NCBI GenBank assembly: GCA_029262855.1
Contig: JAJCYP010000026.1
Span: 1 to 59,880 of the forward strand
Direction: 5' to 3'
From: Bacteroidota bacterium
GTDB taxonomy: Bacteria > Bacteroidota > Rhodothermia > Rhodothermales > UBA10348
Length of the DNA: 59,880 bases
Shown: positions 1 to 59,880 of the stretch, piece by piece
How the letters are laid out: every line of letters starts with the position of its first letter
How positions within the stretch are numbered: position 1 is the first letter of the stretch
Notes under the pieces: generated by a model
What the model was told of the DNA's origin: nothing
What the model saw: only the letters and a program-made list of their open reading frames with translations
Database searches by the model: none
Translations under genes and position numbers: made by a program

Positions 1-409
1 CGCCGGTCAGTCGCCACTGGTATTCCTCCATTTCCCCGGCAATCCTGAACGTGCGGCCCAGGAAGTCCGTCTTCTCGACCGAGGTCCCTTCGTCAAAATT
101 GTAGTAGGTCTCCTGCTCCGGACGTGAGGTATCCATGCGGAATCTGAAGTGGTCGTTCCCTATTTCGATGGGGCCGTCCTCCTCACTCTCTTCTTTCGGG
201 GCATCCTTGAGTAGCGCCGCGGCATCGGTGAAGTAGAGCATGCGGCCCGTAGTCCGGGACTTGGGAATATTGGCTGCCATCTCCTCCATCCCCGGAGGTA
301 AATGGATGTCCAGCTTCATAGTGGCGTCGTAGCGGATGGATCCCTGCTGGGCGAGTGCGGCCAGCGGGGCCAGGGCGATCACGAGAACAGACAGTAGCGT
401 TTTCATCAT
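1..409 (-). CDS. GLPGLI family secreted protein (C-terminus cut by window edge)
   Basis: Reading the minus strand from the ATG at 409 (a second in-frame ATG lies at 406) gives 136 residues open to the window edge. The N-terminus is a clear signal peptide (MMKTLLSVLVIALAPLAALAQ). Residues about 105-135 carry the family hallmark: a YYNF segment, then S-V-E-K-T-D-F-L-G-R-T-F-R-I, then W-R-L-T-G. GLPGLI proteins are exported proteins of unknown function found almost only in Bacteroidota and relatives, usually 230-290 residues, so roughly half is visible. It is divergent from the hydrolase starting at 562, with 152 bases between them; the only structure I see there is a small inverted repeat at 433-446. 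Confidence 0.8.
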   Translation of the reverse strand, partial: MMKTLLSVLVIALAPLAALAQQGSIRYDATMKLDIHLPPGMEEMAANIPKSRTTGRMLYFTDAAALLKDAPKEESEEDGPIEIGNDHFRFRMDTSRPEQETYYNFDEGTSVEKTDFLGRTFRIAGEMEEYQWRLTG

Positions 410-561
410 GGGGGAAGCTTGATACGGGGAGCGAGGCCACGGCCTCCGGACGCACATCCAACGACAGGCGCCTAGCGATTATTGCTCGACCTCGATTCGG
501 ACTCGCAAAAGCAGCGCGGATACCCCTCGCGCCCCGGCCGGTTTCTCCTGTATTCTGGGTC

Positions 562-1314
562 ATGGCGACCCGCATCCTTGTGATACCTGGCGGCCCAGGC
601 TTCGAAGCCCACTATCTGCATCCGCTCCGAGCGCTCCTGGACCTGTACGAGTTGGCCTTTTGTGAGTCCTTCGGGCCCCGAATGGACGATCACGTAGGGC
701 AGTTGGAGACAGCGCGCCGCCGGTCGGGCGCCACGGTGGTTCTCGGGCATTCTTTTGGAGGACTCGTGGCGTGCCACCACGCGCTCGCCTTCCCGGGATC
801 TGCGGCGGGCCTCATCTTGCTCGATCCCGACCCGGCCACCTTTGCGGAATGGGACGCCTTCCGGGGCACCGTCGCCAGCAGGCGGAAATTGTCGGAACAG
901 GAGGCGATGGACACAATATCGAGGACGGCCGGCTGGACAACTGATCCCTTGTTGGTGTCGGCGTACTTCCGCCTCTTACTCGCGCCGTATTTCGCCGATT
1001 CGGAGAACGCGGCGGAACTCGATTTCGGGTTCTCGACCGAGTCGATGGCACGGATTCAGTCCCAGACAAAGGCGGTTCGAGCGGACCTCGGAGCTTGGGA
1101 CCTCTCCCGGGAACGCATCGCAATGCCTTCCCTGCTCATCCACGGCGCGGAGTCTGTTTTTTCATCGTCCTCGCCGCAGACGCTGGCCCAGCTCTTCCCC
1201 GCGGGGGAGTCTCACGTTCTGACGTCGGTGGGACATTTCCCCCATCTGGAAGCCCCCGATGATGTGAAGGCTCTGGCGGAGCGGTTCCTGGCCGCGCACG
1301 GGTTCACCCCTTGA
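562..1314 (+). CDS. Alpha/beta hydrolase
   Basis: The 250-residue product starts at ATG 562 (M-A-T-R-I-L-V-I-P-G-G-P-G), where the first beta strand and oxyanion loop of the fold begin; the upstream in-frame extension looks non-coding and would overlap the divergent gene. The nucleophile elbow is G-H-S-F-G-G with Ser64, and the catalytic histidine is probably His225 in S-V-G-H-F-P-H. The acid is less standard: the usual G-x-x-D after strand 6 reads H-G-A-E-S, so Glu may take that role. It has no signal peptide and is probably a cytoplasmic esterase or peptidase of proline-iminopeptidase-like type. Substrate is unknown. Confidence 0.82.
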   Translation: MATRILVIPGGPGFEAHYLHPLRALLDLYELAFCESFGPRMDDHVGQLETARRRSGATVVLGHSFGGLVACHHALAFPGSAAGLILLDPDPATFAEWDAFRGTVASRRKLSEQEAMDTISRTAGWTTDPLLVSAYFRLLLAPYFADSENAAELDFGFSTESMARIQSQTKAVRADLGAWDLSRERIAMPSLLIHGAESVFSSSSPQTLAQLFPAGESHVLTSVGHFPHLEAPDDVKALAERFLAAHGFTP

Positions 1315-1371
1315 GTCTTGAAGCGCGTTCACGGACATTGGATGTCAACAATCACCCACGGGTCAGCCGTA

Positions 1372-2817
1372 ATGAAACGGATTCTTCTTTCGCTCTTTCT
1401 CCTTCTTGTCTACACGGCGGATGCCCGGCAGACCCGAATCGACGGCCTCGGCGCGTTGAGTTTCCCCAACTCGGGGAGTGAGAAGGCGCAGGATGCCTTC
1501 CTCCGGGGCGTTCTGCTCATGCACAGCTTCGAGTACGGACCCGCGGTCACGTTCTTCCGAGGTGCCCGGACCGAGGACCCATCCTTTGCAATGGCGTACT
1601 GGGGTGAGGCGATGACGTATAATCACCCCATCTGGAATCAGCGTGACCTCGAGGCCGGCCGCGCCGCCCTGAACCTGCTCGGGACGACGCGCGAGGAGCG
1701 GAGAGCCAAGGCAGGGAGTGACCGAGAGAAGATGTATCTGGACGCGGTCGAGATGCTCTACGGCGATGGTTCGAAGGAGGAGCAGGACCTGGCCTACATG
1801 GACGCGATGGCCCGCCTACACGCGGCGTATCCGGACGATGACGAAGCGACGACCTTCTATGCGCTGTCCATCCTCGGATCCAAGGCCGGAGAGCGCGATT
1901 TCGCCACGTACATGCGTGCCGCTGCCATTGCACAGCCCGTGTTCGTCCGAAACTCGGACCATCCCGGTGCGGCGCATTATCTGATTCATTCGTTCGACGA
2001 TCCCGTGCATGCGCCGCTTGGGATGCCGGCCGCCAATGCCTATTCGGACATCGCTCCCGACGCGGCTCACGCACAGCACATGACCAGCCACATTTTCGTG
2101 GCGATGGGACTCTGGGAGCGTGTGGTGGAGGCCAACATTCGCGCCTCGAATGTCCAGGACGCCGAACGGGCAGGCCGAGGCCTGGGCCCCAATGCCTGTG
2201 GCCACTACTCGTCTTGGCTCCACTACGGACACCTGATGCTGGGCGAATACCAGGAAGCCGAGTCGCTCATGGACGCCTGCCATGCCCAAGTGGAGGCCGG
2301 ACAGGGAAGCCCGTTCTACTTCACGCTGATGCGTGCGCGACACATCATGGATTCGCGGAACTGGAGTCTGACCACGCGCTGGACCGCAGATATGGGCATC
2401 CCCGGCGGGTCACCGCCGGGGGACGGGGTCTTCGGTGGCCCGGCCTTCACCTACAACCTCACCAATGCATTTGGGTCTCTCATGCTGGGCGATCCTTCGC
2501 CTGCCGAATCCATGTTGGACGGCGACTGGGGTGACGGCCAGGGACGCTCGCTTCAACTGAACCAACTGCGGGGTCTCCATCTGACCCGTAGTGGACGCGT
2601 CGAAGAGGGACTGGGACTCATTCGCGCCGCTGCCGAGGCCGAGGCCGAGCTGCCATTCGAGTTCGGGCCGCCGGCGATTGTCAAACCCGGATACGAACTG
2701 CTGGCCGAGGCCCTGGCAGCAGCCGGGAGAGACGCGAGCGGGGCCTACCGCGAGGCCTCTTCCCGGACTCCAGGACGGCCACTGGCGATGGGCGCTACCC
2801 ATCCAGGAATTCACTGA
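1372..2817 (+). CDS. Secreted TPR-like helical repeat protein
   Basis: I start it at ATG 1372, which opens a normal signal peptide (MKRILLSLFLLLVYTADARQ); an upstream in-frame ATG would bury the signal. The mature part is alpha-helical with TPR-like pairs, for example F-E-Y-G-P-A-V-T-F-F-R-G-A-R and A-M-A-Y-W-G-E-A-M. A conserved-looking block A-H-A-Q-H-M-T-S-H-I-F-V-A-M-G lies mid-protein. Proteins of this type are common in environmental Bacteroidota and Acidobacteria and are annotated only as tetratricopeptide proteins. The 481-residue protein is probably periplasmic, and its function is unknown. The methyltransferase start follows its stop by 7 bases. Confidence 0.72.
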   Translation: MKRILLSLFLLLVYTADARQTRIDGLGALSFPNSGSEKAQDAFLRGVLLMHSFEYGPAVTFFRGARTEDPSFAMAYWGEAMTYNHPIWNQRDLEAGRAALNLLGTTREERRAKAGSDREKMYLDAVEMLYGDGSKEEQDLAYMDAMARLHAAYPDDDEATTFYALSILGSKAGERDFATYMRAAAIAQPVFVRNSDHPGAAHYLIHSFDDPVHAPLGMPAANAYSDIAPDAAHAQHMTSHIFVAMGLWERVVEANIRASNVQDAERAGRGLGPNACGHYSSWLHYGHLMLGEYQEAESLMDACHAQVEAGQGSPFYFTLMRARHIMDSRNWSLTTRWTADMGIPGGSPPGDGVFGGPAFTYNLTNAFGSLMLGDPSPAESMLDGDWGDGQGRSLQLNQLRGLHLTRSGRVEEGLGLIRAAAEAEAELPFEFGPPAIVKPGYELLAEALAAAGRDASGAYREASSRTPGRPLAMGATHPGIH

Positions 2818-2824
2818 CCCGGGA

Positions 2825-3529
2825 GTGGAGCCGCAGCACGACCCCGACGCCATCCAGGCCTTCTTTGACGGGTGGGATCTCTATCGCCGGGTGATCGAAC
2901 ATGACTACATGTTTCACCGGGCCATACACCGGGAGGTGCGTGCGGCGCTCGTACGACATCGGTCCCGTCGAATCCTCGATCTGGGATGTGGAGATGCCGC
3001 CACCATCGCAGTAACGCTTGAGGACCTCACGCTGACAGGATACACCGGTGTGGATCTATCGCCCGTCGCGCTTGACGCTGCAGCCACGAACCTTGTGAGC
3101 ACAGGAGTGAAAGCTCGATTGGTCGAGGCGGACTTCATGGCGTTCCTGGCCGAGTCCTCGGCGGCGGAATACGATGCCATCGTCGCGGGATACACCGTTC
3201 ATCATCTCCGGGGCGAGGATCTGACGCGCTTCTTCTCGCTCGCCAAGACACGGCTCACGCCCGGTGGCCAGATCCTGATCTATGACGTCTTTCGGGAGGA
3301 GGCCGAGTCACGCGAACAAAACCTGACCCGCAACCACGCCTGGCGCACCGAGACCTGGACTGAGCTTTCCACCGCCGATCTTGGCACGATCCGCGATCAC
3401 GTTCTTGCGGCCGACTACCCGAAATCGCAAGCCGAGATGGCCTTCCATGCCGCCGAGGCCGGCCTTGAACAAGCGCCGGAGCTGCTATTCAGCGCACCGA
3501 CGGGCATACATCGCCTGTACGCCTGGTGA
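2825..3529 (+). CDS. Class I SAM-dependent methyltransferase
   Basis: The 234-residue product begins at GTG 2825, just after the stop of the preceding gene, with AGGA at 2805-2808 as a possible weak ribosome site. Motif I is R-I-L-D-L-G-C-G-D-A (residues about 49-58), the SAM-binding glycine loop. The acidic end of strand 2 is T-G-V-D-L-S-P, and the later Y-D-A-I-V-A-G-Y-T-V-H-H and L-T-P-G-G-Q-I-L-I-Y-D motifs match a methyltransferase-25/11-like Rossmann fold. It is cytoplasmic and the methyl acceptor cannot be told. Tight spacing suggests co-transcription with the TPR-like gene. Confidence 0.85.
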   Translation: MEPQHDPDAIQAFFDGWDLYRRVIEHDYMFHRAIHREVRAALVRHRSRRILDLGCGDAATIAVTLEDLTLTGYTGVDLSPVALDAAATNLVSTGVKARLVEADFMAFLAESSAAEYDAIVAGYTVHHLRGEDLTRFFSLAKTRLTPGGQILIYDVFREEAESREQNLTRNHAWRTETWTELSTADLGTIRDHVLAADYPKSQAEMAFHAAEAGLEQAPELLFSAPTGIHRLYAW

Positions 3530-3573
3530 TAGATTCCGCCCTATTTTGTCGGTCCCATCCTTCGAGGTCCACC

Positions 3574-4032
3574 ATGATGCGCGTCTTTCTGATACTCTTC
3601 CTTTTTCTGGCCGGGTGCCAAGCCGACGCTGACCATGTACCAGCCGGAGCCGATGTCGAGCATCTGAACACGCCCGAGTATCGCGAGATGGGTGTCCCCT
3701 TCTCGGAGGCCGTCCGAGTTGACAACATGCTCTATCTGTCCGGGCAGGTCGGCAATCTGCCTGGACAGTTCGTCTTGGTTGAAGGTGGAATCGACGCCGA
3801 AACTCGCCAGACCATGGACAATATCGCCGCTGCACTCGATCGCTACGGATCGTCCATGGACGAGGTGGTCAAGTGCACCGTATTCCTGACCGACATGGCG
3901 GAATGGGGCGCCATGAATGAAATCTACCGCACCTACTTCCCCGAAAACCCGCCTGCCCGAAGCGCAGTGGGTGGCTCAGGCCTGGCGTTGAATGCTCGGG
4001 TGGAAATCGAATGCCTCGCCGCTCTGCGCTAG
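3574..4032 (+). CDS. RidA family protein with lipoprotein signal
   Basis: RidA proteins hydrolyse reactive 2-aminoacrylate-type enamines and imines. The C-terminal two thirds fit the fold: M-L-Y-L-S-G-Q-V-G, the V-V-K-C-T-V-F-L-T-D-M strand, and the terminal N-A-R-V-E-I-E-C-L-A-A-L, whose Arg (about residue 142) is the substrate-carboxylate arginine of active RidA. The start at ATG 3574 (or 3577), preceded by GAGG at 3564-3567, gives a lipobox signal (L-F-L-F-L-A-G-C), so the protein should be lipidated outside the inner membrane. Classical RidA is cytosolic and about 130 residues; this one is 152 with the signal. A moonlighting or detoxification role in the periplasm is inference. Confidence 0.85.
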   Translation: MMRVFLILFLFLAGCQADADHVPAGADVEHLNTPEYREMGVPFSEAVRVDNMLYLSGQVGNLPGQFVLVEGGIDAETRQTMDNIAAALDRYGSSMDEVVKCTVFLTDMAEWGAMNEIYRTYFPENPPARSAVGGSGLALNARVEIECLAALR

Positions 4033-4052
4033 GCCACCTGAACCCCTGAATC

Positions 4053-5315
4053 GTGGAGACCTACGCGACCGCCCTTCTGATTGCCATCCCCCTGTTCTCG
4101 ATCCTGATTGCGATTGAGGCTGTCTATGGCAGCAGGAAGGGGCTTCAGACGCTCAACAGCTTCGATACCATTTCGAGCCTCAGCTCCGGTGTCACCAATG
4201 TGATCAAGGATTCGCTTGGGGTTGTCCTGGTCATTGTCTCATACCCCTTCGTGCTCAGCCAGCTGGCGTTGACCGAATTGCAGGCAACGTGGCCGGTCTA
4301 CGTCGCGGGATTCATCGCTCTGGATTTCGCAGGCTACTGGTCCCATCGCCTGAACCACAGCATCAATTTCTTCTGGAACAACCATGTCATCCACCACTCG
4401 AGCGAGGAGTTCAACCTGGCGTGTGCCTTGCGTCAGAGCATCTCCAATCTGCTCGGGTACTACGGCATTTTCTTGATCCCAGCCGGGCTGATCGGCGTGC
4501 CTGTTCAGGTTATCAACGTTCTCGCTCCTGCCCACCTGTTCCTGCAGTTCTGGTATCACACCCGACACGTCCCCAAGCTGGGTCTCGTGGAATACGCGAT
4601 CATCACCCCGTCGCAACACCGGGTGCACCACGCCATCAATCCGGAGTATCTGGACAAGAATCTGGGGCAGATCTTTCCCTGGTGGGATAGAATGTTCGGC
4701 ACGTTTCAGGAGGAGTTGGACCATGTGGAGCCCGTCTACGGCATCACACGACCGGTCGCGACGTGGAACCCCATCCGCATCAATTTTCAGCACATCTGGC
4801 TGCTGATCAGAGATGCCTGGCGCGCGGAATCGTGGTGGGACAAGGCGCGAATCTGGTTTATGCCGACCGGCTGGCGCCCACCTGACGTCTCCGAACGCTT
4901 TCCGGTTCACAAGATCGCGGACCCCTACAGTTTCGAGAAGTATGGTACGCAAGCTTCGCGGCCGGCGTTGGTCTGGAGCTGGTTCCAGTTTGTGGCCACG
5001 ACGGCTCTCCTCTTCCTGATGCTGTTCGCGTTCGGCGATCTCGCCCGCGGGCAGCTCCTGCTCTACGCCGGGTTCATTTTCGTTGCCATTTTCGGATATA
5101 CGTCCCAAATGGACGGCCTCCCGTGGGCTCCCTGGTTTGAATCTGCGCGCGGCCTGATCGGATTGGGATACACCCTCATCGGCGGGAGTTGGTTTGAACT
5201 GGGAGGTCCAGTTCTCACGCTGCTTGTTGCCGGCTACTTCCTGGCGACGTTGATTGGAGCTCCACTCATATCCCGCGTACCGAAACCGCCCAACGTGGCG
5301 ACCTCCGGCACATGA
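4053..5315 (+). CDS. Sterol desaturase / fatty acid hydroxylase family membrane enzyme
   Basis: The 420-residue integral membrane protein begins at GTG 4053. It has the di-iron histidine clusters of the family: H98-R-L-N-H102, H111-V-I-H114-H115 and H189-R-V-H192-H193, plus His161 and the D-R-M-F-G-T-F motif after the last cluster. Hydrophobic segments surround the clusters (about residues 5-23, 53-72, 80-96 and 135-165) and three more lie in an extended C-terminal half (about 315-345, 350-365 and 385-410), longer than simple C-4 methyl oxidase-like members. The reaction is O2-dependent hydroxylation or desaturation of a lipid; the substrate is unknown. Its stop overlaps the next ATG (ATGA), so it is translationally coupled to the haloperoxidase-like gene. 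A second family member is at 50487-51305. Confidence 0.85.
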   Translation: METYATALLIAIPLFSILIAIEAVYGSRKGLQTLNSFDTISSLSSGVTNVIKDSLGVVLVIVSYPFVLSQLALTELQATWPVYVAGFIALDFAGYWSHRLNHSINFFWNNHVIHHSSEEFNLACALRQSISNLLGYYGIFLIPAGLIGVPVQVINVLAPAHLFLQFWYHTRHVPKLGLVEYAIITPSQHRVHHAINPEYLDKNLGQIFPWWDRMFGTFQEELDHVEPVYGITRPVATWNPIRINFQHIWLLIRDAWRAESWWDKARIWFMPTGWRPPDVSERFPVHKIADPYSFEKYGTQASRPALVWSWFQFVATTALLFLMLFAFGDLARGQLLLYAGFIFVAIFGYTSQMDGLPWAPWFESARGLIGLGYTLIGGSWFELGGPVLTLLVAGYFLATLIGAPLISRVPKPPNVATSGT

Positions 5316-7492
5316 AGTCAATTCTGGTTCTTCTGGCGGTTGGACTGCTGCCCGCCCCGCCATCCGCGGCCCAGCGCAGTGTCGCTCAGCACAGTGCGGC
5401 GCGTCAATGGAACGAGGTGCTGCTGGAGCACATCCGCCGGGACTTTGCGCGCCCCACCGTGCACTCGCGCAATCTGTTCCACACGTCCGGGGCCATGTAT
5501 GATATCTGGGCCTATCTCGATGCCTCGGCGGGGCCCTACCTACTCGGCTCTGCGGCCTGCCCGGCGGACCTTGGAGTTCCGTTGCCTGCCTCTGTTGAGG
5601 CCCAAAGGGACTTCACCAACGAAGCCGTCAGCTTCGCAGCCTACCGGATGCTGGAGCACCGGTTCGCCGGATCGCCGGGCATTGATCGGACGCGGCCGCT
5701 GGCCGACTCGCTTCTCGCGGCGCTTGGTTATGACCGAGGAAACATCAGTCGCGACTATTGGACGGGGGACCCGGCAGCCTTTGGAAACTACGTGGCCCAG
5801 TGTTACATCGACTACGGCTTTAGCGATGGCGCAAATGAGGCCGGGGACTACGAGCCGCTTTTCTACGAGCCCGTAAACGCGCCCCTTCGCCCGGATCGCC
5901 CGGGCATGCCTGAGCTGGTCGACCCGAATCGGTGGCAACCGCTTCGCCTGGAGGTATTCATCGATCAAGGCAACAATACCATCGATGACAACACGCCCGC
6001 GTTCCTGGGCCCGGAGTGGGGGCGGGTGAAACCGTTTTCGCTGACCCCCGACGATCTCCAGATCTTTGAGCGCGATGGGAATCCGTACTGGGTCTACCAC
6101 GATCCGGGCCGGCCTCCCTACCTGGAGGACCCGCTGATCGGCCCCGACTACAACGCCTACCAGTGGGGCTTCGCCATGGTGGCGGTGTGGTCCTCGCATC
6201 TCGACCCCGCCGACGGCGTGATGATCGATGTCTCACCGGCATCGGTCGGTGACATCCCGTACTTCCCCCGCACGGTGGAGGAATTCGAGGACTTCTACGG
6301 TTTCCTTGAGGGCGGAGACTCGGGCCCTGGGCATCCCATCAACCCCCGGACGGGCGAGCCCTACGAACCACAGATCGTTCCACGCGCCGACTATGCTCGC
6401 GTTCTGGCTGAATTCTGGGCGGACGGTCCGGACTCCGAAACGCCGCCCGGACACTGGTTCACGGTTCTCAATGTGGTCAGCGACCACCCGGAGTTCGAAC
6501 GTCGATTCCGCGGGGAAGGCCCGGTGCTGGATGCGCTTGAGTTCGACCTGAAGGCCTACTTCACGCTGGCCGGAGCCATGCACGATTCGGCCGTGACGGC
6601 GTGGGGCATCAAGGGATGGCATGACTATGTCCGACCCATTTCGGCCATTCGAAGCATGGCCATCCGGGGCCAGTCCTCCGATCCGGATGGCCGGAGTTAC
6701 CACCCGAAGGGACTCCCGCTGGTGCCCGGCCTCATTGAGGTCGTGGAGCCGGACGATCCGATGGCCGGGGTCCTCGGGCAGCACACCGGAAAGATCAAAC
6801 TCTGGGCCTGGCGAGGCCCCGAAGAAATCCAGGATCCCGATTCCGATGTGGCCGGCGTCGGCTGGATTCTGGCCGAAAGCTGGGTGCCCTACCAGAGGCC
6901 ATCGTTCGTAACGCCCCCCTTCGCCGGGTTTGTCTCCGGGCACTCGACGTTTTCCCGCGCCGCGGCCGAGGTGATGACGCTCCTGACGGGAGACCAGTAT
7001 TTCCCCGGCGGCATGGGTGAGTTCGTGGCCCCGAAAAACGAATTCCTGGTTTTCGAGGACGGCCCGAGCGTCGATGTCGTTCTTCAGTGGGCCACCTATA
7101 GGGACGCCTCCGACCAAACCAGCCTCTCGCGAATCTGGGGTGGCATTCACCCTCCAGCCGACGACCTCCCAGGACGCATTATTGGCGAGAGGATTGGCCG
7201 GAAAGCGTTCGCGCATGCCGAGCGGTACTTCGAGGGCGCGCTGGTTGCTGGATTGGAAGCGGAGGCTCCTGAAATCCCAAGCATCGAGGTATATCCGAAT
7301 CCGGTGATCGTCGGCAATAGCCTTCGCGTAACCGGGACGTCGACGGGGCTCCAACTCTTCAACTCGATCGGACAACTCGTTCGGAGTTCCAGGGACGGGT
7401 TGGGTCAGGCGCTCAATACCGAGGGCCTCGCTCCAGGCGTCTACTTTGTGCGGACAGGTCTCGCGACGCGTCCGGTGGTTTTGATACGTTAG
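5312..7492 (+). CDS. Vanadium-dependent haloperoxidase homologue with T9SS sorting domain
   Basis: The 726-residue protein has an N-terminal signal (MKSILVLLAVGLLPAPPSAAQ) and the active site of the vanadium haloperoxidase / PAP2 superfamily: K434-x6-R441-P, S542-G543-H544 and S606-R607-x5-H613-x3-D617. His613 would hold vanadate and His544 would be the acid-base. Residues about 655-726 form a type A T9SS C-terminal domain (V-Y-P-N-P near its start, L-A-P-G-V-Y-F-V-R near its end), implying outer-membrane passage and surface attachment. Family members oxidise halides with peroxide, but some PAP2-like homologues are phosphatases, so activity is not certain. It overlaps the upstream desaturase by 4 nt. 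Confidence 0.88.
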   Translation: MKSILVLLAVGLLPAPPSAAQRSVAQHSAARQWNEVLLEHIRRDFARPTVHSRNLFHTSGAMYDIWAYLDASAGPYLLGSAACPADLGVPLPASVEAQRDFTNEAVSFAAYRMLEHRFAGSPGIDRTRPLADSLLAALGYDRGNISRDYWTGDPAAFGNYVAQCYIDYGFSDGANEAGDYEPLFYEPVNAPLRPDRPGMPELVDPNRWQPLRLEVFIDQGNNTIDDNTPAFLGPEWGRVKPFSLTPDDLQIFERDGNPYWVYHDPGRPPYLEDPLIGPDYNAYQWGFAMVAVWSSHLDPADGVMIDVSPASVGDIPYFPRTVEEFEDFYGFLEGGDSGPGHPINPRTGEPYEPQIVPRADYARVLAEFWADGPDSETPPGHWFTVLNVVSDHPEFERRFRGEGPVLDALEFDLKAYFTLAGAMHDSAVTAWGIKGWHDYVRPISAIRSMAIRGQSSDPDGRSYHPKGLPLVPGLIEVVEPDDPMAGVLGQHTGKIKLWAWRGPEEIQDPDSDVAGVGWILAESWVPYQRPSFVTPPFAGFVSGHSTFSRAAAEVMTLLTGDQYFPGGMGEFVAPKNEFLVFEDGPSVDVVLQWATYRDASDQTSLSRIWGGIHPPADDLPGRIIGERIGRKAFAHAERYFEGALVAGLEAEAPEIPSIEVYPNPVIVGNSLRVTGTSTGLQLFNSIGQLVRSSRDGLGQALNTEGLAPGVYFVRTGLATRPVVLIR

Positions 7493-7510
7493 GCCCTCCC
7501 CTCGATTCGA

Positions 7511-8956
7511 ATGAAACTCCGATCTGGCTGCCTTCTATTGGGCCTGCTGATGCTGGGGCCCATTGCGGCCGCTGCCCAGTCCCCGGAGGCACCGCTGTCT
7601 TCGCTTTTTCTCGGCAACATGGATGCCTTTCGGCCTACGGCCGGTAACTGGCACATCGTCGGGGGTGTTGCAGCCGACCTGAACACCACCCACGAAATCC
7701 GCACGTCGGAAGGAACCGGCATTCTTGTCAACATCCCGTCCGAGGCCGCGCGAGATAACCTGTTCTTCGACTGGGAGCATGGCGACATCCAGCTCGAGTT
7801 CGAGTTCATGATGCCGAAGGAATCCAACTCAGGGATCTATCTGCAGGGACGCTACGAGATCCAGATGCTCGACAGTTGGGGCAAGCAGCGACCGTCGTTC
7901 TCCGATGTCGGGGGCATCTACCAGCGGTGGGACTCGGAACGCCCCGAAGGCCGGCAGGGATACCAGGGCCACGCCCCTCGCATGAACACGGCCCGCGCAC
8001 CGGGCCTGTGGCAACGCTTCCAGATTCGCTTTCAGGCCCCTCGCTTTGACGATGCTGGGCGCAAGACGGCCAATGCCCGGATGGTAGAGGTCAAGCACAA
8101 CGGCGTGGTCATACACCAGAACGTCGAGCTCACCGGTCCCACGCGAGGATCCAGCTTTTCTGACGAGCGGCCGACGGGTCCCCTGATGATCCAGGGTGAT
8201 CACGGCCCCGTGGCTATCCGCAACATTCGCTACGCGCTCCGCTTGCCTGCTCCCGACGCCGACCCAGCGCCCCCCCGGGTTGGCGCAATCCTCGTCGAGC
8301 CCGCAGGCGAGCCCGTGCTGATCAGGGCCTTCATGAACCACGGTGACCGGAAGAAGACCCACACGATCGCAGTGGGCAACTCCAGAGGCGTCCACTATAG
8401 CATGGACCAGCGCCAGGGCAGCCTCATGCACATCTGGAAGGGCGGCTTCATCGAGACCACGGATATGTGGCACAGCCGGGGGCAACATCAGCTTGCCAAG
8501 CCCATCGGCAGCGTCATCACGCTGGACGGAGAGCCGACCGTTGCACGCCTCGCCTCCGCCAGTGCCCCGTGGCCGGACACCATGGGTGTCGATTACACCT
8601 TCGACGGGTACGAACTCGACGCTGAGGGTCATCCCTCTTTCCTTTATCGGCTCGGAGACGTTACCGTTTCAGATCGCGTGCTGCCCGAGTCGGGTGGCAA
8701 ACGACTCTTCCGCGAGCTCACCCTGCGCGGTGATTCGGATCTGCAGGATTATTGGGTTCGCGTTGCGTCAGGGACAAGCATCAAGACGCTGGGCGATGGC
8801 GGCTTTGGCATCGACGATGATTCCTACCACGTCATGCTGCATCACATGGGCGATGCGGAGGCTGTTGTGCGTTCGGTTGATGGTGGCTCGGACCTCCTCG
8901 TCCCCCTCTCGTTCGCCGATGGCGAGGCCGCCGTTCGCTACACTCTGGTCTGGTAG
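7511..8956 (+). CDS. DUF1080 (3-keto-disaccharide hydrolase-like) secreted protein
   Basis: The 481-residue product has a signal peptide (MKLRSGCLLLGLLMLGPIAAAAQ). Residues about 40-240 match DUF1080, a concanavalin/LamG-like fold; typical strings are D-I-Q-L-E-F-E-F-M-M-P, S-N-S-G-I-Y-L-Q-G-R-Y-E-I-Q-M and a late G-P-L-M-I-Q-G-D-H-G-P-V. Some DUF1080 proteins hydrolyse 3-keto-glycosides. The C-terminal half (about 250-481) is an extra beta-rich domain I do not recognise. The dehydrogenase-like gene starts 4 bases after its stop, and linkage to a dehydrogenase fits the oxidise-then-cleave 3-keto-sugar route. The exact substrate is inference. Confidence 0.8.
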   Translation: MKLRSGCLLLGLLMLGPIAAAAQSPEAPLSSLFLGNMDAFRPTAGNWHIVGGVAADLNTTHEIRTSEGTGILVNIPSEAARDNLFFDWEHGDIQLEFEFMMPKESNSGIYLQGRYEIQMLDSWGKQRPSFSDVGGIYQRWDSERPEGRQGYQGHAPRMNTARAPGLWQRFQIRFQAPRFDDAGRKTANARMVEVKHNGVVIHQNVELTGPTRGSSFSDERPTGPLMIQGDHGPVAIRNIRYALRLPAPDADPAPPRVGAILVEPAGEPVLIRAFMNHGDRKKTHTIAVGNSRGVHYSMDQRQGSLMHIWKGGFIETTDMWHSRGQHQLAKPIGSVITLDGEPTVARLASASAPWPDTMGVDYTFDGYELDAEGHPSFLYRLGDVTVSDRVLPESGGKRLFRELTLRGDSDLQDYWVRVASGTSIKTLGDGGFGIDDDSYHVMLHHMGDAEAVVRSVDGGSDLLVPLSFADGEAAVRYTLVW

Positions 8957-8960
8957 TCCG

Positions 8961-10943
8961 ATGGCAACAAGATCGCGTGTTCTCGGTTTGGCCTGGCTGG
9001 TCGTCGCGCTCGCTGCCGATCCCATCGGGGCTCAGGTCCCCGCTGCAGAGAGCGACTATTACAAGATCTCGACACTCCCCCTCCCCGAGGGCGTCGTCCT
9101 GGAGGTCGGCGGCATGGACGTCCTACCCGACGGACAGTTGGCAGTCTCCACCCGGCGAGGTGAGGTCTGGCTGATCAAGAACCCCTCCATGACGGGCGGC
9201 GTCCGTCCTCACTTCCAACGCTTCGCCCATGGCCTGCATGAAGCGCTGGGTCTGGCGTACCGCGATGGCGCCATCTACTCCACACAACGCGGAGAATTGA
9301 CGCGACTCCTGGACACGAACGGCGATGGGCGGGCCGATCGGTACGAGACCGTCTGCAGCTGGCCGCTTGAGGGGAATTACCACGAGTACTCTTACGGTCC
9401 TTTGATTCGGCCCGACGGCACGATGATCGTGACGCTCAACCTGGGATGGGTGGGCTACGGAGCCAGCCTCTCCAAATGGCGGGGGTGGATGCTGGAGATC
9501 ACGCCCGATGGCGAAATGACGCCGATGGCCACGGGCATGCGCTCCCCGGCGGGATTCGGTTTCGACATCGAAGGCGAAGTGTTTTACGGCGAGAACCAGG
9601 GCGACTGGATCGGCTCCGGGTACATCACACATGTTGAGCGGGGAGACTTCGTGGGGCACCCCGAAGGCCTTCGGTGGACGGGCGAGCCGGGCTCACCGCT
9701 CACACTGAAGCAGGAGGATGTACCGGACACTGGACGGCCCATGGTCGAAGTCGCACCGGACATTCCGGGCCTGAAGCCCCCCGCGGTCTGGCTACCCCAC
9801 ACCTTGATGGGCGTCTCGACATCTGACATCCTCGCCGATACCACCGCGGGCGGGTTCGGGCCGTTTGCAGGGCAGGTCTTCGTCGGCGATCAGGGACAGA
9901 GCAGGGTGATGCGCGTTTTCCTGGAGAAAGTGAACGGCGTGTATCAGGGCGCCGCATTCCCGTTTCGCGAAGGCTTTTCATCCGGCGTCCTGCGAATGGT
10001 TTGGGGCAAGGACTCGTCGATGTTCGTTGGCATGACCAGTCGTGGATGGGGCTCGACGGGCCAGTCACCCTATGGCCTTCAGCGCCTCGAATGGACGGGC
10101 CTGATGCCTTTCGAAATCAAGACTATTGAGGCACGGCCGGATGGTTTTGAACTCAGCTTTACGAAGCCGGTGGACCCGGAGACGGCCACTGACCTCTCAT
10201 CCTACCACGTGACAGGCTTTACATATCAATATCACAGTACATACGGCAGTCCGATCATCAATCGGGAAACCGCCGCTGTACGTGGCGTCAAGGTGTCGGA
10301 CGATGGGATGAGCGCGCGCATCGCCGTGGACGGGCTCCGCAAGGGGTACATCCATGAACTCATGATGACGAGTCTGCGCTCCGCCGCCGGAGAGCCCTTG
10401 CTTCACGACGCCGCCTATTACACGCTGAACGAGATCCCATCAGGCCCTTCCATGGTGTTTGAGGCCGGACCTGCCGGCGCTCCACCGGCCGCCGAACTCG
10501 CACCAGTACGACCCGCGGTGACCCAAGCCAAGAGACTCACCACCATGCCGAAGACGTGGACCAAGGGCCCCGACGCCACCATAACGATCGGCACAGAGCC
10601 CGGCCTCCGGTTTGACCTGCCCGCGTTCGATGTACAGGCCGGGAGCCGGTTGAAGCTGGTGTTTGACAACGATGACGACATGATGCACAATCTGCTCGTC
10701 GTAAAGCCCGGCACTGCAGACCGGGTCGGCGACCAGGCCATCGCATTGGGCCTCGACGGACCCGAGCAGAACTATGTCCCCGAGCTTGGCGAAGTCCTGT
10801 TTCACACGGCGCTTCTGGAGCCCGGGATCGTGGAAGCCATCTATTTCACCGTACCGCTTGAGCCCGGTGAATACACGTACATCTGCAGTTTTCCGGGCCA
10901 CGCGTTCACCATGCGGGGCACCATGCGCGTTGTCAGGCCCTGA
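8961..10943 (+). CDS. Secreted beta-propeller dehydrogenase-like protein with C-terminal type-1 copper domain
   Basis: Start at ATG 8961 opens a signal peptide (residues 1-24, ending D-P-I-G-A-Q); length is 660. Residues about 35-400 resemble the sorbosone/PQQ-dependent glucose dehydrogenase propeller found in Planctomycetes-type membrane dehydrogenases (G-G-M-D-V-L-P-D-G-Q-L, T-R-R-G-E-V-W, L-L-D-T-N-G-D-G-R-A-D). After a linker, residues about 545-660 form an azurin/plastocyanin-like domain with all four ligands visible: His576, Cys642, His647, Met651. That domain could take electrons from the propeller cofactor and pass them to the respiratory chain. I see no CxxCH haem motif. Sugar specificity is unknown. 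Confidence 0.8.
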   Translation: MATRSRVLGLAWLVVALAADPIGAQVPAAESDYYKISTLPLPEGVVLEVGGMDVLPDGQLAVSTRRGEVWLIKNPSMTGGVRPHFQRFAHGLHEALGLAYRDGAIYSTQRGELTRLLDTNGDGRADRYETVCSWPLEGNYHEYSYGPLIRPDGTMIVTLNLGWVGYGASLSKWRGWMLEITPDGEMTPMATGMRSPAGFGFDIEGEVFYGENQGDWIGSGYITHVERGDFVGHPEGLRWTGEPGSPLTLKQEDVPDTGRPMVEVAPDIPGLKPPAVWLPHTLMGVSTSDILADTTAGGFGPFAGQVFVGDQGQSRVMRVFLEKVNGVYQGAAFPFREGFSSGVLRMVWGKDSSMFVGMTSRGWGSTGQSPYGLQRLEWTGLMPFEIKTIEARPDGFELSFTKPVDPETATDLSSYHVTGFTYQYHSTYGSPIINRETAAVRGVKVSDDGMSARIAVDGLRKGYIHELMMTSLRSAAGEPLLHDAAYYTLNEIPSGPSMVFEAGPAGAPPAAELAPVRPAVTQAKRLTTMPKTWTKGPDATITIGTEPGLRFDLPAFDVQAGSRLKLVFDNDDDMMHNLLVVKPGTADRVGDQAIALGLDGPEQNYVPELGEVLFHTALLEPGIVEAIYFTVPLEPGEYTYICSFPGHAFTMRGTMRVVRP

Positions 10944-10965
10944 GGCGGAAGCAGCCAGACGACCC

Positions 10966-11589
10966 GTGCACGACGAAGGATATATCAAGTTCAACGCCGA
11001 GTGGATCAAGGCTCCCGCTCGGGCCTGGCACAAGATTCGGGCGCTGAACGAATGGCGTCAGGTGCTCTACAAGGCAGGTCTGATAGGCGCGCATCCCGAC
11101 GGAATCGGGTATGGCAACATCAGCATTCGTGACACGCCGGCGCGGGAGTTCGTGATCACGGGATCGATGACGGGGAACGTCCCTGAACTGGGTCCCGAGC
11201 ATTTCACCAGGGTTGTGGATTACGACTTCCCCGAGAATCGACTGACGTGCAGGGGTCCGATCATCGCGTCATCAGAATCGCTCACCCACGCCTCATTTTA
11301 CGAGGCCTCCCGGTCGATCCAGGCCGTGATCCATGTACATCACGCGGGACTGTGGAACGAGTACATGGGCAAGCTGCCCACCACCTCAAAGACTGTCACC
11401 TACGGCACGCCGGAGATGGCATACGAGGTGATCAGTCTCCTCAGGGCCCGTGTCGGGCCGGCCAAGCAGCTTGTCATCATGGGCGGCCACGAGGATGGCG
11501 TTCTTGCGTACGGCACAAGCCTTGGGCAGGCCGCCTCGACGCTGCTGACCTGCTGTAATCGGATGTTTCGACCCGCCCCGCCCGCCTGA
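10966..11589 (+). CDS. Class II aldolase/adducin family protein
   Basis: The 207-residue cytoplasmic protein begins at GTG 10966, 22 bases after the preceding stop. It has the class II aldolase signature: G-Y-G-N-I-S near the N-terminus, E-S-L-T-H-A-S-F-Y, the zinc pair in I-H-V-H-H and the third zinc histidine in G-G-H-E-D-G. Members cleave sugar phosphates or decarboxylate or epimerise related substrates. Its place after two secreted sugar enzymes suggests it handles the imported product, which is inference. It converges on the Tm-1-like gene with only 3 bases between the stops. Confidence 0.85.
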   Translation: MHDEGYIKFNAEWIKAPARAWHKIRALNEWRQVLYKAGLIGAHPDGIGYGNISIRDTPAREFVITGSMTGNVPELGPEHFTRVVDYDFPENRLTCRGPIIASSESLTHASFYEASRSIQAVIHVHHAGLWNEYMGKLPTTSKTVTYGTPEMAYEVISLLRARVGPAKQLVIMGGHEDGVLAYGTSLGQAASTLLTCCNRMFRPAPPA

Positions 11590-11592
11590 GCT

Positions 11593-12810
11593 TCAGTTCT
11601 CGATCAGTTCTATCAACTTCCGCACAGCATACTCCACAAACGCAGGATCCTCGGCGGTACAATCCAACGCCTCAACCTCAACCGTGTCCGGGAGATGCGT
11701 CTGCAGCAACTCCCAGTACGCCCTGTCCAGGTCTGGATTGTAGAGTGCGCCTCCAACGGCGGAGTAGCTGCTGACGCCGCGTGTCGGCATCAGAAACAGT
11801 GTCTTGCTGGTTGAATGAGCCAGCCGCTCTCCGATGCACTCGGCCACGCGCGCCTGCTCCTCCTCTTTCAGGCGGGGAACGAAAACAAACGGTGAATGCC
11901 AGACCACCTGATGATCCTCGTATCCGTCCGGCCTTTTGTTGGGCTCGCCGACAAGAATACCCAAATGCTCTGAGCCCCCGGGGCAGATGACCTGGGGCAG
12001 CCCGAGTTTTCCGGCGGTGGTCAGCCGCTCCGGACCCGACGCCCGCAGGACGCCGAACACGCCGTCAGCGATTTCGCCAAGGGCATAGTCGAAGACGGCG
12101 GTGATGATGCCTTCCCTCATCATCTGCTCCATGGCCTCGCCCCCGGCACCGATGGCATGGAAGGTGATGACCTCGTAGTCGGCCTCCTCAAACAGCTCGA
12201 CGGCATGCATCGCTCCTTGAGTCAGGACACCCAGGTTGGTCATCCCAATGACCCCCTTGGCGGTGGACTTCGTGATGCTCCGTTCCACCTGAGCCATGCC
12301 CCAGGCGCACGCGGCGGCGTTCGCCAGAATCTTCCGCGAGAAGACGTTAAGCCCCAGGATGTCGCTCACGGCAAACATCATGGTGATGTCCTTGATGCCG
12401 ACGAAGGGGGACGTATCACCGGAGGCGGCGGTCGAGAGCATCACCTTCGGAAATCCAAACGGAAGTGCCTGCAGCACGGGCGCGCAGGTCGACGTGCCTT
12501 GGGTGCCGCCGAGCGTCAGAACCCCATCAATCTGCCCCGACCGCTGCAGCTCCAGAACAATCTTGGTCGCGCCTGCGATGATCACCGGATTGGCCTTTGC
12601 GCGGGTTGGGTTCTCCAGCAGCTCTGCCAGCGAGCTCCCCCCGGCCGCAATAACGGCTTCCCGCGAAACGTCCGCTTTGATGGGCGCCTCGCCAATCACG
12701 CCCAGATCGATCAGCATCGCCGCACCGCCCAGGGCCTCGATTTCCTGACGCATGAAGTTCGCCTCGGCAGCCTTGGTGTCCAGCGTGGCTAGAATCGCGA
12801 TCGTCTTCAT
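11593..12810 (-). CDS. Tm-1-like ATP-binding domain protein (UPF0261)
   Basis: The 405-residue product is taken from ATG 12810 (M-K-T-I-A-I-L-A-T-L-D-T-K), where family members start; an in-frame ATG at 12834 sits closer to the upstream stop and is possible. Recognisable blocks are T-L-D-T-K near the N-terminus, G-V-L-T-L-G-G-T-Q-G-T, M-L-S-T-A-A-S-G-D-T and V-I-C-P-G-G-S-E-H. This is the N-terminal domain of tomato Tm-1, the tobamovirus replication inhibitor; the bacterial role is not established. It lies directly downstream of the PEP-hydrolase-like gene, whose product corresponds to the Tm-1 C-terminal domain. Confidence 0.85.
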   Translation of the reverse strand: MKTIAILATLDTKAAEANFMRQEIEALGGAAMLIDLGVIGEAPIKADVSREAVIAAGGSSLAELLENPTRAKANPVIIAGATKIVLELQRSGQIDGVLTLGGTQGTSTCAPVLQALPFGFPKVMLSTAASGDTSPFVGIKDITMMFAVSDILGLNVFSRKILANAAACAWGMAQVERSITKSTAKGVIGMTNLGVLTQGAMHAVELFEEADYEVITFHAIGAGGEAMEQMMREGIITAVFDYALGEIADGVFGVLRASGPERLTTAGKLGLPQVICPGGSEHLGILVGEPNKRPDGYEDHQVVWHSPFVFVPRLKEEEQARVAECIGERLAHSTSKTLFLMPTRGVSSYSAVGGALYNPDLDRAYWELLQTHLPDTVEVEALDCTAEDPAFVEYAVRKLIELIEN

Positions 12811-12844
12811 GGCGGCGAAAGGGGTGGGGGACATGATTGGCCGG

Positions 12845-13705
12845 CTATTGGGAGAAGCGCAGTCCAGCAAATGCGGAGGCCGCTGCCGTCACCGCCCGTT
12901 CTATGGGAAGCCGCTCGGTTGACGATCCCGTCCAGAATCCGTGGCCCGACGTGTGGTCCAGCATGTACTGGGCGTCCTCCGGATTCTCCATCGCCGCCCC
13001 GTGCGCAATCAGGATGACATCCGGATGAACCTCGCGGCATTTCTGGTACGCGTGCTCGGTTTGCTCGGCGGTCTGCTCAATGGATAAGCCACTGTCGTAC
13101 CCCTTGAGTCCGCCTTTGGTCGTGCCCGCGTGATAGCAGAACACGTGCGGACGGGCCTCTTTGCAGACGGCGATGGAGTCTTCCAACGTAAATGCGAGAC
13201 CAATCGAGACCATCTCCATCTCGTCGCGCGCCAGCTTCAGCATGTCGATTTCGTTCTGAAGCGTGATCCCGGCCGAGGTCATCACCTTGTAGATCTCCGA
13301 GTCATGATCCACGTAGGAAATCGACGGGCCGATGTTCGATACCGACTGGACGCCCATGTTCTTACACTCCTCCAACACCATCCGCATGTCCTTCAGGGGA
13401 TCGTTGGCGTTGAGGCAGGCACAGACGAATGCGCGGCCGCCAAGCGCCGGCATGATGTCCTCGCGGGTGTAATCCAGGGTCTGTTTGTTCGAGTCCAGAA
13501 TGGGCCACATCATGGACATCGTCCCCATCCCGTTGCCGCGCAGTCGGGCCCCGGAGAACGTGTTCACGCAATCGGTCCCGCACTTCTCCAGGAGCTTCGC
13601 CACCAGGCCGCTGCCTGCCGAAGAAATCATGATGGGTATGCGCTGATCTACTTTTGCCCGTAGTCTCTCCAGAATCTGCTCGGTGGTAATGCGTGCGGTT
13701 ATCAC
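12845..13705 (-). CDS. Phosphoenolpyruvate-hydrolase-like TIM-barrel protein (Tm-1 C-terminal-domain type)
   Basis: I choose GTG 13705 (V-I-T-A-R-I-T-T-E-Q-I-L-E-R-L), giving 286 residues. The longer frame from 13792 would run over the start of the divergent TonB receptor gene. Blocks such as P-I-M-I-S-S-A-G-S-G-L-V-A-K, D-C-V-N-T-F-S-G-A-R-L-R-G-N-G, V-S-N-I-G-P-S-I and F-C-Y-H-A-G-T-T-K-G-G place it in the PF09370 TIM-barrel family, annotated as PEP hydrolase or TIM-barrel signal transduction protein. Its Tm-1-like partner begins 10-34 bases after its stop. The reaction is not established. Confidence 0.82.
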   Translation of the reverse strand: MITARITTEQILERLRAKVDQRIPIMISSAGSGLVAKLLEKCGTDCVNTFSGARLRGNGMGTMSMMWPILDSNKQTLDYTREDIMPALGGRAFVCACLNANDPLKDMRMVLEECKNMGVQSVSNIGPSISYVDHDSEIYKVMTSAGITLQNEIDMLKLARDEMEMVSIGLAFTLEDSIAVCKEARPHVFCYHAGTTKGGLKGYDSGLSIEQTAEQTEHAYQKCREVHPDVILIAHGAAMENPEDAQYMLDHTSGHGFWTGSSTERLPIERAVTAAASAFAGLRFSQ

Positions 13706-13764
13706 GGTTGTCTGGTTTTTGGGCCCTGGAATGATCAACAAATAGAATAATACACCACTGCCAA

Positions 13765-15861
13765 ATGGGTACGCGCGCAACACTTCTCGCACTTGTTGGA
13801 CTGGTTTTCTGGAGTCCCGTCCTTGGCCTGACCGCGGTCGCTCAAGTGGCAGACTCCACGGTCGCTGTTGAATTGGACCCGATTGTCGTCACCGCGAGCA
13901 AGGTCCGATCCGCGCTCTCCTCCTCCACCGTGGGTGTCTCCGTTATTGACGCCAAGCAGCTCAGGGCGTTGCCGTATCGAGGTGCTTCGAGTCTGTTGAG
14001 CTACATACCCGGAATGACGTTCCTAGATTTTGACGGGCTTGGGTATGCGCCCCAGTCCGTCACCAGGGGATTCTACGGCGGTGGCGAGGCCGAGTATGTG
14101 GTCGTGATGGTCAACGGAAGGCCCGTCAACAACCTCGAAAATGGCCTCGTGAACTGGGAGCAGATCACGCTGTCTCCCAACACGGTAGTGGAAGTCCTCC
14201 GTGGCGGCGCGTCTTCCCTGTACGGAGACGCCGCAATTGGCGCGGTGATCAATATTCGGACTGAAGCTGCCGAGGAGACGTCAGCCCGCCTACGAGCCCG
14301 TACTGGCAATCTGGGCATCAGAAGCGTTTCTGGCAGCGTGTCGAGTCCGCGGTACTCGGCGGGAGCGGACTTGAGCACGTCAGAGGGTTTCAGGGATCAC
14401 AGCCAGAGGTTCTCCGGGTCGTTGCAGGGCTCCTACCAGTTGGTCGATGAGATGAGCAAGACTCTGTCTCTGTCAGCAGGCTTCAACGTGCGCGAGTACG
14501 ACACGCCCGGACCCCTGCGATCCACGGACCCGGCGGGCGATGGGTCAGAGAGCCTGCCGTTCTTCCGCTTCGACAACGCCGACGAGACAACGTTTCGCTC
14601 GTCGTTGGACGGCGGATGGGAGATGACCACAGGCCGTCTGGACGCCTCAGTGACCGGAGAATTCCGGAACCATGATTTGGTCCGAACCCTGCCGTTGTCC
14701 GCCGATTTCGCGGACACCCAGGAGCGGCAGGTCGATGCCCTGGGGCTCCGAACCAACATCCAGTTTTCGGGGCTTTCCCTTCCGATTCCCATCGACAACA
14801 AATTGGTCTTCGGGATCGACGGTTTTGCCGGGAGCCTGGACTCCCGGTACTTCCACATTGCGACCGGAGGAATTGACGACACCTACCGCGACGCTTCTGG
14901 GGATCCAGGCGATGTCGTTTCGGATGGAAGCGCGAGCCGCATTGGATTTGCCGGATCCGCGTTCCTGGAGCTCAACCCCTCATCGGCCCTCACGCTGTCC
15001 CTTGGTGGCCGCTTCGACACCATTCGGGATTCCTTCTCCGAAGTGGAGGGACTCTCGTCAGCCATTCCTTCGACAACCCACAACGCGTTCAGCCCCAAGG
15101 TTGGGGTCAACTATCGATACACTTCGTCTGCCACCCAGGTCGGCAATGTCTATGTGAGCGCCAGTCGATCGTTCAAGGCGCCCACGCTGGACCAGTTGTA
15201 TGACCTGCGGGCCTTCCCCGTGCCCTTCCCTCCTTTTGCCATTCAGATCTCCAACTCGGAGTTGATCCCGCAGGAGGGTACCAATCTGGAGGCAGGCTTC
15301 TACCACCGGATGGCGGGCGGGCATGGCTGGTCGGCCATGCTCGCCGGCTCTGTCTACACGATCGACATGAAGAACGAGCTGGACTTCTCGTTCGAGACCT
15401 TCTCCAACATCAATATTGGTGAGAGTCGTCACCGCGGCGTCGAGACCAGCCTGACTGTCGAAAAGTCCGAACTGGGATCGGCCTTCCTGAACTGCACCCT
15501 GCAGGACGTCACCTACCTCAATGGCGAGAACGTGGGCAATCGGGTAAAGGCCATTCCGCTGCATGCATTCAGCGGCGGCGTGGTGGCCCACTTCGAACCG
15601 ATTTCCTCGAGCCTGGTGCTCAATGGCGTAAGCGACGTCCTTGTGGACGATGCCAACATGACTGCTTTGCCGGACTACGCGACGCTTGACGCACGGATTT
15701 CGTATACAAGGAAGGCCTACCGATTCACGCTGGATGTCCACAATGCCCTCGACCGCGAATACAACAGCACGGCGTATCAAGACCCGGGCGGATCCGACGT
15801 ACTCTTCATCTTCCCTGCCGCCTTGCGCACCGTATCGGTGGGGCTCGAACTCTCTCTTTGA
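13765..15861 (+). CDS. TonB-dependent outer membrane receptor
   Basis: The 698-residue protein has a signal peptide (ending A-V-A-Q), then a TonB-box-like E-L-D-P-I-V-V-T-A-S at about residues 36-45. The plug domain follows (V-S-V-I-D-A-K-Q-L, V-E-V-L-R-G-G-A-S-S-L-Y-G-D-A-A-I-G-A-V-I-N-I) and then a 22-strand-type barrel ending in L-R-T-V-S-V-G-L-E-L-S-L, with a hydrophobic C-terminal strand suited to BAM insertion. It is smaller than SusC proteins, has no carboxypeptidase-like N-domain and no SusD neighbour, so it looks like a siderophore/metal/cobalamin-type receptor. It is divergent from the PEP-hydrolase-like gene, with a 59-base AT-richer spacer. Confidence 0.9.
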   Translation: MGTRATLLALVGLVFWSPVLGLTAVAQVADSTVAVELDPIVVTASKVRSALSSSTVGVSVIDAKQLRALPYRGASSLLSYIPGMTFLDFDGLGYAPQSVTRGFYGGGEAEYVVVMVNGRPVNNLENGLVNWEQITLSPNTVVEVLRGGASSLYGDAAIGAVINIRTEAAEETSARLRARTGNLGIRSVSGSVSSPRYSAGADLSTSEGFRDHSQRFSGSLQGSYQLVDEMSKTLSLSAGFNVREYDTPGPLRSTDPAGDGSESLPFFRFDNADETTFRSSLDGGWEMTTGRLDASVTGEFRNHDLVRTLPLSADFADTQERQVDALGLRTNIQFSGLSLPIPIDNKLVFGIDGFAGSLDSRYFHIATGGIDDTYRDASGDPGDVVSDGSASRIGFAGSAFLELNPSSALTLSLGGRFDTIRDSFSEVEGLSSAIPSTTHNAFSPKVGVNYRYTSSATQVGNVYVSASRSFKAPTLDQLYDLRAFPVPFPPFAIQISNSELIPQEGTNLEAGFYHRMAGGHGWSAMLAGSVYTIDMKNELDFSFETFSNINIGESRHRGVETSLTVEKSELGSAFLNCTLQDVTYLNGENVGNRVKAIPLHAFSGGVVAHFEPISSSLVLNGVSDVLVDDANMTALPDYATLDARISYTRKAYRFTLDVHNALDREYNSTAYQDPGGSDVLFIFPAALRTVSVGLELSL

Positions 15862-15869
15862 CGGACACC

Positions 15870-16919
15870 ATGACGACCTTGCCCGCCTACCTCGCAGCGC
15901 TCATGCTCCTTGCTACATCATGTCAGGTTGAGGCCCAGGCTCCGGAGCCCGACGATAATCCCCACCGAGTGACCTACCAGGGCACCGAGGGACCCGGTGT
16001 CGGCAAACACGTTGTCTTCATTGCCGGCGACCACGAATACAGGTCCGAGGAGGTTCTTCCGGCGATGGCGCGCATCCTGGCCAAGCGGTACGGCTTCACA
16101 TGCAGTGTCTTCTTTACGCTGGACGGCGACGGGTACATCGAACCCGGAAGCTCGCGCATGATGGGGCTCGAGGCGCTCGAGACCGCCGACCTGCTCGTGA
16201 TGGGCCTGCGCTTCCAGGATTTTCCACACGATGAGATGCAGCACATCGTGGACTATCTGGACCGCGCCGGCCCCATCGTCGGCATCCGCACCTCGACCCA
16301 CGCCTTCAAGATCGACGACGGCCCGTACGCCCGGTACTCGTACAACTACGCGGGCGAGGACTACCACCTCGGCTTCGGCCGTCAGGTTCTGGGCGAGACC
16401 TGGGCGGGGCACTACGGCACCAACCACGAGCAGAGTTCTCGAATTCTGGCGCAGGAGTCGCAGTCGGGCCACCCCATCCTGCGCGGGGTGCAGGACATGC
16501 ATGTGCAGTCTGGCGGGTATGAGGCCGACCCCATGCCCGGGTCTCTGGTCCTGGCCGTTGGACAGGTGCTCAACGGGATGTCGGCCGATGCGCCGCCCGA
16601 TCCCGAGAAGGAACTCATGCCCGTTGTATGGACCCGCTCCTATCAAGGTACCAATGGGGAAACGGGGCGTGTATTTACCACCACACATGGTGCCTCGGAG
16701 GATTTCTCGAACGCCGGGTTTCGTCGGATGATGATCAACGCGGCGCTGTGGACGGCGGGAATGGAGGAGGCGATCACGGGCGAGAACAGCGCCCATCTGG
16801 TCGGCCCCTACAACCCCGTGACCTTCAGCTTCGGCGGCTACCGGCGAACTGTCAGACCGTCCGATCTGGCCGGATGGGATACGCCCATCATGTCCGCCAC
16901 GAAACCCACCAAGGAGTAG
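15870..16919 (+). CDS. ThuA-domain lipoprotein
   Basis: ATG 15870 gives a 349-residue lipoprotein with lipobox L-L-A-T-S-C near residue 17; a TTG at 15858 overlapping the receptor stop is an alternative. The body is a ThuA (trehalose-utilisation) glutamine-amidotransferase-like fold: H-V-V-F-I-A-G-D-H-E-Y-R-S-E-E, the central A-D-L-L-V-M-G-L-R-F-Q-D, and P-I-V-G-I-R-T-S-T-H-A-F in place of the nucleophile-elbow region. ThuA proteins occur with secreted sugar oxidoreductases and PVC-type dehydrogenases, which matches the next gene, 5 bases downstream. Reaction unknown; a role in 3-keto-sugar metabolism is plausible. Confidence 0.85.
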   Translation: MTTLPAYLAALMLLATSCQVEAQAPEPDDNPHRVTYQGTEGPGVGKHVVFIAGDHEYRSEEVLPAMARILAKRYGFTCSVFFTLDGDGYIEPGSSRMMGLEALETADLLVMGLRFQDFPHDEMQHIVDYLDRAGPIVGIRTSTHAFKIDDGPYARYSYNYAGEDYHLGFGRQVLGETWAGHYGTNHEQSSRILAQESQSGHPILRGVQDMHVQSGGYEADPMPGSLVLAVGQVLNGMSADAPPDPEKELMPVVWTRSYQGTNGETGRVFTTTHGASEDFSNAGFRRMMINAALWTAGMEEAITGENSAHLVGPYNPVTFSFGGYRRTVRPSDLAGWDTPIMSATKPTKE

Positions 16920-16924
16920 CCATC

Positions 16925-19792
16925 ATGAACACCAAGTCGCTCGCCCGCCTTGCACTCCTCGCCGTGATCATTGGGGCCGTCGGTGCCTGTGCATCCCCGG
17001 CCATCGAATTCGAGAAGGGTGATCACGTGGTCATCATCGGAAATGCGCTGGCCGACCGGATGCAACACGACGGATGGTTGGAATCGTACCTGCAGACCGA
17101 GTTGCCAGACCACCAGCTGGTCATTCGCAACCACGGCTTTGCCGGGGACCAGATTGACGAGCGGCCACGAAGCAACGGGTTTCCCACCGCCGGCGATTAC
17201 CTGAGTCTTTCCGGGGCCGATGTCATCTTCGCCATGTTCGGCTACAATGAGTCCTATGACGACGATCCCGAAGGGTTTGGCGATGCGCTCGCGGCCTGGG
17301 TAGACAGTACGCTGGCCAAGGACTATTCGGGGAAGGGGCCGCCCCAGCTGGTGCTGTTTACGCCCATCGCGCACGAGAATCTCGAAGACCCCAACTTCCC
17401 CGATGGTCGAGAGAACAACGTCCGACTGGCCGCCTATTCGGAGGCCGTCAGGGCCGTGGCGGAGGAAAGGGGGGTCGGTTTCGTGGACCTGTTCAAGGGT
17501 TCCATGGATCTCTACAACGCCACCGACGAGCCGCTGACCATCAACGGTGTTCACCTCGGTGCCGAGGGCAACAGACTCATCGGCGAGATGATCGCCACCC
17601 GGCTCCTGGGCCATGCCCCACGCGCCCGAGCCGAGACCCTGGAAGCCGTACGTGCTGCCGTCCTGGACAAGAATTGGCACTGGTTCAATCGATACCGGGC
17701 TACCGACGGCAACGACGTCTGGGGCAGTCGATCCGTGCTGGCCTTCACCGATGACCAGACCAACTTCGAGGTTCTGCAGCGGGAGCTGGTGCAGCTGGAT
17801 CATATGACGGCCAACCGGGACCCCGTCATCTGGGCGGCCGCAAACGGCAATTCCATATCGCCCGATGATTCCAGTGTCCCGGAGTCCGTCGAGGTCATCA
17901 GCAATCTCGACGAGGAGCAAATCCAGGAGGGCGTCAGCAAGCTTGGCTCCGTGGAGTTCCTGAGTGCCGAAGAGGCCATCGCCGAAATGCGCCTCCAGTC
18001 CGGGTTGGAGGCCAACCTCTTCGCGTCCGAGGAGATGTTTCCCGAACTCGTAAACCCGGTGCAGCTGGGGGTCGACACCCGGGGACGCATGTGGGCTGCG
18101 ACATGGGCCACGTATCCGAAGTGGGAGCCGACCAGGAAAATGGATGACCGTCTGCTCATCCTGCCGGACGAGAACCGGGATGGCGTCGCCGACACGGCCA
18201 TCACGTTCGCTTATGTCCACAATCCAACTGGATTCGAATTCTGGAATGGAGGCGTGATTGTGGCGTCCGTGCCCGACCTGCTGTTCCTCAAAGACACGGA
18301 CGGCGACGATGTCGCGGACGTCCGCGTTCATTTGATGGGCGCACTCGGCTCTGCCGACACCCACCACTCCGCGAACAACTTTGTGTACGGCCCCGACGGC
18401 TTCCTCTATTACCAACGGGGCATCTTCAACGTGTCGAATGTCGAGACACCATGGAGCTCCAATCAGGAATCGGGAACGTCGGGGATGTACCGGTTCAACC
18501 CGCGGACGAGTGAATTCAGTTTCCACGCCGAGAACCCGCCCAACGCCCACGGAATCGACTTCGATTACTGGGGTTACCACTACGCGACCGACGCGACGGG
18601 CGGGCGGGCGTTTCAGGTGAAGCCCAACCGGGACGGCACGTTCTACATGCGAAAGTTGCTTGAGAATACCGTTCGACCGGTGCCCTCAAGCGGCATCATC
18701 TCGAGCTCACATCTTCCCCCGAGCCTCGAAGGCAATTTCATCATTCTGAATGTCATTGCCTTCCTGGGCATCAAGCAGTACGAGTTGGCCTACGACACCG
18801 TCCTGGGTCACGTGACCGGCACGGAAACCCATGATCTGCTGGTGACTGACGACCTCAACTTCCGGCCTTCCGATTTCGAGATCGGAGATGACGGCGGGCT
18901 CTACGTGGCGGACTGGGCGAACGCCATCATCGGCCATATGCAGCACAACATTCGCGACCCCAGCCGGGATCACGAGCACGGCCGGATCTACCGGATTACC
19001 GCACCCGGCCGAGCGCTCTCGGATCACGTCGCCATCGATGGACAGCCCATCCACGCTCTTCTGAAAGCGCTCGAGCACCCGATCAACGGCATCCGCCGAA
19101 GGGCGAGAGTCGAACTGTCCGAGCGAAAGACCGACGAGGTGATGCCCGCCGCCGAAGCGTGGTTGGCGACGTTTGATCCCGGTCGCGAGGCCGACGCCCA
19201 TCATATCCTGGAGGGCCTGTGGCTCCACCAGCAGCACAATGTGGTGAATCGCGACCTGCTCGATCTGGTACTCAACTCGCCCGTGGCCCACGCCCGGATC
19301 TCGGCGAGGACGGTTCAGATCATGTGGGATCACAGTGCCGCGACCTCGGGGCGGGGAGCGGTGGCGGCTGCCCCGCAAGCGGACGCCGATGCCGCGGCCC
19401 CGGCCGGCCGCGTGCCGGACGAAGACGCCATCGTCATCCGCACGGTCTCCGAAGAAATGCGCTACGACACGCCGACCTTCAGCGTTCGCGCCGGACAGAA
19501 GGTCAAGATCTGGTTCGAGAATGACGACTTCATGCCGCATAATCTCGTGATCGGTGAGCCCGGTTCGATGGATGAGATTGGCGAAGCGGCCGATGCCCTG
19601 GGCGGCGATGGATTTGCTGCTGCCTTTATCCCGGACAACGACCAGGTCGTTGTGGCGACCCGCCTTCTGAGTTACGAGGACTACGAGGTGCTCGAGTTCA
19701 CCGCTCCGGCAATGTCCGGCGTTTACGACGTGCTTTGCACGTTCCCAGGTCATCGTGGTACGATGAACGCAAGAATGGAGGTCTTGAAGTAG
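16925..19792 (+). CDS. SGNH-like / membrane-bound dehydrogenase propeller / cupredoxin fusion
   Basis: The 955-residue protein starts at ATG 16925 with a lipoprotein-type signal (A-V-G-A-C-A, Cys22). Residues about 30-235 are an SGNH-hydrolase-like domain: V-V-I-I-G-N-A-L, G-F-A-G-D-Q, F-G-Y-N-E-S and G-V-H-L. The block I nucleophile Ser is missing (G39-N40-A41). Residues about 330-690 match the PVC-type membrane-bound dehydrogenase propeller (W-A-A-T-W-A-T-Y-P, L-L-F-L-K-D-T-D-G-D-D-V-A-D), followed by a short HEAT-like helical stretch. Residues about 840-955 are a type-1 copper domain with His872, Cys938, His943, Met947. No CxxCH haem site is present, unlike many PVC relatives, so the copper domain probably replaces cytochrome c as the electron outlet. 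Confidence 0.82.
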   Translation: MNTKSLARLALLAVIIGAVGACASPAIEFEKGDHVVIIGNALADRMQHDGWLESYLQTELPDHQLVIRNHGFAGDQIDERPRSNGFPTAGDYLSLSGADVIFAMFGYNESYDDDPEGFGDALAAWVDSTLAKDYSGKGPPQLVLFTPIAHENLEDPNFPDGRENNVRLAAYSEAVRAVAEERGVGFVDLFKGSMDLYNATDEPLTINGVHLGAEGNRLIGEMIATRLLGHAPRARAETLEAVRAAVLDKNWHWFNRYRATDGNDVWGSRSVLAFTDDQTNFEVLQRELVQLDHMTANRDPVIWAAANGNSISPDDSSVPESVEVISNLDEEQIQEGVSKLGSVEFLSAEEAIAEMRLQSGLEANLFASEEMFPELVNPVQLGVDTRGRMWAATWATYPKWEPTRKMDDRLLILPDENRDGVADTAITFAYVHNPTGFEFWNGGVIVASVPDLLFLKDTDGDDVADVRVHLMGALGSADTHHSANNFVYGPDGFLYYQRGIFNVSNVETPWSSNQESGTSGMYRFNPRTSEFSFHAENPPNAHGIDFDYWGYHYATDATGGRAFQVKPNRDGTFYMRKLLENTVRPVPSSGIISSSHLPPSLEGNFIILNVIAFLGIKQYELAYDTVLGHVTGTETHDLLVTDDLNFRPSDFEIGDDGGLYVADWANAIIGHMQHNIRDPSRDHEHGRIYRITAPGRALSDHVAIDGQPIHALLKALEHPINGIRRRARVELSERKTDEVMPAAEAWLATFDPGREADAHHILEGLWLHQQHNVVNRDLLDLVLNSPVAHARISARTVQIMWDHSAATSGRGAVAAAPQADADAAAPAGRVPDEDAIVIRTVSEEMRYDTPTFSVRAGQKVKIWFENDDFMPHNLVIGEPGSMDEIGEAADALGGDGFAAAFIPDNDQVVVATRLLSYEDYEVLEFTAPAMSGVYDVLCTFPGHRGTMNARMEVLK

Positions 19793-19929
19793 GAGCCCAG
19801 CCCTCGTGAAAATCCGGGTAGGGCGCGATTTGGGGATTCGAAAGCCGGTTTGCGCGTTCAGAAGTGAGCGGTGTCACCGGCAATCTTCCCGGACTCGGAC
19901 TCTGCTCTACCTGAAACTGACGAGGCTCT

Positions 19930-21603
19930 GTGAGCGACCAGAAAATCATCTTCTCCATGCAAGGCGTGGGGAAGGTCTACCGATCGACCAACAAGCAGGT
20001 ACTGAAGGACATCTACCTGTCCTTCTTTTACGGCGCCAAGATCGGCGTGCTGGGCCTCAACGGCTCGGGTAAGAGCACCCTACTCAAGATTATTGCCGGA
20101 CTCGACCAGGACTACCTGGGCGTCATCGAGTCCAACAAGGGTGTCACCTTCGGGTACCTGTCGCAGGAACCCGAACTGGACGACGACAAGACGGTCATCG
20201 AGGTGGTCCAGGAAGGGGCCTCCGAAGCCGTCCAGCTTCTGGCGCGCTTCAACGAAGTCAGCGAAGGCTTTGCGGATCCAGACGCGGACTTCGATGCCTT
20301 GATGGCCGAGCAGGCCAAGCTGCAGGATCGAATCGAGGCGATGGGTGCCTGGGATCTGGAGTCAAAACTCGAGATGGCCATGGACGCCCTCCGGTGTCCT
20401 CCCCCCGACACTCCGGTAAAAGTGCTTTCAGGTGGTGAGCGACGCCGCGTGGCCATGGTGCGACTCCTGCTGCAGGAGCCTGACGTTCTGCTGCTGGACG
20501 AGCCGACGAACCACCTCGATGCGGAGTCGGTCGGCTGGCTCGAGCAGCATCTGGCCCGCTACGAGGGGACGGTCATTGCCGTGACGCATGATCGCTACTT
20601 CCTCGACAACGTGGCAGGCTGGATTCTGGAGCTCGACCGAGGCTCAGGGATACCCTTCGAAGGCAACTACACCTCGTGGTTGGAGCAGAAGCACGCTCGC
20701 CTCAAGACGGAGGAGAAGCAGGCCTCCAAGCGCCAGAAGGCGCTTGATCGCGAGTTGCAGTGGGTGCGTATGTCGCCGAAGGGGCGCCGCGCCAAGAACC
20801 GCGCGCGCATCACCGCCTACGACAAACTGGTGGAGCAACAGGATGAGGCCAGGGACGAGAGCATGGAGATTCCGATCGCACCAGGCCCCAGACTGGGCAA
20901 TGTGGTGATCCAGGCTGATGACGTCTCCAAGGCCTATGACGACAAGCTGCTGTTCGAGAACATGCAGTTCTCGCTACCGCCGGGAGGCATTGTGGGCATC
21001 ATCGGGCCGAACGGAGCCGGTAAGACGACGCTGTTCAAGATGATTGCCGGGCTGGAGACCCCGGACGATGGGGCCATTACCGTGGGCGAAACCGTCAAGT
21101 TGGGCTACGTCAACCAGAACCGCGAGTTGGATCCAACCAAGACCGTCTGGGAGGAGATCTCTGATGGGCTGGAATTTGTCGAGGTCGGCAAACGTTCTGT
21201 GAACTCGCGTGCCTATGTAGGCCGCTTCAATTTCGGCGGCGGAGATCAGCAGAAACTCACATCTGAGCTCTCTGGCGGTGAACGCAACCGCGTCCACCTC
21301 GCCAAGGTGATGAAAGAAGGCGCCAATGTGCTCCTCCTTGATGAGCCTACGAACGACCTGGACGTGAACACCGTGCAGGCATTGGAGCAGGCGCTCATGT
21401 CGTTCGCCGGCTGTGCGGTTGTGATTTCCCATGATCGCTGGTTCTTGGACCGCCTGGCCACCCATATTCTGGCCTTTGAGGGCAACAGTGAGGTGTACTG
21501 GTACGAGGGCAACTACACCGACTACGAGGAGAACAAGAAGGAGCGCCTGGGGGTCGATGCCGATCAGCCGCATCGCATCAAGTACAAGCGACTGACCCGC
21601 TAG
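19930..21603 (+). CDS. ettA: Energy-dependent translational throttle protein EttA (ABC-F)
   Basis: The 557-residue product starts at GTG 19930. It has two ABC ATPase domains without membrane segments: Walker A G-L-N-G-S-G-K-S-T and G-P-N-G-A-G-K-T-T, signatures L-S-G-G-E-R-R-R-V and L-S-G-G-E-R-N-R-V, and Walker B L-L-L-D-E-P-T-N-H-L-D and L-L-L-D-E-P-T-N-D-L-D. The interdomain linker is basic and helical (K-R-Q-K-A-L-D-R-E-L-Q-W-V-R-M). Start, length and motifs match EttA, which binds the ribosomal E site and gates the first elongation step according to ADP/ATP. The 137 bases upstream hold no gene I can support. Confidence 0.93.
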   Translation: MSDQKIIFSMQGVGKVYRSTNKQVLKDIYLSFFYGAKIGVLGLNGSGKSTLLKIIAGLDQDYLGVIESNKGVTFGYLSQEPELDDDKTVIEVVQEGASEAVQLLARFNEVSEGFADPDADFDALMAEQAKLQDRIEAMGAWDLESKLEMAMDALRCPPPDTPVKVLSGGERRRVAMVRLLLQEPDVLLLDEPTNHLDAESVGWLEQHLARYEGTVIAVTHDRYFLDNVAGWILELDRGSGIPFEGNYTSWLEQKHARLKTEEKQASKRQKALDRELQWVRMSPKGRRAKNRARITAYDKLVEQQDEARDESMEIPIAPGPRLGNVVIQADDVSKAYDDKLLFENMQFSLPPGGIVGIIGPNGAGKTTLFKMIAGLETPDDGAITVGETVKLGYVNQNRELDPTKTVWEEISDGLEFVEVGKRSVNSRAYVGRFNFGGGDQQKLTSELSGGERNRVHLAKVMKEGANVLLLDEPTNDLDVNTVQALEQALMSFAGCAVVISHDRWFLDRLATHILAFEGNSEVYWYEGNYTDYEENKKERLGVDADQPHRIKYKRLTR

Positions 21604-21626
21604 CCTCCCAATCCCGAGCACACCCA

Positions 21627-22145
21627 GTGTCACGAACCCAGGCCAGACTGAATGACGGGGCCGCCGTCTGCCTCCGAGCGATGCTCCCGGAGGACAGGGC
21701 GCTTTTCCTGAATGGTTTGGAGCGCACGTCTACCGCCACACTTCGGGACCGTTTTCATACCGAGAACTTCCGCTTCAGTCCGTCACGACTGACCTACCTG
21801 ACGGAGGTGGACCAGAAAAATCATCTAGCCATAGGGGCCACCATCCGGGAGGCCGGAGCCGAGATAGGCATTGGCGTCGCCCGGTGTATTCGGTCTGGCG
21901 AGGGCGATACCGCCGAGGTTGCCGTCACTGTGGTCGATGACTACCAGCACAAGGGAGTCGGGAGCTTGCTGGTGGCGGAACTGGCACGGTTGGCCAGGAC
22001 CCAGGGAATCAACCGATTCACGGCCTACGTGCCCGCCGAACGGCGCGGCCTGATTAACCGACTGCACGGCCGTGGCTTCCAAATGATCGAGTGCCACGAT
22101 GGCGTTGCCCTGCTCGGGTTGCGGCTTTCCAATCCGAGTGCCTGA
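21627..22145 (+). CDS. GNAT family N-acetyltransferase
   Basis: The 172-residue protein begins at GTG 21627. The acetyl-CoA-binding motif A is visible as V-A-V-T-V-V-D-D-Y-Q-H-K-G-V-G-S-L-L (Q/R-x-x-G-x-G/A type) at about residues 95-112, followed by the motif B helix. The N-terminal part (L-R-A-M-L-P-E-D-R-A-L-F) resembles the GNAT domains attached to Pat/AcsA-type enzymes. It may acetylate a protein or small molecule in the cytoplasm; the substrate is unknown. Its 3' end overlaps the long upstream extension of the next frame, not the chosen acyl-CoA dehydrogenase start. Confidence 0.82.
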   Translation: MSRTQARLNDGAAVCLRAMLPEDRALFLNGLERTSTATLRDRFHTENFRFSPSRLTYLTEVDQKNHLAIGATIREAGAEIGIGVARCIRSGEGDTAEVAVTVVDDYQHKGVGSLLVAELARLARTQGINRFTAYVPAERRGLINRLHGRGFQMIECHDGVALLGLRLSNPSA

Positions 22146-22230
22146 GGTCGCCGGGCGCGACTTCCAAGTCGCGGTGCCTTTTCTTACCACTGACGATTCC
22201 CTCCCGATCCCAACTTCAGAGCCCGTGGAG

Positions 22231-23778
22231 ATGCCCATCGACATGAACCCAGCCAAGCCAGCGGCCACCGCCTCCCTGGCCTACCCCGCCTTTCTGGAGC
22301 AGTACCGCGCGAAACTCCACCAGGTGTTCCATGAGCGGGCCGATGTCAATAATCTGGCGTTGTCGCGCGGACTCCCACCGTTTGTGATGCGGGAAATTCG
22401 CTCCTGCGATCCGCTGTCTGTCTGGATACCGGCCGAATACGGCGGCCGCGGTGGAATCACGGCAGAGTGCATCGCGATGCTGGCGGCGTCCTCGTACGAA
22501 TCGCTTGCTCTCTCTCTCACTTTCGGCATCAACGGCGCGCTGTTCCTGCAGCCCATCGCCCGATACGGGGAGGAATCCGTACGCCGGAGTGTCTATCACC
22601 GGGTAATCCACGGAAAGGCCATGGGGGGCCTGATGATCACCGAACCGGACTACGGGTCGGACGCCCTCAGCATGAAGTCCTCCCACACCCGGGAGAACGG
22701 GCACTACCACGTCCAGGGTACCAAGCATTGGGGAGGCCTGACGGGATGGGCGGATTTCTGGTTGATCACGGCCCGTCCCATGGATCGCGAGGGACAACTC
22801 GGACGTGACATCGATTTTTTCGTGGTTGACGCCACGGAACGCGCGCAGCACATCGTAGTCGAGGAGGTCTTCGAAAACCTGGGGCTCTACATGATCCCCT
22901 ACGGCCGCAACCGGATCGACATCAAGGTGCCCGCGGCGCAGCGCCTGCAACCGGAGAGCACCGGCATCAAGATGATGCTGGACATCCTGCACCGCAGTCG
23001 CATCGAATTTCCGGGTATGGCGATGGGCTTCCTGCACCGGATCATGGACGAGGGCATTCGACATTGCAAGGAGCGCTTCGTGGGCGGACAGAGCCTCTTT
23101 GCCTACGATCAGGTTCAGGAGCGACTGGGTCGGCTGCAGGCCTATTTCACAACGTGCTCGGCCATGTGCGCCTTTACGAGCGAGACCGTCAGCCTGGCCG
23201 ACAACATGGCCAAGCACAGCATTCCCGCCAACAGCATCAAAACGGTGGCTACCGACATGATGCAGGAAGCCTCGCAATCCCTCCTGCAGTTGTTTGGGGG
23301 GAAGGGCTACCGCCTCGACAGTTTCGCCGGCCGGGCGACGGTGGACAGCCGTCCTTTCCAGATCTTCGAGGGCTCCAATGACATCCTCTACCAACAGATT
23401 TCCGAAGCCGTTCTGAAGACCATGAAGCGGGCGAAGCAGGCCAATCTGTCTCAGTTCCTCGCGGAGTTCGAGTACTCCTCGCGGATCGCGGATCGCTTCA
23501 AGTCGATCCTCGACTTCCAGGTGGACTTCGCGCCGCCTCAGCGCAAACTCGTCGAACTCGGGAAGGCGCTCGGCCGCATTTTCTCCATGGACCTGACGGC
23601 CCGTTTGGGCGAACGAGGCTTCCGCCCCGACCTCATTGAGTCTGCACTGAGCCTGTTCCAAGGGGACGTCGCGCGACTCATCACTGGCTATCGCGGAACG
23701 ATGGACGGGATGGTCGAACCCGACTACGAGGATGGCGGCAACTGGTTGAGTCTTGGGTACCCGGGCGTTCCTGCGTAG
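22231..23778 (+). CDS. Acyl-CoA dehydrogenase family protein
   Basis: I start at ATG 22231 (M-P-I-D-M-N-P-A-K-P), preceded by GGAG; ATG 22243 is an equally possible start. The 515-residue flavoprotein has the family motifs W-I-P-A-E-Y-G-G-R-G-G, G-L-M-I-T-E-P-D-Y-G-S-D (FAD and acyl pocket), G-T-K-H-W-G-G, and near the C-terminus Q-I-F-E-G-S-N-D-I-L-Y, where the Glu sits at the common catalytic-base position. It is longer than the roughly 380-residue short-chain enzymes because of a C-terminal helical extension. It should oxidise an acyl-CoA at C2-C3; chain specificity is unknown. It converges on the AcnX genes with 21 bases between stops. Confidence 0.87.
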   Translation: MPIDMNPAKPAATASLAYPAFLEQYRAKLHQVFHERADVNNLALSRGLPPFVMREIRSCDPLSVWIPAEYGGRGGITAECIAMLAASSYESLALSLTFGINGALFLQPIARYGEESVRRSVYHRVIHGKAMGGLMITEPDYGSDALSMKSSHTRENGHYHVQGTKHWGGLTGWADFWLITARPMDREGQLGRDIDFFVVDATERAQHIVVEEVFENLGLYMIPYGRNRIDIKVPAAQRLQPESTGIKMMLDILHRSRIEFPGMAMGFLHRIMDEGIRHCKERFVGGQSLFAYDQVQERLGRLQAYFTTCSAMCAFTSETVSLADNMAKHSIPANSIKTVATDMMQEASQSLLQLFGGKGYRLDSFAGRATVDSRPFQIFEGSNDILYQQISEAVLKTMKRAKQANLSQFLAEFEYSSRIADRFKSILDFQVDFAPPQRKLVELGKALGRIFSMDLTARLGERGFRPDLIESALSLFQGDVARLITGYRGTMDGMVEPDYEDGGNWLSLGYPGVPA

Positions 23779-23799
23779 GTCAGCGGGCGCGCGTGCCGG

Positions 23800-24231
23800 T
23801 CAGTCCAGAATCAACCGACCGTCTTCGGTAATCCGGGCATGAGAGCCGGACGAAATGGTCTCGAATCCTTCCCGGCTCACCGCGAGAATCGGAAAGCTTG
23901 CCTCATACATCTCGCCTGCCACGACCGATGCGAGGGCGAGAAAGACGTCGGCCCTGTCCGTGACCAGACCGGCCGGGGCAACGCCGGCCCTCACAGATTC
24001 CAGGAGGATGGCCGTCGAGGTGCTGGAGCCCCTCGTGTAGGGAAGCACGAGAATACGCCCGGCTGAGATTTCGCCCGAAAGCGGATGGCGCCGATCGATG
24101 ATCTCGCCGGTCTTCTGGTCGTAGCCTCCCCAGAAACTCAGGGGCTCACTGCTGGCCAGGGTGCGGCCTTCGGCCAACCCGGCCACGATCAACTCTCCCG
24201 GTATGACACGGCGGGCGGTCAAAGCACCCAC
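23800..24231 (-). CDS. Aconitase X small (swivelling) subunit, DUF126
   Basis: The 143-residue product starts at GTG 24231, inside the last codons of the large-subunit gene (13-nt overlap), a tight translational coupling. The swivelling domain is recognisable from the substrate-binding serine loop G-R-I-L-V-L-P-Y-T-R-G-S-S-T-S-T and the P-L-S-G-E-I-S-A-G strand before it. Together with the upstream-encoded large subunit it forms an AcnX dehydratase. Bacterial AcnX enzymes characterised so far dehydrate cis-3-hydroxy-L-proline, and archaeal ones dehydrate 5-phosphomevalonate; which applies here cannot be told. Confidence 0.87.
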   Translation of the reverse strand: MGALTARRVIPGELIVAGLAEGRTLASSEPLSFWGGYDQKTGEIIDRRHPLSGEISAGRILVLPYTRGSSTSTAILLESVRAGVAPAGLVTDRADVFLALASVVAGEMYEASFPILAVSREGFETISSGSHARITEDGRLILD

Positions 24232-25484
24232 AATCCTTCGTCCCGCCCAACGCGTCCGGAAACCGCGGACTCGACACAGTCAGAGAGCCGACCGTAGGTG
24301 ACGTCGACTCCCAAGAGACCCGGCGAGTAGTAGGCATACTTGGCTGAGTTGGTCATCAGGTGCTTGATGCGGTCCGGGAGCATGGGCGAGGTGAGCGGAC
24401 AGGTGTCCACGGTAATCCGCCCGCCAAACTGGCGAAGCGGCTCAAGCAAACCTACGTGTTCGGCAATCATCCGAACGGCCCGGCTGCAGGTCACCAGAAA
24501 GTCCACGTCGGGGTGCTTCTTTCGCCCGGTAACCAGGGGCGCCAAGGCCTTGAATTCATTGATCGAGAAGTGCGGACTGCCCAGAACCACCAAATCCAGT
24601 TCCTGGCCATCGGCTGTGGAAAGCTCGGCGTAGGCCTCGCGCAGATCCTCCATGACGAGCGGAACCGCGGGCGGAACGGCCCCGCCTCCGAAGGCATCCG
24701 ACACCGTCGCGGCCTCGGGAGTGACCCCCACCAGATGAAACAGGGCGATGGCTCCGGCAGACGCCCCACCGGCGCAGACCGCCTTCAACTGATCCTCGTT
24801 GGGTGAGACTTCCATGCCTTCGACCACAGGGATACCATCCGAGGCCTTTCGTCCCAGGAAATGGCCGAGCACCGGATAGAATGAGTCGTCCTCCTGCAGG
24901 GCCTTCGGGATACCGGTCATCCGAAAGAGCTTGGTGCCTTTTCGTCCCTCGTCGAGGTGGAGGCCGGCCGCCGGCACTCTCCCGGTTATGGCGGCGCATA
25001 TGTCCAGGAGATCCGGGTACCGTTCGGTCCGCGCGCCGATGACGGAGTTGTAGAAGCCAATGACGTTCGATTCCCCGGCCGCAATCTGCTGCCCAAAATG
25101 GGGGCGGTGCTCCGTCTGGTAGGGAGCGCAGGTCCACGTCTGGATGCAACCCATCGACTCGTAGGCCTTCATCTGACGAATGGCGTTCGCGGCGACGTCT
25201 CCGGGCACATCCCAATCCTGCCAGCCGTGTTCGTCCACACCCGCGACGTTCAAGGTGGAAGGAACCGCCACCTTTGCGCCCAGAGAGGCCAGGCGTTCGG
25301 CGTACTCCATGGTCGCTACGCCCATGTACACGGTCGAGTCGATGTGGGCCGCCTCGATGTCCATGAACCGATTCACGCCAAAGACGGGGAGCATCCGGTT
25401 CAGGATGGACATCGCCATCTTCGCGGCGGGTCCCTCCTCTCCGTTGAGAAGTGCTAGATCCTTGGGCGTCAGCTTGGGCGTCAT
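24219..25484 (-). CDS. Aconitase X large (catalytic) subunit, DUF521
   Basis: ATG 25484 begins a 421-residue protein (M-T-P-K-L-T-P-K-D-L-A-L-L-N-G-E-E-G-P), the typical AcnX N-terminus; a TTG two codons upstream is also in frame. Characteristic blocks are A-H-I-D-S-T-V-Y-M, V-P-S-T-L-N-V-A-G-V-D, C-I-Q-T-W-T-C-A-P-Y-Q, G-A-R-T-E-R-Y-P-D and the late V-D-T-C-P-L-T-S-P-M, whose cysteines belong to the Fe-S-binding region of the family. It overlaps the small subunit by 13 nt. No proline-racemase or hydroxyproline gene lies next to it, so the substrate stays open. Confidence 0.88.
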   Translation of the reverse strand: MTPKLTPKDLALLNGEEGPAAKMAMSILNRMLPVFGVNRFMDIEAAHIDSTVYMGVATMEYAERLASLGAKVAVPSTLNVAGVDEHGWQDWDVPGDVAANAIRQMKAYESMGCIQTWTCAPYQTEHRPHFGQQIAAGESNVIGFYNSVIGARTERYPDLLDICAAITGRVPAAGLHLDEGRKGTKLFRMTGIPKALQEDDSFYPVLGHFLGRKASDGIPVVEGMEVSPNEDQLKAVCAGGASAGAIALFHLVGVTPEAATVSDAFGGGAVPPAVPLVMEDLREAYAELSTADGQELDLVVLGSPHFSINEFKALAPLVTGRKKHPDVDFLVTCSRAVRMIAEHVGLLEPLRQFGGRITVDTCPLTSPMLPDRIKHLMTNSAKYAYYSPGLLGVDVTYGRLSDCVESAVSGRVGRDEGLWVL

Positions 25485-25513
25485 CGCCAAAGGTTACGGC
25501 ACGTCCGGTCGTG

Positions 25514-26590
25514 TTATGAGCTCGAAATCAATGCTCTCAATGCGCGGCTTCTATCGCCCGAGGACGAGATCCCCTCGACGGCATCCATGTACGCGGACTC
25601 CGCCCTTTCGCCCTCGACATACTTGCTGGCCGAGATGAGAACGCGCGTGCGATCTCCACTGGAAGAGATTGTTTTTGCCACGTCCAGTATGTCCACCAGC
25701 GAGTCCGTGTTGATATCGTCTAACTGCAGGACACGCAGCAGGACGCGGGCCTTGTCTCCGCTGGAGGGAATGCTGGCCGCCGCCTCCAGGAGGCCAGCAA
25801 GTTCGTCATCGGACGGATTGGTTTCCAGCGCGCGCAGTATCACTCTGGCCTTGTCACCCGAGGACGGGATGGTGGAGACGATACCGGCGATGCCGCCCAT
25901 GGCAATGCCGTCATCCAATCCCCGCATCAGAACGCGTGATCGATCGCCTGAGGATGGAACACTCGCTGCAGCCCTGAGCCAAGCCGCTTCGGTCTCCGCA
26001 TCGCCCTTGAATGAAGGAGCGCTGGCCATCAGTACTCGCGACCGATCGCCGCTTGAGGCCACCTCTTCCATGGTGAGCTTGGCGACTTCCATGAGCTCGC
26101 TGCGAGTCAGCTTGGCCTGCTCCACCAGTTGTATCAAATAGCGGGCGCTCCCGCTGCTGCGCTCGATTAGTCGAACCTCCGCGAGCACTCGTTCCGGACC
26201 GCCGTCGGCCAGGAGGATTCCGACCCGCCGCTCGGCATCGATTCCGCCCTCTCGTACAATTGAAAGCAGGAGGTCTCCTATTTCTTCGCGAGCGGAGGCG
26301 AAGGGCACGCGGTCACCGTTGCGCCGATAGTCGTACTTGATTTCCTGGCCATCCCGTTCGATGTCGAGTCGCCAATCGCGCCGCCCCTCTTCGCGTCTGA
26401 TCTTAATGTGGGCATCTCTTGACATCGAAACGACCGATCGGTAGTCCCGGGCGAACTCGATTTCACCATCGATATCGACGTTAATCTTTTCGTCATCGGA
26501 TTGGGAGGTCCACTTGTAGCGATCGCCGTCTTGAGCCAATCCGGGCTGAACCAGGAGGGTCGCAGCGAATAGCAGTAGGAAGTACTTCAT
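25514..26590 (-). CDS. Secreted SSGD-repeat protein, companion of the M56 sensor
   Basis: The 358-residue product has a signal peptide (MKYFLLLFAATLLVQPGLAQ). Residues about 25-140 are a charged beta-type region with no family I can name. Residues about 145-358 consist of a repeated helical unit with a conserved S-S-G-D-R/K-x-R-V-L core at 179, 213, 243, 277, 310 and 343 (periods 34, 30, 34, 33, 33), and a degenerate S-S-G-S-A-R copy at 145, exactly 34 before the first. This suggests an alpha-solenoid. The same repeat ends the M56 protein encoded 21 bases upstream. It is the last gene of a three-gene minus-strand operon with BlaI-like and M56 genes. A role as sensor partner, ligand-binding or anti-peptidase protein is inference. 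Confidence 0.75.
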   Translation of the reverse strand: MKYFLLLFAATLLVQPGLAQDGDRYKWTSQSDDEKINVDIDGEIEFARDYRSVVSMSRDAHIKIRREEGRRDWRLDIERDGQEIKYDYRRNGDRVPFASAREEIGDLLLSIVREGGIDAERRVGILLADGGPERVLAEVRLIERSSGSARYLIQLVEQAKLTRSELMEVAKLTMEEVASSGDRSRVLMASAPSFKGDAETEAAWLRAAASVPSSGDRSRVLMRGLDDGIAMGGIAGIVSTIPSSGDKARVILRALETNPSDDELAGLLEAAASIPSSGDKARVLLRVLQLDDINTDSLVDILDVAKTISSSGDRTRVLISASKYVEGERAESAYMDAVEGISSSGDRSRALRALISSS

Positions 26591-26611
26591 GATGTCGGGC
26601 CGAGGGGCCAG

Positions 26612-28480
26612 TTAGTTTGTCAGCGTGCGCAGCACGCGCTCGCGGTCGCTGGCTGATGGAATGCGGTCTACGGCATCCAGAAGTGCCGATCTGATTTGAG
26701 CCGTATGCTCGACGCCCTGGCTAATAGCGAGCAGCATTCTGGAGCGGTCACCGGAGCTGGGAATGGTCATGGCCGTCCGGATCAGATCCAGGGCTGCCTC
26801 GCCTCCCGGCGACTGTGCACTGAGGTAGGCCATCAGGACCCGCTTCTTGTCACCGGATGACGGAATAGATCGGGCGGCGTCCAGGAAGCCTCCATGGACA
26901 CGCTGGTCTGATGGGATCTTGCCAGCCGCGTCGATTAGTAGCCTTGCGCGGTCTCCCGTTGAGGGAATGCTCTTGGCAAGCTTCAGGAATCGGAGCCACC
27001 CCGAAACCGTGAGGGTTGGGCTCGCTGGTCCAGCACGGAGTTCGAGAGACGGTATGGATGCCGGGTCAGATTCTGGAGCAGGGACGCTCGCGAGAGGCGC
27101 CGGACCCGCCGGGACATCCGCGACCCTCGGGACGTCTGCGACGGCCGGTGCGTCAGGCCGCGGGGGACGGTCTGCGAACCCGGGCGATGGCGCGAGCGGC
27201 GCCAACGGTGGCAGACTCGGCAGCGGTGGCGGCGACGGTAGCGGTGGCAGCGACGGTAGGGGCGGCAGCGGCGGTAGGGGCGGCAGCGGCGGCAAACCCG
27301 GACTATTCGGGACACTGGCCAACTGAACGTGGTCCTGCTGCGAGCCCGTCCAGTCAATTTCGAGGGACGGTGCGCTAAGGACAGATAGCACCGTCACCAG
27401 GGCTACAAGCCCAATCGCGACCGCAGCGCGGCCTCGGAATTCCTTTGACGTGGCATTCGCGCCCTGCTCCAGCAGGGACTTCACGCGCGTAACAATGTCG
27501 CTTTCCTTCGCCGCCAGTCCGGGTGCCGCCACCATGCTGGCGCCGACCAGTCGCAATTCGATCATTCTCCCGAGAGACCGTGCGTAAGAAACCGGCTCGC
27601 GAGTAGCGCTGACCACCCACTCATCGCAGGCGGCCTCCCGCTCGGACTCCATCCACGCGCCCACGGCTCGGACCGCCGGGTTAAACCAGAGCACCGCTTC
27701 GGCGATCCGCTGAATCAACAAGGCCCAGTCATCGCCTCGCTGAAGGTGCGCGACCTCGTGGAGGGCCACCTGATCGAAGGTCTCCTCCTCTCCCGCAGCC
27801 AACAAGGCCTCCGGCATGAGGACCGCCGGCCTACGGAATCCGGCTGCGACCGGGGAGCTAATCGGAGCCACGGCCATCTCCAGGTCGCGCCTCAGCGGAG
27901 ACACCCGTTCCAAGATTCTCGCACGTGTCTGACTCGACACGCCCGTCGAGCGACTCTTGAGTATCTGAACCCGGGAGGCGGCCACGGCCAGGCGCCAGAA
28001 GCCAAACGCCACGCCGACGAGCCAGACCACGCCCAAGAGAACCGCGAATGGTCCGGCCAAGGGGGGCAACTGCAATGATCTCAGGCCGGCCGTGGTGCCG
28101 GATCCGAGGGCGGCGCCGGCAGGCGTAAACCGGTCGGCCAAGATCGGGGTGGTTGCGCTCAGCGAGGCCGGCTCACTCCTTTCGAGCGCCCGGGGTGACC
28201 TGCCATCAGGGACATCGTCGACTGCGGCCACCATGGCTGGAGCAGTCTGGGCGCCGGATTGCCCAGGCTGAGCTGGGCTCAGCGCCGAGGCCAGCAAGGC
28301 GCCATGAAGGAGGACAATGCCTATCAAGCAGGCGCCCCACAGCGTATGACGAGTGGTCGCATTCAGACGGAGGCCTCGACTCAGCATGCGGATGCACAAG
28401 GCCGTCATACCGAGAATCAGGGCGGAGCCCCACAGGCCGTGACCTACAACGGTCAAGAAGGCGGTTGCAGCAGTTTCCAT
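26612..28480 (-). CDS. M56 (BlaR1/MecR1-like) membrane metallopeptidase with SSGD repeats
   Basis: The ATG at 28480 shares one base with the BlaI-like stop (TGATG). The 622-residue protein has hydrophobic segments at about 8-30, 46-66 and 144-163, a zinc-protease motif H241-E-V-A-H245 with E-S-E-R-E-A-A-C-D-E-W downstream (third ligand region), and a last membrane segment at about 350-370. This is the BlaR1/MecR1 sensor-protease plan. In place of a penicillin-binding sensor domain it has a periplasmic Pro/Leu-rich hinge (about 394-433) and, from about residue 506, four repeats of exactly 34 residues with P-S-S/T-G-D-R/K. M56 activation would cleave or trigger loss of the BlaI-like repressor. 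The signal sensed is unknown. Confidence 0.85.
   Translation of the reverse strand: METAATAFLTVVGHGLWGSALILGMTALCIRMLSRGLRLNATTRHTLWGACLIGIVLLHGALLASALSPAQPGQSGAQTAPAMVAAVDDVPDGRSPRALERSEPASLSATTPILADRFTPAGAALGSGTTAGLRSLQLPPLAGPFAVLLGVVWLVGVAFGFWRLAVAASRVQILKSRSTGVSSQTRARILERVSPLRRDLEMAVAPISSPVAAGFRRPAVLMPEALLAAGEEETFDQVALHEVAHLQRGDDWALLIQRIAEAVLWFNPAVRAVGAWMESEREAACDEWVVSATREPVSYARSLGRMIELRLVGASMVAAPGLAAKESDIVTRVKSLLEQGANATSKEFRGRAAVAIGLVALVTVLSVLSAPSLEIDWTGSQQDHVQLASVPNSPGLPPLPPLPPLPPLPSLPPLPSPPPLPSLPPLAPLAPSPGFADRPPRPDAPAVADVPRVADVPAGPAPLASVPAPESDPASIPSLELRAGPASPTLTVSGWLRFLKLAKSIPSTGDRARLLIDAAGKIPSDQRVHGGFLDAARSIPSSGDKKRVLMAYLSAQSPGGEAALDLIRTAMTIPSSGDRSRMLLAISQGVEHTAQIRSALLDAVDRIPSASDRERVLRTLTN
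27218..27302. repeat. Tandem CCGCTGCC(G)-type minisatellite inside the M56 gene
   Basis: On the minus strand this stretch is built from imperfect 9- and 15-base units such as CTACCGCCGCTGCCG, encoding P-P-L-P-P-L-P. It forms the Pro-rich hinge of the M56 protein. Such a repeat is prone to slippage in multiples of three, which would lengthen or shorten the hinge without breaking the frame. Confidence 0.6.
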
Positions 28481-28878
28481 CACGAGGGATCCTCCTTGTT
28501 TGCGCCGCTCTCCTCAAGCAGCGTCCTGATCTTCTCTGCGTTCTCCAGATTCAGTTCATCCGACTCGATCACATTCATCAGAAGCAGCTCGGGCGAGTTG
28601 TCGAAGAACCGGTCCAGGATATATCGCAGCGCGCTCTGCCGAGCCTGCCCGGCGCCGACGGACGCCGAGTAGACAAAGGCCCGGCCCACTTTACGATGGG
28701 TCAGATAGCCCTTGTCCTCCAGAATGCGAAGTACCGTCTGAACCGTGGAGTAGGCCACCTTGTCATCGCCGGCCAATGCATCGGTGACCTCAGCCACCGT
28801 TGAGGGACCCCGATCCCAAAGAACTCTCATGAGCTTGAGTTCTGCGTCGGTCAACGTGGGTGATTTGGATCGCGCCAT
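28480..28878 (-). CDS. BlaI/MecI/CopY family transcriptional repressor
   Basis: The 132-residue protein begins at ATG 28878. The winged helix is clear: L-T-D-A-E-L-K-L-M-R-V-L-W-D-R-G-P at the N-terminus, then V-A-Y-S-T-V-Q-T-V-L-R-I-L-E-D-K-G-Y-L as recognition helix and following strand, then H-R-K-V-G-R-A-F-V-Y as the wing. The C-terminal dimerisation helices contain the D-R-F-F-D-N-S-P segment typical of BlaI. It is the first gene of an operon with the M56 sensor peptidase. Two TAA-N4-TTA dyads upstream (28889-28900 and 28935-28946) are candidate operators for autoregulation and for control of the divergent S9 peptidase. Confidence 0.9.
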   Translation of the reverse strand: MARSKSPTLTDAELKLMRVLWDRGPSTVAEVTDALAGDDKVAYSTVQTVLRILEDKGYLTHRKVGRAFVYSASVGAGQARQSALRYILDRFFDNSPELLLMNVIESDELNLENAEKIRTLLEESGANKEDPS

Positions 28879-28888
28879 GGGCCAAGTA

Positions 28889-28900
28889 TTAATTCGTTAG
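28889..28900. promoter_or_regulatory. Putative BlaI-type operator 1
   Basis: The sequence TTAATTCGTTAG has the dyad TAA-N4-TTA and lies 11 bases upstream of the BlaI-like start. A near copy occurs 46 bases further on. Position and symmetry fit a repressor site; no binding is shown. Confidence 0.45.
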
Positions 28901-28934
28901 CTGAACAATACGGAGGTCGCGCCCAAAGTTGCAA

Positions 28935-28946
28935 CTAATTTGTTAA
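28935..28946. promoter_or_regulatory. Putative BlaI-type operator 2
   Basis: The sequence CTAATTTGTTAA repeats the TAA-N4-TTA dyad of site 1, sharing TAATT-x-GTTA. It lies 57 bases upstream of the S9 peptidase start at 29003, so one repressor could act on both divergent genes. Confidence 0.45.
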
Positions 28947-29002
28947 AAGATGCCAATGGGCCGCTCCGAGGCTATACTTCGGAGCCCAAATCGCCCACTG
29001 CC

Positions 29003-31501
29003 ATGACCCGAATCCCCCCCCTGTTTCTCGTGCTGGCCTTCCTGGCCGCCCCGTCGCTGCGGGCCCAGGAACGCTCGCACCCCACCGAGAACCCGGATGC
29101 ATCGGCCTATATCCAGCCTCCGGCAGCCATCGCCGCAGCGCTTGCCACCGACAAGAACTACGCAGTACTGAACAACCCGAGTCCGGATGGCGGGCATTTT
29201 CTGGTGCCCCATCAGACCGAGTTGTCCACGCTGGATTTGATGTCCCGGGAGACGTATCGGCTCGGCGAGTTGGAACTGAGGCCCGCCACGGACCGCCTCT
29301 GGCATTTGGACACCTACGGCATCGATGGCGTCCGGCTCTTCTCATTGGAGAACCGCAGCTTCTCTACCATTGATCTGCCAGACGGCGCCTTCGCCAGCGA
29401 CTTCATGTGGTCAGCGGATGGCTCGCAGCTGGCCTTCCTGGCCCACCTGCCCGATCACACTGAGGTCTGGTCCGCCAACACGGCCACCGGCAGGCCTCGG
29501 AGTTGGTCGAATCGGCGCGTCCTGGCCACCATTGCGACGAGTGCACGAGGTCAGGGCGCGCGCGCCTCGAACATGCTCCAGTGGACACCCTCCGGCAGTC
29601 TGGTCACCCTGGTGGTGCCATCTACACGAGGGGCTGAACCCCATGACAATCCCGTCCCCAGTGGCCCGGTGGTTCGCCGGACCCGCGACGAGGGCGTTTC
29701 CACCCGCACCTATCCCAACCTCCTGGAAGACCCGCACGACGAAGACCTCTTCGAGCACTATGCCACCAGCCAGATTGTGGAGGTGGGCCCTCGTGAAAGG
29801 GTGAGGAGCATCGGCTCGCCCGCGATGTGGGAATCCATTTCGCTCAGCCCGGATGGCCGGCACATTCTGGCTACCCGGATAGAGCGCCCCTTCAGCTATC
29901 GAACCAGTTACCGGGGCTTTCCACGACGCACGGTCATACTGGATGCCGAGACGGGTGCCGAAGTTGAACTGGATTATTCGCCACTGCGTGAAGGTGGCGG
30001 CAGTGGCGGTGGGAACGGACCCCGAGACTTCAGCTGGATTCCCGATGGATCCGGGCTGGTGTTCCTCGAGCGGGCGGAACGGGATGAAGACGACCCCGAT
30101 GCCGACCGACCGGACCGCGTCCTGCGTGCGGCCGCACCCTTTGATCTGACCGCTACCACCGAGATTGCCGCAAGCGATGACCCCATCCGGTCGGCTCTCT
30201 TCTCCGAGGACGGCAGCAAGCTCTTCGCAACCGTCACCAGGGACGGCAAGACCGGCATCGCCTACTGGGACCTGCAAGCCGCCGGCGGAGAGGCCCGCAT
30301 GATTCAGGAATTCCATTCGACGGATGACCCCTTGGAATTGCCCGGCACGCTGCTATCCGGCCACGACTACAATGGCATTGATCACGTGGTCGTCGCCACG
30401 GACAGAGCCTCGGTCTACGTCGAGGGGGACGGCTACAAGGCGGACTTCAAACCCCAGCCCTTCATCGACCGGGTTGCCCTGGCGGACGGGGTTACGACCC
30501 GCGTGTTCGAGGGAGCCAGTGACTCGTTTGACCGGCCGCTCGTCGCCCTGGATGCAGACCTGGGGCAGCTCATCGTTCAGCGGGAATCGAAGACCGACTT
30601 CCCCGATTCCTACCTGGTTCAAGGCGACAACTGGACCCGGCTCACCAGCAACCGGGACCCATTCCCTGAGGTCACCGCGGTTGAACGGATGGATTTCGAA
30701 TTCGAGCGGCGTGACGGGTTGAAAGTGCAGGGACGCGTTTCTCTTCCGGTGGGCTACCAGGCGGGCGAAAAGGTGCCCGCCATTTTCTGGACCTATCCAC
30801 GCGAATACACCACCACCGAGCGCTACGAACGGGCCGCCATCCGCAGCCGAAACCAGAACGCGTTCACCCACATGAGTTGGCTCCGGTGGAGCGACCTGTG
30901 GCTGACCCAGGGGTACGCGCTGGTGTACCCGGACATCCCCATCATCGGCGAGAACTACAACGATACCTACATCGGCAACCTCGTGGATGCGATGTACGGG
31001 GCGATTCGCGCCGTGGATGGACTGGACGTCATCGACATCGACCGGATCGGCCACGGGGGGCACAGCTATGGCGCCTTCGCCACCGCGAACATCCTCGCGA
31101 ATGCGCCCTTCTTCAAGGCTGGCATTGCAGGCGATGGGGCCTACAACCGGTCCCTGACGCCGTCGGGTTTCCAGGCTGAGAGACGGACCGTCTGGGAGGC
31201 GCCGCATACGTACATCGAGATGTCGCCGTTCTTCAAGGCAGATCAGATCGACACGCCGATGCTGATGTACCACGGGGGCGATGACAACAACACCGGCACA
31301 TTCCCCGTGCAGTCGCGGCGGATGATCCACGCGTTGACCGAGCACGGAAAGACGGCTGTCCTGTACGAGTACCCGTACGAGTCGCACACGCCTCGGGCCA
31401 TCGAGAACAAACTCGACATGTGGGGCCGGTTCATTGGCTGGTTTGACACCTATGTCAAGGGTACCGCGCCGGAGGGCGAAACCGTTTCTGACGACTCGTG
31501 A
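29003..31501 (+). CDS. Secreted S9 family (prolyl oligopeptidase type) serine peptidase
   Basis: ATG 29003 opens a signal peptide (M-T-R-I-P-P-L-F-L-V-L-A-F-L-A-A-P-S-L-R), giving 832 residues. Residues about 40-560 form the beta-propeller part (repeated S-P-D-G and S-x-D-G-S strings). The C-terminal alpha/beta-hydrolase domain has the triad: Ser688 in G-G-H-S-Y-G-A-F, Asp760 or 761 in H-G-G-D-D-N, and His795 in Y-E-S-H-T-P-R. The family cleaves short peptides in the periplasm; the glutamyl-endopeptidase-like subgroup is a fair guess. It is divergent from the BlaI-M56 operon and shares its 124-base control region. Confidence 0.88.
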   Translation: MTRIPPLFLVLAFLAAPSLRAQERSHPTENPDASAYIQPPAAIAAALATDKNYAVLNNPSPDGGHFLVPHQTELSTLDLMSRETYRLGELELRPATDRLWHLDTYGIDGVRLFSLENRSFSTIDLPDGAFASDFMWSADGSQLAFLAHLPDHTEVWSANTATGRPRSWSNRRVLATIATSARGQGARASNMLQWTPSGSLVTLVVPSTRGAEPHDNPVPSGPVVRRTRDEGVSTRTYPNLLEDPHDEDLFEHYATSQIVEVGPRERVRSIGSPAMWESISLSPDGRHILATRIERPFSYRTSYRGFPRRTVILDAETGAEVELDYSPLREGGGSGGGNGPRDFSWIPDGSGLVFLERAERDEDDPDADRPDRVLRAAAPFDLTATTEIAASDDPIRSALFSEDGSKLFATVTRDGKTGIAYWDLQAAGGEARMIQEFHSTDDPLELPGTLLSGHDYNGIDHVVVATDRASVYVEGDGYKADFKPQPFIDRVALADGVTTRVFEGASDSFDRPLVALDADLGQLIVQRESKTDFPDSYLVQGDNWTRLTSNRDPFPEVTAVERMDFEFERRDGLKVQGRVSLPVGYQAGEKVPAIFWTYPREYTTTERYERAAIRSRNQNAFTHMSWLRWSDLWLTQGYALVYPDIPIIGENYNDTYIGNLVDAMYGAIRAVDGLDVIDIDRIGHGGHSYGAFATANILANAPFFKAGIAGDGAYNRSLTPSGFQAERRTVWEAPHTYIEMSPFFKADQIDTPMLMYHGGDDNNTGTFPVQSRRMIHALTEHGKTAVLYEYPYESHTPRAIENKLDMWGRFIGWFDTYVKGTAPEGETVSDDS

Positions 31502-31534
31502 GGCTATCTTGAGGCCTCCCCACCCCAAGGAGCC

Positions 31535-34444
31535 ATGATCGGCACCATTGTCGCACACTACCAGATTGAAGAGAAGCTTGGCGGCGGCGGGATGGGCGTC
31601 GTGTATCGAGCCCGCGACACGAAGCTGGACCGCGATGTCGCCCTCAAGTTCTTGCCGCCCTCGATGTCGCACGACGCGGAGGCCAAGGCGCGGTTTGTTC
31701 AGGAGGCTAAGGCGGCGTCTGGACTTGATCATCCCAATGTCTGCACGATCTATGAGATCGGCGAGGCGGATGATGGTCGACTCTACATCGCGATGGGCTT
31801 CTATGATGGCAAGACGCTGAAGTATGCCCTGGAGGCCGGACCCCGGAGCGTGGAGGAGGTAGCCTCGATCGGGCTCCAGATTGCCGAAGGCCTCGGCGCG
31901 GCCCACGCCGCCGGGATCGTGCATCGGGACATCAAACCTGCCAACGTCATGCTGCAGCATGATGGACGAGTCAAGATTCTGGATTTCGGTGTGGCCAAAC
32001 TGGGGTCAGGCGTAGACCTCACCAAGGCTGGATCGACCGTAGGGACTACAGCCTATATGAGTCCCGAACAGGCCCGCGGTGAAGAGGTGGACGGCCGGAC
32101 CGATATCTGGTCCACTGGCGTGATTCTCTACCAGCTCCTCACCGGAAAGAGGCCCTTTGACGGTGACTATGAGCAGGCCGTGGTCTACGGCATCCTGAAC
32201 CAGGAGCCGGAATCTCCGGGCGGAGAGCTGGCCGATTTGGTGCTCAAGATGTTGGCCAAGGATCCAGATGATCGTTACGCGGACGCCGCAGAGGTTGCCA
32301 CCGTACTGGGACCCTTCGCTCCACATACGAGGCCAGTTCATGCGGCGGCGGGTGCGGCCACGCAGACACCGGCTAAGCCTGCCACTCCCCGATGGGCCAT
32401 CCCGGTCGTTGCCATCCTGCTCGCAGGCATGCTCTGGTTCGTGTTTGAACGCGGCGGTGAAGGACCCGCGAGCGGTGGCGTCGAGCCGAATCGCATTCTG
32501 ATCATGCCGTTCCTCATCCAGGGCCCCGCGGACATGGAGCCGCTGTCTGACGGGATGGTCACGCTCCTGAGCACGATGCTGGATGGTGCGGGCTTCATTA
32601 CCACGGTAGACCAGGCAAGCGTCATCGAGTCCATCCAGCGGCGTGGAGATGTAGTCCTCGGCCCAAGCCTCGGAGTGGACATGGCGCGCGAGTTCAACGC
32701 CGGCCGTTTCGTGGTGGGCAGCATCGTGAGGGCGGGCTCCGAGAGTCGAATGAATGCCGGGCTGTATAGACTTGATGGCACGCGCGAGGCTGAGGCCGAT
32801 GCCGTCTACGCTGGAGACGACGACTTCATCCGAGCGGTTGACGAACTTGCGGCAGAACTCGTCGGGGGTCGATTGGCAGATCCAGCGGAGGAGCTGAGTT
32901 CCCTCGCGGTGGGTACCACGGCTTCGTTTGAGGCGCTCAAGCACTACCTCGAATCGGACCGGCTGCTCCGAGCCGGCGAGTTTGCTCACGCCCGGGATGA
33001 GATAGACCGTGCCCTCGCCATCGACAGCACGTTTGCGGTAGCGTGGTATCTCAAGGCCGAAATCATGGGTTGGCTGGGGAACCCTCGCGCGGTCCTCGCC
33101 CCCGCTCGAAAGGCCGCTCAGTATTCGGGTGGCCTCTCCGGTCGGACCGCTCTGCTCATTGAGGCTGACCTGGCGTTCAATGAGGGGCGCCGGGCGGACT
33201 CCGAGCGCATGTTGCGCGCGATCCTTCGGGATTACCCTGAGAGCAAGGAGGCCACGGGCTCATTGGCAGAAATCCTGGAGCACTACGACAGTCGCGTGTC
33301 GGCCAAGCGCGAGGCATTGAGCCTTTTCGCGCGCGTCACCGAACTATCGCCGGGCAACCAGCAGTACGCCATGCATCACGGCGATCTGCTCGCCCTCACC
33401 GGCCTCCTCGACGGCGACTATCACGGACTCGATTCCCTCGCCGCGCTGTATGCCGGAATGCCTATCCCAGAGCGGGGCGATTCTCTCGACTGGTCGACCG
33501 CGCTCGACCTCATGAGTCCGGACGCGCGTCGATACATGATCCAGCATGCCAGGTTGAGGGGATCAGCCGAGGACAGCCTGGCTTCCTTCGACATAGATCC
33601 CGCTCTCGGATTCGCGGGTGGGCGATTTGTCGGGAGTCTGCATTTTGAGCATGCCCTGGCCAGTCACCAGAGGATCAGGCAAGAATCCTCCGACCTCGCC
33701 GCTCCAAGTGCAAGCGGTCTGGCCTGGTGGGCGAATCTCAGTTCTGGCCGTTGGGCTGAGGCGAAGGCAATTCAGGGCTCCGGCTCCATCGAATTCACCA
33801 TCCTCTCGGTGACGCTCCCCACGCACGAAGTACCCCGCGACTCCCTCCAAATTCTGCGTCGCAGACTCGATGCGAGGAGCCCGAGTGACATCGACTCAAC
33901 CTCCGGGGTGTTCTTCAAGCAGTACCTCGGGACCCTGCTCGCGTGGCGAATGGATGACGCCGAGTTGCTCCAGCAAGATGAGGCAGCCTTCCGCTTGCTT
34001 CTGCCCGACACATCTTCCAGTCCGATTGTGGCCTCGATGGCGCTCGAACTCCAGGGGCTACTGGCCTGGCAATCGGGTGATCTCATCCGGGCCGAGGCCA
34101 TTATGGAGTCGGCACTTCAGGACAATGTTTACTTCCTCGACTTTGTGAGCTTTGCGGGTAGACCGCAACCCGGATGGTTCTTGGCCGAGATCCGCGAGGA
34201 CCTCGGTGACCTTGAGGGGGCGATCGACTACTTCAACACAATCGCAGGTCCTTTTGTGGTGCCGGGATGGGAGCGAACCGCGGCGTTGTACGAGCGCCTG
34301 GGCAACACGGACGAGGCCATCCGCTACTACGGCCTGGTCACGAAGATCTGGGCGAATGCCGACGCTGAGCTGCAGCCCAGAGTCGAGGCTGCACGGTCCA
34401 GAATGGAGGCCCTCGTGACAGCCAAAACCCGAGAGGGCCGTTAG
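31535..34444 (+). CDS. Transmembrane Ser/Thr protein kinase with TolB-like and TPR periplasmic half
   Basis: The 969-residue protein starts at ATG 31535 after AAGGAG. Residues 1-260 are a complete Hanks-type kinase: glycine loop G-G-G-G-M-G, Lys38 in V-A-L-K, catalytic Asp132 in H-R-D-I-K-P-A-N, D150-F-G, and S-P-E-Q in place of APE. A single membrane helix lies at about 287-304. The outer half begins with a TolB/CyaC-like alpha/beta domain (I-L-I-M-P-F, then a repeat ending V-V-G-S-I) and continues as TPR-like helices to the end. The layout suggests a sensor that signals inward by phosphorylation; targets are unknown. The cyanophycinase gene starts 6 bases downstream. Confidence 0.88.
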   Translation: MIGTIVAHYQIEEKLGGGGMGVVYRARDTKLDRDVALKFLPPSMSHDAEAKARFVQEAKAASGLDHPNVCTIYEIGEADDGRLYIAMGFYDGKTLKYALEAGPRSVEEVASIGLQIAEGLGAAHAAGIVHRDIKPANVMLQHDGRVKILDFGVAKLGSGVDLTKAGSTVGTTAYMSPEQARGEEVDGRTDIWSTGVILYQLLTGKRPFDGDYEQAVVYGILNQEPESPGGELADLVLKMLAKDPDDRYADAAEVATVLGPFAPHTRPVHAAAGAATQTPAKPATPRWAIPVVAILLAGMLWFVFERGGEGPASGGVEPNRILIMPFLIQGPADMEPLSDGMVTLLSTMLDGAGFITTVDQASVIESIQRRGDVVLGPSLGVDMAREFNAGRFVVGSIVRAGSESRMNAGLYRLDGTREAEADAVYAGDDDFIRAVDELAAELVGGRLADPAEELSSLAVGTTASFEALKHYLESDRLLRAGEFAHARDEIDRALAIDSTFAVAWYLKAEIMGWLGNPRAVLAPARKAAQYSGGLSGRTALLIEADLAFNEGRRADSERMLRAILRDYPESKEATGSLAEILEHYDSRVSAKREALSLFARVTELSPGNQQYAMHHGDLLALTGLLDGDYHGLDSLAALYAGMPIPERGDSLDWSTALDLMSPDARRYMIQHARLRGSAEDSLASFDIDPALGFAGGRFVGSLHFEHALASHQRIRQESSDLAAPSASGLAWWANLSSGRWAEAKAIQGSGSIEFTILSVTLPTHEVPRDSLQILRRRLDARSPSDIDSTSGVFFKQYLGTLLAWRMDDAELLQQDEAAFRLLLPDTSSSPIVASMALELQGLLAWQSGDLIRAEAIMESALQDNVYFLDFVSFAGRPQPGWFLAEIREDLGDLEGAIDYFNTIAGPFVVPGWERTAALYERLGNTDEAIRYYGLVTKIWANADAELQPRVEAARSRMEALVTAKTREGR

Positions 34445-34450
34445 ACCACT

Positions 34451-35302
34451 ATGAAGCACGTTGCCTGTCTTATTGTCGTCCTGCTTCTCTGCGGCACCGC
34501 AGCGGCCCAAAACTACGGTCCGCCGGCCGGCACCCTGGTCATCGCCGGCGGCGGCTCCATGGAGGGCACCGGAATCATCGAGCGCTTCATCGAGCTCGGC
34601 GGCGGCGCCGAGAGCGGTCGCTTCGTCATAGTCCCCACAGCAGGTGGCAACTATGACCGAGCGGGCAACGTCCGAGCCTTCGATGAGGAGCAAGTTCTCA
34701 GCGGATGGCGGGCCCGGTGCGTGGCGAATGTCACCATGCTTCACACTCATGACAGAACCGTCGCGGACTCGCCCGACTTCGTAGCGGACCTTGACCAGGC
34801 TACGGCCGTCTGGTTCAATGGCGGCAGGCAATGGAATATCGTCGACTCGTACGCCGGCACCCGGACCTACGACGCCTTCCACGCGGTGCTCGCGCGAGGC
34901 GGCGTCATCGGCGGCAGTTCGGCAGGCGCCACCATCCAGGGCGAGTACCTGGTTCGGGGCGACACACGAGGCTCCGAGATCGTGATGACCGACGAGGAGC
35001 ATCATCAAACCGGTTTCGAGTTCCTGCGAAAGACGGCCATTGATCAGCACATCAACACGCGGAACAGGTGGGATCACATCATTCCGGTGATCGAGCAGAA
35101 GCCCCACCTGCTGGGGCTTGGTCTTTCCGAAGGGACCGCTGTTATCGTCCGAGGCGACACGCTTGAGGTGGCCGGAAACTGGATGGTGGCAGTCCACGAC
35201 AACACGCGCGGGTACCACCCCTGGGAGAAGCCCTATTTCGTGCTCTCGCCGGGGGAGCGATTTGACATGGACAACCGCAGCTGGCTGCCCCGAAGCCGAT
35301 AG
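34451..35302 (+). CDS. Secreted cyanophycinase-like peptidase (S51)
   Basis: The 283-residue product has a signal peptide ending G-T-A-A-A-Q at residue 20. The S51 fold is shown by L-V-I-A-G-G-G-S, the F-N-G-G-R-Q-W strand loop and the nucleophile elbow G-G-S-S157-A-G-A, with a downstream acidic/His region G-L-G-L-S-E-G-T-A. Cyanophycinase cleaves beta-Asp-Arg dipeptides from cyanophycin; exported forms are known in heterotrophs that use external polymer. No cyanophycin synthetase is in view, so scavenging or another isoaspartyl substrate is likelier. It follows the kinase gene closely. Confidence 0.87.
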   Translation: MKHVACLIVVLLLCGTAAAQNYGPPAGTLVIAGGGSMEGTGIIERFIELGGGAESGRFVIVPTAGGNYDRAGNVRAFDEEQVLSGWRARCVANVTMLHTHDRTVADSPDFVADLDQATAVWFNGGRQWNIVDSYAGTRTYDAFHAVLARGGVIGGSSAGATIQGEYLVRGDTRGSEIVMTDEEHHQTGFEFLRKTAIDQHINTRNRWDHIIPVIEQKPHLLGLGLSEGTAVIVRGDTLEVAGNWMVAVHDNTRGYHPWEKPYFVLSPGERFDMDNRSWLPRSR

Positions 35303-35315
35303 CAACCGACCGACC

Positions 35316-36695
35316 GTGAACACACTCGCATCCACCCAACGACTGGACTCGCTCGACGTCCTGCGCGGCGTCACCATCGCCGGCATGCTGATGGTCAACA
35401 ACCCCGGCTCGTGGAGCCACATCTACGATCCGCTGGAGCACGCCGCCTGGAACGGATGGACACCGACCGATCTCGTCTTCCCGTTCTTCCTCTTCATGGT
35501 GGGAACGTCGATGATGTTTTCGTTTCCGAAACGTCAGGCGGCGGGTGCCTCGCGCAGGGAACTGATGCTGCACGTGGCCCGGCGCGCCGCGGCCCTGATC
35601 CTGCTGGGTTGGTGGGGCGGCACCTGGTCACCGGTTCTGTTTCCGGGCGATTCGGGGTTCGGCGGTCTTGGCGGACTGCTGCTGCGGGTGGGCTATCCGA
35701 CGGCCGTACTGGGGGCGGTAGTCCTGCTGGCCGGGACCACGCACAGTCGTCGCTGGCTGACGGCCGGGGCCGCTGGCCTGGTATTATTCGCGCTGGGCGC
35801 ATTTCTCACCAGCGGCGCTGACCCACTCCTGACCCGAATCGCAGGAATGCGCGTTCCAGGGGTGCTGGTCCGCATCGGCGTTTGCTACCTGGCCGCGAGC
35901 GCCATCTGGTTCTTGGCGCCCTCGGCCAAGGCCATTGCCTGGTGGATCGTTGGGCTCCTCGGCGTATACGCGGTCTGGATGCTTCTCATCCCGATTCCCG
36001 GCTTCGGACTGCCCGAGCTCTCCCGCGGATTTCCTACGAACGAGACCCCGGTCAGCGAGCTCTTTTCCAACTGGGCGTTCTACATCGACTACCACGTCCT
36101 GGGGACTCATACTTGGAGCGCCCGACAGTTGTACGACGCAAGCGGCGCCCTCATTTGGTCCTTCGACCCCGAGGGACTCATCAGCACCATTCCAGCCGTT
36201 GGCTCAGTGCTGTTCGGCATCCTGGCCGGGTTGTGGATGAGGCGAACGGAGCAGGAGCCGTCCACGAAACTGAACGGACTCTTTGTCGCCGCCGTGTGGC
36301 TCATGCTTGCGGGCCTCGTGATGAGCATCTGGATGCCCATCAACAAGCGCATCTGGACCAGTTCGTATACGGTATTCACGGCTGGCCTGGCATTCCTGAC
36401 ATTTGCGACGCTCTACCACCTCATCGACCTGCGCGGCTTCCGCCGGTGGGCGCAGCCCTTCCGGGCCTACGGCCGCAATGCCATCTTCGCGTTCGTCGCC
36501 TCGGGGATGATGGCCACCATGCTGGGAGGATTCCGGATTGGATCCCGATCGCTGAAGGCGGCGGCGTTCGAAGGCCTTGCCTCGATTGCGCCCTCGCCTG
36601 AGCTCGCCTCCTTCCTGTTCGCCTTGGCTTTCGTGACCCTGTGGGCCGCCATTGCGCACTGGATGGATCGACGACGGATCTACTTCAAGGTCTGA
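35316..36695 (+). CDS. NagX/heparan-glucosaminide acetyltransferase-like membrane protein (DUF5009)
   Basis: Start is GTG 35316, 13 bases after the cyanophycinase stop, giving 459 residues. The N-terminus R-L-D-S-L-D-V-L-R-G-V-T-I-A-G-M-L-M-V-N-N-P-G is the family signature, and about ten hydrophobic segments follow. Members transfer acyl groups to amino sugars across the membrane or are annotated NagX beside chitin/GlcNAc genes. No GlcNAc genes are nearby, so the substrate is unknown. Its end overlaps the convergent ArsR-like gene tail-to-tail by 16 nt. Confidence 0.86.
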   Translation: MNTLASTQRLDSLDVLRGVTIAGMLMVNNPGSWSHIYDPLEHAAWNGWTPTDLVFPFFLFMVGTSMMFSFPKRQAAGASRRELMLHVARRAAALILLGWWGGTWSPVLFPGDSGFGGLGGLLLRVGYPTAVLGAVVLLAGTTHSRRWLTAGAAGLVLFALGAFLTSGADPLLTRIAGMRVPGVLVRIGVCYLAASAIWFLAPSAKAIAWWIVGLLGVYAVWMLLIPIPGFGLPELSRGFPTNETPVSELFSNWAFYIDYHVLGTHTWSARQLYDASGALIWSFDPEGLISTIPAVGSVLFGILAGLWMRRTEQEPSTKLNGLFVAAVWLMLAGLVMSIWMPINKRIWTSSYTVFTAGLAFLTFATLYHLIDLRGFRRWAQPFRAYGRNAIFAFVASGMMATMLGGFRIGSRSLKAAAFEGLASIAPSPELASFLFALAFVTLWAAIAHWMDRRRIYFKV

Positions 36696-37000
36696 AGATC
36701 CGAGAGCACACCGGCCCAGTGTCCCTCGAAGCCGCGAACCCATCGCTCGTAAATCTGCTGGATGGGTACAGGATTCAGACGATTGATCCGCTTTCGGCCG
36801 TCTTCCCGCACCAGCACAAGATTGGCCTGCCGAAGCACCTCGATGTGCTTCACCACGCCCACCCGTGACAGGTGCGGGAAGTGCTCGACAATCTCGCCGG
36901 TCAGGCGCGGCCGATCGCGCAGCAGGTCCAGAATGTCCCTGCGTGTGGGATCGGACAGCGCCTTCCAGACCGGATCGAGATCGGGGAGCGGTGCGCTCAA
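36680..37000 (-). CDS. ArsR family winged-helix regulator
   Basis: The 106-residue product starts at TTG 37000, overlapping the SRPBCC stop (TTGA). Residues about 10-75 are an ArsR winged helix: W-K-A-L-S-D-P-T-R-R-D-I-L-D-L-L, then L-S-R-V-G-V-V-K-H-I-E-V-L as recognition helix and L-V-L-V-R-E-D-G-R-K-R as wing. It lacks the C-x-C metal site of ArsR/SmtB and fits the metal-free subgroup that is paired with SRPBCC proteins. It is co-transcribed with the SRPBCC gene. Confidence 0.88.
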   Translation of the reverse strand: MSAPLPDLDPVWKALSDPTRRDILDLLRDRPRLTGEIVEHFPHLSRVGVVKHIEVLRQANLVLVREDGRKRINRLNPVPIQQIYERWVRGFEGHWAGVLSDLQTLK

Positions 37001-37434
37001 GCCTCGCAGTCGTTCTTGACATCAGAGAGCCAATCGCCCCAGCCTTCTTGGTATCCTTCATCCCAACCCTCGGGAACGGGGCCTGCTGCGGTGTGCTTCA
37101 GGACGACCTCGATTCCCTCCTCGGTCTCGGAGAGGCGGATGATGACGTTGTTCGTGACGGGTAGCGACATGGCCAGCGGTCCGTAGACTTCGAGCAGATC
37201 AGGCGGGCGGTACGACTGAACGTGGCCCCAGAGATGGCCGGCGCCATCGCCGAGATCGCGGAACCATCGGCCACCGGGCTTGCGCTCGAGCACCATGGGC
37301 ATCGGCGCATTCTCGGCTCCCTTGTTGCCCTCTCCCATGCGGAAGATCAGGCCTTCGAAGACGGTTTCGATGGATGCCTGGACTACGACACGCTGCTCGA
37401 TGTCGATGTCGAAGGCTGCTTTTTCTGCAATCAT
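36997..37434 (-). CDS. SRPBCC (AHSA1-like) domain protein
   Basis: The 145-residue protein starts at ATG 37434 and shows the AHSA1/START-like pattern: I-D-I-E-Q-R-V-V-V-Q-A-S-I-E-T-V-F-E-G-L, G-G-R-W-F-R-D-L-G-D-G, and the C-terminal helix W-D-E-G-Y-Q-E-G-W-G-D-W-L. These proteins bind hydrophobic ligands; the ArsR-SRPBCC pairing is common, but ligand and role are unknown. It is the first gene of the pair and is preceded by an AT-rich control region with GTTAC repeats. Confidence 0.85.
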   Translation of the reverse strand: MIAEKAAFDIDIEQRVVVQASIETVFEGLIFRMGEGNKGAENAPMPMVLERKPGGRWFRDLGDGAGHLWGHVQSYRPPDLLEVYGPLAMSLPVTNNVIIRLSETEEGIEVVLKHTAAGPVPEGWDEGYQEGWGDWLSDVKNDCEA

Positions 37435-37451
37435 TGGTGTGTAAGAGATTG

Positions 37452-37485
37452 GTTACGTATTTATGTTACCCATTAGTTACATAAC
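37452..37485. promoter_or_regulatory. GTTAC direct repeats and GTTACATAAC dyad upstream of the SRPBCC-ArsR operon
   Basis: Three GTTAC copies start at 37452, 37465 and 37476; the last is part of a perfect inverted repeat GTTA-CA-TAAC (37476-37485). They lie 18-51 bases upstream of the SRPBCC start in an AT-rich island of otherwise GC-rich DNA. A binding site for the ArsR-like product or for the promoter is likely but unproven. Confidence 0.4.
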
Positions 37486-37566
37486 CTGCAACACCGGCGT
37501 AACTCCGCGCCCGTTGGGCCGTTAGCGCTTTCTGCAACAAATCCTGGCCCCGACGCACATACGTCC

Positions 37567-38628
37567 GTGGAGACCCTCCTTTTCATCCCCGACATCAGCG
37601 GCTTCACCGAGTTCGTCAACGCGACCGAAATCGAACACAGCCGCCACATCATCTCTGAGCTTCTGGAGCTCGTGATCGCTGAAGACGATCTCGGGCTCGA
37701 GGTGGCGGAGGTCGAGGGCGATGCGGTGTTCTTCTACTCCGAGGCCGACGTGCCTCCCGTGGAGGCCGTCCTGCAACAGGCAGAGCGGACGTTCCTGCGT
37801 TTCCACGAGCACCTGAAGCTCTATGAAAACCGGCGCATCTGTGACTGTGGAGCCTGCGTCACGGCTCATCGCCTGAGCCTCAAGTTTGTCGCCCACCGCG
37901 CCGACGTAGGGTTCACCGCCATCCGCGGGCACCGGAAGCCGCACGGCCCGGACGTAATTCTGGCCCATCGCCTCCTCAAGAATTCAGTACCGTCCAGCGA
38001 GTACCTCCTCGCCACAGATGCGTTGATCGGAGAAACGCGTTCTGCGGCTTCCTGGGGCGCCTGGGAAATGGGAAGGACCAACTATGATGACGTTGGTCCT
38101 GTCGACCATTGTCACGTTCTCATGACCCCCTTGAGAGCGAGGGTGCCCGAGCCGCCAAAGCTTGAGGACTATCCGCTGATGGACAACCCAGTCCTGATCG
38201 AGGCGTTGATTGACCGGCCGCGAGATGCGGTGTTCCAGTTGGTTTCCAACCTCCGTTTCCGACATCTCTGGAACGATGACGCGGACGAGATCCAGTTTCC
38301 CGAGAACCGCGTCAATCGGGCGGGACTGCAGCATCAGTGTGTGGTGAAGGGAGACCTTATCAGCTTCGAAACCGTTAAGGCCGATATGGGCGAAGGCGTG
38401 CTGGTGATGGGCGAGCGCGTCGATTCCGTTCCGCTCGTCGAATCATTTGCAGCATTCTGGATCGTGCAAGAGGCCGAAAGCGGGAGCCGGGTTCGGGTGG
38501 AGGTCCACTTCGAACCGCTTCGGCGCGGCGGCAAAGTCGCAGGCTTCCTGTTCCGCATAGGGGCCAGGCGCTTGATGAGGAGGGCTCTCCGCAGCCTGGA
38601 AGCTGCAGCGCTGCGTCAGGCCGTTTAG
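37567..38628 (+). CDS. DUF2652 (cyclase-like) - SRPBCC fusion protein
   Basis: The 353-residue protein starts at GTG 37567. Residues 1-180 match DUF2652, a relative of class III nucleotide cyclases: L-L-F-I-P-D-I-S-G-F-T-E-F holds the first metal-type Asp and V-E-G-D-A-V-F-F-Y the second. Residues about 205-350 are an SRPBCC domain (V-L-I-E-A-L-I-D-R-P-R-D-A-V-F-Q-L-V, later F-A-A-F-W-I-V-Q). Whether the cyclase half makes a nucleotide is doubtful, since the transition-state Asn-x3-Arg is not obvious. No signal peptide. Its 3' end overlaps the convergent gene by 4 nt. Confidence 0.8.
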   Translation: METLLFIPDISGFTEFVNATEIEHSRHIISELLELVIAEDDLGLEVAEVEGDAVFFYSEADVPPVEAVLQQAERTFLRFHEHLKLYENRRICDCGACVTAHRLSLKFVAHRADVGFTAIRGHRKPHGPDVILAHRLLKNSVPSSEYLLATDALIGETRSAASWGAWEMGRTNYDDVGPVDHCHVLMTPLRARVPEPPKLEDYPLMDNPVLIEALIDRPRDAVFQLVSNLRFRHLWNDDADEIQFPENRVNRAGLQHQCVVKGDLISFETVKADMGEGVLVMGERVDSVPLVESFAAFWIVQEAESGSRVRVEVHFEPLRRGGKVAGFLFRIGARRLMRRALRSLEAAALRQAV

Positions 38629-39278
38629 TGCAGGGTGGGGAACGAGCGGGTTAAGCTTCCCGCTGCAATCTCAGAACACAGTTCGTCGAACTTGGCTGGG
38701 ATGCCCTCGAGAATCTGCGTGCGGGTCTCATCGGCAGATTCCTCAAACTCCGTCCACTCTGAGTCCATCCCTTCCGGTGTGAAGTCCTCCAGGTGCCATC
38801 GGCCGAAGGCGTCGGCGTATTCCTCCACGAAGGCCTCCATGGTGCCCGGAGGCAACTGCCCCGTGCTGCAATACGTGCCGGCTGTCTGAATGGCTCGGTG
38901 AGAAATAGCCATGGTAGCCCCCGCTCGCGCCGCGCGCTCGAGTCCTTCATCAGACTTGTCGATGAACCAGTACCACCACACGCCTGCTCTCGCGTAGCCG
39001 GCGTCCATAGCGGATTCGATGAGCTCCGCCCCGTAGTCGGGGTCGAGCTCGACACCATTCACCTTCAGGTCGCTGAAGTAATGGAACAGTCCGAGTTGCA
39101 TGGTCCAGTGGACCTCACCCTTTTCGTGACCTTCCAGCGCCTCTTCATACATCGCCGGCATGTCGTAGGCCATGCCGGGGTGCGTCACCCGATGCATCGC
39201 TTTCGCCACCGGCGTCGGATCGGCCGCCAAATAGGCTAGTCCTACGATTGCGATCAAGGCCAGGGCTGTGCGCTTCAT
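38625..39278 (-). CDS. Exported hypothetical protein
   Basis: The 217-residue product has an N-terminal signal or anchor (M-K-R-T-A-L-A-L-I-A-I-V-G-L-A-Y-L-A-A). The rest is acidic and helical, with a weakly Sel1-like segment (Y-G-A-E-L-I-E-S-A-M-D-A-G-Y-A-R-A) followed by an aromatic G-V-W-W-Y-W-F motif. Two cysteines could form a disulphide. I cannot assign a family. It is divergent from the IorA gene with a 112-base spacer and meets the DUF2652 gene tail-to-tail. Confidence 0.65.
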   Translation of the reverse strand: MKRTALALIAIVGLAYLAADPTPVAKAMHRVTHPGMAYDMPAMYEEALEGHEKGEVHWTMQLGLFHYFSDLKVNGVELDPDYGAELIESAMDAGYARAGVWWYWFIDKSDEGLERAARAGATMAISHRAIQTAGTYCSTGQLPPGTMEAFVEEYADAFGRWHLEDFTPEGMDSEWTEFEESADETRTQILEGIPAKFDELCSEIAAGSLTRSFPTLH

Positions 39279-39390
39279 TTTCTCTGTGGCTGGTTGGCTA
39301 CGTTATCGGCAGCAGAAGCGGTTGGTTTAAGTCTGCCTTGCCTTAGCGCCACCGCGCGCAATAGGTTGGCCACGAACTGCCGGAATCCCC

Positions 39391-39852
39391 ATGCCTACCT
39401 ACACACTCACCGTAAACGGTCAGGAGCACGCTGTCGAAGCGGAGCCTGACATGCCTCTGCTCTGGGTCCTCCGGGACATCCTGGGCCTCACCGGGACCAA
39501 ATTCGGGTGCGGCAGCGCATTCTGCGGCGCGTGCGAAGTCCACGTGGACGGGGCCGTTCAGCGAAGCTGCGTGGCGCCTGTCTCTGGCGTTTCGGGGTCG
39601 GTTGTGACCACCATCGAGGGCCTCTCCGAGGACGGGACGCATCCCCTGCAGCTGGCCTGGAACGAGGTCAATGTGCCGCAGTGCGGGTATTGCCAATCGG
39701 GCCAGATCATGCGAGCCGCGGGCTGGATGAAGGATACACCGAACCCGACAGCCGCGGACGTGGATGCCAACCAGTCCTCCAACCTCTGTCGCTGCGGTAC
39801 CTACCAACGCATCAAGGAGGCCATTCTCCTCGCAGCCGAAAAGGGGGCCTGA
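39391..39852 (+). CDS. (2Fe-2S) subunit of an isoquinoline 1-oxidoreductase-type molybdenum hydroxylase (IorA-like)
   Basis: The 153-residue protein has both iron-sulphur sites of the family: plant-ferredoxin-type C40-x4-C45-x2-C48-x11-C60 and the C-terminal helical site C98-x2-C101 plus C133-x-C135. It passes electrons from the molybdenum site to an external acceptor such as a cytochrome. It has no signal peptide, while its partner has a Tat signal, so it probably crosses the membrane folded with that partner. The large-subunit gene begins 1 base after its stop. Confidence 0.92.
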
Positions 39853-39853
39853 C

Positions 39854-42133
39854 ATGTATGGACTCGAACTAGCGGGTGTCATCGAACCGCGCACCAACCT
39901 TCCCGGACAGCTGACCGTTCTCAACGTGTCCCGGCGCCGGTTCCTGAAGACCACGGCGCTGGGCGCAGGATCCGTGTTCGTGCTGGGCGTCTTTTCGGGA
40001 TGTAGCCAGGACAACCTCGCCGACTGGCCGGATCGAGCCGAGCCCATTGGCAGCCTCGAGGAGGCCGGGTTCAAGCCGAACGTCTTCGTCGGCATCAACG
40101 AGGCCGGTGATGTCTTCCTGGTCTGCTCGCGATCCGAGATGGGCCAGGGCATCCGCAGCAGCGTCCCGGCCATCATTGCCGACGAGATGGGTGCGGACTG
40201 GGATCGATGCCACATCCTGCAGGCCACTGGCCATCCGCGATTCGGTAACCAGAACACGGACGGTTCGCGGTCTATCCGAAATCATTTTGACGATTGGCGG
40301 AAGGCCGGAGCCACGGCCCGGGAGATGCTTTTGGCAGCGGCCGCCCAGACCTGGAGCGTCACACCGGGCGACTGCTCAATGGCCGTACACGAAGTCAGGC
40401 ACGCCGACGGCCGGACCCTTGGATTCGGCGAACTGGCCGCGACGGCAGCCACCATGGCCGTACCCGCATCGCCTGCCTTCCGGCCCCGAAACGAATGGCG
40501 CTACATAGGGACCGAGATTCAAGGTCGGGACAACAAGGCATTCGTCACGGGATCGGCGACCTACGGGGTTGATGTTCAGGTTGAGGGCATGCTCTACGCG
40601 GCCATCAAGCGGAGCCCGGTCCTGGGCGGCCGTGTCGCATCCGTTGATGATTCCGCAGCCCGGGCCGTATCCGGCGTCCGTGATATCGTCCGATTGAACG
40701 AGCACACCTTCCCGCCCGCGTTCCAGGCGCTCGGCGGCGTCGCGGTCATCGCCGACAACACGTGGGCGGCATTCAAAGGCCGGGATGCGCTGCAGGTGAC
40801 CTGGGAGGCCTCAGACCACGATGGCTGGTCCACCGGCGCACAGCGCGCAGCCATGGACGAATCGGTGCGCGCGCCCGGCACCACCGTCCGTGAAGCGGGG
40901 GACACGGACGCCGCCACGGTTGGCGCCACCCAAGTTGTGGAGGCTACCTACCACATAGCGATGCTTCCGCACGCGCCCATGGAGCCGCCCAACGCCACAG
41001 CCTGGGTCAAGGCAGACGGTACGTGCGAGGTCTGGGCACCTACGCAGGCTCCCCAGACCGCCCGTGGTTCGGTTGCAGGTGCCCTTGGAGTCGACCCCGA
41101 GGCCGTCACCGTCCACGTCACATTTCTCGGCGGGGGGTTCGGCCGAAAGTCCAAGCCGGACTATTGCGTCGAAGCCGCACTCCTCTCCCAGGCCGCCGGT
41201 GCCCCGGTCAAGGTGACCTGGAGCAGAGAGGACGACCTCAGGCACGATTACTACCATCCGCCTTCCGCCCAATACATGCGGGCCGGACTCGGTGCAGACG
41301 GCGCACCAGTCTCCTGGCTGCACCGGTCCTCATTCCCCCCCATCGGCAGCACCTTTTCCAATGGCGTTACCGGCCCCGGGGCCCGCGATCTCCTTTCCGG
41401 GGTCTCGAACATGCCGTACGTGATCTCCAACGTGCGATTCGAAGCCTGCCGGGCCATCGCCCATCAGCGCATTGGATGGCTGAGGTCGGTCTACAACATC
41501 CACCACGGATTCTCGGTCAATGCCTTCGTCGCGGAACTGGCGCATGCCGCGGGCCGAGATGCGAAGGACTACCTCCTCGAACTCATCGGGCCGGACCGGG
41601 AGATGACCGATCTCTTCCCGCGCCCCCCTGTCCTCGACACCGCCCGTCTGAAGGGCGTCATCCGGCGCGCGGCTGATGAGGCCGGATGGGGCCGGGAGCT
41701 TCCGACGGGCCACGGAATGGGCATCGCCGGCCATTTCAGTTTCTCCAGCTACGTGGCGCACGCGGTCCACGCCTCGGTGGAGAATGGACAAGTCCGGGTT
41801 CACCGGGTGGACTGTGCCGTGGATTGCGGCACGGCCGTGAACCTCGACCGCATCCGCAGCCAGATGGAAGGCGCAACGGTCTTCGGACTTACCATCGCCC
41901 TGAAGGACGGCATCGAAGCCACCGATGGTGCGGTGACGACGGGCAACTTCGATACCTACCGTCTGCTGACCATGGCGGAGACGCCCGAGACACACGTCCA
42001 CATCATGGATTCAGACTTGCCCTCGGGCGGTGTCGGAGAGCCAGGCGTACCACCGCTGGCCCCCGCCCTGGCGGGCGCCATTCTTCAGGCCACCGGTCAG
42101 CCTGTACGTTCCCTTCCAATCCGACTGACGTGA
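39854..42133 (+). CDS. Molybdopterin-binding large subunit, IorB-like, Tat-exported
   Basis: ATG 39854 gives 759 residues. Residues about 26-50 are a Tat signal (S-R-R-R-F-L-K) whose hydrophobic stretch ends F-S-G-C, so it may also be a lipoprotein. The molybdenum hydroxylase core shows E-M-G-Q-G, G-R-D-N-K-A-F-V-T-G, F-L-G-G-G-F-G-R-K and the C-terminal G-G-V-G-E-P-G-V-P-P with the catalytic Glu729. Unlike cytoplasmic xanthine dehydrogenases there is no FAD subunit gene, so electrons likely go to periplasmic cytochromes. It may hydroxylate an N-heterocycle or oxidise an aldehyde. It overlaps the SufU gene by 4 nt (GTGA). Confidence 0.9.
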   Translation: MYGLELAGVIEPRTNLPGQLTVLNVSRRRFLKTTALGAGSVFVLGVFSGCSQDNLADWPDRAEPIGSLEEAGFKPNVFVGINEAGDVFLVCSRSEMGQGIRSSVPAIIADEMGADWDRCHILQATGHPRFGNQNTDGSRSIRNHFDDWRKAGATAREMLLAAAAQTWSVTPGDCSMAVHEVRHADGRTLGFGELAATAATMAVPASPAFRPRNEWRYIGTEIQGRDNKAFVTGSATYGVDVQVEGMLYAAIKRSPVLGGRVASVDDSAARAVSGVRDIVRLNEHTFPPAFQALGGVAVIADNTWAAFKGRDALQVTWEASDHDGWSTGAQRAAMDESVRAPGTTVREAGDTDAATVGATQVVEATYHIAMLPHAPMEPPNATAWVKADGTCEVWAPTQAPQTARGSVAGALGVDPEAVTVHVTFLGGGFGRKSKPDYCVEAALLSQAAGAPVKVTWSREDDLRHDYYHPPSAQYMRAGLGADGAPVSWLHRSSFPPIGSTFSNGVTGPGARDLLSGVSNMPYVISNVRFEACRAIAHQRIGWLRSVYNIHHGFSVNAFVAELAHAAGRDAKDYLLELIGPDREMTDLFPRPPVLDTARLKGVIRRAADEAGWGRELPTGHGMGIAGHFSFSSYVAHAVHASVENGQVRVHRVDCAVDCGTAVNLDRIRSQMEGATVFGLTIALKDGIEATDGAVTTGNFDTYRLLTMAETPETHVHIMDSDLPSGGVGEPGVPPLAPALAGAILQATGQPVRSLPIRLT

Positions 42134-42576
42134 TCGTTTTTCCCGACGAGGTCCGCGAGCTGGCCGAGGCCGTGATCTTGGATCACGACGGGCGGCCCCG
42201 CAATTTCGGCACCGTCGAGGACGCCACGCACCAGGCCGAGGGCTACAGTCCCTTGTGTGGGGATCGCTACTCGGTGTCGCTGCGTCTGCAGAGCAACGTA
42301 GTTCGGGAGGTGCGATTTCATGGATTCGGGTGCGCCGTCTCGAAATCGTCGGCTTCCATAATGACGGAGCAGATCAAGGGCGGGACCGTTGAGGCGGCCT
42401 TGAACCGGCTGGCACTGCTGGAAGGTGCGTTGAGGGGCCGGTCGGCGGTTGACCTGGGCGACCTCGCCCACCTCCTGGGGGTCCGCGAGTATCCCACCCG
42501 GGCCAAGTGCGCCCTGCTGCCCTGGCGGGCGCTGGAGGCGGCACTTGCTGGACGAAACAGGGTGGAAGTGCTCTAG
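42130..42576 (+). CDS. sufU: SufU/NifU-like iron-sulphur assembly scaffold
   Basis: Start is GTG 42130 in a GTGA overlap with the IorB-like gene. The 148-residue protein has the four SufU zinc/active positions: Cys43, Asp45 (L-C-G-D), Cys68 (G-F-G-C-A-V-S-K-S-S-A-S) and Cys127 (A-K-C-A-L-L-P-W). The 18-20-residue insertion between the second and third Cys regions marks SufU rather than IscU. SufU takes sulphur from SufS. Its coupling to a 2Fe-2S/molybdenum enzyme instead of a suf operon is notable; no sufS is in the window. Confidence 0.88.
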   Translation: MIVFPDEVRELAEAVILDHDGRPRNFGTVEDATHQAEGYSPLCGDRYSVSLRLQSNVVREVRFHGFGCAVSKSSASIMTEQIKGGTVEAALNRLALLEGALRGRSAVDLGDLAHLLGVREYPTRAKCALLPWRALEAALAGRNRVEVL

Positions 42577-42589
42577 ACAGGAATCGCCC

Positions 42590-42612
42590 CGGCATACGAA
42601 TGCCCCGGGACT
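42590..42612 (+). terminator. Weak hairpin after sufU
   Basis: GGCAT-ACGA-ATGCC (42591-42604) is a perfect 5-bp stem with a 4-base loop, flanked by C-rich and G-rich bases. There is no T run, so termination is only possible. It lies in the 104-base gap before the protease gene. Confidence 0.3.
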
Positions 42613-42680
42613 GGCCGTTGTTAAGCCATCGTGTCCAACCTCGAACCAGGCGGCTCTGGCCGCCTCATTCCTGAGAATCC

Positions 42681-43916
42681 GTGAGGCCTCTCCTCCTACT
42701 GACCTTCCTCTGCTCGGCGGCTCATGCGCAGCCAACTCCGGAAGACGCCCGCCGTGTATTTGAGACAGCCGATCAGATTGCCCGGCAGGACAACAGCGAC
42801 CTTTGGGGCGTCTCGCTTGCGGGTCCCATCGTGCTGGTCGATCCCGAAACGCGCCGGGCCGTGTCGGACACGCCGGCGCCCGGCTTCGAATACATTGGGG
42901 GCCTCTGGACCGGGATGCTTCCTGACTCAATCGGACTGGCGAACACGGCATTCAGATTCGGCTCTTCCTACCGGACCATGCTCCTCTGGCCGGCGCCCGA
43001 CGACGAATCCGACCTTCGGCGACTCGTGGCCCACGAACTGTGGCACCGCGTTCAGCAGGACATCGGTTTTCCGATGAGCGGTCCGACAAACGAGCATCTC
43101 GGCACGCGGGACGGCCGGTACCTGCTTCAGCTGGAAATGAGAGCGCTCGCGGTGGCCCTCCAAGACCCGGATAATCCGCTGCCCCTGCAGGACGCGCTCG
43201 GATTTCGAGCCCTTCGCTACGCACAATTCGACACGGCACAAGAGGAAGAACGATCCCTTCTGATGCACGAAGGCCTGGCCCAGTACACCGGTGCCAGTCT
43301 CGCAGGAGTCTCGGCGGCGGATGCCCGCCAGCACGCCTCGAAGGCGCTTGGCGAGAGTGAGGCAGATCCCTCGTTCGTTCGATCTTTCGCCTATGCCCTT
43401 GGGCCGGCCTACGGGCTTTTGCTGGACATACACAGGCCGGGTTGGACCCGAATTGCCACGCCCGAGCGGGATCTACGCGATCTGTTTGATCTGCCGCCGC
43501 GGGCCGCCCCGGATCCAACCCGGTATGGGGGTGAGGCGCTTGCCGCGTCCGAGGACTCACGTGAAGCCACCCGTCTCGCCCGACTGGACGCCGTCATGGA
43601 GCGATACGTCACCGGTACCGTGCTCTTCCTGAAGTTCGACAACATGAACGTCAGCTTTGACCCCGGGCAGGTGGAGATTCTGCCCGGGCACGGCAGCATC
43701 TATCAGTCGATGACCCTCACCGACGCGTGGGGCAAGCTCACGGTCACGGGTGGTGCGCTCATCAAGTCAGATTGGAGTGGCGTGGCGGTGCCTGCTCCCT
43801 ATCCGGTGGGCGGCGAGATGGTCACAGAGGGGTATCAACTGGAATTGGATCCCGCGTGGGAAATCGTGTGCGAACCCGGGGTGTGTCTGGTGCGACGGGC
43901 TCCGAAATCGAAGTAA
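42681..43916 (+). CDS. Secreted gluzincin-like metallopeptidase
   Basis: The 411-residue protein begins at GTG 42681 with a signal peptide (ending S-A-A-H-A-Q, residue 17). The zinc motif is V-A-H118-E-L-W-H122, and the block L-M-H-E197-G-L-A-Q-Y about 75 residues later supplies the third ligand Glu, as in the MA-clan G-L-A-E/Q-Y pattern. The C-terminal part (about 300-411) is a beta-rich domain with F-D-N-M-N-V-S-F-D. I do not know a named family for it. It converges on the VPS10-like gene with a 27-base gap. Confidence 0.7.
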   Translation: MRPLLLLTFLCSAAHAQPTPEDARRVFETADQIARQDNSDLWGVSLAGPIVLVDPETRRAVSDTPAPGFEYIGGLWTGMLPDSIGLANTAFRFGSSYRTMLLWPAPDDESDLRRLVAHELWHRVQQDIGFPMSGPTNEHLGTRDGRYLLQLEMRALAVALQDPDNPLPLQDALGFRALRYAQFDTAQEEERSLLMHEGLAQYTGASLAGVSAADARQHASKALGESEADPSFVRSFAYALGPAYGLLLDIHRPGWTRIATPERDLRDLFDLPPRAAPDPTRYGGEALAASEDSREATRLARLDAVMERYVTGTVLFLKFDNMNVSFDPGQVEILPGHGSIYQSMTLTDAWGKLTVTGGALIKSDWSGVAVPAPYPVGGEMVTEGYQLELDPAWEIVCEPGVCLVRRAPKSK

Positions 43917-43943
43917 GCGCGGTCGGCGAACAGCCGGCCAGCA

Positions 43944-46900
43944 TCAATCAATTCTCTCCCAGCGCGCCTGGATCTGCCCGACAATTCGTTCGAGTCGTTC
44001 CAGTCCGGCCTGCACCTGTTGGGTGGGCCTGGCATCGGCTCCCTGAAGGACAGCGAGCATGTACAGAAGCCCTCGTTCGGTGCCCACGACGGTCTCCCGT
44101 CCTTCCGGCTCGGCCGTGAAGCTGCCATAGAGCACATCCGGAGAGGACGGCCGTCCCGATCCGCGCAGCGCCAGTTTCTGCGGCCGCGACTCCTGCGAGT
44201 CGATTTCGGCTCTGAGGTCGGCGAGCGTTGACTGGGCAAGCCAGGCGCGGTAGCTGAGGTCATGCTGAAGCTGGAGGTCCTCCCCCGAGATGGCGACTCG
44301 CGGGTCCATTCGGACGGTCAAGGGCCGGTCGCTCATCTCGCCGTCCGCCGAGATCTGCACGGTGTACTGCCCGGGCATCACAAACGGCCCATTAGGACCA
44401 CTGGGCGTGTCGTGCTGGACTGCCGAAATGGAGTAGCCCCGGTTTACGTCCCGCGGCGGATCGTAACGCAGGTCCCACACCCACCGGTGCAAGCCCTTCG
44501 ACGTCTGGAGGGAGGGCTCCGGCCTGATCCAGTACGTCGGGTGCGGAAGTGCGGTCGAATCTGCCTCAAAGACCTCTGACATGCTGGAGAAGTGACGCAC
44601 GATGTGTCCATCGGCATCGAGGATCTCCAGGGAAACCCAGTCAGCGTCTTCGGGGAGATAGTAGTCCAGCTCGATGCCGTCCGGAGGATTCTGGCCCGCC
44701 GGCTCTTCCGGCGGCAGGGGCGTGTCGCTGAACATGTTGTGCCGGACGCGGGTGGCCAGCCCGGGCTCAAACAGGTGGACCCAATCCAAATCCGCCGCCG
44801 CCAAGCCCCTCAGTGAGCCGATGCCGTCCAGAATCCAGATACTGCGGCCGTGCGTACCCAGGACAATATCGTCCTCCTGTATCACCAGATCGCGCATGGA
44901 AGAGGGCGGCAGATTGAGGCGAAGCGAGAACCAGCTGTCTCCGTCGTCCACGCTCGCGTAGACGGAGCGTTCGGTTCCGGCAAACAGGAGACCTGGCGCT
45001 TTGGGATCTTCCCGAACGACATTCACGGGACCCGACAGCGGCAGCCCCGAGACCACACGTTCCCAGGTAGCCCCAAAGTCGTGCGTCCGGTAGACGTGGG
45101 GGCGCTGATCATCGAGCCGGATCGCGTTGACCGCCACGTAGGCCGTGCCTTCCGAAAAGTGTCCGGCATCAATCTGGGATATTTTGTCCCAGGGCCGAAG
45201 CGCTGGCGGCGTCACGTTAGACCATGAGTTTCCGCCATCGCGCGTAACATGGATCAATCCATCGTCGGTGCCCGCCCAGATCAGATTGCGGTTCAGGGGA
45301 GATGGCCCGACGGCGTAGATCACGCCCATGCGCGGAAGTTCGGTCATCTCCGGAGTCTCGAAGTCCCCGACCGATTCAGGAATCGCAGGACTCTCGCGAC
45401 TGAGATCCGGACTGATGATCTCCCATCCGTCTCCCCCCGTCGTGGTCTTCCAGAGCACGTTGGTGGCGAACAGCAGCATCGTCTGATCTGCCTTGTGGAA
45501 TATCAGAGGCATGGTCCGCTTGATCCGATACTCGCCCGATCGGACGGCCTCGGGCGCCACGTTTTGTGACTGCCCCGTACGCCTGTTGTGCCGCATGACC
45601 CGACCACCGTATATGATGTCGGGATTCAGCGGATCGGGTGCCACGTAGGCGTATTCGTCGGCACCGATGCCCACCCAGTCGCGAAAGGAAATCTGACCTC
45701 CGTTTCCACGGCTCGCCGTGCCGATGGCCCCACTCTCCTGCTGGCCACCGTACACCCAGTAGGGAAATTGATTGTCGGTGGTGACATGGTAAAGTTGAGC
45801 CGTCGGCTGGTTGTACCAAGAACTCCATGTGCGGCCGCCATTGACTGTGATGGTGGCTCCCTGATCGGTGGCGAAGAGCATGATGTCCGGATACAGTGGA
45901 TTGATCCAGATCCTGTGGTAGTCGTCTCCACCCGGGGCACCCTTCAGCGACGTCCAGCTGAGGCCACCGTCATCGGATCTGTAGGACGCAATGTTGCCGA
46001 CATACACCACGTCCGGGTTATCGGGGCGCACCCGGATCTCGCCAAAGTCCCCACCCCGGCCCCAGAGTCGCCGGTCGGTAGACGTCCGCTCCCAACTCTC
46101 GCCCGCGTCGAAGGAGCGGTAGATACCACCGCCCTCTGATGCATCGACCGTGGCGTACATCCGGCTGGGATCGCTCGGAGCGATACCGATGCCGATGCGG
46201 CCCAGTCCGTCCTCTGCCCCCGGAAGGCCTTCCGTCAGCCGGCGCCAGGTGTCTCCCCCATCCTCCGACTTGTAGAGCCCGCTGTTCGGTCCCGAAAAGC
46301 GAGCGTTTTCCCACGGTCCTTCCCGGTGCTCCCACATGTCGGCGAACAGGATGTCGGGGTTGGTCGGATCGAACTCTACCTGAATCGCACCTGTATTGTG
46401 GTCGATGTACAGCACCTTTTCCCACGTCTCGCCGCCATTGATGGTCCGGAAGACACCCCGCTCTTCGTTGGGGCCGTAGGGGTGACCGAGACCGGCAGCG
46501 AACGCCACATCGGGGTCCGTTGGGTGGACAATCAGGCGCGCGATCTGCTGCACGTCCGGCAGTCCCACGTGATCCCACGTGGCACCGCCGTCCGTCGACT
46601 TGAACACCCCATCGCCAGTACCCAGGTCGGGGCGGTGAAGGCCTTCACCGGTGCCCACATAGATCACTTCCGGATGTGACGGCGAAACGGCGATATCCCC
46701 AATGGACCCGGTGGGCGCATCGTCGAAGATGGGGCTCCAGGTTCGCCCGTAGTCGTCCGTTTGCCACACGCCGCCCCCATTCACACCGATATAGAACGTA
46801 TTCGGCTGATCCGGAATCCCCACTCCGCCTACCGTACGGCTGGCGCGGAAGGGTCCGATATTCCGCCAGGCGAGCGCCTGAAAGAACTCGGGGTCGGGTG

Positions 46901-46958
46901 TCTGGGCGGCCGCCTCGATCGAGGTAGCCAGAAGGAGAACAAGGACGAGGGTCCGCAT
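43944..46958 (-). CDS. Secreted VPS10/BNR-repeat (sortilin-like) beta-propeller protein
   Basis: The 1004-residue product has a signal peptide (ending E-A-A-A-Q). It contains about ten BNR/Asp-box strings, for example S-T-D-G-G-A-T-W, T-I-N-G-G-E-T-W, S-E-D-G-G-D-T-W and S-F-D-A-G-E-S-W, the signature of double propellers of the VPS10/sortilin and glycosyl-hydrolase-74-like type. The last 200 residues are a different, partly helical domain. Such proteins are common in marine Bacteroidota and Gemmatimonadota; catalytic activity is unproven. No T9SS tail is visible. The FadL gene lies 80 bases upstream on the same strand. Confidence 0.85.
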   Translation of the reverse strand: MRTLVLVLLLATSIEAAAQTPDPEFFQALAWRNIGPFRASRTVGGVGIPDQPNTFYIGVNGGGVWQTDDYGRTWSPIFDDAPTGSIGDIAVSPSHPEVIYVGTGEGLHRPDLGTGDGVFKSTDGGATWDHVGLPDVQQIARLIVHPTDPDVAFAAGLGHPYGPNEERGVFRTINGGETWEKVLYIDHNTGAIQVEFDPTNPDILFADMWEHREGPWENARFSGPNSGLYKSEDGGDTWRRLTEGLPGAEDGLGRIGIGIAPSDPSRMYATVDASEGGGIYRSFDAGESWERTSTDRRLWGRGGDFGEIRVRPDNPDVVYVGNIASYRSDDGGLSWTSLKGAPGGDDYHRIWINPLYPDIMLFATDQGATITVNGGRTWSSWYNQPTAQLYHVTTDNQFPYWVYGGQQESGAIGTASRGNGGQISFRDWVGIGADEYAYVAPDPLNPDIIYGGRVMRHNRRTGQSQNVAPEAVRSGEYRIKRTMPLIFHKADQTMLLFATNVLWKTTTGGDGWEIISPDLSRESPAIPESVGDFETPEMTELPRMGVIYAVGPSPLNRNLIWAGTDDGLIHVTRDGGNSWSNVTPPALRPWDKISQIDAGHFSEGTAYVAVNAIRLDDQRPHVYRTHDFGATWERVVSGLPLSGPVNVVREDPKAPGLLFAGTERSVYASVDDGDSWFSLRLNLPPSSMRDLVIQEDDIVLGTHGRSIWILDGIGSLRGLAAADLDWVHLFEPGLATRVRHNMFSDTPLPPEEPAGQNPPDGIELDYYLPEDADWVSLEILDADGHIVRHFSSMSEVFEADSTALPHPTYWIRPEPSLQTSKGLHRWVWDLRYDPPRDVNRGYSISAVQHDTPSGPNGPFVMPGQYTVQISADGEMSDRPLTVRMDPRVAISGEDLQLQHDLSYRAWLAQSTLADLRAEIDSQESRPQKLALRGSGRPSSPDVLYGSFTAEPEGRETVVGTERGLLYMLAVLQGADARPTQQVQAGLERLERIVGQIQARWERID

Positions 46959-47038
46959 GGCTCACGGCGTTTGTGTCCCGGAACAGTAGGTCGTCCGCGA
47001 CTCAGGTGCCAGCCCTGCAGACCCCTCCTTGTCAATTG

Positions 47039-48394
47039 CTACAGGGCAACGTCCAGTCCAAACATCAGGAACAGGGTCGAGAGCGTGCTTTCGACACGCG
47101 TTCCGGGCACCGATCCAAACTGTGGATGCTGCCAGGCTCCTTCGATTGCGTTCTCAAAGCCGTACTGGAAGCCAGTGGACAGACCAATCTTCTCGGAGAC
47201 GTCGAAGGAAAATCCACCGCTGACGCGACTCTGAATGATTGCGTTGGCCGGTGTGTTGAAGAACGTGTACTCGTCCGGCACGGGGTTCTCGTTGAACGAA
47301 TAGCCCAGGCGAACGGGCAGGCGATCCGTCAACTGATACTGGACGCCAACGGCCACCACGGAGATGGAATTCCAACCGAAGCCTGTCACGGCTCCGGTGT
47401 TGTCGAATCCGGCGGTATCGAAACCGTCCGTATTCGCGTAGTCGATGTAGCGGTAGTCCGCAGCCAGTTCCAGTTTGTCCATGGAGTACCCAATCCCGGC
47501 CGACAGGATCATGGGATAATCCAGGTTGAAGGTCATGGCTTTGGCTGCCCCGCTCTCGTCCACGCCATCAAACTCGAAGTCCTGAAAGTTCTGCGGGCTC
47601 TTGAACGAGACTCCGACGCTGAATCCTGACTCCATCGTTGCCAACAGTCCAGCCTGGAAGCCGAATCCGGTAGCCCCTGCGTTCGGTGCGTCGGCATAGC
47701 TCGGGAATCCGTCGCCGTTCGCGTCATCCGGCGCGGCTGCCGGGAAGGGTTTCACCTCCAGCATGGCGTAGTTGAGGGTGGGCGCAATTCCGAAGGAGAC
47801 ATTGTCCGTGATCTGGTAGGCCGCGGTCGGAGCCAACTGCATCAGCGCAAAGCTGGAATAGATGGCGCCGAAGCCCAGTCCATTCGGCGGCTGCGGGGTG
47901 TTGATGGGATTGCCCGCCAGGCTGGTGGCCATCGGATAGTCCGTCCCGAATCCTCCGGACACGACGGCGGCGACACCGTAATTCCAGCGGGACTCGCCGA
48001 GCCCCTTCACGTAACCCAGGGCGGGCATCACAAAGGGGCCGGCCTCGCTTGCGGTGGTGCCGCCCAGATCCATGGGAGGACCAAACATCGGTCCAAAGGC
48101 ACCGGCGCTTACCGACGAGTTGAGGTCGCTTGTGGGAAACAGCAGCTGGACCCCAAGGCTGAGTTCGCTGGTCCCAAACCGCGTGATGCTGGCCGGATTC
48201 CAGTGCAGGGCGCCCAGAATGTCCTGGGGGTTTGCGGTGCCGGCTCCCGACAATGCCTGATCTACTGGACCCACACCGCTCAGGGTATGTCCCACCTGGG
48301 CCTGGGCTGTGAGGGCGAGTCCGAGGACGCAGATCATGGCCGTAGCGCGTCGGACCGATTGAGAGATTCGAGGGGTCTTTGTGAAGCGTAGCAT
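47039..48394 (-). CDS. OmpP1/FadL family outer membrane transporter
   Basis: Start at ATG 48394 is supported by GGAAGGA 5-11 bases upstream on the minus strand; earlier in-frame ATGs have no such site. The 451-residue protein has a signal peptide (ending A-L-T-A-Q-A-Q), then the FadL-like N-terminal hatch (G-V-G-P-V-D-Q-A-L-S-G-A-G-T-A, A-L-H-W-N-P-A-S-I) and beta-barrel strands ending L-F-L-M-F-G-L-D-V-A-L. FadL proteins take up hydrophobic compounds such as long-chain fatty acids. It fits the acyl-CoA dehydrogenase elsewhere in the window, but they are not linked. Confidence 0.88.
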   Translation of the reverse strand: MLRFTKTPRISQSVRRATAMICVLGLALTAQAQVGHTLSGVGPVDQALSGAGTANPQDILGALHWNPASITRFGTSELSLGVQLLFPTSDLNSSVSAGAFGPMFGPPMDLGGTTASEAGPFVMPALGYVKGLGESRWNYGVAAVVSGGFGTDYPMATSLAGNPINTPQPPNGLGFGAIYSSFALMQLAPTAAYQITDNVSFGIAPTLNYAMLEVKPFPAAAPDDANGDGFPSYADAPNAGATGFGFQAGLLATMESGFSVGVSFKSPQNFQDFEFDGVDESGAAKAMTFNLDYPMILSAGIGYSMDKLELAADYRYIDYANTDGFDTAGFDNTGAVTGFGWNSISVVAVGVQYQLTDRLPVRLGYSFNENPVPDEYTFFNTPANAIIQSRVSGGFSFDVSEKIGLSTGFQYGFENAIEGAWQHPQFGSVPGTRVESTLSTLFLMFGLDVAL

Positions 48395-48654
48395 TGTGTC
48401 CTTCCTCAAGGGAATTCTGTTTTGTTCGCCGTCCTGATAGGCCGACGATGGCAGTTGTAATAACATGTAATGCTGATATTATCAAGCGCTACCGAACCGC
48501 CACGAGGCGTTCGCTGATCTTTCAGGGTTTCCCCTACAACGTCGATGCGGATTCCACTCCACTCGCCCCGGCGGTTTCGACGATTAGCCTCATTGGACTT
48601 GCCCGGTGCGGTCTCCAAGACGGATACTTCAGGTCTCCCAACTGAGTCACTCCG
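48395..48654. promoter_or_regulatory. Divergent control region, fadL-like / amidohydrolase
   Basis: This 260-base spacer holds no convincing gene. It has the most AT-rich patch nearby (about 48455-48487), containing the perfect dyad TGATA-T-TATCA at 48474-48484. It lies between two divergent exported-protein genes, so both promoters should be here. Confidence 0.4.
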
Positions 48655-50232
48655 ATGATCCGTTCTCTGCTCGCACTGATTGTTGCGCTGTCCTTCTCCC
48701 TCCCCTCCCTCGCCCAAGTCAAGCCGGCTCCCGACCTGGGAGACCAGGCCGACGGCCCGCACGAACGACTTATCATCCGGGGCGGAATCCTGATCGATGG
48801 GTCCGGGGGCCCGCCTCGCGGTCCGGTGGATATCGTTGTCGAGGGCAACACCATCACCCGCATCGTCGGCGTGGGGTCACCCGGCACACCCATCGACCCG
48901 GATCGTCGACCCGGCGACGCCACCCGCGAGATTGACGCGCACGGCATGTACATCATGCCCGGCATCGTCGATAATCACCTCCACACCGGGGGCGCCCCGA
49001 AGGCGCCGGAAGCCGAGTACGTCTACAAGCTTTGGCTGGCCCATGGCATTACCACGGGCCGGGGCGTCGGCTTTGGCGGAATGGAATGGTCGCTTTCCGA
49101 GAAGGCGCGTAGCGAGCGTGGTGAGATTGCCGCGCCCCGGATGGTGGTGTACGCGCGGCCGGGCCAGGGCGAGGATTGGGAGGGCGATGTGGACACGCCG
49201 GAAGGGGCCCGCGCGTGGGTCCGGTACGCCCACTCGAAGGGAGTTGACGGGCTGAAACTGGGCGCCTATCGCCCGGAAATCATGCAGGCCCTGATCGAGG
49301 AGGCCAACAGCCTAGGCATGGGACAGACTGCGCATCTCGCGCAGACGGGTGTTGCCGAAATGAATGCGATCGACGCCGCGCGGCTTGGCATGACCTCCAT
49401 GACGCACTACTACGGGCTGTTTGAGTCCATGTATGACAACGCCGACATCCAGACGTGGCCGGTGGACATGAACTACTCCGACGAATACGACCGATTCGGC
49501 CAGGTAGCCCGGCAGTGGAGTATGGTCACTCCGGGCGGCGAGAAGTGGAACGCCCTGATGGATGAGTTCCTCGAGCTGGATTTCATCATCAACCCGACGA
49601 TGACCATCTACTCGGCCGGCCGCGACGTAATGCGTGCCAAGAATGCGGACTGGCATGCCGTCTACACCCTGCCGTCCCTGCAGGCTTTCTTCGATCCGAG
49701 CCGTGAGAACCACGGCTCGTACTGGTTCAACTGGACGACCGCCGACGAGATCGCTTGGAAGAAATTCTACCAGGTATGGATGCAGTTCCTCAACGAGTAC
49801 AAGAATCGCGGCGGCCGCGTCACGGTGGGCTCCGACTCGGGATTCATTTATCAGCTCTTCGGATTCGGAACCATTCTGGAGCTCGAGATGCTGCAGGAGG
49901 CGGGCTTTCATCCGCTGGAGGTAGTGCGTGCGGCCACCATGCACGGTGCAGAGGAAAACTTCGAGGCCTCTGGGAAGCCCATCGAGTACGGCGTAGTGCG
50001 CCCCGGACTCAGGGCCGACATGCTCATTGTGGAGGAGAATCCACTGGCCGATTTCAAGGTGCTCTACGGCACCGGCGCTATCCGACTCAGCGAAGACGGG
50101 AACGTGGAGCGGCGCGGTGGCATCAAGTGGACCATCAAGGACGGGATGGTCTTCGACGCCAAGCAGCTACTTCAGGACGTGGCCGACATGGTCGAAGCGC
50201 AGAAGGCCGTAAGGCAGCCAACCGGCGAGTGA
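48655..50232 (+). CDS. Secreted metal-dependent amidohydrolase
   Basis: The 525-residue protein has a signal peptide (M-I-R-S-L-L-A-L-I-V-A-L-S-F-S-L-P-S-L-A). The amidohydrolase TIM barrel shows the metal motif D-N-H-L-H-T-G-G, a likely carbamylated Lys in G-L-K-L-G-A-Y, metal histidines in Q-T-A-H-L-A-Q and M-T-H-Y-Y-G, and the catalytic Asp in V-G-S-D-S-G. The composite beta domain ends with L-R-A-D-M-L-I-V-E-E-N-P-L. It resembles imidazolonepropionase/prolidase-type secreted amidohydrolases; a dipeptidase or N-acyl hydrolase role is a guess. Confidence 0.87.
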   Translation: MIRSLLALIVALSFSLPSLAQVKPAPDLGDQADGPHERLIIRGGILIDGSGGPPRGPVDIVVEGNTITRIVGVGSPGTPIDPDRRPGDATREIDAHGMYIMPGIVDNHLHTGGAPKAPEAEYVYKLWLAHGITTGRGVGFGGMEWSLSEKARSERGEIAAPRMVVYARPGQGEDWEGDVDTPEGARAWVRYAHSKGVDGLKLGAYRPEIMQALIEEANSLGMGQTAHLAQTGVAEMNAIDAARLGMTSMTHYYGLFESMYDNADIQTWPVDMNYSDEYDRFGQVARQWSMVTPGGEKWNALMDEFLELDFIINPTMTIYSAGRDVMRAKNADWHAVYTLPSLQAFFDPSRENHGSYWFNWTTADEIAWKKFYQVWMQFLNEYKNRGGRVTVGSDSGFIYQLFGFGTILELEMLQEAGFHPLEVVRAATMHGAEENFEASGKPIEYGVVRPGLRADMLIVEENPLADFKVLYGTGAIRLSEDGNVERRGGIKWTIKDGMVFDAKQLLQDVADMVEAQKAVRQPTGE

Positions 50233-50240
50233 GTGGCCGC

Positions 50241-50378
50241 CTATCCGCAGACGATGGGCAACCCACAGACATCGCCGAAGTCAACGCTTGACGAGAGGAT
50301 GTAGGCCGTAAATGCAGCGAAGCAGAGCACGGTCAGGGCGACTGTTGCGGTAAACTTCAGGAGTGCTTTCATGGCCAT
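50241..50378 (-). CDS. Possible small single-pass membrane protein
   Basis: A 45-residue frame from ATG 50378 (or 50372) reads M-A-M-K-A-L-L-K-F-T followed by a strong hydrophobic helix and a short tail with two cysteines (V-C-G-L-P-I-V-C-G). It lies downstream of the desaturase on the same strand. There is no clear ribosome site and no family, so it may be spurious. Confidence 0.35.
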   Translation of the reverse strand: MAMKALLKFTATVALTVLCFAAFTAYILSSSVDFGDVCGLPIVCG

Positions 50379-50486
50379 CTCGGTCAGAGGTCTCGGTGCA
50401 GACCGGCGGCCTGCCCAGACATCCTCCTGCACAACTCGCGCCAGTCTCATCTTGAGACGGGCGCTTGTCGGCGACCCCGGAAAACG

Positions 50487-51305
50487 TTAGTAGTCCGTCC
50501 TGATGGACCTGTCGAACGGAAGGCCGAACTGATAGAGCACCTTCTCATCGGTCTCGTCATCCAGCACATCCAGTCCGTAGCGGATCTGATGCGGGTCATC
50601 GTACACCAGCGTCCCAAACATCCGGTCCCATAGGCTGAAGATGTTACCGAAGTTCGAGTCGGTCCAGGGCCGCTCGAAGTGATGGTGGAACTTGTGCATG
50701 TTGGGCGAGACAAACACCAAGCTCATGCCGCGGTCCAGCCACGCCGGCATGGCGATATTGGCGTGGGTCAGATAGGTGAAGAACACCGTCAGGAGCCGGT
50801 AGAGCAGATACAGCGCAAGGGGCGCTCCGATCAGCACGATGGCCACGAGCGCGAACAGCTCACGCAGGAGGTAATCACCGGGATGGTGACGCGTGCCCGT
50901 GGTGGCATCCACGTGCGTATCGCTGTGGTGGATCATGTGGAATCGCCACATCCATTTGTACCGATGCAGCAGCCAGTGCACGAAGTATTGAGCCACGAGG
51001 TCAAAAGCCATCACAGCCAGAAGGAGTTCGAGCCAGACCGGCATCGATACCAGATTCAGAAGACCGAACTGGTTGGTCTGGATCCAGGCGAAGATTCCCA
51101 CGGTGGCGAGGCCGAACAGAGCATTGATGATCAGCGTGGTGGCGAGAAAAACGAAGTTGACCCTTGCGTGCCGCCATTTCCGGTAGTTCAGGCGGGTCAG
51201 GGGGATACTGCCTTCCAGGATCCACGTAAAGGCGAGTACACCCATCACCCATGCCAGCTTCTGCCAGTCGGGCATGGTCTCAAGGAACTGCAGGAAGGAA
51301 TCCAT
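50487..51305 (-). CDS. Sterol desaturase family membrane enzyme
   Basis: The 272-residue protein has four or more hydrophobic segments and the full histidine set: H-W-L-L-H (about residues 109-113), H-M-I-H-H (122-126), and K-F-H-H-H (about 206-208), followed by G-N-I-F-S-L-W-D-R-M-F-G-T. It is the short form of the family, close to beta-carotene-hydroxylase/C-5 desaturase-like bacterial enzymes, unlike the extended homologue at 4053-5315. It follows XdhC on the same strand with a 33-base gap, so it is probably in the same operon. Substrate unknown. Confidence 0.87.
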   Translation of the reverse strand: MDSFLQFLETMPDWQKLAWVMGVLAFTWILEGSIPLTRLNYRKWRHARVNFVFLATTLIINALFGLATVGIFAWIQTNQFGLLNLVSMPVWLELLLAVMAFDLVAQYFVHWLLHRYKWMWRFHMIHHSDTHVDATTGTRHHPGDYLLRELFALVAIVLIGAPLALYLLYRLLTVFFTYLTHANIAMPAWLDRGMSLVFVSPNMHKFHHHFERPWTDSNFGNIFSLWDRMFGTLVYDDPHQIRYGLDVLDDETDEKVLYQFGLPFDRSIRTDY

Positions 51306-51338
51306 TTGAGTGCTGATTGTGGGGGTAAGGGGAAACGG

Positions 51339-52367
51339 CTAGCGTCTTTCTGCCGTTCCTGACGCGGCTGGAGCCTCACGCCTTGGGCGGGCCACGCCAT
51401 GGGGGACCCGGCCGTTGCGGACCGCTATCACCTCGGCCAGAATGGAGGCGGCGATCTCGGCGGGAGCGGCTGCCCCGATGGACAGGCCCACCGGTCCCCG
51501 GATTCGAGCGATGTCCTGACTGCTGAACCCGGCCAATTCCATACGCTCTCGCCGTCCCGACTGGGTCTTTCGTCCGCCCAGAGCGCCTATGTGGGGCACC
51601 CGCGCAAGCAGGAGGGCGTGAAGAGCAGGATCGTCAATTCGCGGATCATGTGTCAGCAGCACGGCATAGGTCGATTCGTCCGGCTCGAAATCTGGCAGAA
51701 CCTCCTGGGGCCAACCGGTAATCAACGCCGAAGGACGAACGTCGAATCTGGACGGATCGGTAAACACGGCCCGGGGGTCCAGGACGGTGACTTCAAAATC
51801 CACGCGACTCGCCATCGCCGTCAGGTGCACCGCGATGTCGGCACCGCCGACAATTAGCAATCGGTCCGGGGGAGTAATTCGATGAACGAAGACCTCGTTC
51901 TCTCTCACACCCGTTTCCCCCTCTGCCACTTCAAGCGCTCCCACGGCCCGATCGCCTACCCGAATGCCCTGTGCGCTCCCGGTGAGCGAGGTGGCCACCT
52001 GTATGGGCCGGCGACCTCCGAGGCCATGGAGCCACACGGATTCAACCTCGCCGCTCGGATCGAAAGGCTGGACGAGTACCGAGACCTGCCCTCCGCAACT
52101 CAATCCCACCGACCAGGCAGTTTCCGAGTCGACCCCGAAGGGTCGAAAGCGCCGCTGCCCGTCGCGAAGAGTCAGGAGCGCGTCACGGATCACCTCGCCT
52201 TCGATACAACCTCCGGAGACGGAGCCGGCCACCTCGGCATCCTCCGAAATCACCATGCTGGCTCCCGGCCGCCGGGGAGCCGAGCCCCACGTGGAAACCA
52301 CGCGGGCAAGCGCAAATCCCTTCGGCGTCGCGGCCCAGCGAAGCATCGTTGGCAGTACATCACGCAT
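51339..52367 (-). CDS. XdhC/CoxI family molybdenum cofactor maturation protein
   Basis: ATG 52367 (M-R-D-V-L-P-T-M-L-R-W) gives 342 residues; a longer frame would run into the MobA-like gene. The N-terminal XdhC domain shows V-V-S-T-W-G-S-A-P-R-R-P-G and S-V-S-G-G-C-I-E-G-E-V, with the conserved cysteine. The C-terminal Rossmann domain begins L-L-I-V-G-G-A-D-I-A. XdhC binds and sulphurates the cofactor and inserts it in xanthine-dehydrogenase-family enzymes such as the IorAB-like enzyme at 39391-42133. It overlaps the MobA-like gene by 8 nt. Confidence 0.9.
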   Translation of the reverse strand: MRDVLPTMLRWAATPKGFALARVVSTWGSAPRRPGASMVISEDAEVAGSVSGGCIEGEVIRDALLTLRDGQRRFRPFGVDSETAWSVGLSCGGQVSVLVQPFDPSGEVESVWLHGLGGRRPIQVATSLTGSAQGIRVGDRAVGALEVAEGETGVRENEVFVHRITPPDRLLIVGGADIAVHLTAMASRVDFEVTVLDPRAVFTDPSRFDVRPSALITGWPQEVLPDFEPDESTYAVLLTHDPRIDDPALHALLLARVPHIGALGGRKTQSGRRERMELAGFSSQDIARIRGPVGLSIGAAAPAEIAASILAEVIAVRNGRVPHGVARPRREAPAASGTAERR

Positions 52368-52980
52368 GGGCCACGCCGGACGACGATGGTCTGGGAGGCG
52401 GACGCAACGCCTCGAGGGCCTCGCGCGTGTCCACGTCCTGATGGATCGCGGGATCATCAATCCCCACAAGGACAAGCTTGTGGGGATCGATTATGTCTCG
52501 GGGTGGCTGGTGGTGCAGGCATTCCAGTTGATTCCTGAGTGCCCTCGGAAAGAAGACCGGGTGCCCGGCTATGCCGTGGTGTACGGGCCTCACGACAGAG
52601 CCTGCCCTTACTGAGTCAAGCACCGCCCGGGCATGAGCCGCCGTCAGCAGTGGCATGTCTCCAGGCCACACCAGGAAGCCCTCGGACTGGGGAGAGCAGG
52701 CGCGAACTCCGGCGGCCACCGAACCTCCCATCCCCTCATGCCCGGAAACCACCACTCGATGAATCTGCGAGCCATTTGCTGCTTCGTCCCAGCACCCGGC
52801 CTGCGAAGCCTGGCGCGTCACAACTACAATCTCCAGTGGAGCCAGTGCGATAGCCTCATTGACCACGGTCCACAGAACCGTGTGCTGCCCCCACGGCATG
52901 GACAGCTTGTCATCCTCTCCGAATCGCTCGGAGAAACCCGCCGCCGGAATGATCACGCTGATCCGTGATGGGTCCATCAT
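52360..52980 (-). CDS. MobA/MocA-like molybdopterin nucleotidyltransferase
   Basis: The 206-residue product from ATG 52980 has the nucleotidyltransferase signature I-I-P-A-A-G-F-S-E-R-F-G-E-D-D-K-L-S-M-P and the acidic motif W-P-G-D-M-P-L-L. The G-x3-R-F-G and G-D-M-P pattern matches MocA, which adds CMP to Mo-molybdopterin for periplasmic or hydroxylase enzymes, but MobA (GMP) cannot be excluded. It is the first gene of the MobA-like/XdhC/desaturase operon and suits the Tat-exported IorB-like enzyme. Confidence 0.87.
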   Translation of the reverse strand: MMDPSRISVIIPAAGFSERFGEDDKLSMPWGQHTVLWTVVNEAIALAPLEIVVVTRQASQAGCWDEAANGSQIHRVVVSGHEGMGGSVAAGVRACSPQSEGFLVWPGDMPLLTAAHARAVLDSVRAGSVVRPVHHGIAGHPVFFPRALRNQLECLHHQPPRDIIDPHKLVLVGIDDPAIHQDVDTREALEALRPPPRPSSSGVAHA

Positions 52981-53040
52981 GCTTCCAGTCGTTCCAGGGT
53001 CCACCAGGCATTCAGGCCTTCTGCCGAGATCAGCACTTCG

Positions 53041-53085
53041 AACGCCCGTTGGGGCGTTGTTTCAATCCAATAATCGTGTTGGATT
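53041..53085 (+). promoter_or_regulatory. Two tandem hairpins upstream of the RRM gene
   Basis: AACGCCC-GTTG-GGGCGTT (53041-53058) is a perfect 7-bp stem with a 4-base loop. AATCCAA-TAATCGTG-TTGGATT (53064-53085) is a second perfect 7-bp stem with an 8-base loop. They lie in the 293-base spacer between the divergent MobA-like and RRM genes, which holds no convincing gene. They could be a terminator pair, an operator dyad or part of a long 5' leader. Confidence 0.45.
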
Positions 53086-53273
53086 TCCATAAACAGCGTT
53101 GGGGAGGCTTGAATAATACGGAGTCTTGCGAGGGCAATTGCGGAACAATGGCTGTTCGAGAGGATTCCCGCCCCGTTCTGTTAATCTCGATCCCCGCCCG
53201 GGCTCCGTCACATCGGGTGAAATGCCTTGGGGATTTCGGCGACCACAACTATAGCGGTCGCCCATGCTACTCA

Positions 53274-53570
53274 ATGAAAAAGCTCTACGTGGGCAACCTG
53301 CCCTGGCGTACAACTGACGCCGATCTCGAGGACCTCTTCGCAAGCCATGGCTCTGTCGAGTCCGCGGTTGTAATCACCGATCGCGAAACCGGCCGCTCAC
53401 GCGGATTCGGATTCGTGGAAATGGAAGACGATGGCGCTACGGCTGCCATGGACGCTCTTGACGGACACGATATGGGCGGACGCCCACTTCGTGTCAACGA
53501 GGCAAACGATCGCCCCCGTCGCCCGCAAGGCGGTGGTGGTGGTGGTGGCGGCGGCGGTAATCGCTGGTAG
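53274..53570 (+). CDS. RRM RNA-binding protein with Gly-rich tail
   Basis: ATG 53274 gives a 98-residue protein. One RNA recognition motif fills residues 2-80: RNP2 is L-Y-V-G-N-L and RNP1 is R-G-F-G-F-V-E-M, with T-D-A-D-L-E-D-L-F in helix 1. The tail is R-P-R-R-P-Q-G followed by a glycine run and N-R-W, as in bacterial/cyanobacterial Rbp proteins, which are often cold-induced and act as RNA chaperones. It is flanked by unusual hairpins on both sides. A start upstream in the same frame lacks support. Confidence 0.93.
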   Translation: MKKLYVGNLPWRTTDADLEDLFASHGSVESAVVITDRETGRSRGFGFVEMEDDGATAAMDALDGHDMGGRPLRVNEANDRPRRPQGGGGGGGGGGNRW

Positions 53571-53578
53571 CCCACTCC

Positions 53579-53688
53579 GTCCGGGCTTGCCCGGACACCC
53601 AAGCGTTCGCGCTTGATGAGGCCTAGGCCTCAAATGACTGTTGCGTTCCCGACACTCTCCAGGCCTGGGGATCCTCGGGCCTGGAGAG
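53579..53688 (+). other. Array of four hairpins downstream of the RRM gene
   Basis: Four inverted repeats are packed in 110 bases: GTCCGGGC-TT-GCCCGGAC at 53579-53596; CAAGCG-TTCG-CGCTTG at 53600-53615 (a UUCG tetraloop); a perfect 16-base palindrome with core GAGGCCTAGGCCTC at 53617-53632; and an 11-bp stem CTCTCCAGGCC/GGCCTGGAGAG at 53655-53665/53678-53688. The first is terminator-like but has no T run. The block begins 8 bases after the RRM stop and ends 46 bases before the next start. Confidence 0.7.
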
Positions 53689-53734
53689 AGGGGCGCAGTC
53701 AGTTGCAGAAAGGAACGAAGTGTAGTTTCAGGGC

Positions 53735-54946
53735 ATGTCGCTGAAAGCCCCCCTGACCCACGTTCCGCTGAGTTGGCCCACTCGCGCCGCATTTCGAAGC
53801 CGGCCCTTCCGCGCCGCGCCGATCGTCGCTTGCCTCCTGCTGGGGCTGAGTTGCGCCTTTTCGGTACTCCCGACAATGGGGCAGACCCGCTCAGACCGCG
53901 CCCGAGGCCTGCTGATTGGTTCCCTGATCGGCGACGCCGCGGGTGCTCCCACAGAGTTCGCTGAGCCTGACCGAGGCCAGCACACGACGCAGGCCCACGC
54001 ACTTTCTGAGGGCGACCTCGCCGCCTTGGCGTCCATGTTCGTCATCCCCAGGTCCGGACGAGACGCCGAGCCCTATGGTCCGTGGAGTGACCGTGCCGCA
54101 ACACTGACCGACGACTCCCGGTTCAAGATCATTTTCTTCGATCACCTCGAGCGTTCCGGGGCTGTTTCCCGATTGGGTTTCGCTGAGGAGATAATCCGCT
54201 GGGAGCGGTCGTCCGAACTCGCCTCAGCCTGGCTGGAGCAGTTCGGCCTGGCAGCCCGGTGGGTCCTGGGCGATTCGACTGCAGGCCGCCCGCCCGAACG
54301 CGCCTGGGGTGGAATTGCCACCATGGCCGGTCAGATGCCGTTTCTGCCTATCGCACTCCTGGCCGAGTCGCCCGAGGAAGCATACCGCTTGACATGGGCA
54401 ATCAATTTTCTCGACAATGGATTCGGGAAGGATCTGACGGCTGGACTGGTCGCCGGCCTGAATCACGCGCTCGAACCCGGAGCCACCTGGGAATCGGTGG
54501 AGCGCGTCATGCGGGACACGGACCCCTTCGGATTTGGGGAGGTGCCCTGGGTACCCCGGCGTCTGGACCTCTGGCTCGACACGGCCGCCCGGACTGCGGA
54601 AGAAGCTGAAGGAAGCCCGTCCAGGCTCTACGAACTGCTCGAGCTCCGCTCCGAGGCCGTCACCTGGTGGGAGTCCTGGGTTCCCCTGCTGGTGACGTTC
54701 AGCACCGCACGGATCACCGGCGGCAACCCACTGGCCACCCTCCAGGTGATCCAGGAATTCGGTCATGACACCGATTCCTATCTGCAGCTGGCGGGGGCTT
54801 TCCTGGGCGCCTTGCACGGAGTGCAGGTCTTTCCGACAGAACTGCGAGAGCAGGTGGCCGTGAGCTTGGAAGCGGACTACGGCGATTCGGTCGACAGGTG
54901 GTTGCGTCTGGCGCGGGAAGCAGGCTCCGACAGCCATCGCAACTAG
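53735..54946 (+). CDS. Exported ADP-ribosylglycohydrolase family protein
   Basis: The 403-residue protein has a long basic N-region and a hydrophobic stretch (A-C-L-L-L-G-L-S-C-A-F-S-V-L, about residues 32-45), so it is probably secreted or lipid-anchored. The ARH fold is marked by G-S-L-I-G-D-A-A-G-A-P-T-E, the metal-binding T-D-D-S near residue 128, and the late G-H-D-T-D-S-Y-L-Q-L-A-G-A-F-L-G-A metal and helix motif. Members remove ADP-ribose from proteins, DNA or small molecules. Cytosolic forms are usual, so export is odd. It converges on cutC with a 4-nt overlap. Confidence 0.83.
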   Translation: MSLKAPLTHVPLSWPTRAAFRSRPFRAAPIVACLLLGLSCAFSVLPTMGQTRSDRARGLLIGSLIGDAAGAPTEFAEPDRGQHTTQAHALSEGDLAALASMFVIPRSGRDAEPYGPWSDRAATLTDDSRFKIIFFDHLERSGAVSRLGFAEEIIRWERSSELASAWLEQFGLAARWVLGDSTAGRPPERAWGGIATMAGQMPFLPIALLAESPEEAYRLTWAINFLDNGFGKDLTAGLVAGLNHALEPGATWESVERVMRDTDPFGFGEVPWVPRRLDLWLDTAARTAEEAEGSPSRLYELLELRSEAVTWWESWVPLLVTFSTARITGGNPLATLQVIQEFGHDTDSYLQLAGAFLGALHGVQVFPTELREQVAVSLEADYGDSVDRWLRLAREAGSDSHRN

Positions 54947-55575
54947 GCGAGCACTGCCATAATCGCAGGAATGGCGCTGGCCCGTGCATGCACCTCCCGG
55001 GCTCCCGTCCGCTGAACCAGCTCCTTGACGTGGTCGGCCCGGACCCCTCCGCCGACCACTATCGTGGGGCCGGACATGGCCACGAGCCGGGCCAGCGCGT
55101 CGATGCCCTCCAGCGCCGACCCTCCCCCACCTGAAGTGAGGATCCGGGCCACGCCCATGTCCGCACAATCGCGGTAGGCCTGCACCGAATCGACAGCGTC
55201 ATCGAACGCTTTGTGGAAGGTTACCGGCACGCCTCCCGCGGCGCGAACGAGGACCCTCAACTGGTCTCGGTCAAGCCGCCCACTGTTGTCCAGACACCCT
55301 ACGACTACGCCGGCGGCTCCTGCCTCCACGCAGTCTCGAATCTGGCCGACCGTGATCTCTATTTCCTTCGCCGTGTATACGAAACTCCCGCTGCGGGGAC
55401 GCACAAGCACCATCACGCCACCCGAACAGACGTGACACGCCTCACGGATCAGATCCGTCGTTGGGGTCAGTCCACCGGATGCCAGATCTGCGCAAAGCTC
55501 AATGCGCCCGGCCCCCGCGCGCTGTGATAACAGGACGTCAGAAATCGATTCACAGCAGCTTTCAACCAGAGCCAT
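54943..55575 (-). CDS. cutC: CutC family protein
   Basis: The 210-residue TIM-barrel protein starts at ATG 55575. Family motifs are R-I-E-L-C-A-D-L-A-S-G-G-L-T-P, V-M-V-L-V-R-P-R-S-G-S-F-V-Y, V-T-F-H-K-A-F-D and R-I-L-T-S-G-G-G-G-S-A. CutC was named for copper tolerance in Escherichia coli, though that role is disputed. It is somewhat shorter than the usual 245 residues at its C-terminus. Cytoplasmic; no copper-export gene is nearby. Confidence 0.92.
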   Translation of the reverse strand: MALVESCCESISDVLLSQRAGAGRIELCADLASGGLTPTTDLIREACHVCSGGVMVLVRPRSGSFVYTAKEIEITVGQIRDCVEAGAAGVVVGCLDNSGRLDRDQLRVLVRAAGGVPVTFHKAFDDAVDSVQAYRDCADMGVARILTSGGGGSALEGIDALARLVAMSGPTIVVGGGVRADHVKELVQRTGAREVHARASAIPAIMAVLA

Positions 55576-55639
55576 TCTGTTCGGGATCCTGAGGGTGACG
55601 AAGTGGATTGGAGCGACTCACCTCTCAAAGAGCACCTCG

Positions 55640-56281
55640 ATGCGGCAGTTCCTGTACCTCTTTTTCGCGACCATATTGATTGGCTGCACATCCACTCCGG
55701 TTGAGGACCCCGAGTTCGCGTACACGAACATGGAACAGAGGCTGCTGGCTGCCAGCCGGGTTTCTTTCGATTTCCGGGTTACGGCCGAAGGCGTGATCGA
55801 TGGCGTTTTTTCAGGCAACGCGTCGGTTTCCTCGGATGGAGCCCTGACCATCAGCGCCGAGGGACGGTTCATCGAACGCGACCTGGTGATGGAACTGGTC
55901 ACGGATGCAGACTCTGTCCGCATGGTCACCACGGAGATGTCCGATGTCGTCCCGCGTCAGGACGACACGTTCAACGCTGTCGTGATCGGACTGACCCGGA
56001 TGGGATTCCTGCATAACCTGGCCGCCTTGACTACGGTATCTCCACCCGAACATGGTGAGGGCGGAATCCAGGAGTGGGTTACGGTGGATAATTTTGAGGC
56101 GGGCGAAATCGGTGATTATTCCGGGGTCTCCTTTGACGTTTTTGTCCAGGGTGAGCGCACTTCGGGCGCCGTACTCGCCATGGTCGACGGACTCCCGGTG
56201 CTGCGACGCCAGGTTGTTGCGTTCCCGGGCGGCGAGATGGTCGTCACCGAGGAGTACTCGAACTTCGTCGTCGCCGACTAG
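55640..56281 (+). CDS. Hypothetical lipoprotein
   Basis: ATG 55640 opens a lipoprotein signal (M-R-Q-F-L-Y-L-F-F-A-T-I-L-I-G-C, Cys16), giving 213 residues. The mature protein is beta-rich with repeated short strands (R-V-S-F-D-F-R-V-T-A-E-G, A-S-V-S-S-D-G-A-L-T-I-S, E-G-R-F) and ends V-T-E-E-Y-S-N-F. The pattern recalls LolA/LppX-like lipid-binding half-barrels, but I cannot assign a family. It has its own start after the divergent cutC gene, with 64 bases between starts. Confidence 0.68.
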   Translation: MRQFLYLFFATILIGCTSTPVEDPEFAYTNMEQRLLAASRVSFDFRVTAEGVIDGVFSGNASVSSDGALTISAEGRFIERDLVMELVTDADSVRMVTTEMSDVVPRQDDTFNAVVIGLTRMGFLHNLAALTTVSPPEHGEGGIQEWVTVDNFEAGEIGDYSGVSFDVFVQGERTSGAVLAMVDGLPVLRRQVVAFPGGEMVVTEEYSNFVVAD

Positions 56282-56291
56282 TCGGATTGCG

Positions 56292-57275
56292 TCAGGCCCT
56301 CATCAGGCGCTCCGCTCGCGACAACAGTTCTTTCTTCTCGGCAAGCGTCCGAACAAGCGGTAGTTGGGCTACGCCGATCAGCCGGCGCATGATTTCTACC
56401 CCCGCGAACCGGTCGACCAATTCCCGATCAAAGGGCCGAGTGTATGCCTTGAGTGCACGGGAGCATTCGTCTGAACTGTGGCCGGACATGTGCAGGTGAG
56501 CCACGAAGACCCCCAGGTCGAACTCGCGCGCACCCAGGAAGCCAAACTCCGGGTCGATCACTTTGACACCGTCGCCGGTCCGCAGCCAACTGCCCGGATA
56601 GAAGTCACCGTGCAGCAGCGTTTCTCCATCGCTGAGATACAGATTCCCAAGGACGGACGTGATGTCACGAAGTCCGGCGCGGACCCGAAACTCATCCGCC
56701 AACGCCTGGAGACCGGGGGTCACCTCATCCAGGTCCATGCCGTGCGCGCCCGTCATCGGCAGATCGAAAATGTGGGCGTGATTCAGTTTCCGCATTTCCC
56801 GATTCCGAAGTCCCTCCCGCAGCGGGTCGGGGACTTGGACATCGTGGAGTTCTGAGAGCCACGTTGCCAGCGGCTGAGGGTCGAGCCTACCGGTGGCATA
56901 GAGGTCTGTGCAATCGGAGGCAGTGCCAAGGTCCTCGAGGATGGCACTCCGACTACCCTCATCCACGGCAAAGATGGCCGGCATTCGGTCCGCGACGGCA
57001 GGGTGGTCCGAGACGGCCTGATAGAACGCCACCTCGACCAGCATCCGATCTCCGGGTGCCTCAATGCTGGGGTATTTTTCCACCCAGGGGCGGGATTGCT
57101 TCAGTATGAACGAACGCCTGGTTGTAACTGCGCGCACAACAAGGTTCATGTTGCCCTCTCCCGCCTTTTCCATCCGGACCACCTCCTCGGTTGCGGTCAG
57201 CCAGCCCAAGGCGTGGAGATGGGCCACGATGTCATCGGGTCGATCAAGAGATAGCGTCGGAAAACTGGCGGGCAT
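56292..57275 (-). CDS. APH-fold sugar kinase similar to methylthioribose kinase
   Basis: The 327-residue protein has a phosphotransferase fold: G-E-G-N-M-N-L-V nucleotide loop, F-I-L-K-Q-S-R-P-W with the ATP lysine, catalytic L-L-H-G-D-F-Y-P-G-S-W and metal-binding V-I-D-P-E-F-G-F-L-G. The R-S-F-I-L-K-Q-S and H-G-D-x-x-P-G-S patterns are closest to 5-methylthioribose kinase (MtnK), which phosphorylates methylthioribose in methionine salvage. It is shorter than typical MtnK (about 400), and no mtnA or other salvage gene is nearby, so the substrate is provisional. Confidence 0.75.
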   Translation of the reverse strand: MPASFPTLSLDRPDDIVAHLHALGWLTATEEVVRMEKAGEGNMNLVVRAVTTRRSFILKQSRPWVEKYPSIEAPGDRMLVEVAFYQAVSDHPAVADRMPAIFAVDEGSRSAILEDLGTASDCTDLYATGRLDPQPLATWLSELHDVQVPDPLREGLRNREMRKLNHAHIFDLPMTGAHGMDLDEVTPGLQALADEFRVRAGLRDITSVLGNLYLSDGETLLHGDFYPGSWLRTGDGVKVIDPEFGFLGAREFDLGVFVAHLHMSGHSSDECSRALKAYTRPFDRELVDRFAGVEIMRRLIGVAQLPLVRTLAEKKELLSRAERLMRA

Positions 57276-57328
57276 GGAGCGCCGAGAATAGATTGTACGT
57301 TGAACGCCAAGGATACTGGAGCGGCATC

Positions 57329-57829
57329 ATGGACGGCGAGAACAAGCTCAGAATATCGGACCTCGAACGGTGGCTTTCGCCGCCCAAGGGAGGACTCTGG
57401 CATGGAGGCCCAAGCGTAGTTTCTGTTTTGAGAGGCGTGACGGCCGAGGCGGCCGCCTGGCGACCCCACCCGGATCGGCACACCATTTGGGAGCTGATGC
57501 TTCACATCGCCTACTGGAAGTACGCGATCCGCCGACGCATCGAGGACGGTGAGCGGGGTGGTTTTCCGCGTCGCCCCTCGGACTGGCCCAGCCAGCCGGG
57601 CACGCCGGATGAGGCGAACTGGCGCGCAGATCGGGCGCTTCTCAAGTCCGAGCACGAACACTTGGTCGCGCTGGTATCCGGATTTCCGCCCCATCGCCTG
57701 GATGAACCGTCCGGCGGCACAGGCCAGTGGACCTTCATGGATCTACTTTCTGGCGCCGTACTGCATGACACGTATCACGTCGGACAGATCCAGCTCATGA
57801 AGCGCCTCCACCGGACCGAAACCACATGA
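57329..57829 (+). CDS. DinB family protein (first)
   Basis: ATG 57329, preceded by GGAG at 57318-57321, gives 166 residues. It is a four-helix DinB/YfiT-like bundle with the metal-ligand histidines in L-M-L-H-I-A-Y-W-K and V-L-H-D-T-Y-H-V-G-Q-I. DinB-fold enzymes include thiol transferases (bacillithiol, mycothiol type) and metal hydrolases; many are uncharacterised. It overlaps the next gene by 4 nt (ATGA), and a second DinB gene follows that one. Confidence 0.85.
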   Translation: MDGENKLRISDLERWLSPPKGGLWHGGPSVVSVLRGVTAEAAAWRPHPDRHTIWELMLHIAYWKYAIRRRIEDGERGGFPRRPSDWPSQPGTPDEANWRADRALLKSEHEHLVALVSGFPPHRLDEPSGGTGQWTFMDLLSGAVLHDTYHVGQIQLMKRLHRTETT

Positions 57830-58359
57830 CGCAGGCAACGCAACGACAAGCCGCCGCGCGCGACCTCCGGATGCGGCCCCGGTTCACCGGGCACGCGCCC
57901 CACGGCCGGGCACGCTTTCAGGTCCTCCTGCAGAACGCCCTCGACACGTCTTCTGGTGTTCGAGGCACGACGTTTGAGTTTTCCGCGGTGCTCAAGGTGG
58001 CCGAGCAGGATCGGCACTTCTGGTCTCCTCAACTGCATCTTGCGCTGGATGATGGCGAAGACCAAACCCTTATCCACGGCCGTTTCAGCCCGCACCCAAC
58101 GGTTTGGTCCGGCTTTCTGGCGCTCTATCTGGCCATCGCATTCAGCGGTATTGTCGGAGTGATATTCGGGACGTCCCAATGGACGCTCGGCGTGACCCCG
58201 ACTGCGCTTCTTGCCGGTCCCGTCGCGATCGTTCTCACGGGGGCGGTCTATCTGGCGGCGAGGACAGGCAGACGATTGGGTCGCGATCAAATGATGGAAT
58301 TGTCGACCTTTCTGGCTGATGCCACCGGTTTTCAACGAAACAGCCCAGATCATGCCTGA
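57826..58359 (+). CDS. Hypothetical two-helix membrane protein
   Basis: The 177-residue product overlaps the first DinB gene (ATGA) and the second by 8 nt. Two membrane helices lie at about residues 95-115 and 122-145; the N-terminal 90 residues are soluble and beta-rich (F-E-F-S-A-V-L-K-V, L-H-L-A-L-D-D-G). I know no family for it. Tight packing between two DinB genes suggests a shared function. Confidence 0.65.
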   Translation: MTQATQRQAAARDLRMRPRFTGHAPHGRARFQVLLQNALDTSSGVRGTTFEFSAVLKVAEQDRHFWSPQLHLALDDGEDQTLIHGRFSPHPTVWSGFLALYLAIAFSGIVGVIFGTSQWTLGVTPTALLAGPVAIVLTGAVYLAARTGRRLGRDQMMELSTFLADATGFQRNSPDHA

Positions 58360-58867
58360 CCGCCTCCCGGAGCCCAGCGAGTACGCGCCGTTTTACGCCG
58401 GCTATGTCAGCGAAGCACCCACAGGGAAGATCGTGGACGTGCTTCGCGCTCAGCAGACCTCCATCCGGGGCTTCATTGTGGGTCTGCCCGAGGAGTTGGC
58501 GGGATATCGCTATGCCGAGGGCAAATGGAGCGTGGCCGAGGTCCTTGGGCACGTGGTGGACACGGAGCGGGTGTTCGGATACCGAGCTCTCCATTTCGCA
58601 CGCGGCGCCACCGGCGCCATCCCTGGGATGGATCAGGACGAGTTCGCCGCGACCGCTCCCTACCACCGGCGATCGCTTGCGTCCATCGCCGATGAGTTTT
58701 CGTGGCTTCGGGCAGCGAACGTCGAGCAGTATCAGGCCTTCGACGCCGAGATTTTCGGACGCAGCGGGGTTGCCTCGGGCGCCACCGCGTCGGTTCGGGC
58801 CCTCCTCCACATCATGGCGGGGCACGCCGCACACCACATCACCGTACTCGAAGAGCGCTACCTCTGA
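58352..58867 (+). CDS. DinB family protein (second)
   Basis: ATG 58352 gives 171 residues. Ligand histidines appear in V-L-G-H-V-V-D-T-E and A-G-H-A-A-H-H-I-T-V-L, with R-Y-A-E-G-K-W-S-V-A-E before the first, the usual DinB_2 arrangement. It differs in sequence from the first DinB gene, so recent duplication is unlikely. It ends 57 bases before the VOC gene. Confidence 0.86.
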   Translation: MPDRLPEPSEYAPFYAGYVSEAPTGKIVDVLRAQQTSIRGFIVGLPEELAGYRYAEGKWSVAEVLGHVVDTERVFGYRALHFARGATGAIPGMDQDEFAATAPYHRRSLASIADEFSWLRAANVEQYQAFDAEIFGRSGVASGATASVRALLHIMAGHAAHHITVLEERYL

Positions 58868-58924
58868 CTTGCAACGTCCCTGGGCGCAGAGCCATCTTGG
58901 CCAGGAAACGCGACCCCCAATGAC

Positions 58925-59707
58925 ATGAACCCCTTCTTGACCCACGGAGCCATTTCCTGGCCCGAACTGCAGACCAGCGATCCGTCTTCCGCCCTGGCCT
59001 TTTACCAGACCGTGTTCGGCTGGGAGGGAGAGAGTATGGAAATGGCGGGCGGGATGGGCACCTACCATGTTGGCAAGACTGATGGCATTCCCCATGCGGG
59101 CGTAATACAGCGGGTCTCAGAGGAGATGCCACCCTGCTGGATTTTCTACGTCACCGTGGACTCGGCCGATGATGTGGCCGCCCGCGCCGCTGAGCTGGGC
59201 GGCCAGGTTTTCATGCCGGTCATGACAGTACCTACCGTTGGGACATTTTGCGGCATCGCGGACCCTCAGGGCGCCATGATTTTCGCCATGGAGTGGGAGC
59301 CCAACGACGGGCCGGAAGTGAAATTCGCGGACGCGTTTCAGACTCCGGGACAGTTTTCCTGGTTTCAGCTGCAGACCCCGGATATTGATGGTGCCGTGGC
59401 GTTCTATACGGCCCTCTTCGGTTGGAAAACCGAAGTCAACATGATGGGTGCCGGTCCCTACACCATGCTTAAAATCGGTGATGTGGCATTCGGCGGTGCC
59501 GCTCCGCCGATGGGTGAGGTCCCCGCGCACTGGTCAGGATACCTCACCGTCGCGGACGTGGACGAAACCGTCGCGGCCATTGCCGCGAACGGCGGCACGG
59601 TGATGGGCGAACCCTTCGATATTCCAGAGGTGGGAAAGATGGTGGTCTTCCAGGACCCCCAGGGAGCCCGCTGTATGGCCATCGCCTACCACACGCCTTC
59701 CGAATGA
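58925..59707 (+). CDS. Two-domain VOC (glyoxalase/bleomycin resistance-like) protein
   Basis: The 260-residue protein has two beta-alpha-beta-beta-beta units: the first from P-E-L-Q-T-S-D-P-S-S-A-L-A-F-Y and the second from F-Q-L-Q-T-P-D-I-D-G-A-V-A-F-Y, each ending with a D-P-Q-G-A pattern. It matches the CFP30B/27-kDa-antigen-like VOC family, of unknown substrate. Metal ligands are incomplete, so it may bind a ligand rather than catalyse. Its stop overlaps the SUI1 gene start (ATGA). Confidence 0.88.
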   Translation: MNPFLTHGAISWPELQTSDPSSALAFYQTVFGWEGESMEMAGGMGTYHVGKTDGIPHAGVIQRVSEEMPPCWIFYVTVDSADDVAARAAELGGQVFMPVMTVPTVGTFCGIADPQGAMIFAMEWEPNDGPEVKFADAFQTPGQFSWFQLQTPDIDGAVAFYTALFGWKTEVNMMGAGPYTMLKIGDVAFGGAAPPMGEVPAHWSGYLTVADVDETVAAIAANGGTVMGEPFDIPEVGKMVVFQDPQGARCMAIAYHTPSE

Positions 59708-59880
59708 AGTCAAACAGCCGGCAAGTCTATTCCACGCATGCTCCGGCCTCGGACGCTCGCGTCCGCGTTGGGCGCGAGACCAAGGGACGTCGCGGCAAGG
59801 GCGTCACGGTGGTCACGGGCGTTCCCTTGCGGGGAGACGCGCTTAAAGAGCTGGGCAAGAAGCTCAAGCAGCAGTGTGGA
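59704..59880 (+). CDS. SUI1/YciH family translation initiation factor (partial)
   Basis: From ATG 59704, 59 residues run to the window edge. They contain G-R-E-T-K-G-R-R-G-K-G-V-T-V-V-T-G-V-P and L-K-E-L-G-K-K-L-K-Q-Q-C-G, the basic loop and helix of eIF1/YciH. YciH proteins (about 105-110 residues) bind the small ribosomal subunit and affect start-site fidelity. About half is missing on the right. It is translationally coupled to the VOC gene. Confidence 0.9.
   Translation, partial: MKSNSRQVYSTHAPASDARVRVGRETKGRRGKGVTVVTGVPLRGDALKELGKKLKQQCG

Follow-up and report, generated by a model that had tools for sequence, protein, structure and literature searches.

What does an exported repeat protein do when its gene lies beside a BlaI-M56 repressor/protease pair and the protease carries the same repeat? 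We investigated this question for a gene trio on the minus strand of the window, by which we mean the whole analysed stretch of 59,880 nucleotides. The blaI-like gene (28480..28878) encodes a repressor of 132 aa (Pfam Penicillinase_R, 1e-30), and its stop overlaps by 4 bases with the GTG start of a gene (26612..28483) for a BlaR1-type M56 membrane metalloprotease of 623 aa (Pfam Peptidase_M56, 6e-24). The third gene (25514..26590) encodes the exported repeat protein of 358 aa, termed the partner here; it matches no Pfam family above the cut-off, and none has been found so far for the exported family. The BlaI-M56-secreted order proposed in a first-pass annotation was borne out by the positions of the three ORFs and by both Pfam matches.

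The M56 protein contains both gluzincin motifs, HExxH as HEVAH (residues 242-246, 27746..27760) and ExxxD as EAACD (residues 283-287, 27623..27637), and both are intact in all five trios that we identified. A profile built from three trio M56 proteins matched BlaR1 8exp with E=9e-12. By hydropathy only, three segments exceed the threshold in the M56 protein of the window and four in that of genome G001, with HExxH preceding the last one. As had been proposed before, no penicillin-binding domain (class D beta-lactamase-like) was found on the window's M56 protein by Pfam, and the repeat tail stands in its place. BlaI is cut after an Asn, according to PMC9834060; the window's repressor has Asn at this position, and alignments showed that it is kept in the BlaI proteins of 5/5 trios, where the next residue is Val or Leu instead of Phe. 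The M56 membrane protease would be expected to destroy the trio's own repressor.

Between the last hydrophobic segment of the M56 protein and its repeats lies a tether of 125 aa with 30% Pro (26996..27370), followed by a tail of four repeats (residues 502-623, 26615..26980) whose motif anchors at residues 506, 540, 574 and 608 are spaced 34/34/34. The partner begins with a signal-peptide-like N-terminus recognized by eye (residues 1-19, ending in GLA before QDGD; 26534..26590), continues with a head domain (residues ~24-118, 26237..26521) that is conserved in relatives and has a beta-rich model of low confidence, and ends in a solenoid (residues 119-358, 25517..26236). The solenoid consists of one degenerate repeat copy at residue 143 and six clear SSGD copies at residues 177, 211, 241, 274, 308 and 341, at spacings of 34, 30, 33, 34 and 33. 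The first-pass annotation had counted these repeats correctly, four of 34 residues in the protease and seven at 30-34-residue spacing in the partner, one of them degenerate; its description of the partner as made largely of repeats holds for the seven copies and left out the head domain.

The motif SSGD[RK] occurs six times in the 358 aa of the partner, a count not due to chance: 20,000 shuffles gave 0.004 on average and never more than 1. In a single comparison, the M56 tail and the partner shared 44% identity over 122 residues (E=1e-23). The tail fitted best to the last four repeats of the partner, including the end, in 5/5 genomes, once with a tie, with end gaps favouring the last block slightly. 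We also ranked the likeness of tail and partner from the same genome, a weak test in which the true pairing came 2nd or 3rd among 120 and, for subsets, 2nd or 3rd among 24. The net charge of the partner solenoid was negative in 5/5 and that of the tail positive in 4/5 trios, a weak tendency.

For both arrays an alpha-solenoid was predicted, as had been expected from the repeats, with a mean pLDDT of 89 for the tail model. The SSGD repeats had no Pfam match above the cut-off, HEAT/ARM included, and the solenoid models had no Foldseek match at E<=0.001. VIA-align returned generic alpha-solenoid matches with Z up to 13.5, for example VPS35 and TOG domains; bacterial signalling proteins were absent among the 50 matches listed, which carries no weight. 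A match to VanA in the profile search with the head (E=0.0055) was set aside as chance.

Upstream of the trio we identified two operator-like dyads, one near the blaI start (28889..28900) and one further upstream (28935..28946). Between them lies a promoter-like TTGCAA-18-TATTGT on the minus strand (28905..28934), which was recognized by eye and is below the threshold of the promoter scan. No inverted repeats of >=8 bases were found at the promoter; the dyads have 4+4 bases, under that limit. The paired dyad occurs at one place each in genomes G000, G001 and G426, the operon's own promoter, and is present once in the genome of the window. In G031 it occurs also at a second place, and it was not found in G425; the reversed control pattern gave 0 occurrences in the 5 genomes.

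In total, we found the trio in 5 genomes, which represent 3 families of the order, and each of the 5 identified M56 genes whose products end in an SSGD-type tail adjoins a partner gene. M56 matches above the Pfam cut-off were present in 66/114 genomes of the order, and the M56 proteins read there have many tail types besides the beta-lactam sensor. By eye only, a further head-like M56 tail was seen at G426:C219 (L172). Genome-contig scans for relatives (20 and 27 stretches) gave no confirmed one, and a plasmid search with two homologues gave no match.

A census of 52 loci with head and repeats, for which neighbours were read, extended the picture beyond the trio; this count excludes eight small ORFs with a head only (G013, G243, G285, G380, G396, G472, G617:C13 and G685) and four loci with a head-M56 fusion protein (G028, G424:C88, G425:C319 and G025:C335). 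These four fusions assign the head to the side of the sensor. BlaI-M56 adjoins 5/52 loci, a LytTR regulator with two LytS-like kinases 36/52 and an ECF sigma/anti-sigma set 4/52, and none of these sets was found beside the remaining 7/52. The first-pass annotation had expected the repeat protein to occur with BlaI-M56, which is true of the five SSGD-tailed M56 genes and their trios but not of the 47/52 loci that lack a BlaI/M56 neighbour, including the orphan L064 in the same order. It had also held that repeat proteins usually found apart from M56/BlaI would speak against a partner role; in the wide sense they are usually found so, yet 40/47 adjoin another regulatory system. These 40 loci widen the partner idea to that of a modular envelope regulator and do not end it.

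A second repeat, here termed the YG repeat, occurs in the same arrangement. At least five operons consist of BlaI, then a YG-tailed M56 protein, then an exported protein with another head and YG repeats; similarity between the YG and SSGD repeat families was not detectable, and the YG-tailed M56 proteins belong to a different M56 clade from the SSGD-tailed ones. These counts leave out several frames of M56 size, for example G415, G421, G029:C240 and the second one of G418. A partner is missing beside at least four other YG-tailed M56 genes, and no BlaI/M56 gene was found within the stretch read around four longer YG-repeat proteins (L210-L213). Because related bacteria thus repeat the design with unrelated repeats, the exported protein is probably the detached regulatory part of the sensor.

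Our main reading, to which we give a probability of about 0.5, is that the trio is a BlaR1-like repressor/protease switch with feedback, in which the sensor is split between the repeat tail of the protease and an exported subunit, joined by like repeats. BlaI would occupy the operon's own promoter via the two operators. The zinc site of the M56 protein would be intracellular and its four-repeat tail extracytoplasmic on the flexible Pro-rich tether, so that the partner could dock on the tail via its own like repeats, the last four of which are the nearest relatives of the tail. The partner head may read an envelope or external cue, and docking or release would toggle the protease and thus the cut of BlaI, upon which the operon, including the partner, would be expressed as feedback. 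As to direction, the partner may rather restrain the protease, as do ExoR and CpxP with their kinases.

This reading draws on gene order, motifs, repeats, solenoid models, recurrence, fused heads and operator-like dyads, all at the level of sequence. Against it stand the partner family without M56 at most loci, the YG-tailed M56 genes without a partner and L210-L213 without BlaI/M56, the missing paired dyad in G425 and its second place in G031, and the own-pairing rank. The initial proposal that the two arrays bind each other or compete for one ligand is supported in part: tail/partner matching recurs in the YG family, but the 47 loci and the rank test do not favour it.

That tail and partner act without contact is somewhat unlikely. 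Both arrays would then have a common ligand in the envelope, such as misfolded protein or cell-wall material, and the partner, as the output of the operon, would soak up the ligand and thereby switch the sensor off. Like repeats can share a ligand, the operator-like pair is found mainly at the operon's own promoter, which would make the partner a main product, and relatives of the partner act in LytTR and sigma settings without any M56 tail. However, the fused heads put the head on the sensor, and the recurrence of the repeat-type match in an unrelated family would be unexplained unless the ligand differed from family to family.

We consider it improbable that the switch in this genus mainly serves its metabolic neighbour genes as targets, a reading compatible with the split sensor. 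In G000 and G001 an S9 prolyl oligopeptidase gene is divergent from the operon and an aconitase-X (AcnX) gene lies directly downstream, and the upstream dyad precedes a promoter-like site of the S9 gene by 3 bases. AcnX may be linked to hydroxyproline. Neither neighbour, however, turned up in the parts of G031, G425 and G426 that were read, where Pfam covered part of the ORFs. Local duplication of one array from the other, with no functional link, would fit the tandem position of the two genes and the resemblance of the tail to the last four repeats of the partner, down to its C-terminal end, but is highly improbable in view of their conservation together in 5 genomes from 3 families and the repetition of the design with unrelated repeats.

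Returning to the split sensor, we tentatively suggest a generalization that is possible rather than probable: BlaI-M56 systems may repeatedly evolve an exported co-receptor matched by like-with-like repeats, with the repeat type as an address label, in at least two unrelated families within one order, one of which would also have been taken up by LytTR kinase and ECF sigma systems. A partner that mirrors the sensor's repeats would offer a direct handle on the way in which a one-step protease switch senses the envelope, and the occurrence of the exported family next to signalling genes of three classes suggests a single, widely used regulatory module.

The BlaI-repressor/M56 switch is already known in kind; the variant with a repeat tail and a matched exported partner appears to be new, and we found no split-sensor design in the open-access literature. 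The SSGD arrays resemble HEAT/ARM repeats in their modelled stacked helix pairs of ~34 residues and differ in lacking a Pfam HEAT/ARM match. ExoR has Sel1 repeats, a family absent from the Pfam matches of the trio partner up to E=1. In ExoR-ExoS-ChvI and CpxP-CpxAR an exported protein determines the state of a membrane sensor, an arrangement to which the trio may be analogous; the available part of PMC7593790 cites a modelling paper whose title calls ExoR superhelical, states that CpxP is a product of its own regulon and does not describe the sensor with the repeats of its partner. The sensor is a histidine kinase there, whereas it is a protease in the trio. MecR2 is likewise encoded by a third gene and modulates a repressor system of the BlaI/MecI type, but it is presented as an anti-repressor acting on the proteolysis of the repressor, and the available text mentions no sensor-matched repeats (PMC3406092). 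The YjbI story, as far as the available text goes, is a distant analogy only (PMC12864828). The trio is also close to BlaR1/MecR1-BlaI/MecI, with which it shares the adjoining gene for a BlaI-family repressor, the 4-base overlap, the M56 gluzincin motifs, operator-like dyads at its own promoter and Asn at the cut position. Unlike BlaR1, the trio M56 protein is below the curated cut-off of NCBIfam NF000326 (blaR1_generic; 48 vs 400 bits), and in place of the penicillin-binding sensor domain of BlaR1/MecR1 the trio has a tail of repeats plus a partner exported as a separate protein.

Three minus-strand ORFs make up the trio in the window, encoding a BlaI-like repressor (28480-28878, family in Pfam), an M56 protease with a GTG start that overlaps the blaI stop by four bases (26612-28483, protease domain in Pfam) and an exported repeat protein, the partner (25514-26590). 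As the first-pass annotation had proposed, the M56 protein ends in four repeats (spacing 34, 34 and 34) and the next gene encodes a secreted protein with seven copies of the unit, which we counted as six clear and one degenerate. The motif SSGD[RK] occurs six times in the partner compared with at most once in shuffles, and the M56 tail and the partner array share 44% identity in a 122-residue alignment (E = 1e-23). Pfam gave no match over the cut-off for the repeat or the N-terminal head in the partner and three relatives. AlphaFold models of the window sequences alone bore out the expected solenoid for both arrays: the partner is an alpha-solenoid (pLDDT >90 over most of residues 151-358) in which all six clear SSGD motifs mark the start of a helix, the M56 tail is an alpha-solenoid of mean pLDDT 89, and the head (approximately residues 24-118) is modelled as beta-rich with a ten-residue mean pLDDT below 60. 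Foldseek returned no match at E ≤ 0.001; VIA-align returned HEAT/ARM-like matches with Z up to 13.5, which for repeats possibly reflect just a common arrangement, per the tool's own note. Two genes for the large and swivel subunits of aconitase-X (23800-25490, minus strand) start 23 bases after the partner gene; in G001 the trio is likewise followed by an AcnX gene (L010, 9040-10296).

The window M56 protein retains the gluzincin motifs HEVAH and EAACD, HExxH and ExxxD are also present in the M56 proteins of the four other trios, and a profile of three trio M56 proteins aligns with the catalytic part of BlaR1 structures (E = 9e-12). Its last hydrophobic segment is followed by a 125-residue tether (30% proline) and then by the repeats; a penicillin-binding sensor domain was absent in the Pfam scan, as claimed earlier. 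PMC9834060 places the Staphylococcus aureus BlaI cut site at Asn101-Phe102. The Asn is kept in all five trio BlaIs, whereas the next residue is Val or Leu instead of Phe, and we infer that the M56 protease cuts BlaI in the trio.

Upstream of blaI, two operator-like dyads YTAA-N4-TTAR (28889-28900 and 28935-28946) flank a promoter-like TTGCAA-18-TATTGT, seen by eye and below the promoter-scan threshold. The window holds two such dyads versus 0.13 expected, and 2 of 100 shuffles reach two. The paired dyad has a single place in the window's genome, G001 and G426, each time the trio promoter, and two places in G031, one being the trio promoter; it was not found in G425, and its reversed control pattern was found in none of the five trio genomes. 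The single TTAAN4TTAG occurs six times in the window's genome and three times in G001, two of each at the trio promoter, and its reversed control 48 and 25 times, respectively. In G424 and G425, the loci with a head-fused M56 protein carry, instead of the dyads, ACTACAGGTGTAGT upstream of blaI, which resembles the TACA/TGTA boxes of BlaI/CopY. The dyad distribution suggests tight self-regulation of the trio through putative BlaI operators and, because of this, feedback is likely. An S9 prolyl oligopeptidase-like gene (28940-31501, plus strand; start likely nearer 29003, signal-peptide-like) is divergent from blaI, also in G001. Its promoter region overlaps the dyads, with the upstream dyad 3 bases before its promoter-like site, and it is a possible further target in the window's genus. 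Downstream of it lies a Ser/Thr-type protein kinase gene with TPR repeats (Pfam; 31535-34444, plus strand).

A profile built from nine relatives (A1) gave matches in 9 of the order's 114 genomes, and among 244 genomes of the class it picked out the identical nine. Complete trios occur in five genomes of three families (G000, the window's own, G001, G031, G425 and G426); G424 has an orphan partner (L064), the head is fused to M56 proteins in G424, G425, G028 and G025, G013 has a head-only ORF, and G002, the remaining genome of the genus, gave no A1 match. Partner-family matches were present in 14 of 395 genomes of the phylum and in 34/148 and 10/147 genomes of two families chosen because they already held matches. 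We read the neighbours at 52 head-plus-repeat loci, a non-random sample that includes the window. The co-occurrence with M56/BlaI raised earlier did not hold as a usual neighbourhood, since BlaI-M56 adjoins only 5 loci, but a signalling gene set adjoins 45. At 36 the order is partner, LytS-like kinase, second LytS-like kinase and LytTR regulator (33 from one family, whose 34th locus lies near a contig end, plus three from two other families), at 4 the partner gene comes after genes for an ECF sigma factor, an anti-sigma-like protein and a small membrane protein, and 7 loci have none of these neighbours; the kinase, LytTR and sigma families were Pfam-confirmed on examples and assigned elsewhere with profiles from those. 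The conserved LytS/LytTR operon (L020-L022, L024, L025, L102-L121, L132-L136, L138-L143) has its first kinase split into two frames at L138, and its second, weaker-scoring kinase may be degenerate or accessory.

We collected 20 more M56 loci from the order, and their tails are diverse: HEAT repeats (matched by Pfam at L158 and L164, recognised by eye at L160, L163 and L169), TonB-C (matched by Pfam at L162, recognised by eye at L165-L167), M23 domains (L168, Pfam), a head-like domain (L172, by eye) and a second repeat, YG (KYGVD...GY). The proteases of L158, L160, L164 and L169, one of them in the window's own genome, are approximately 930-1165 aa with long HEAT tails, and the short stretches read downstream of them showed no like-repeat partner. 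The L168 protease (1629-3620, minus strand) has an outer tail of two M23 (LytM-type) domains, which suggests a cell-wall-reading sensor, and groups with the SSGD M56 clade.

At three YG loci, the product of the next same-strand gene looks exported and combines YG repeats with another head. A profile of these partners (A6) had matches in 77 of the class's 244 genomes, for the most part short repeat proteins in other gene contexts. Of the matches listed, five span head and repeats (G031, G424, G425, G029 and G025), all directly downstream of a YG-tailed M56 gene that itself lies downstream of blaI, three of them being A6 input themselves. In G423 (C101), a YG-repeat frame truncated at the contig end is followed by a head-only protein. 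Some cases count against the design: among the frames read, a subset of the YG-tailed M56-size frames, a YG partner was absent beside four YG-tailed M56 genes (L171, L177, L220 and L221), and the stretches read around four longer YG-repeat proteins (L210-L213) held no BlaI or M56 gene. Other families of the class have short YG-repeat proteins of approximately 230-290 aa at a distance from M56 genes (L215-L219, L222), adjoining a single-domain response regulator at L215 and L218. The G425 YG tail and partner align over 287 residues (E = 6e-35), whereas the SSGD partner has no similarity to the YG partner (E = 2.5). In a midpoint-rooted tree of 33 M56 domains (approximately 170 residues each), the SSGD (support 0.85) and YG (0.70) groups are separated by a split supported at 0.99. 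Because the YG case is a second, unrelated one, the match between tail and partner appears to go beyond a single duplication accident.

The most economical interpretation is that the sensor has been divided into two parts that reunite through the like repeats on the M56 tail and the partner, which would share a compartment outside the cytoplasm if the topology is as in BlaR1. That heads are also fused to M56 proteins places the head on the sensor side, and in each of the five genomes the M56 tail is most like the final four repeats of the partner, with one tie. A co-activator role for the partner fits the measurements as well as restraint does. It is less likely that the two arrays instead bind one shared ligand with no mutual contact. 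Covariation between M56 tails and own-genome partners is weak. Searches of open-access literature yielded nothing on such repeat-matched exported partners of M56 proteases. For the split sensor we lean towards a partner that restrains the protease, because in the precedents ExoR and CpxP the exported partner keeps a membrane sensor restrained (PMC7593790).
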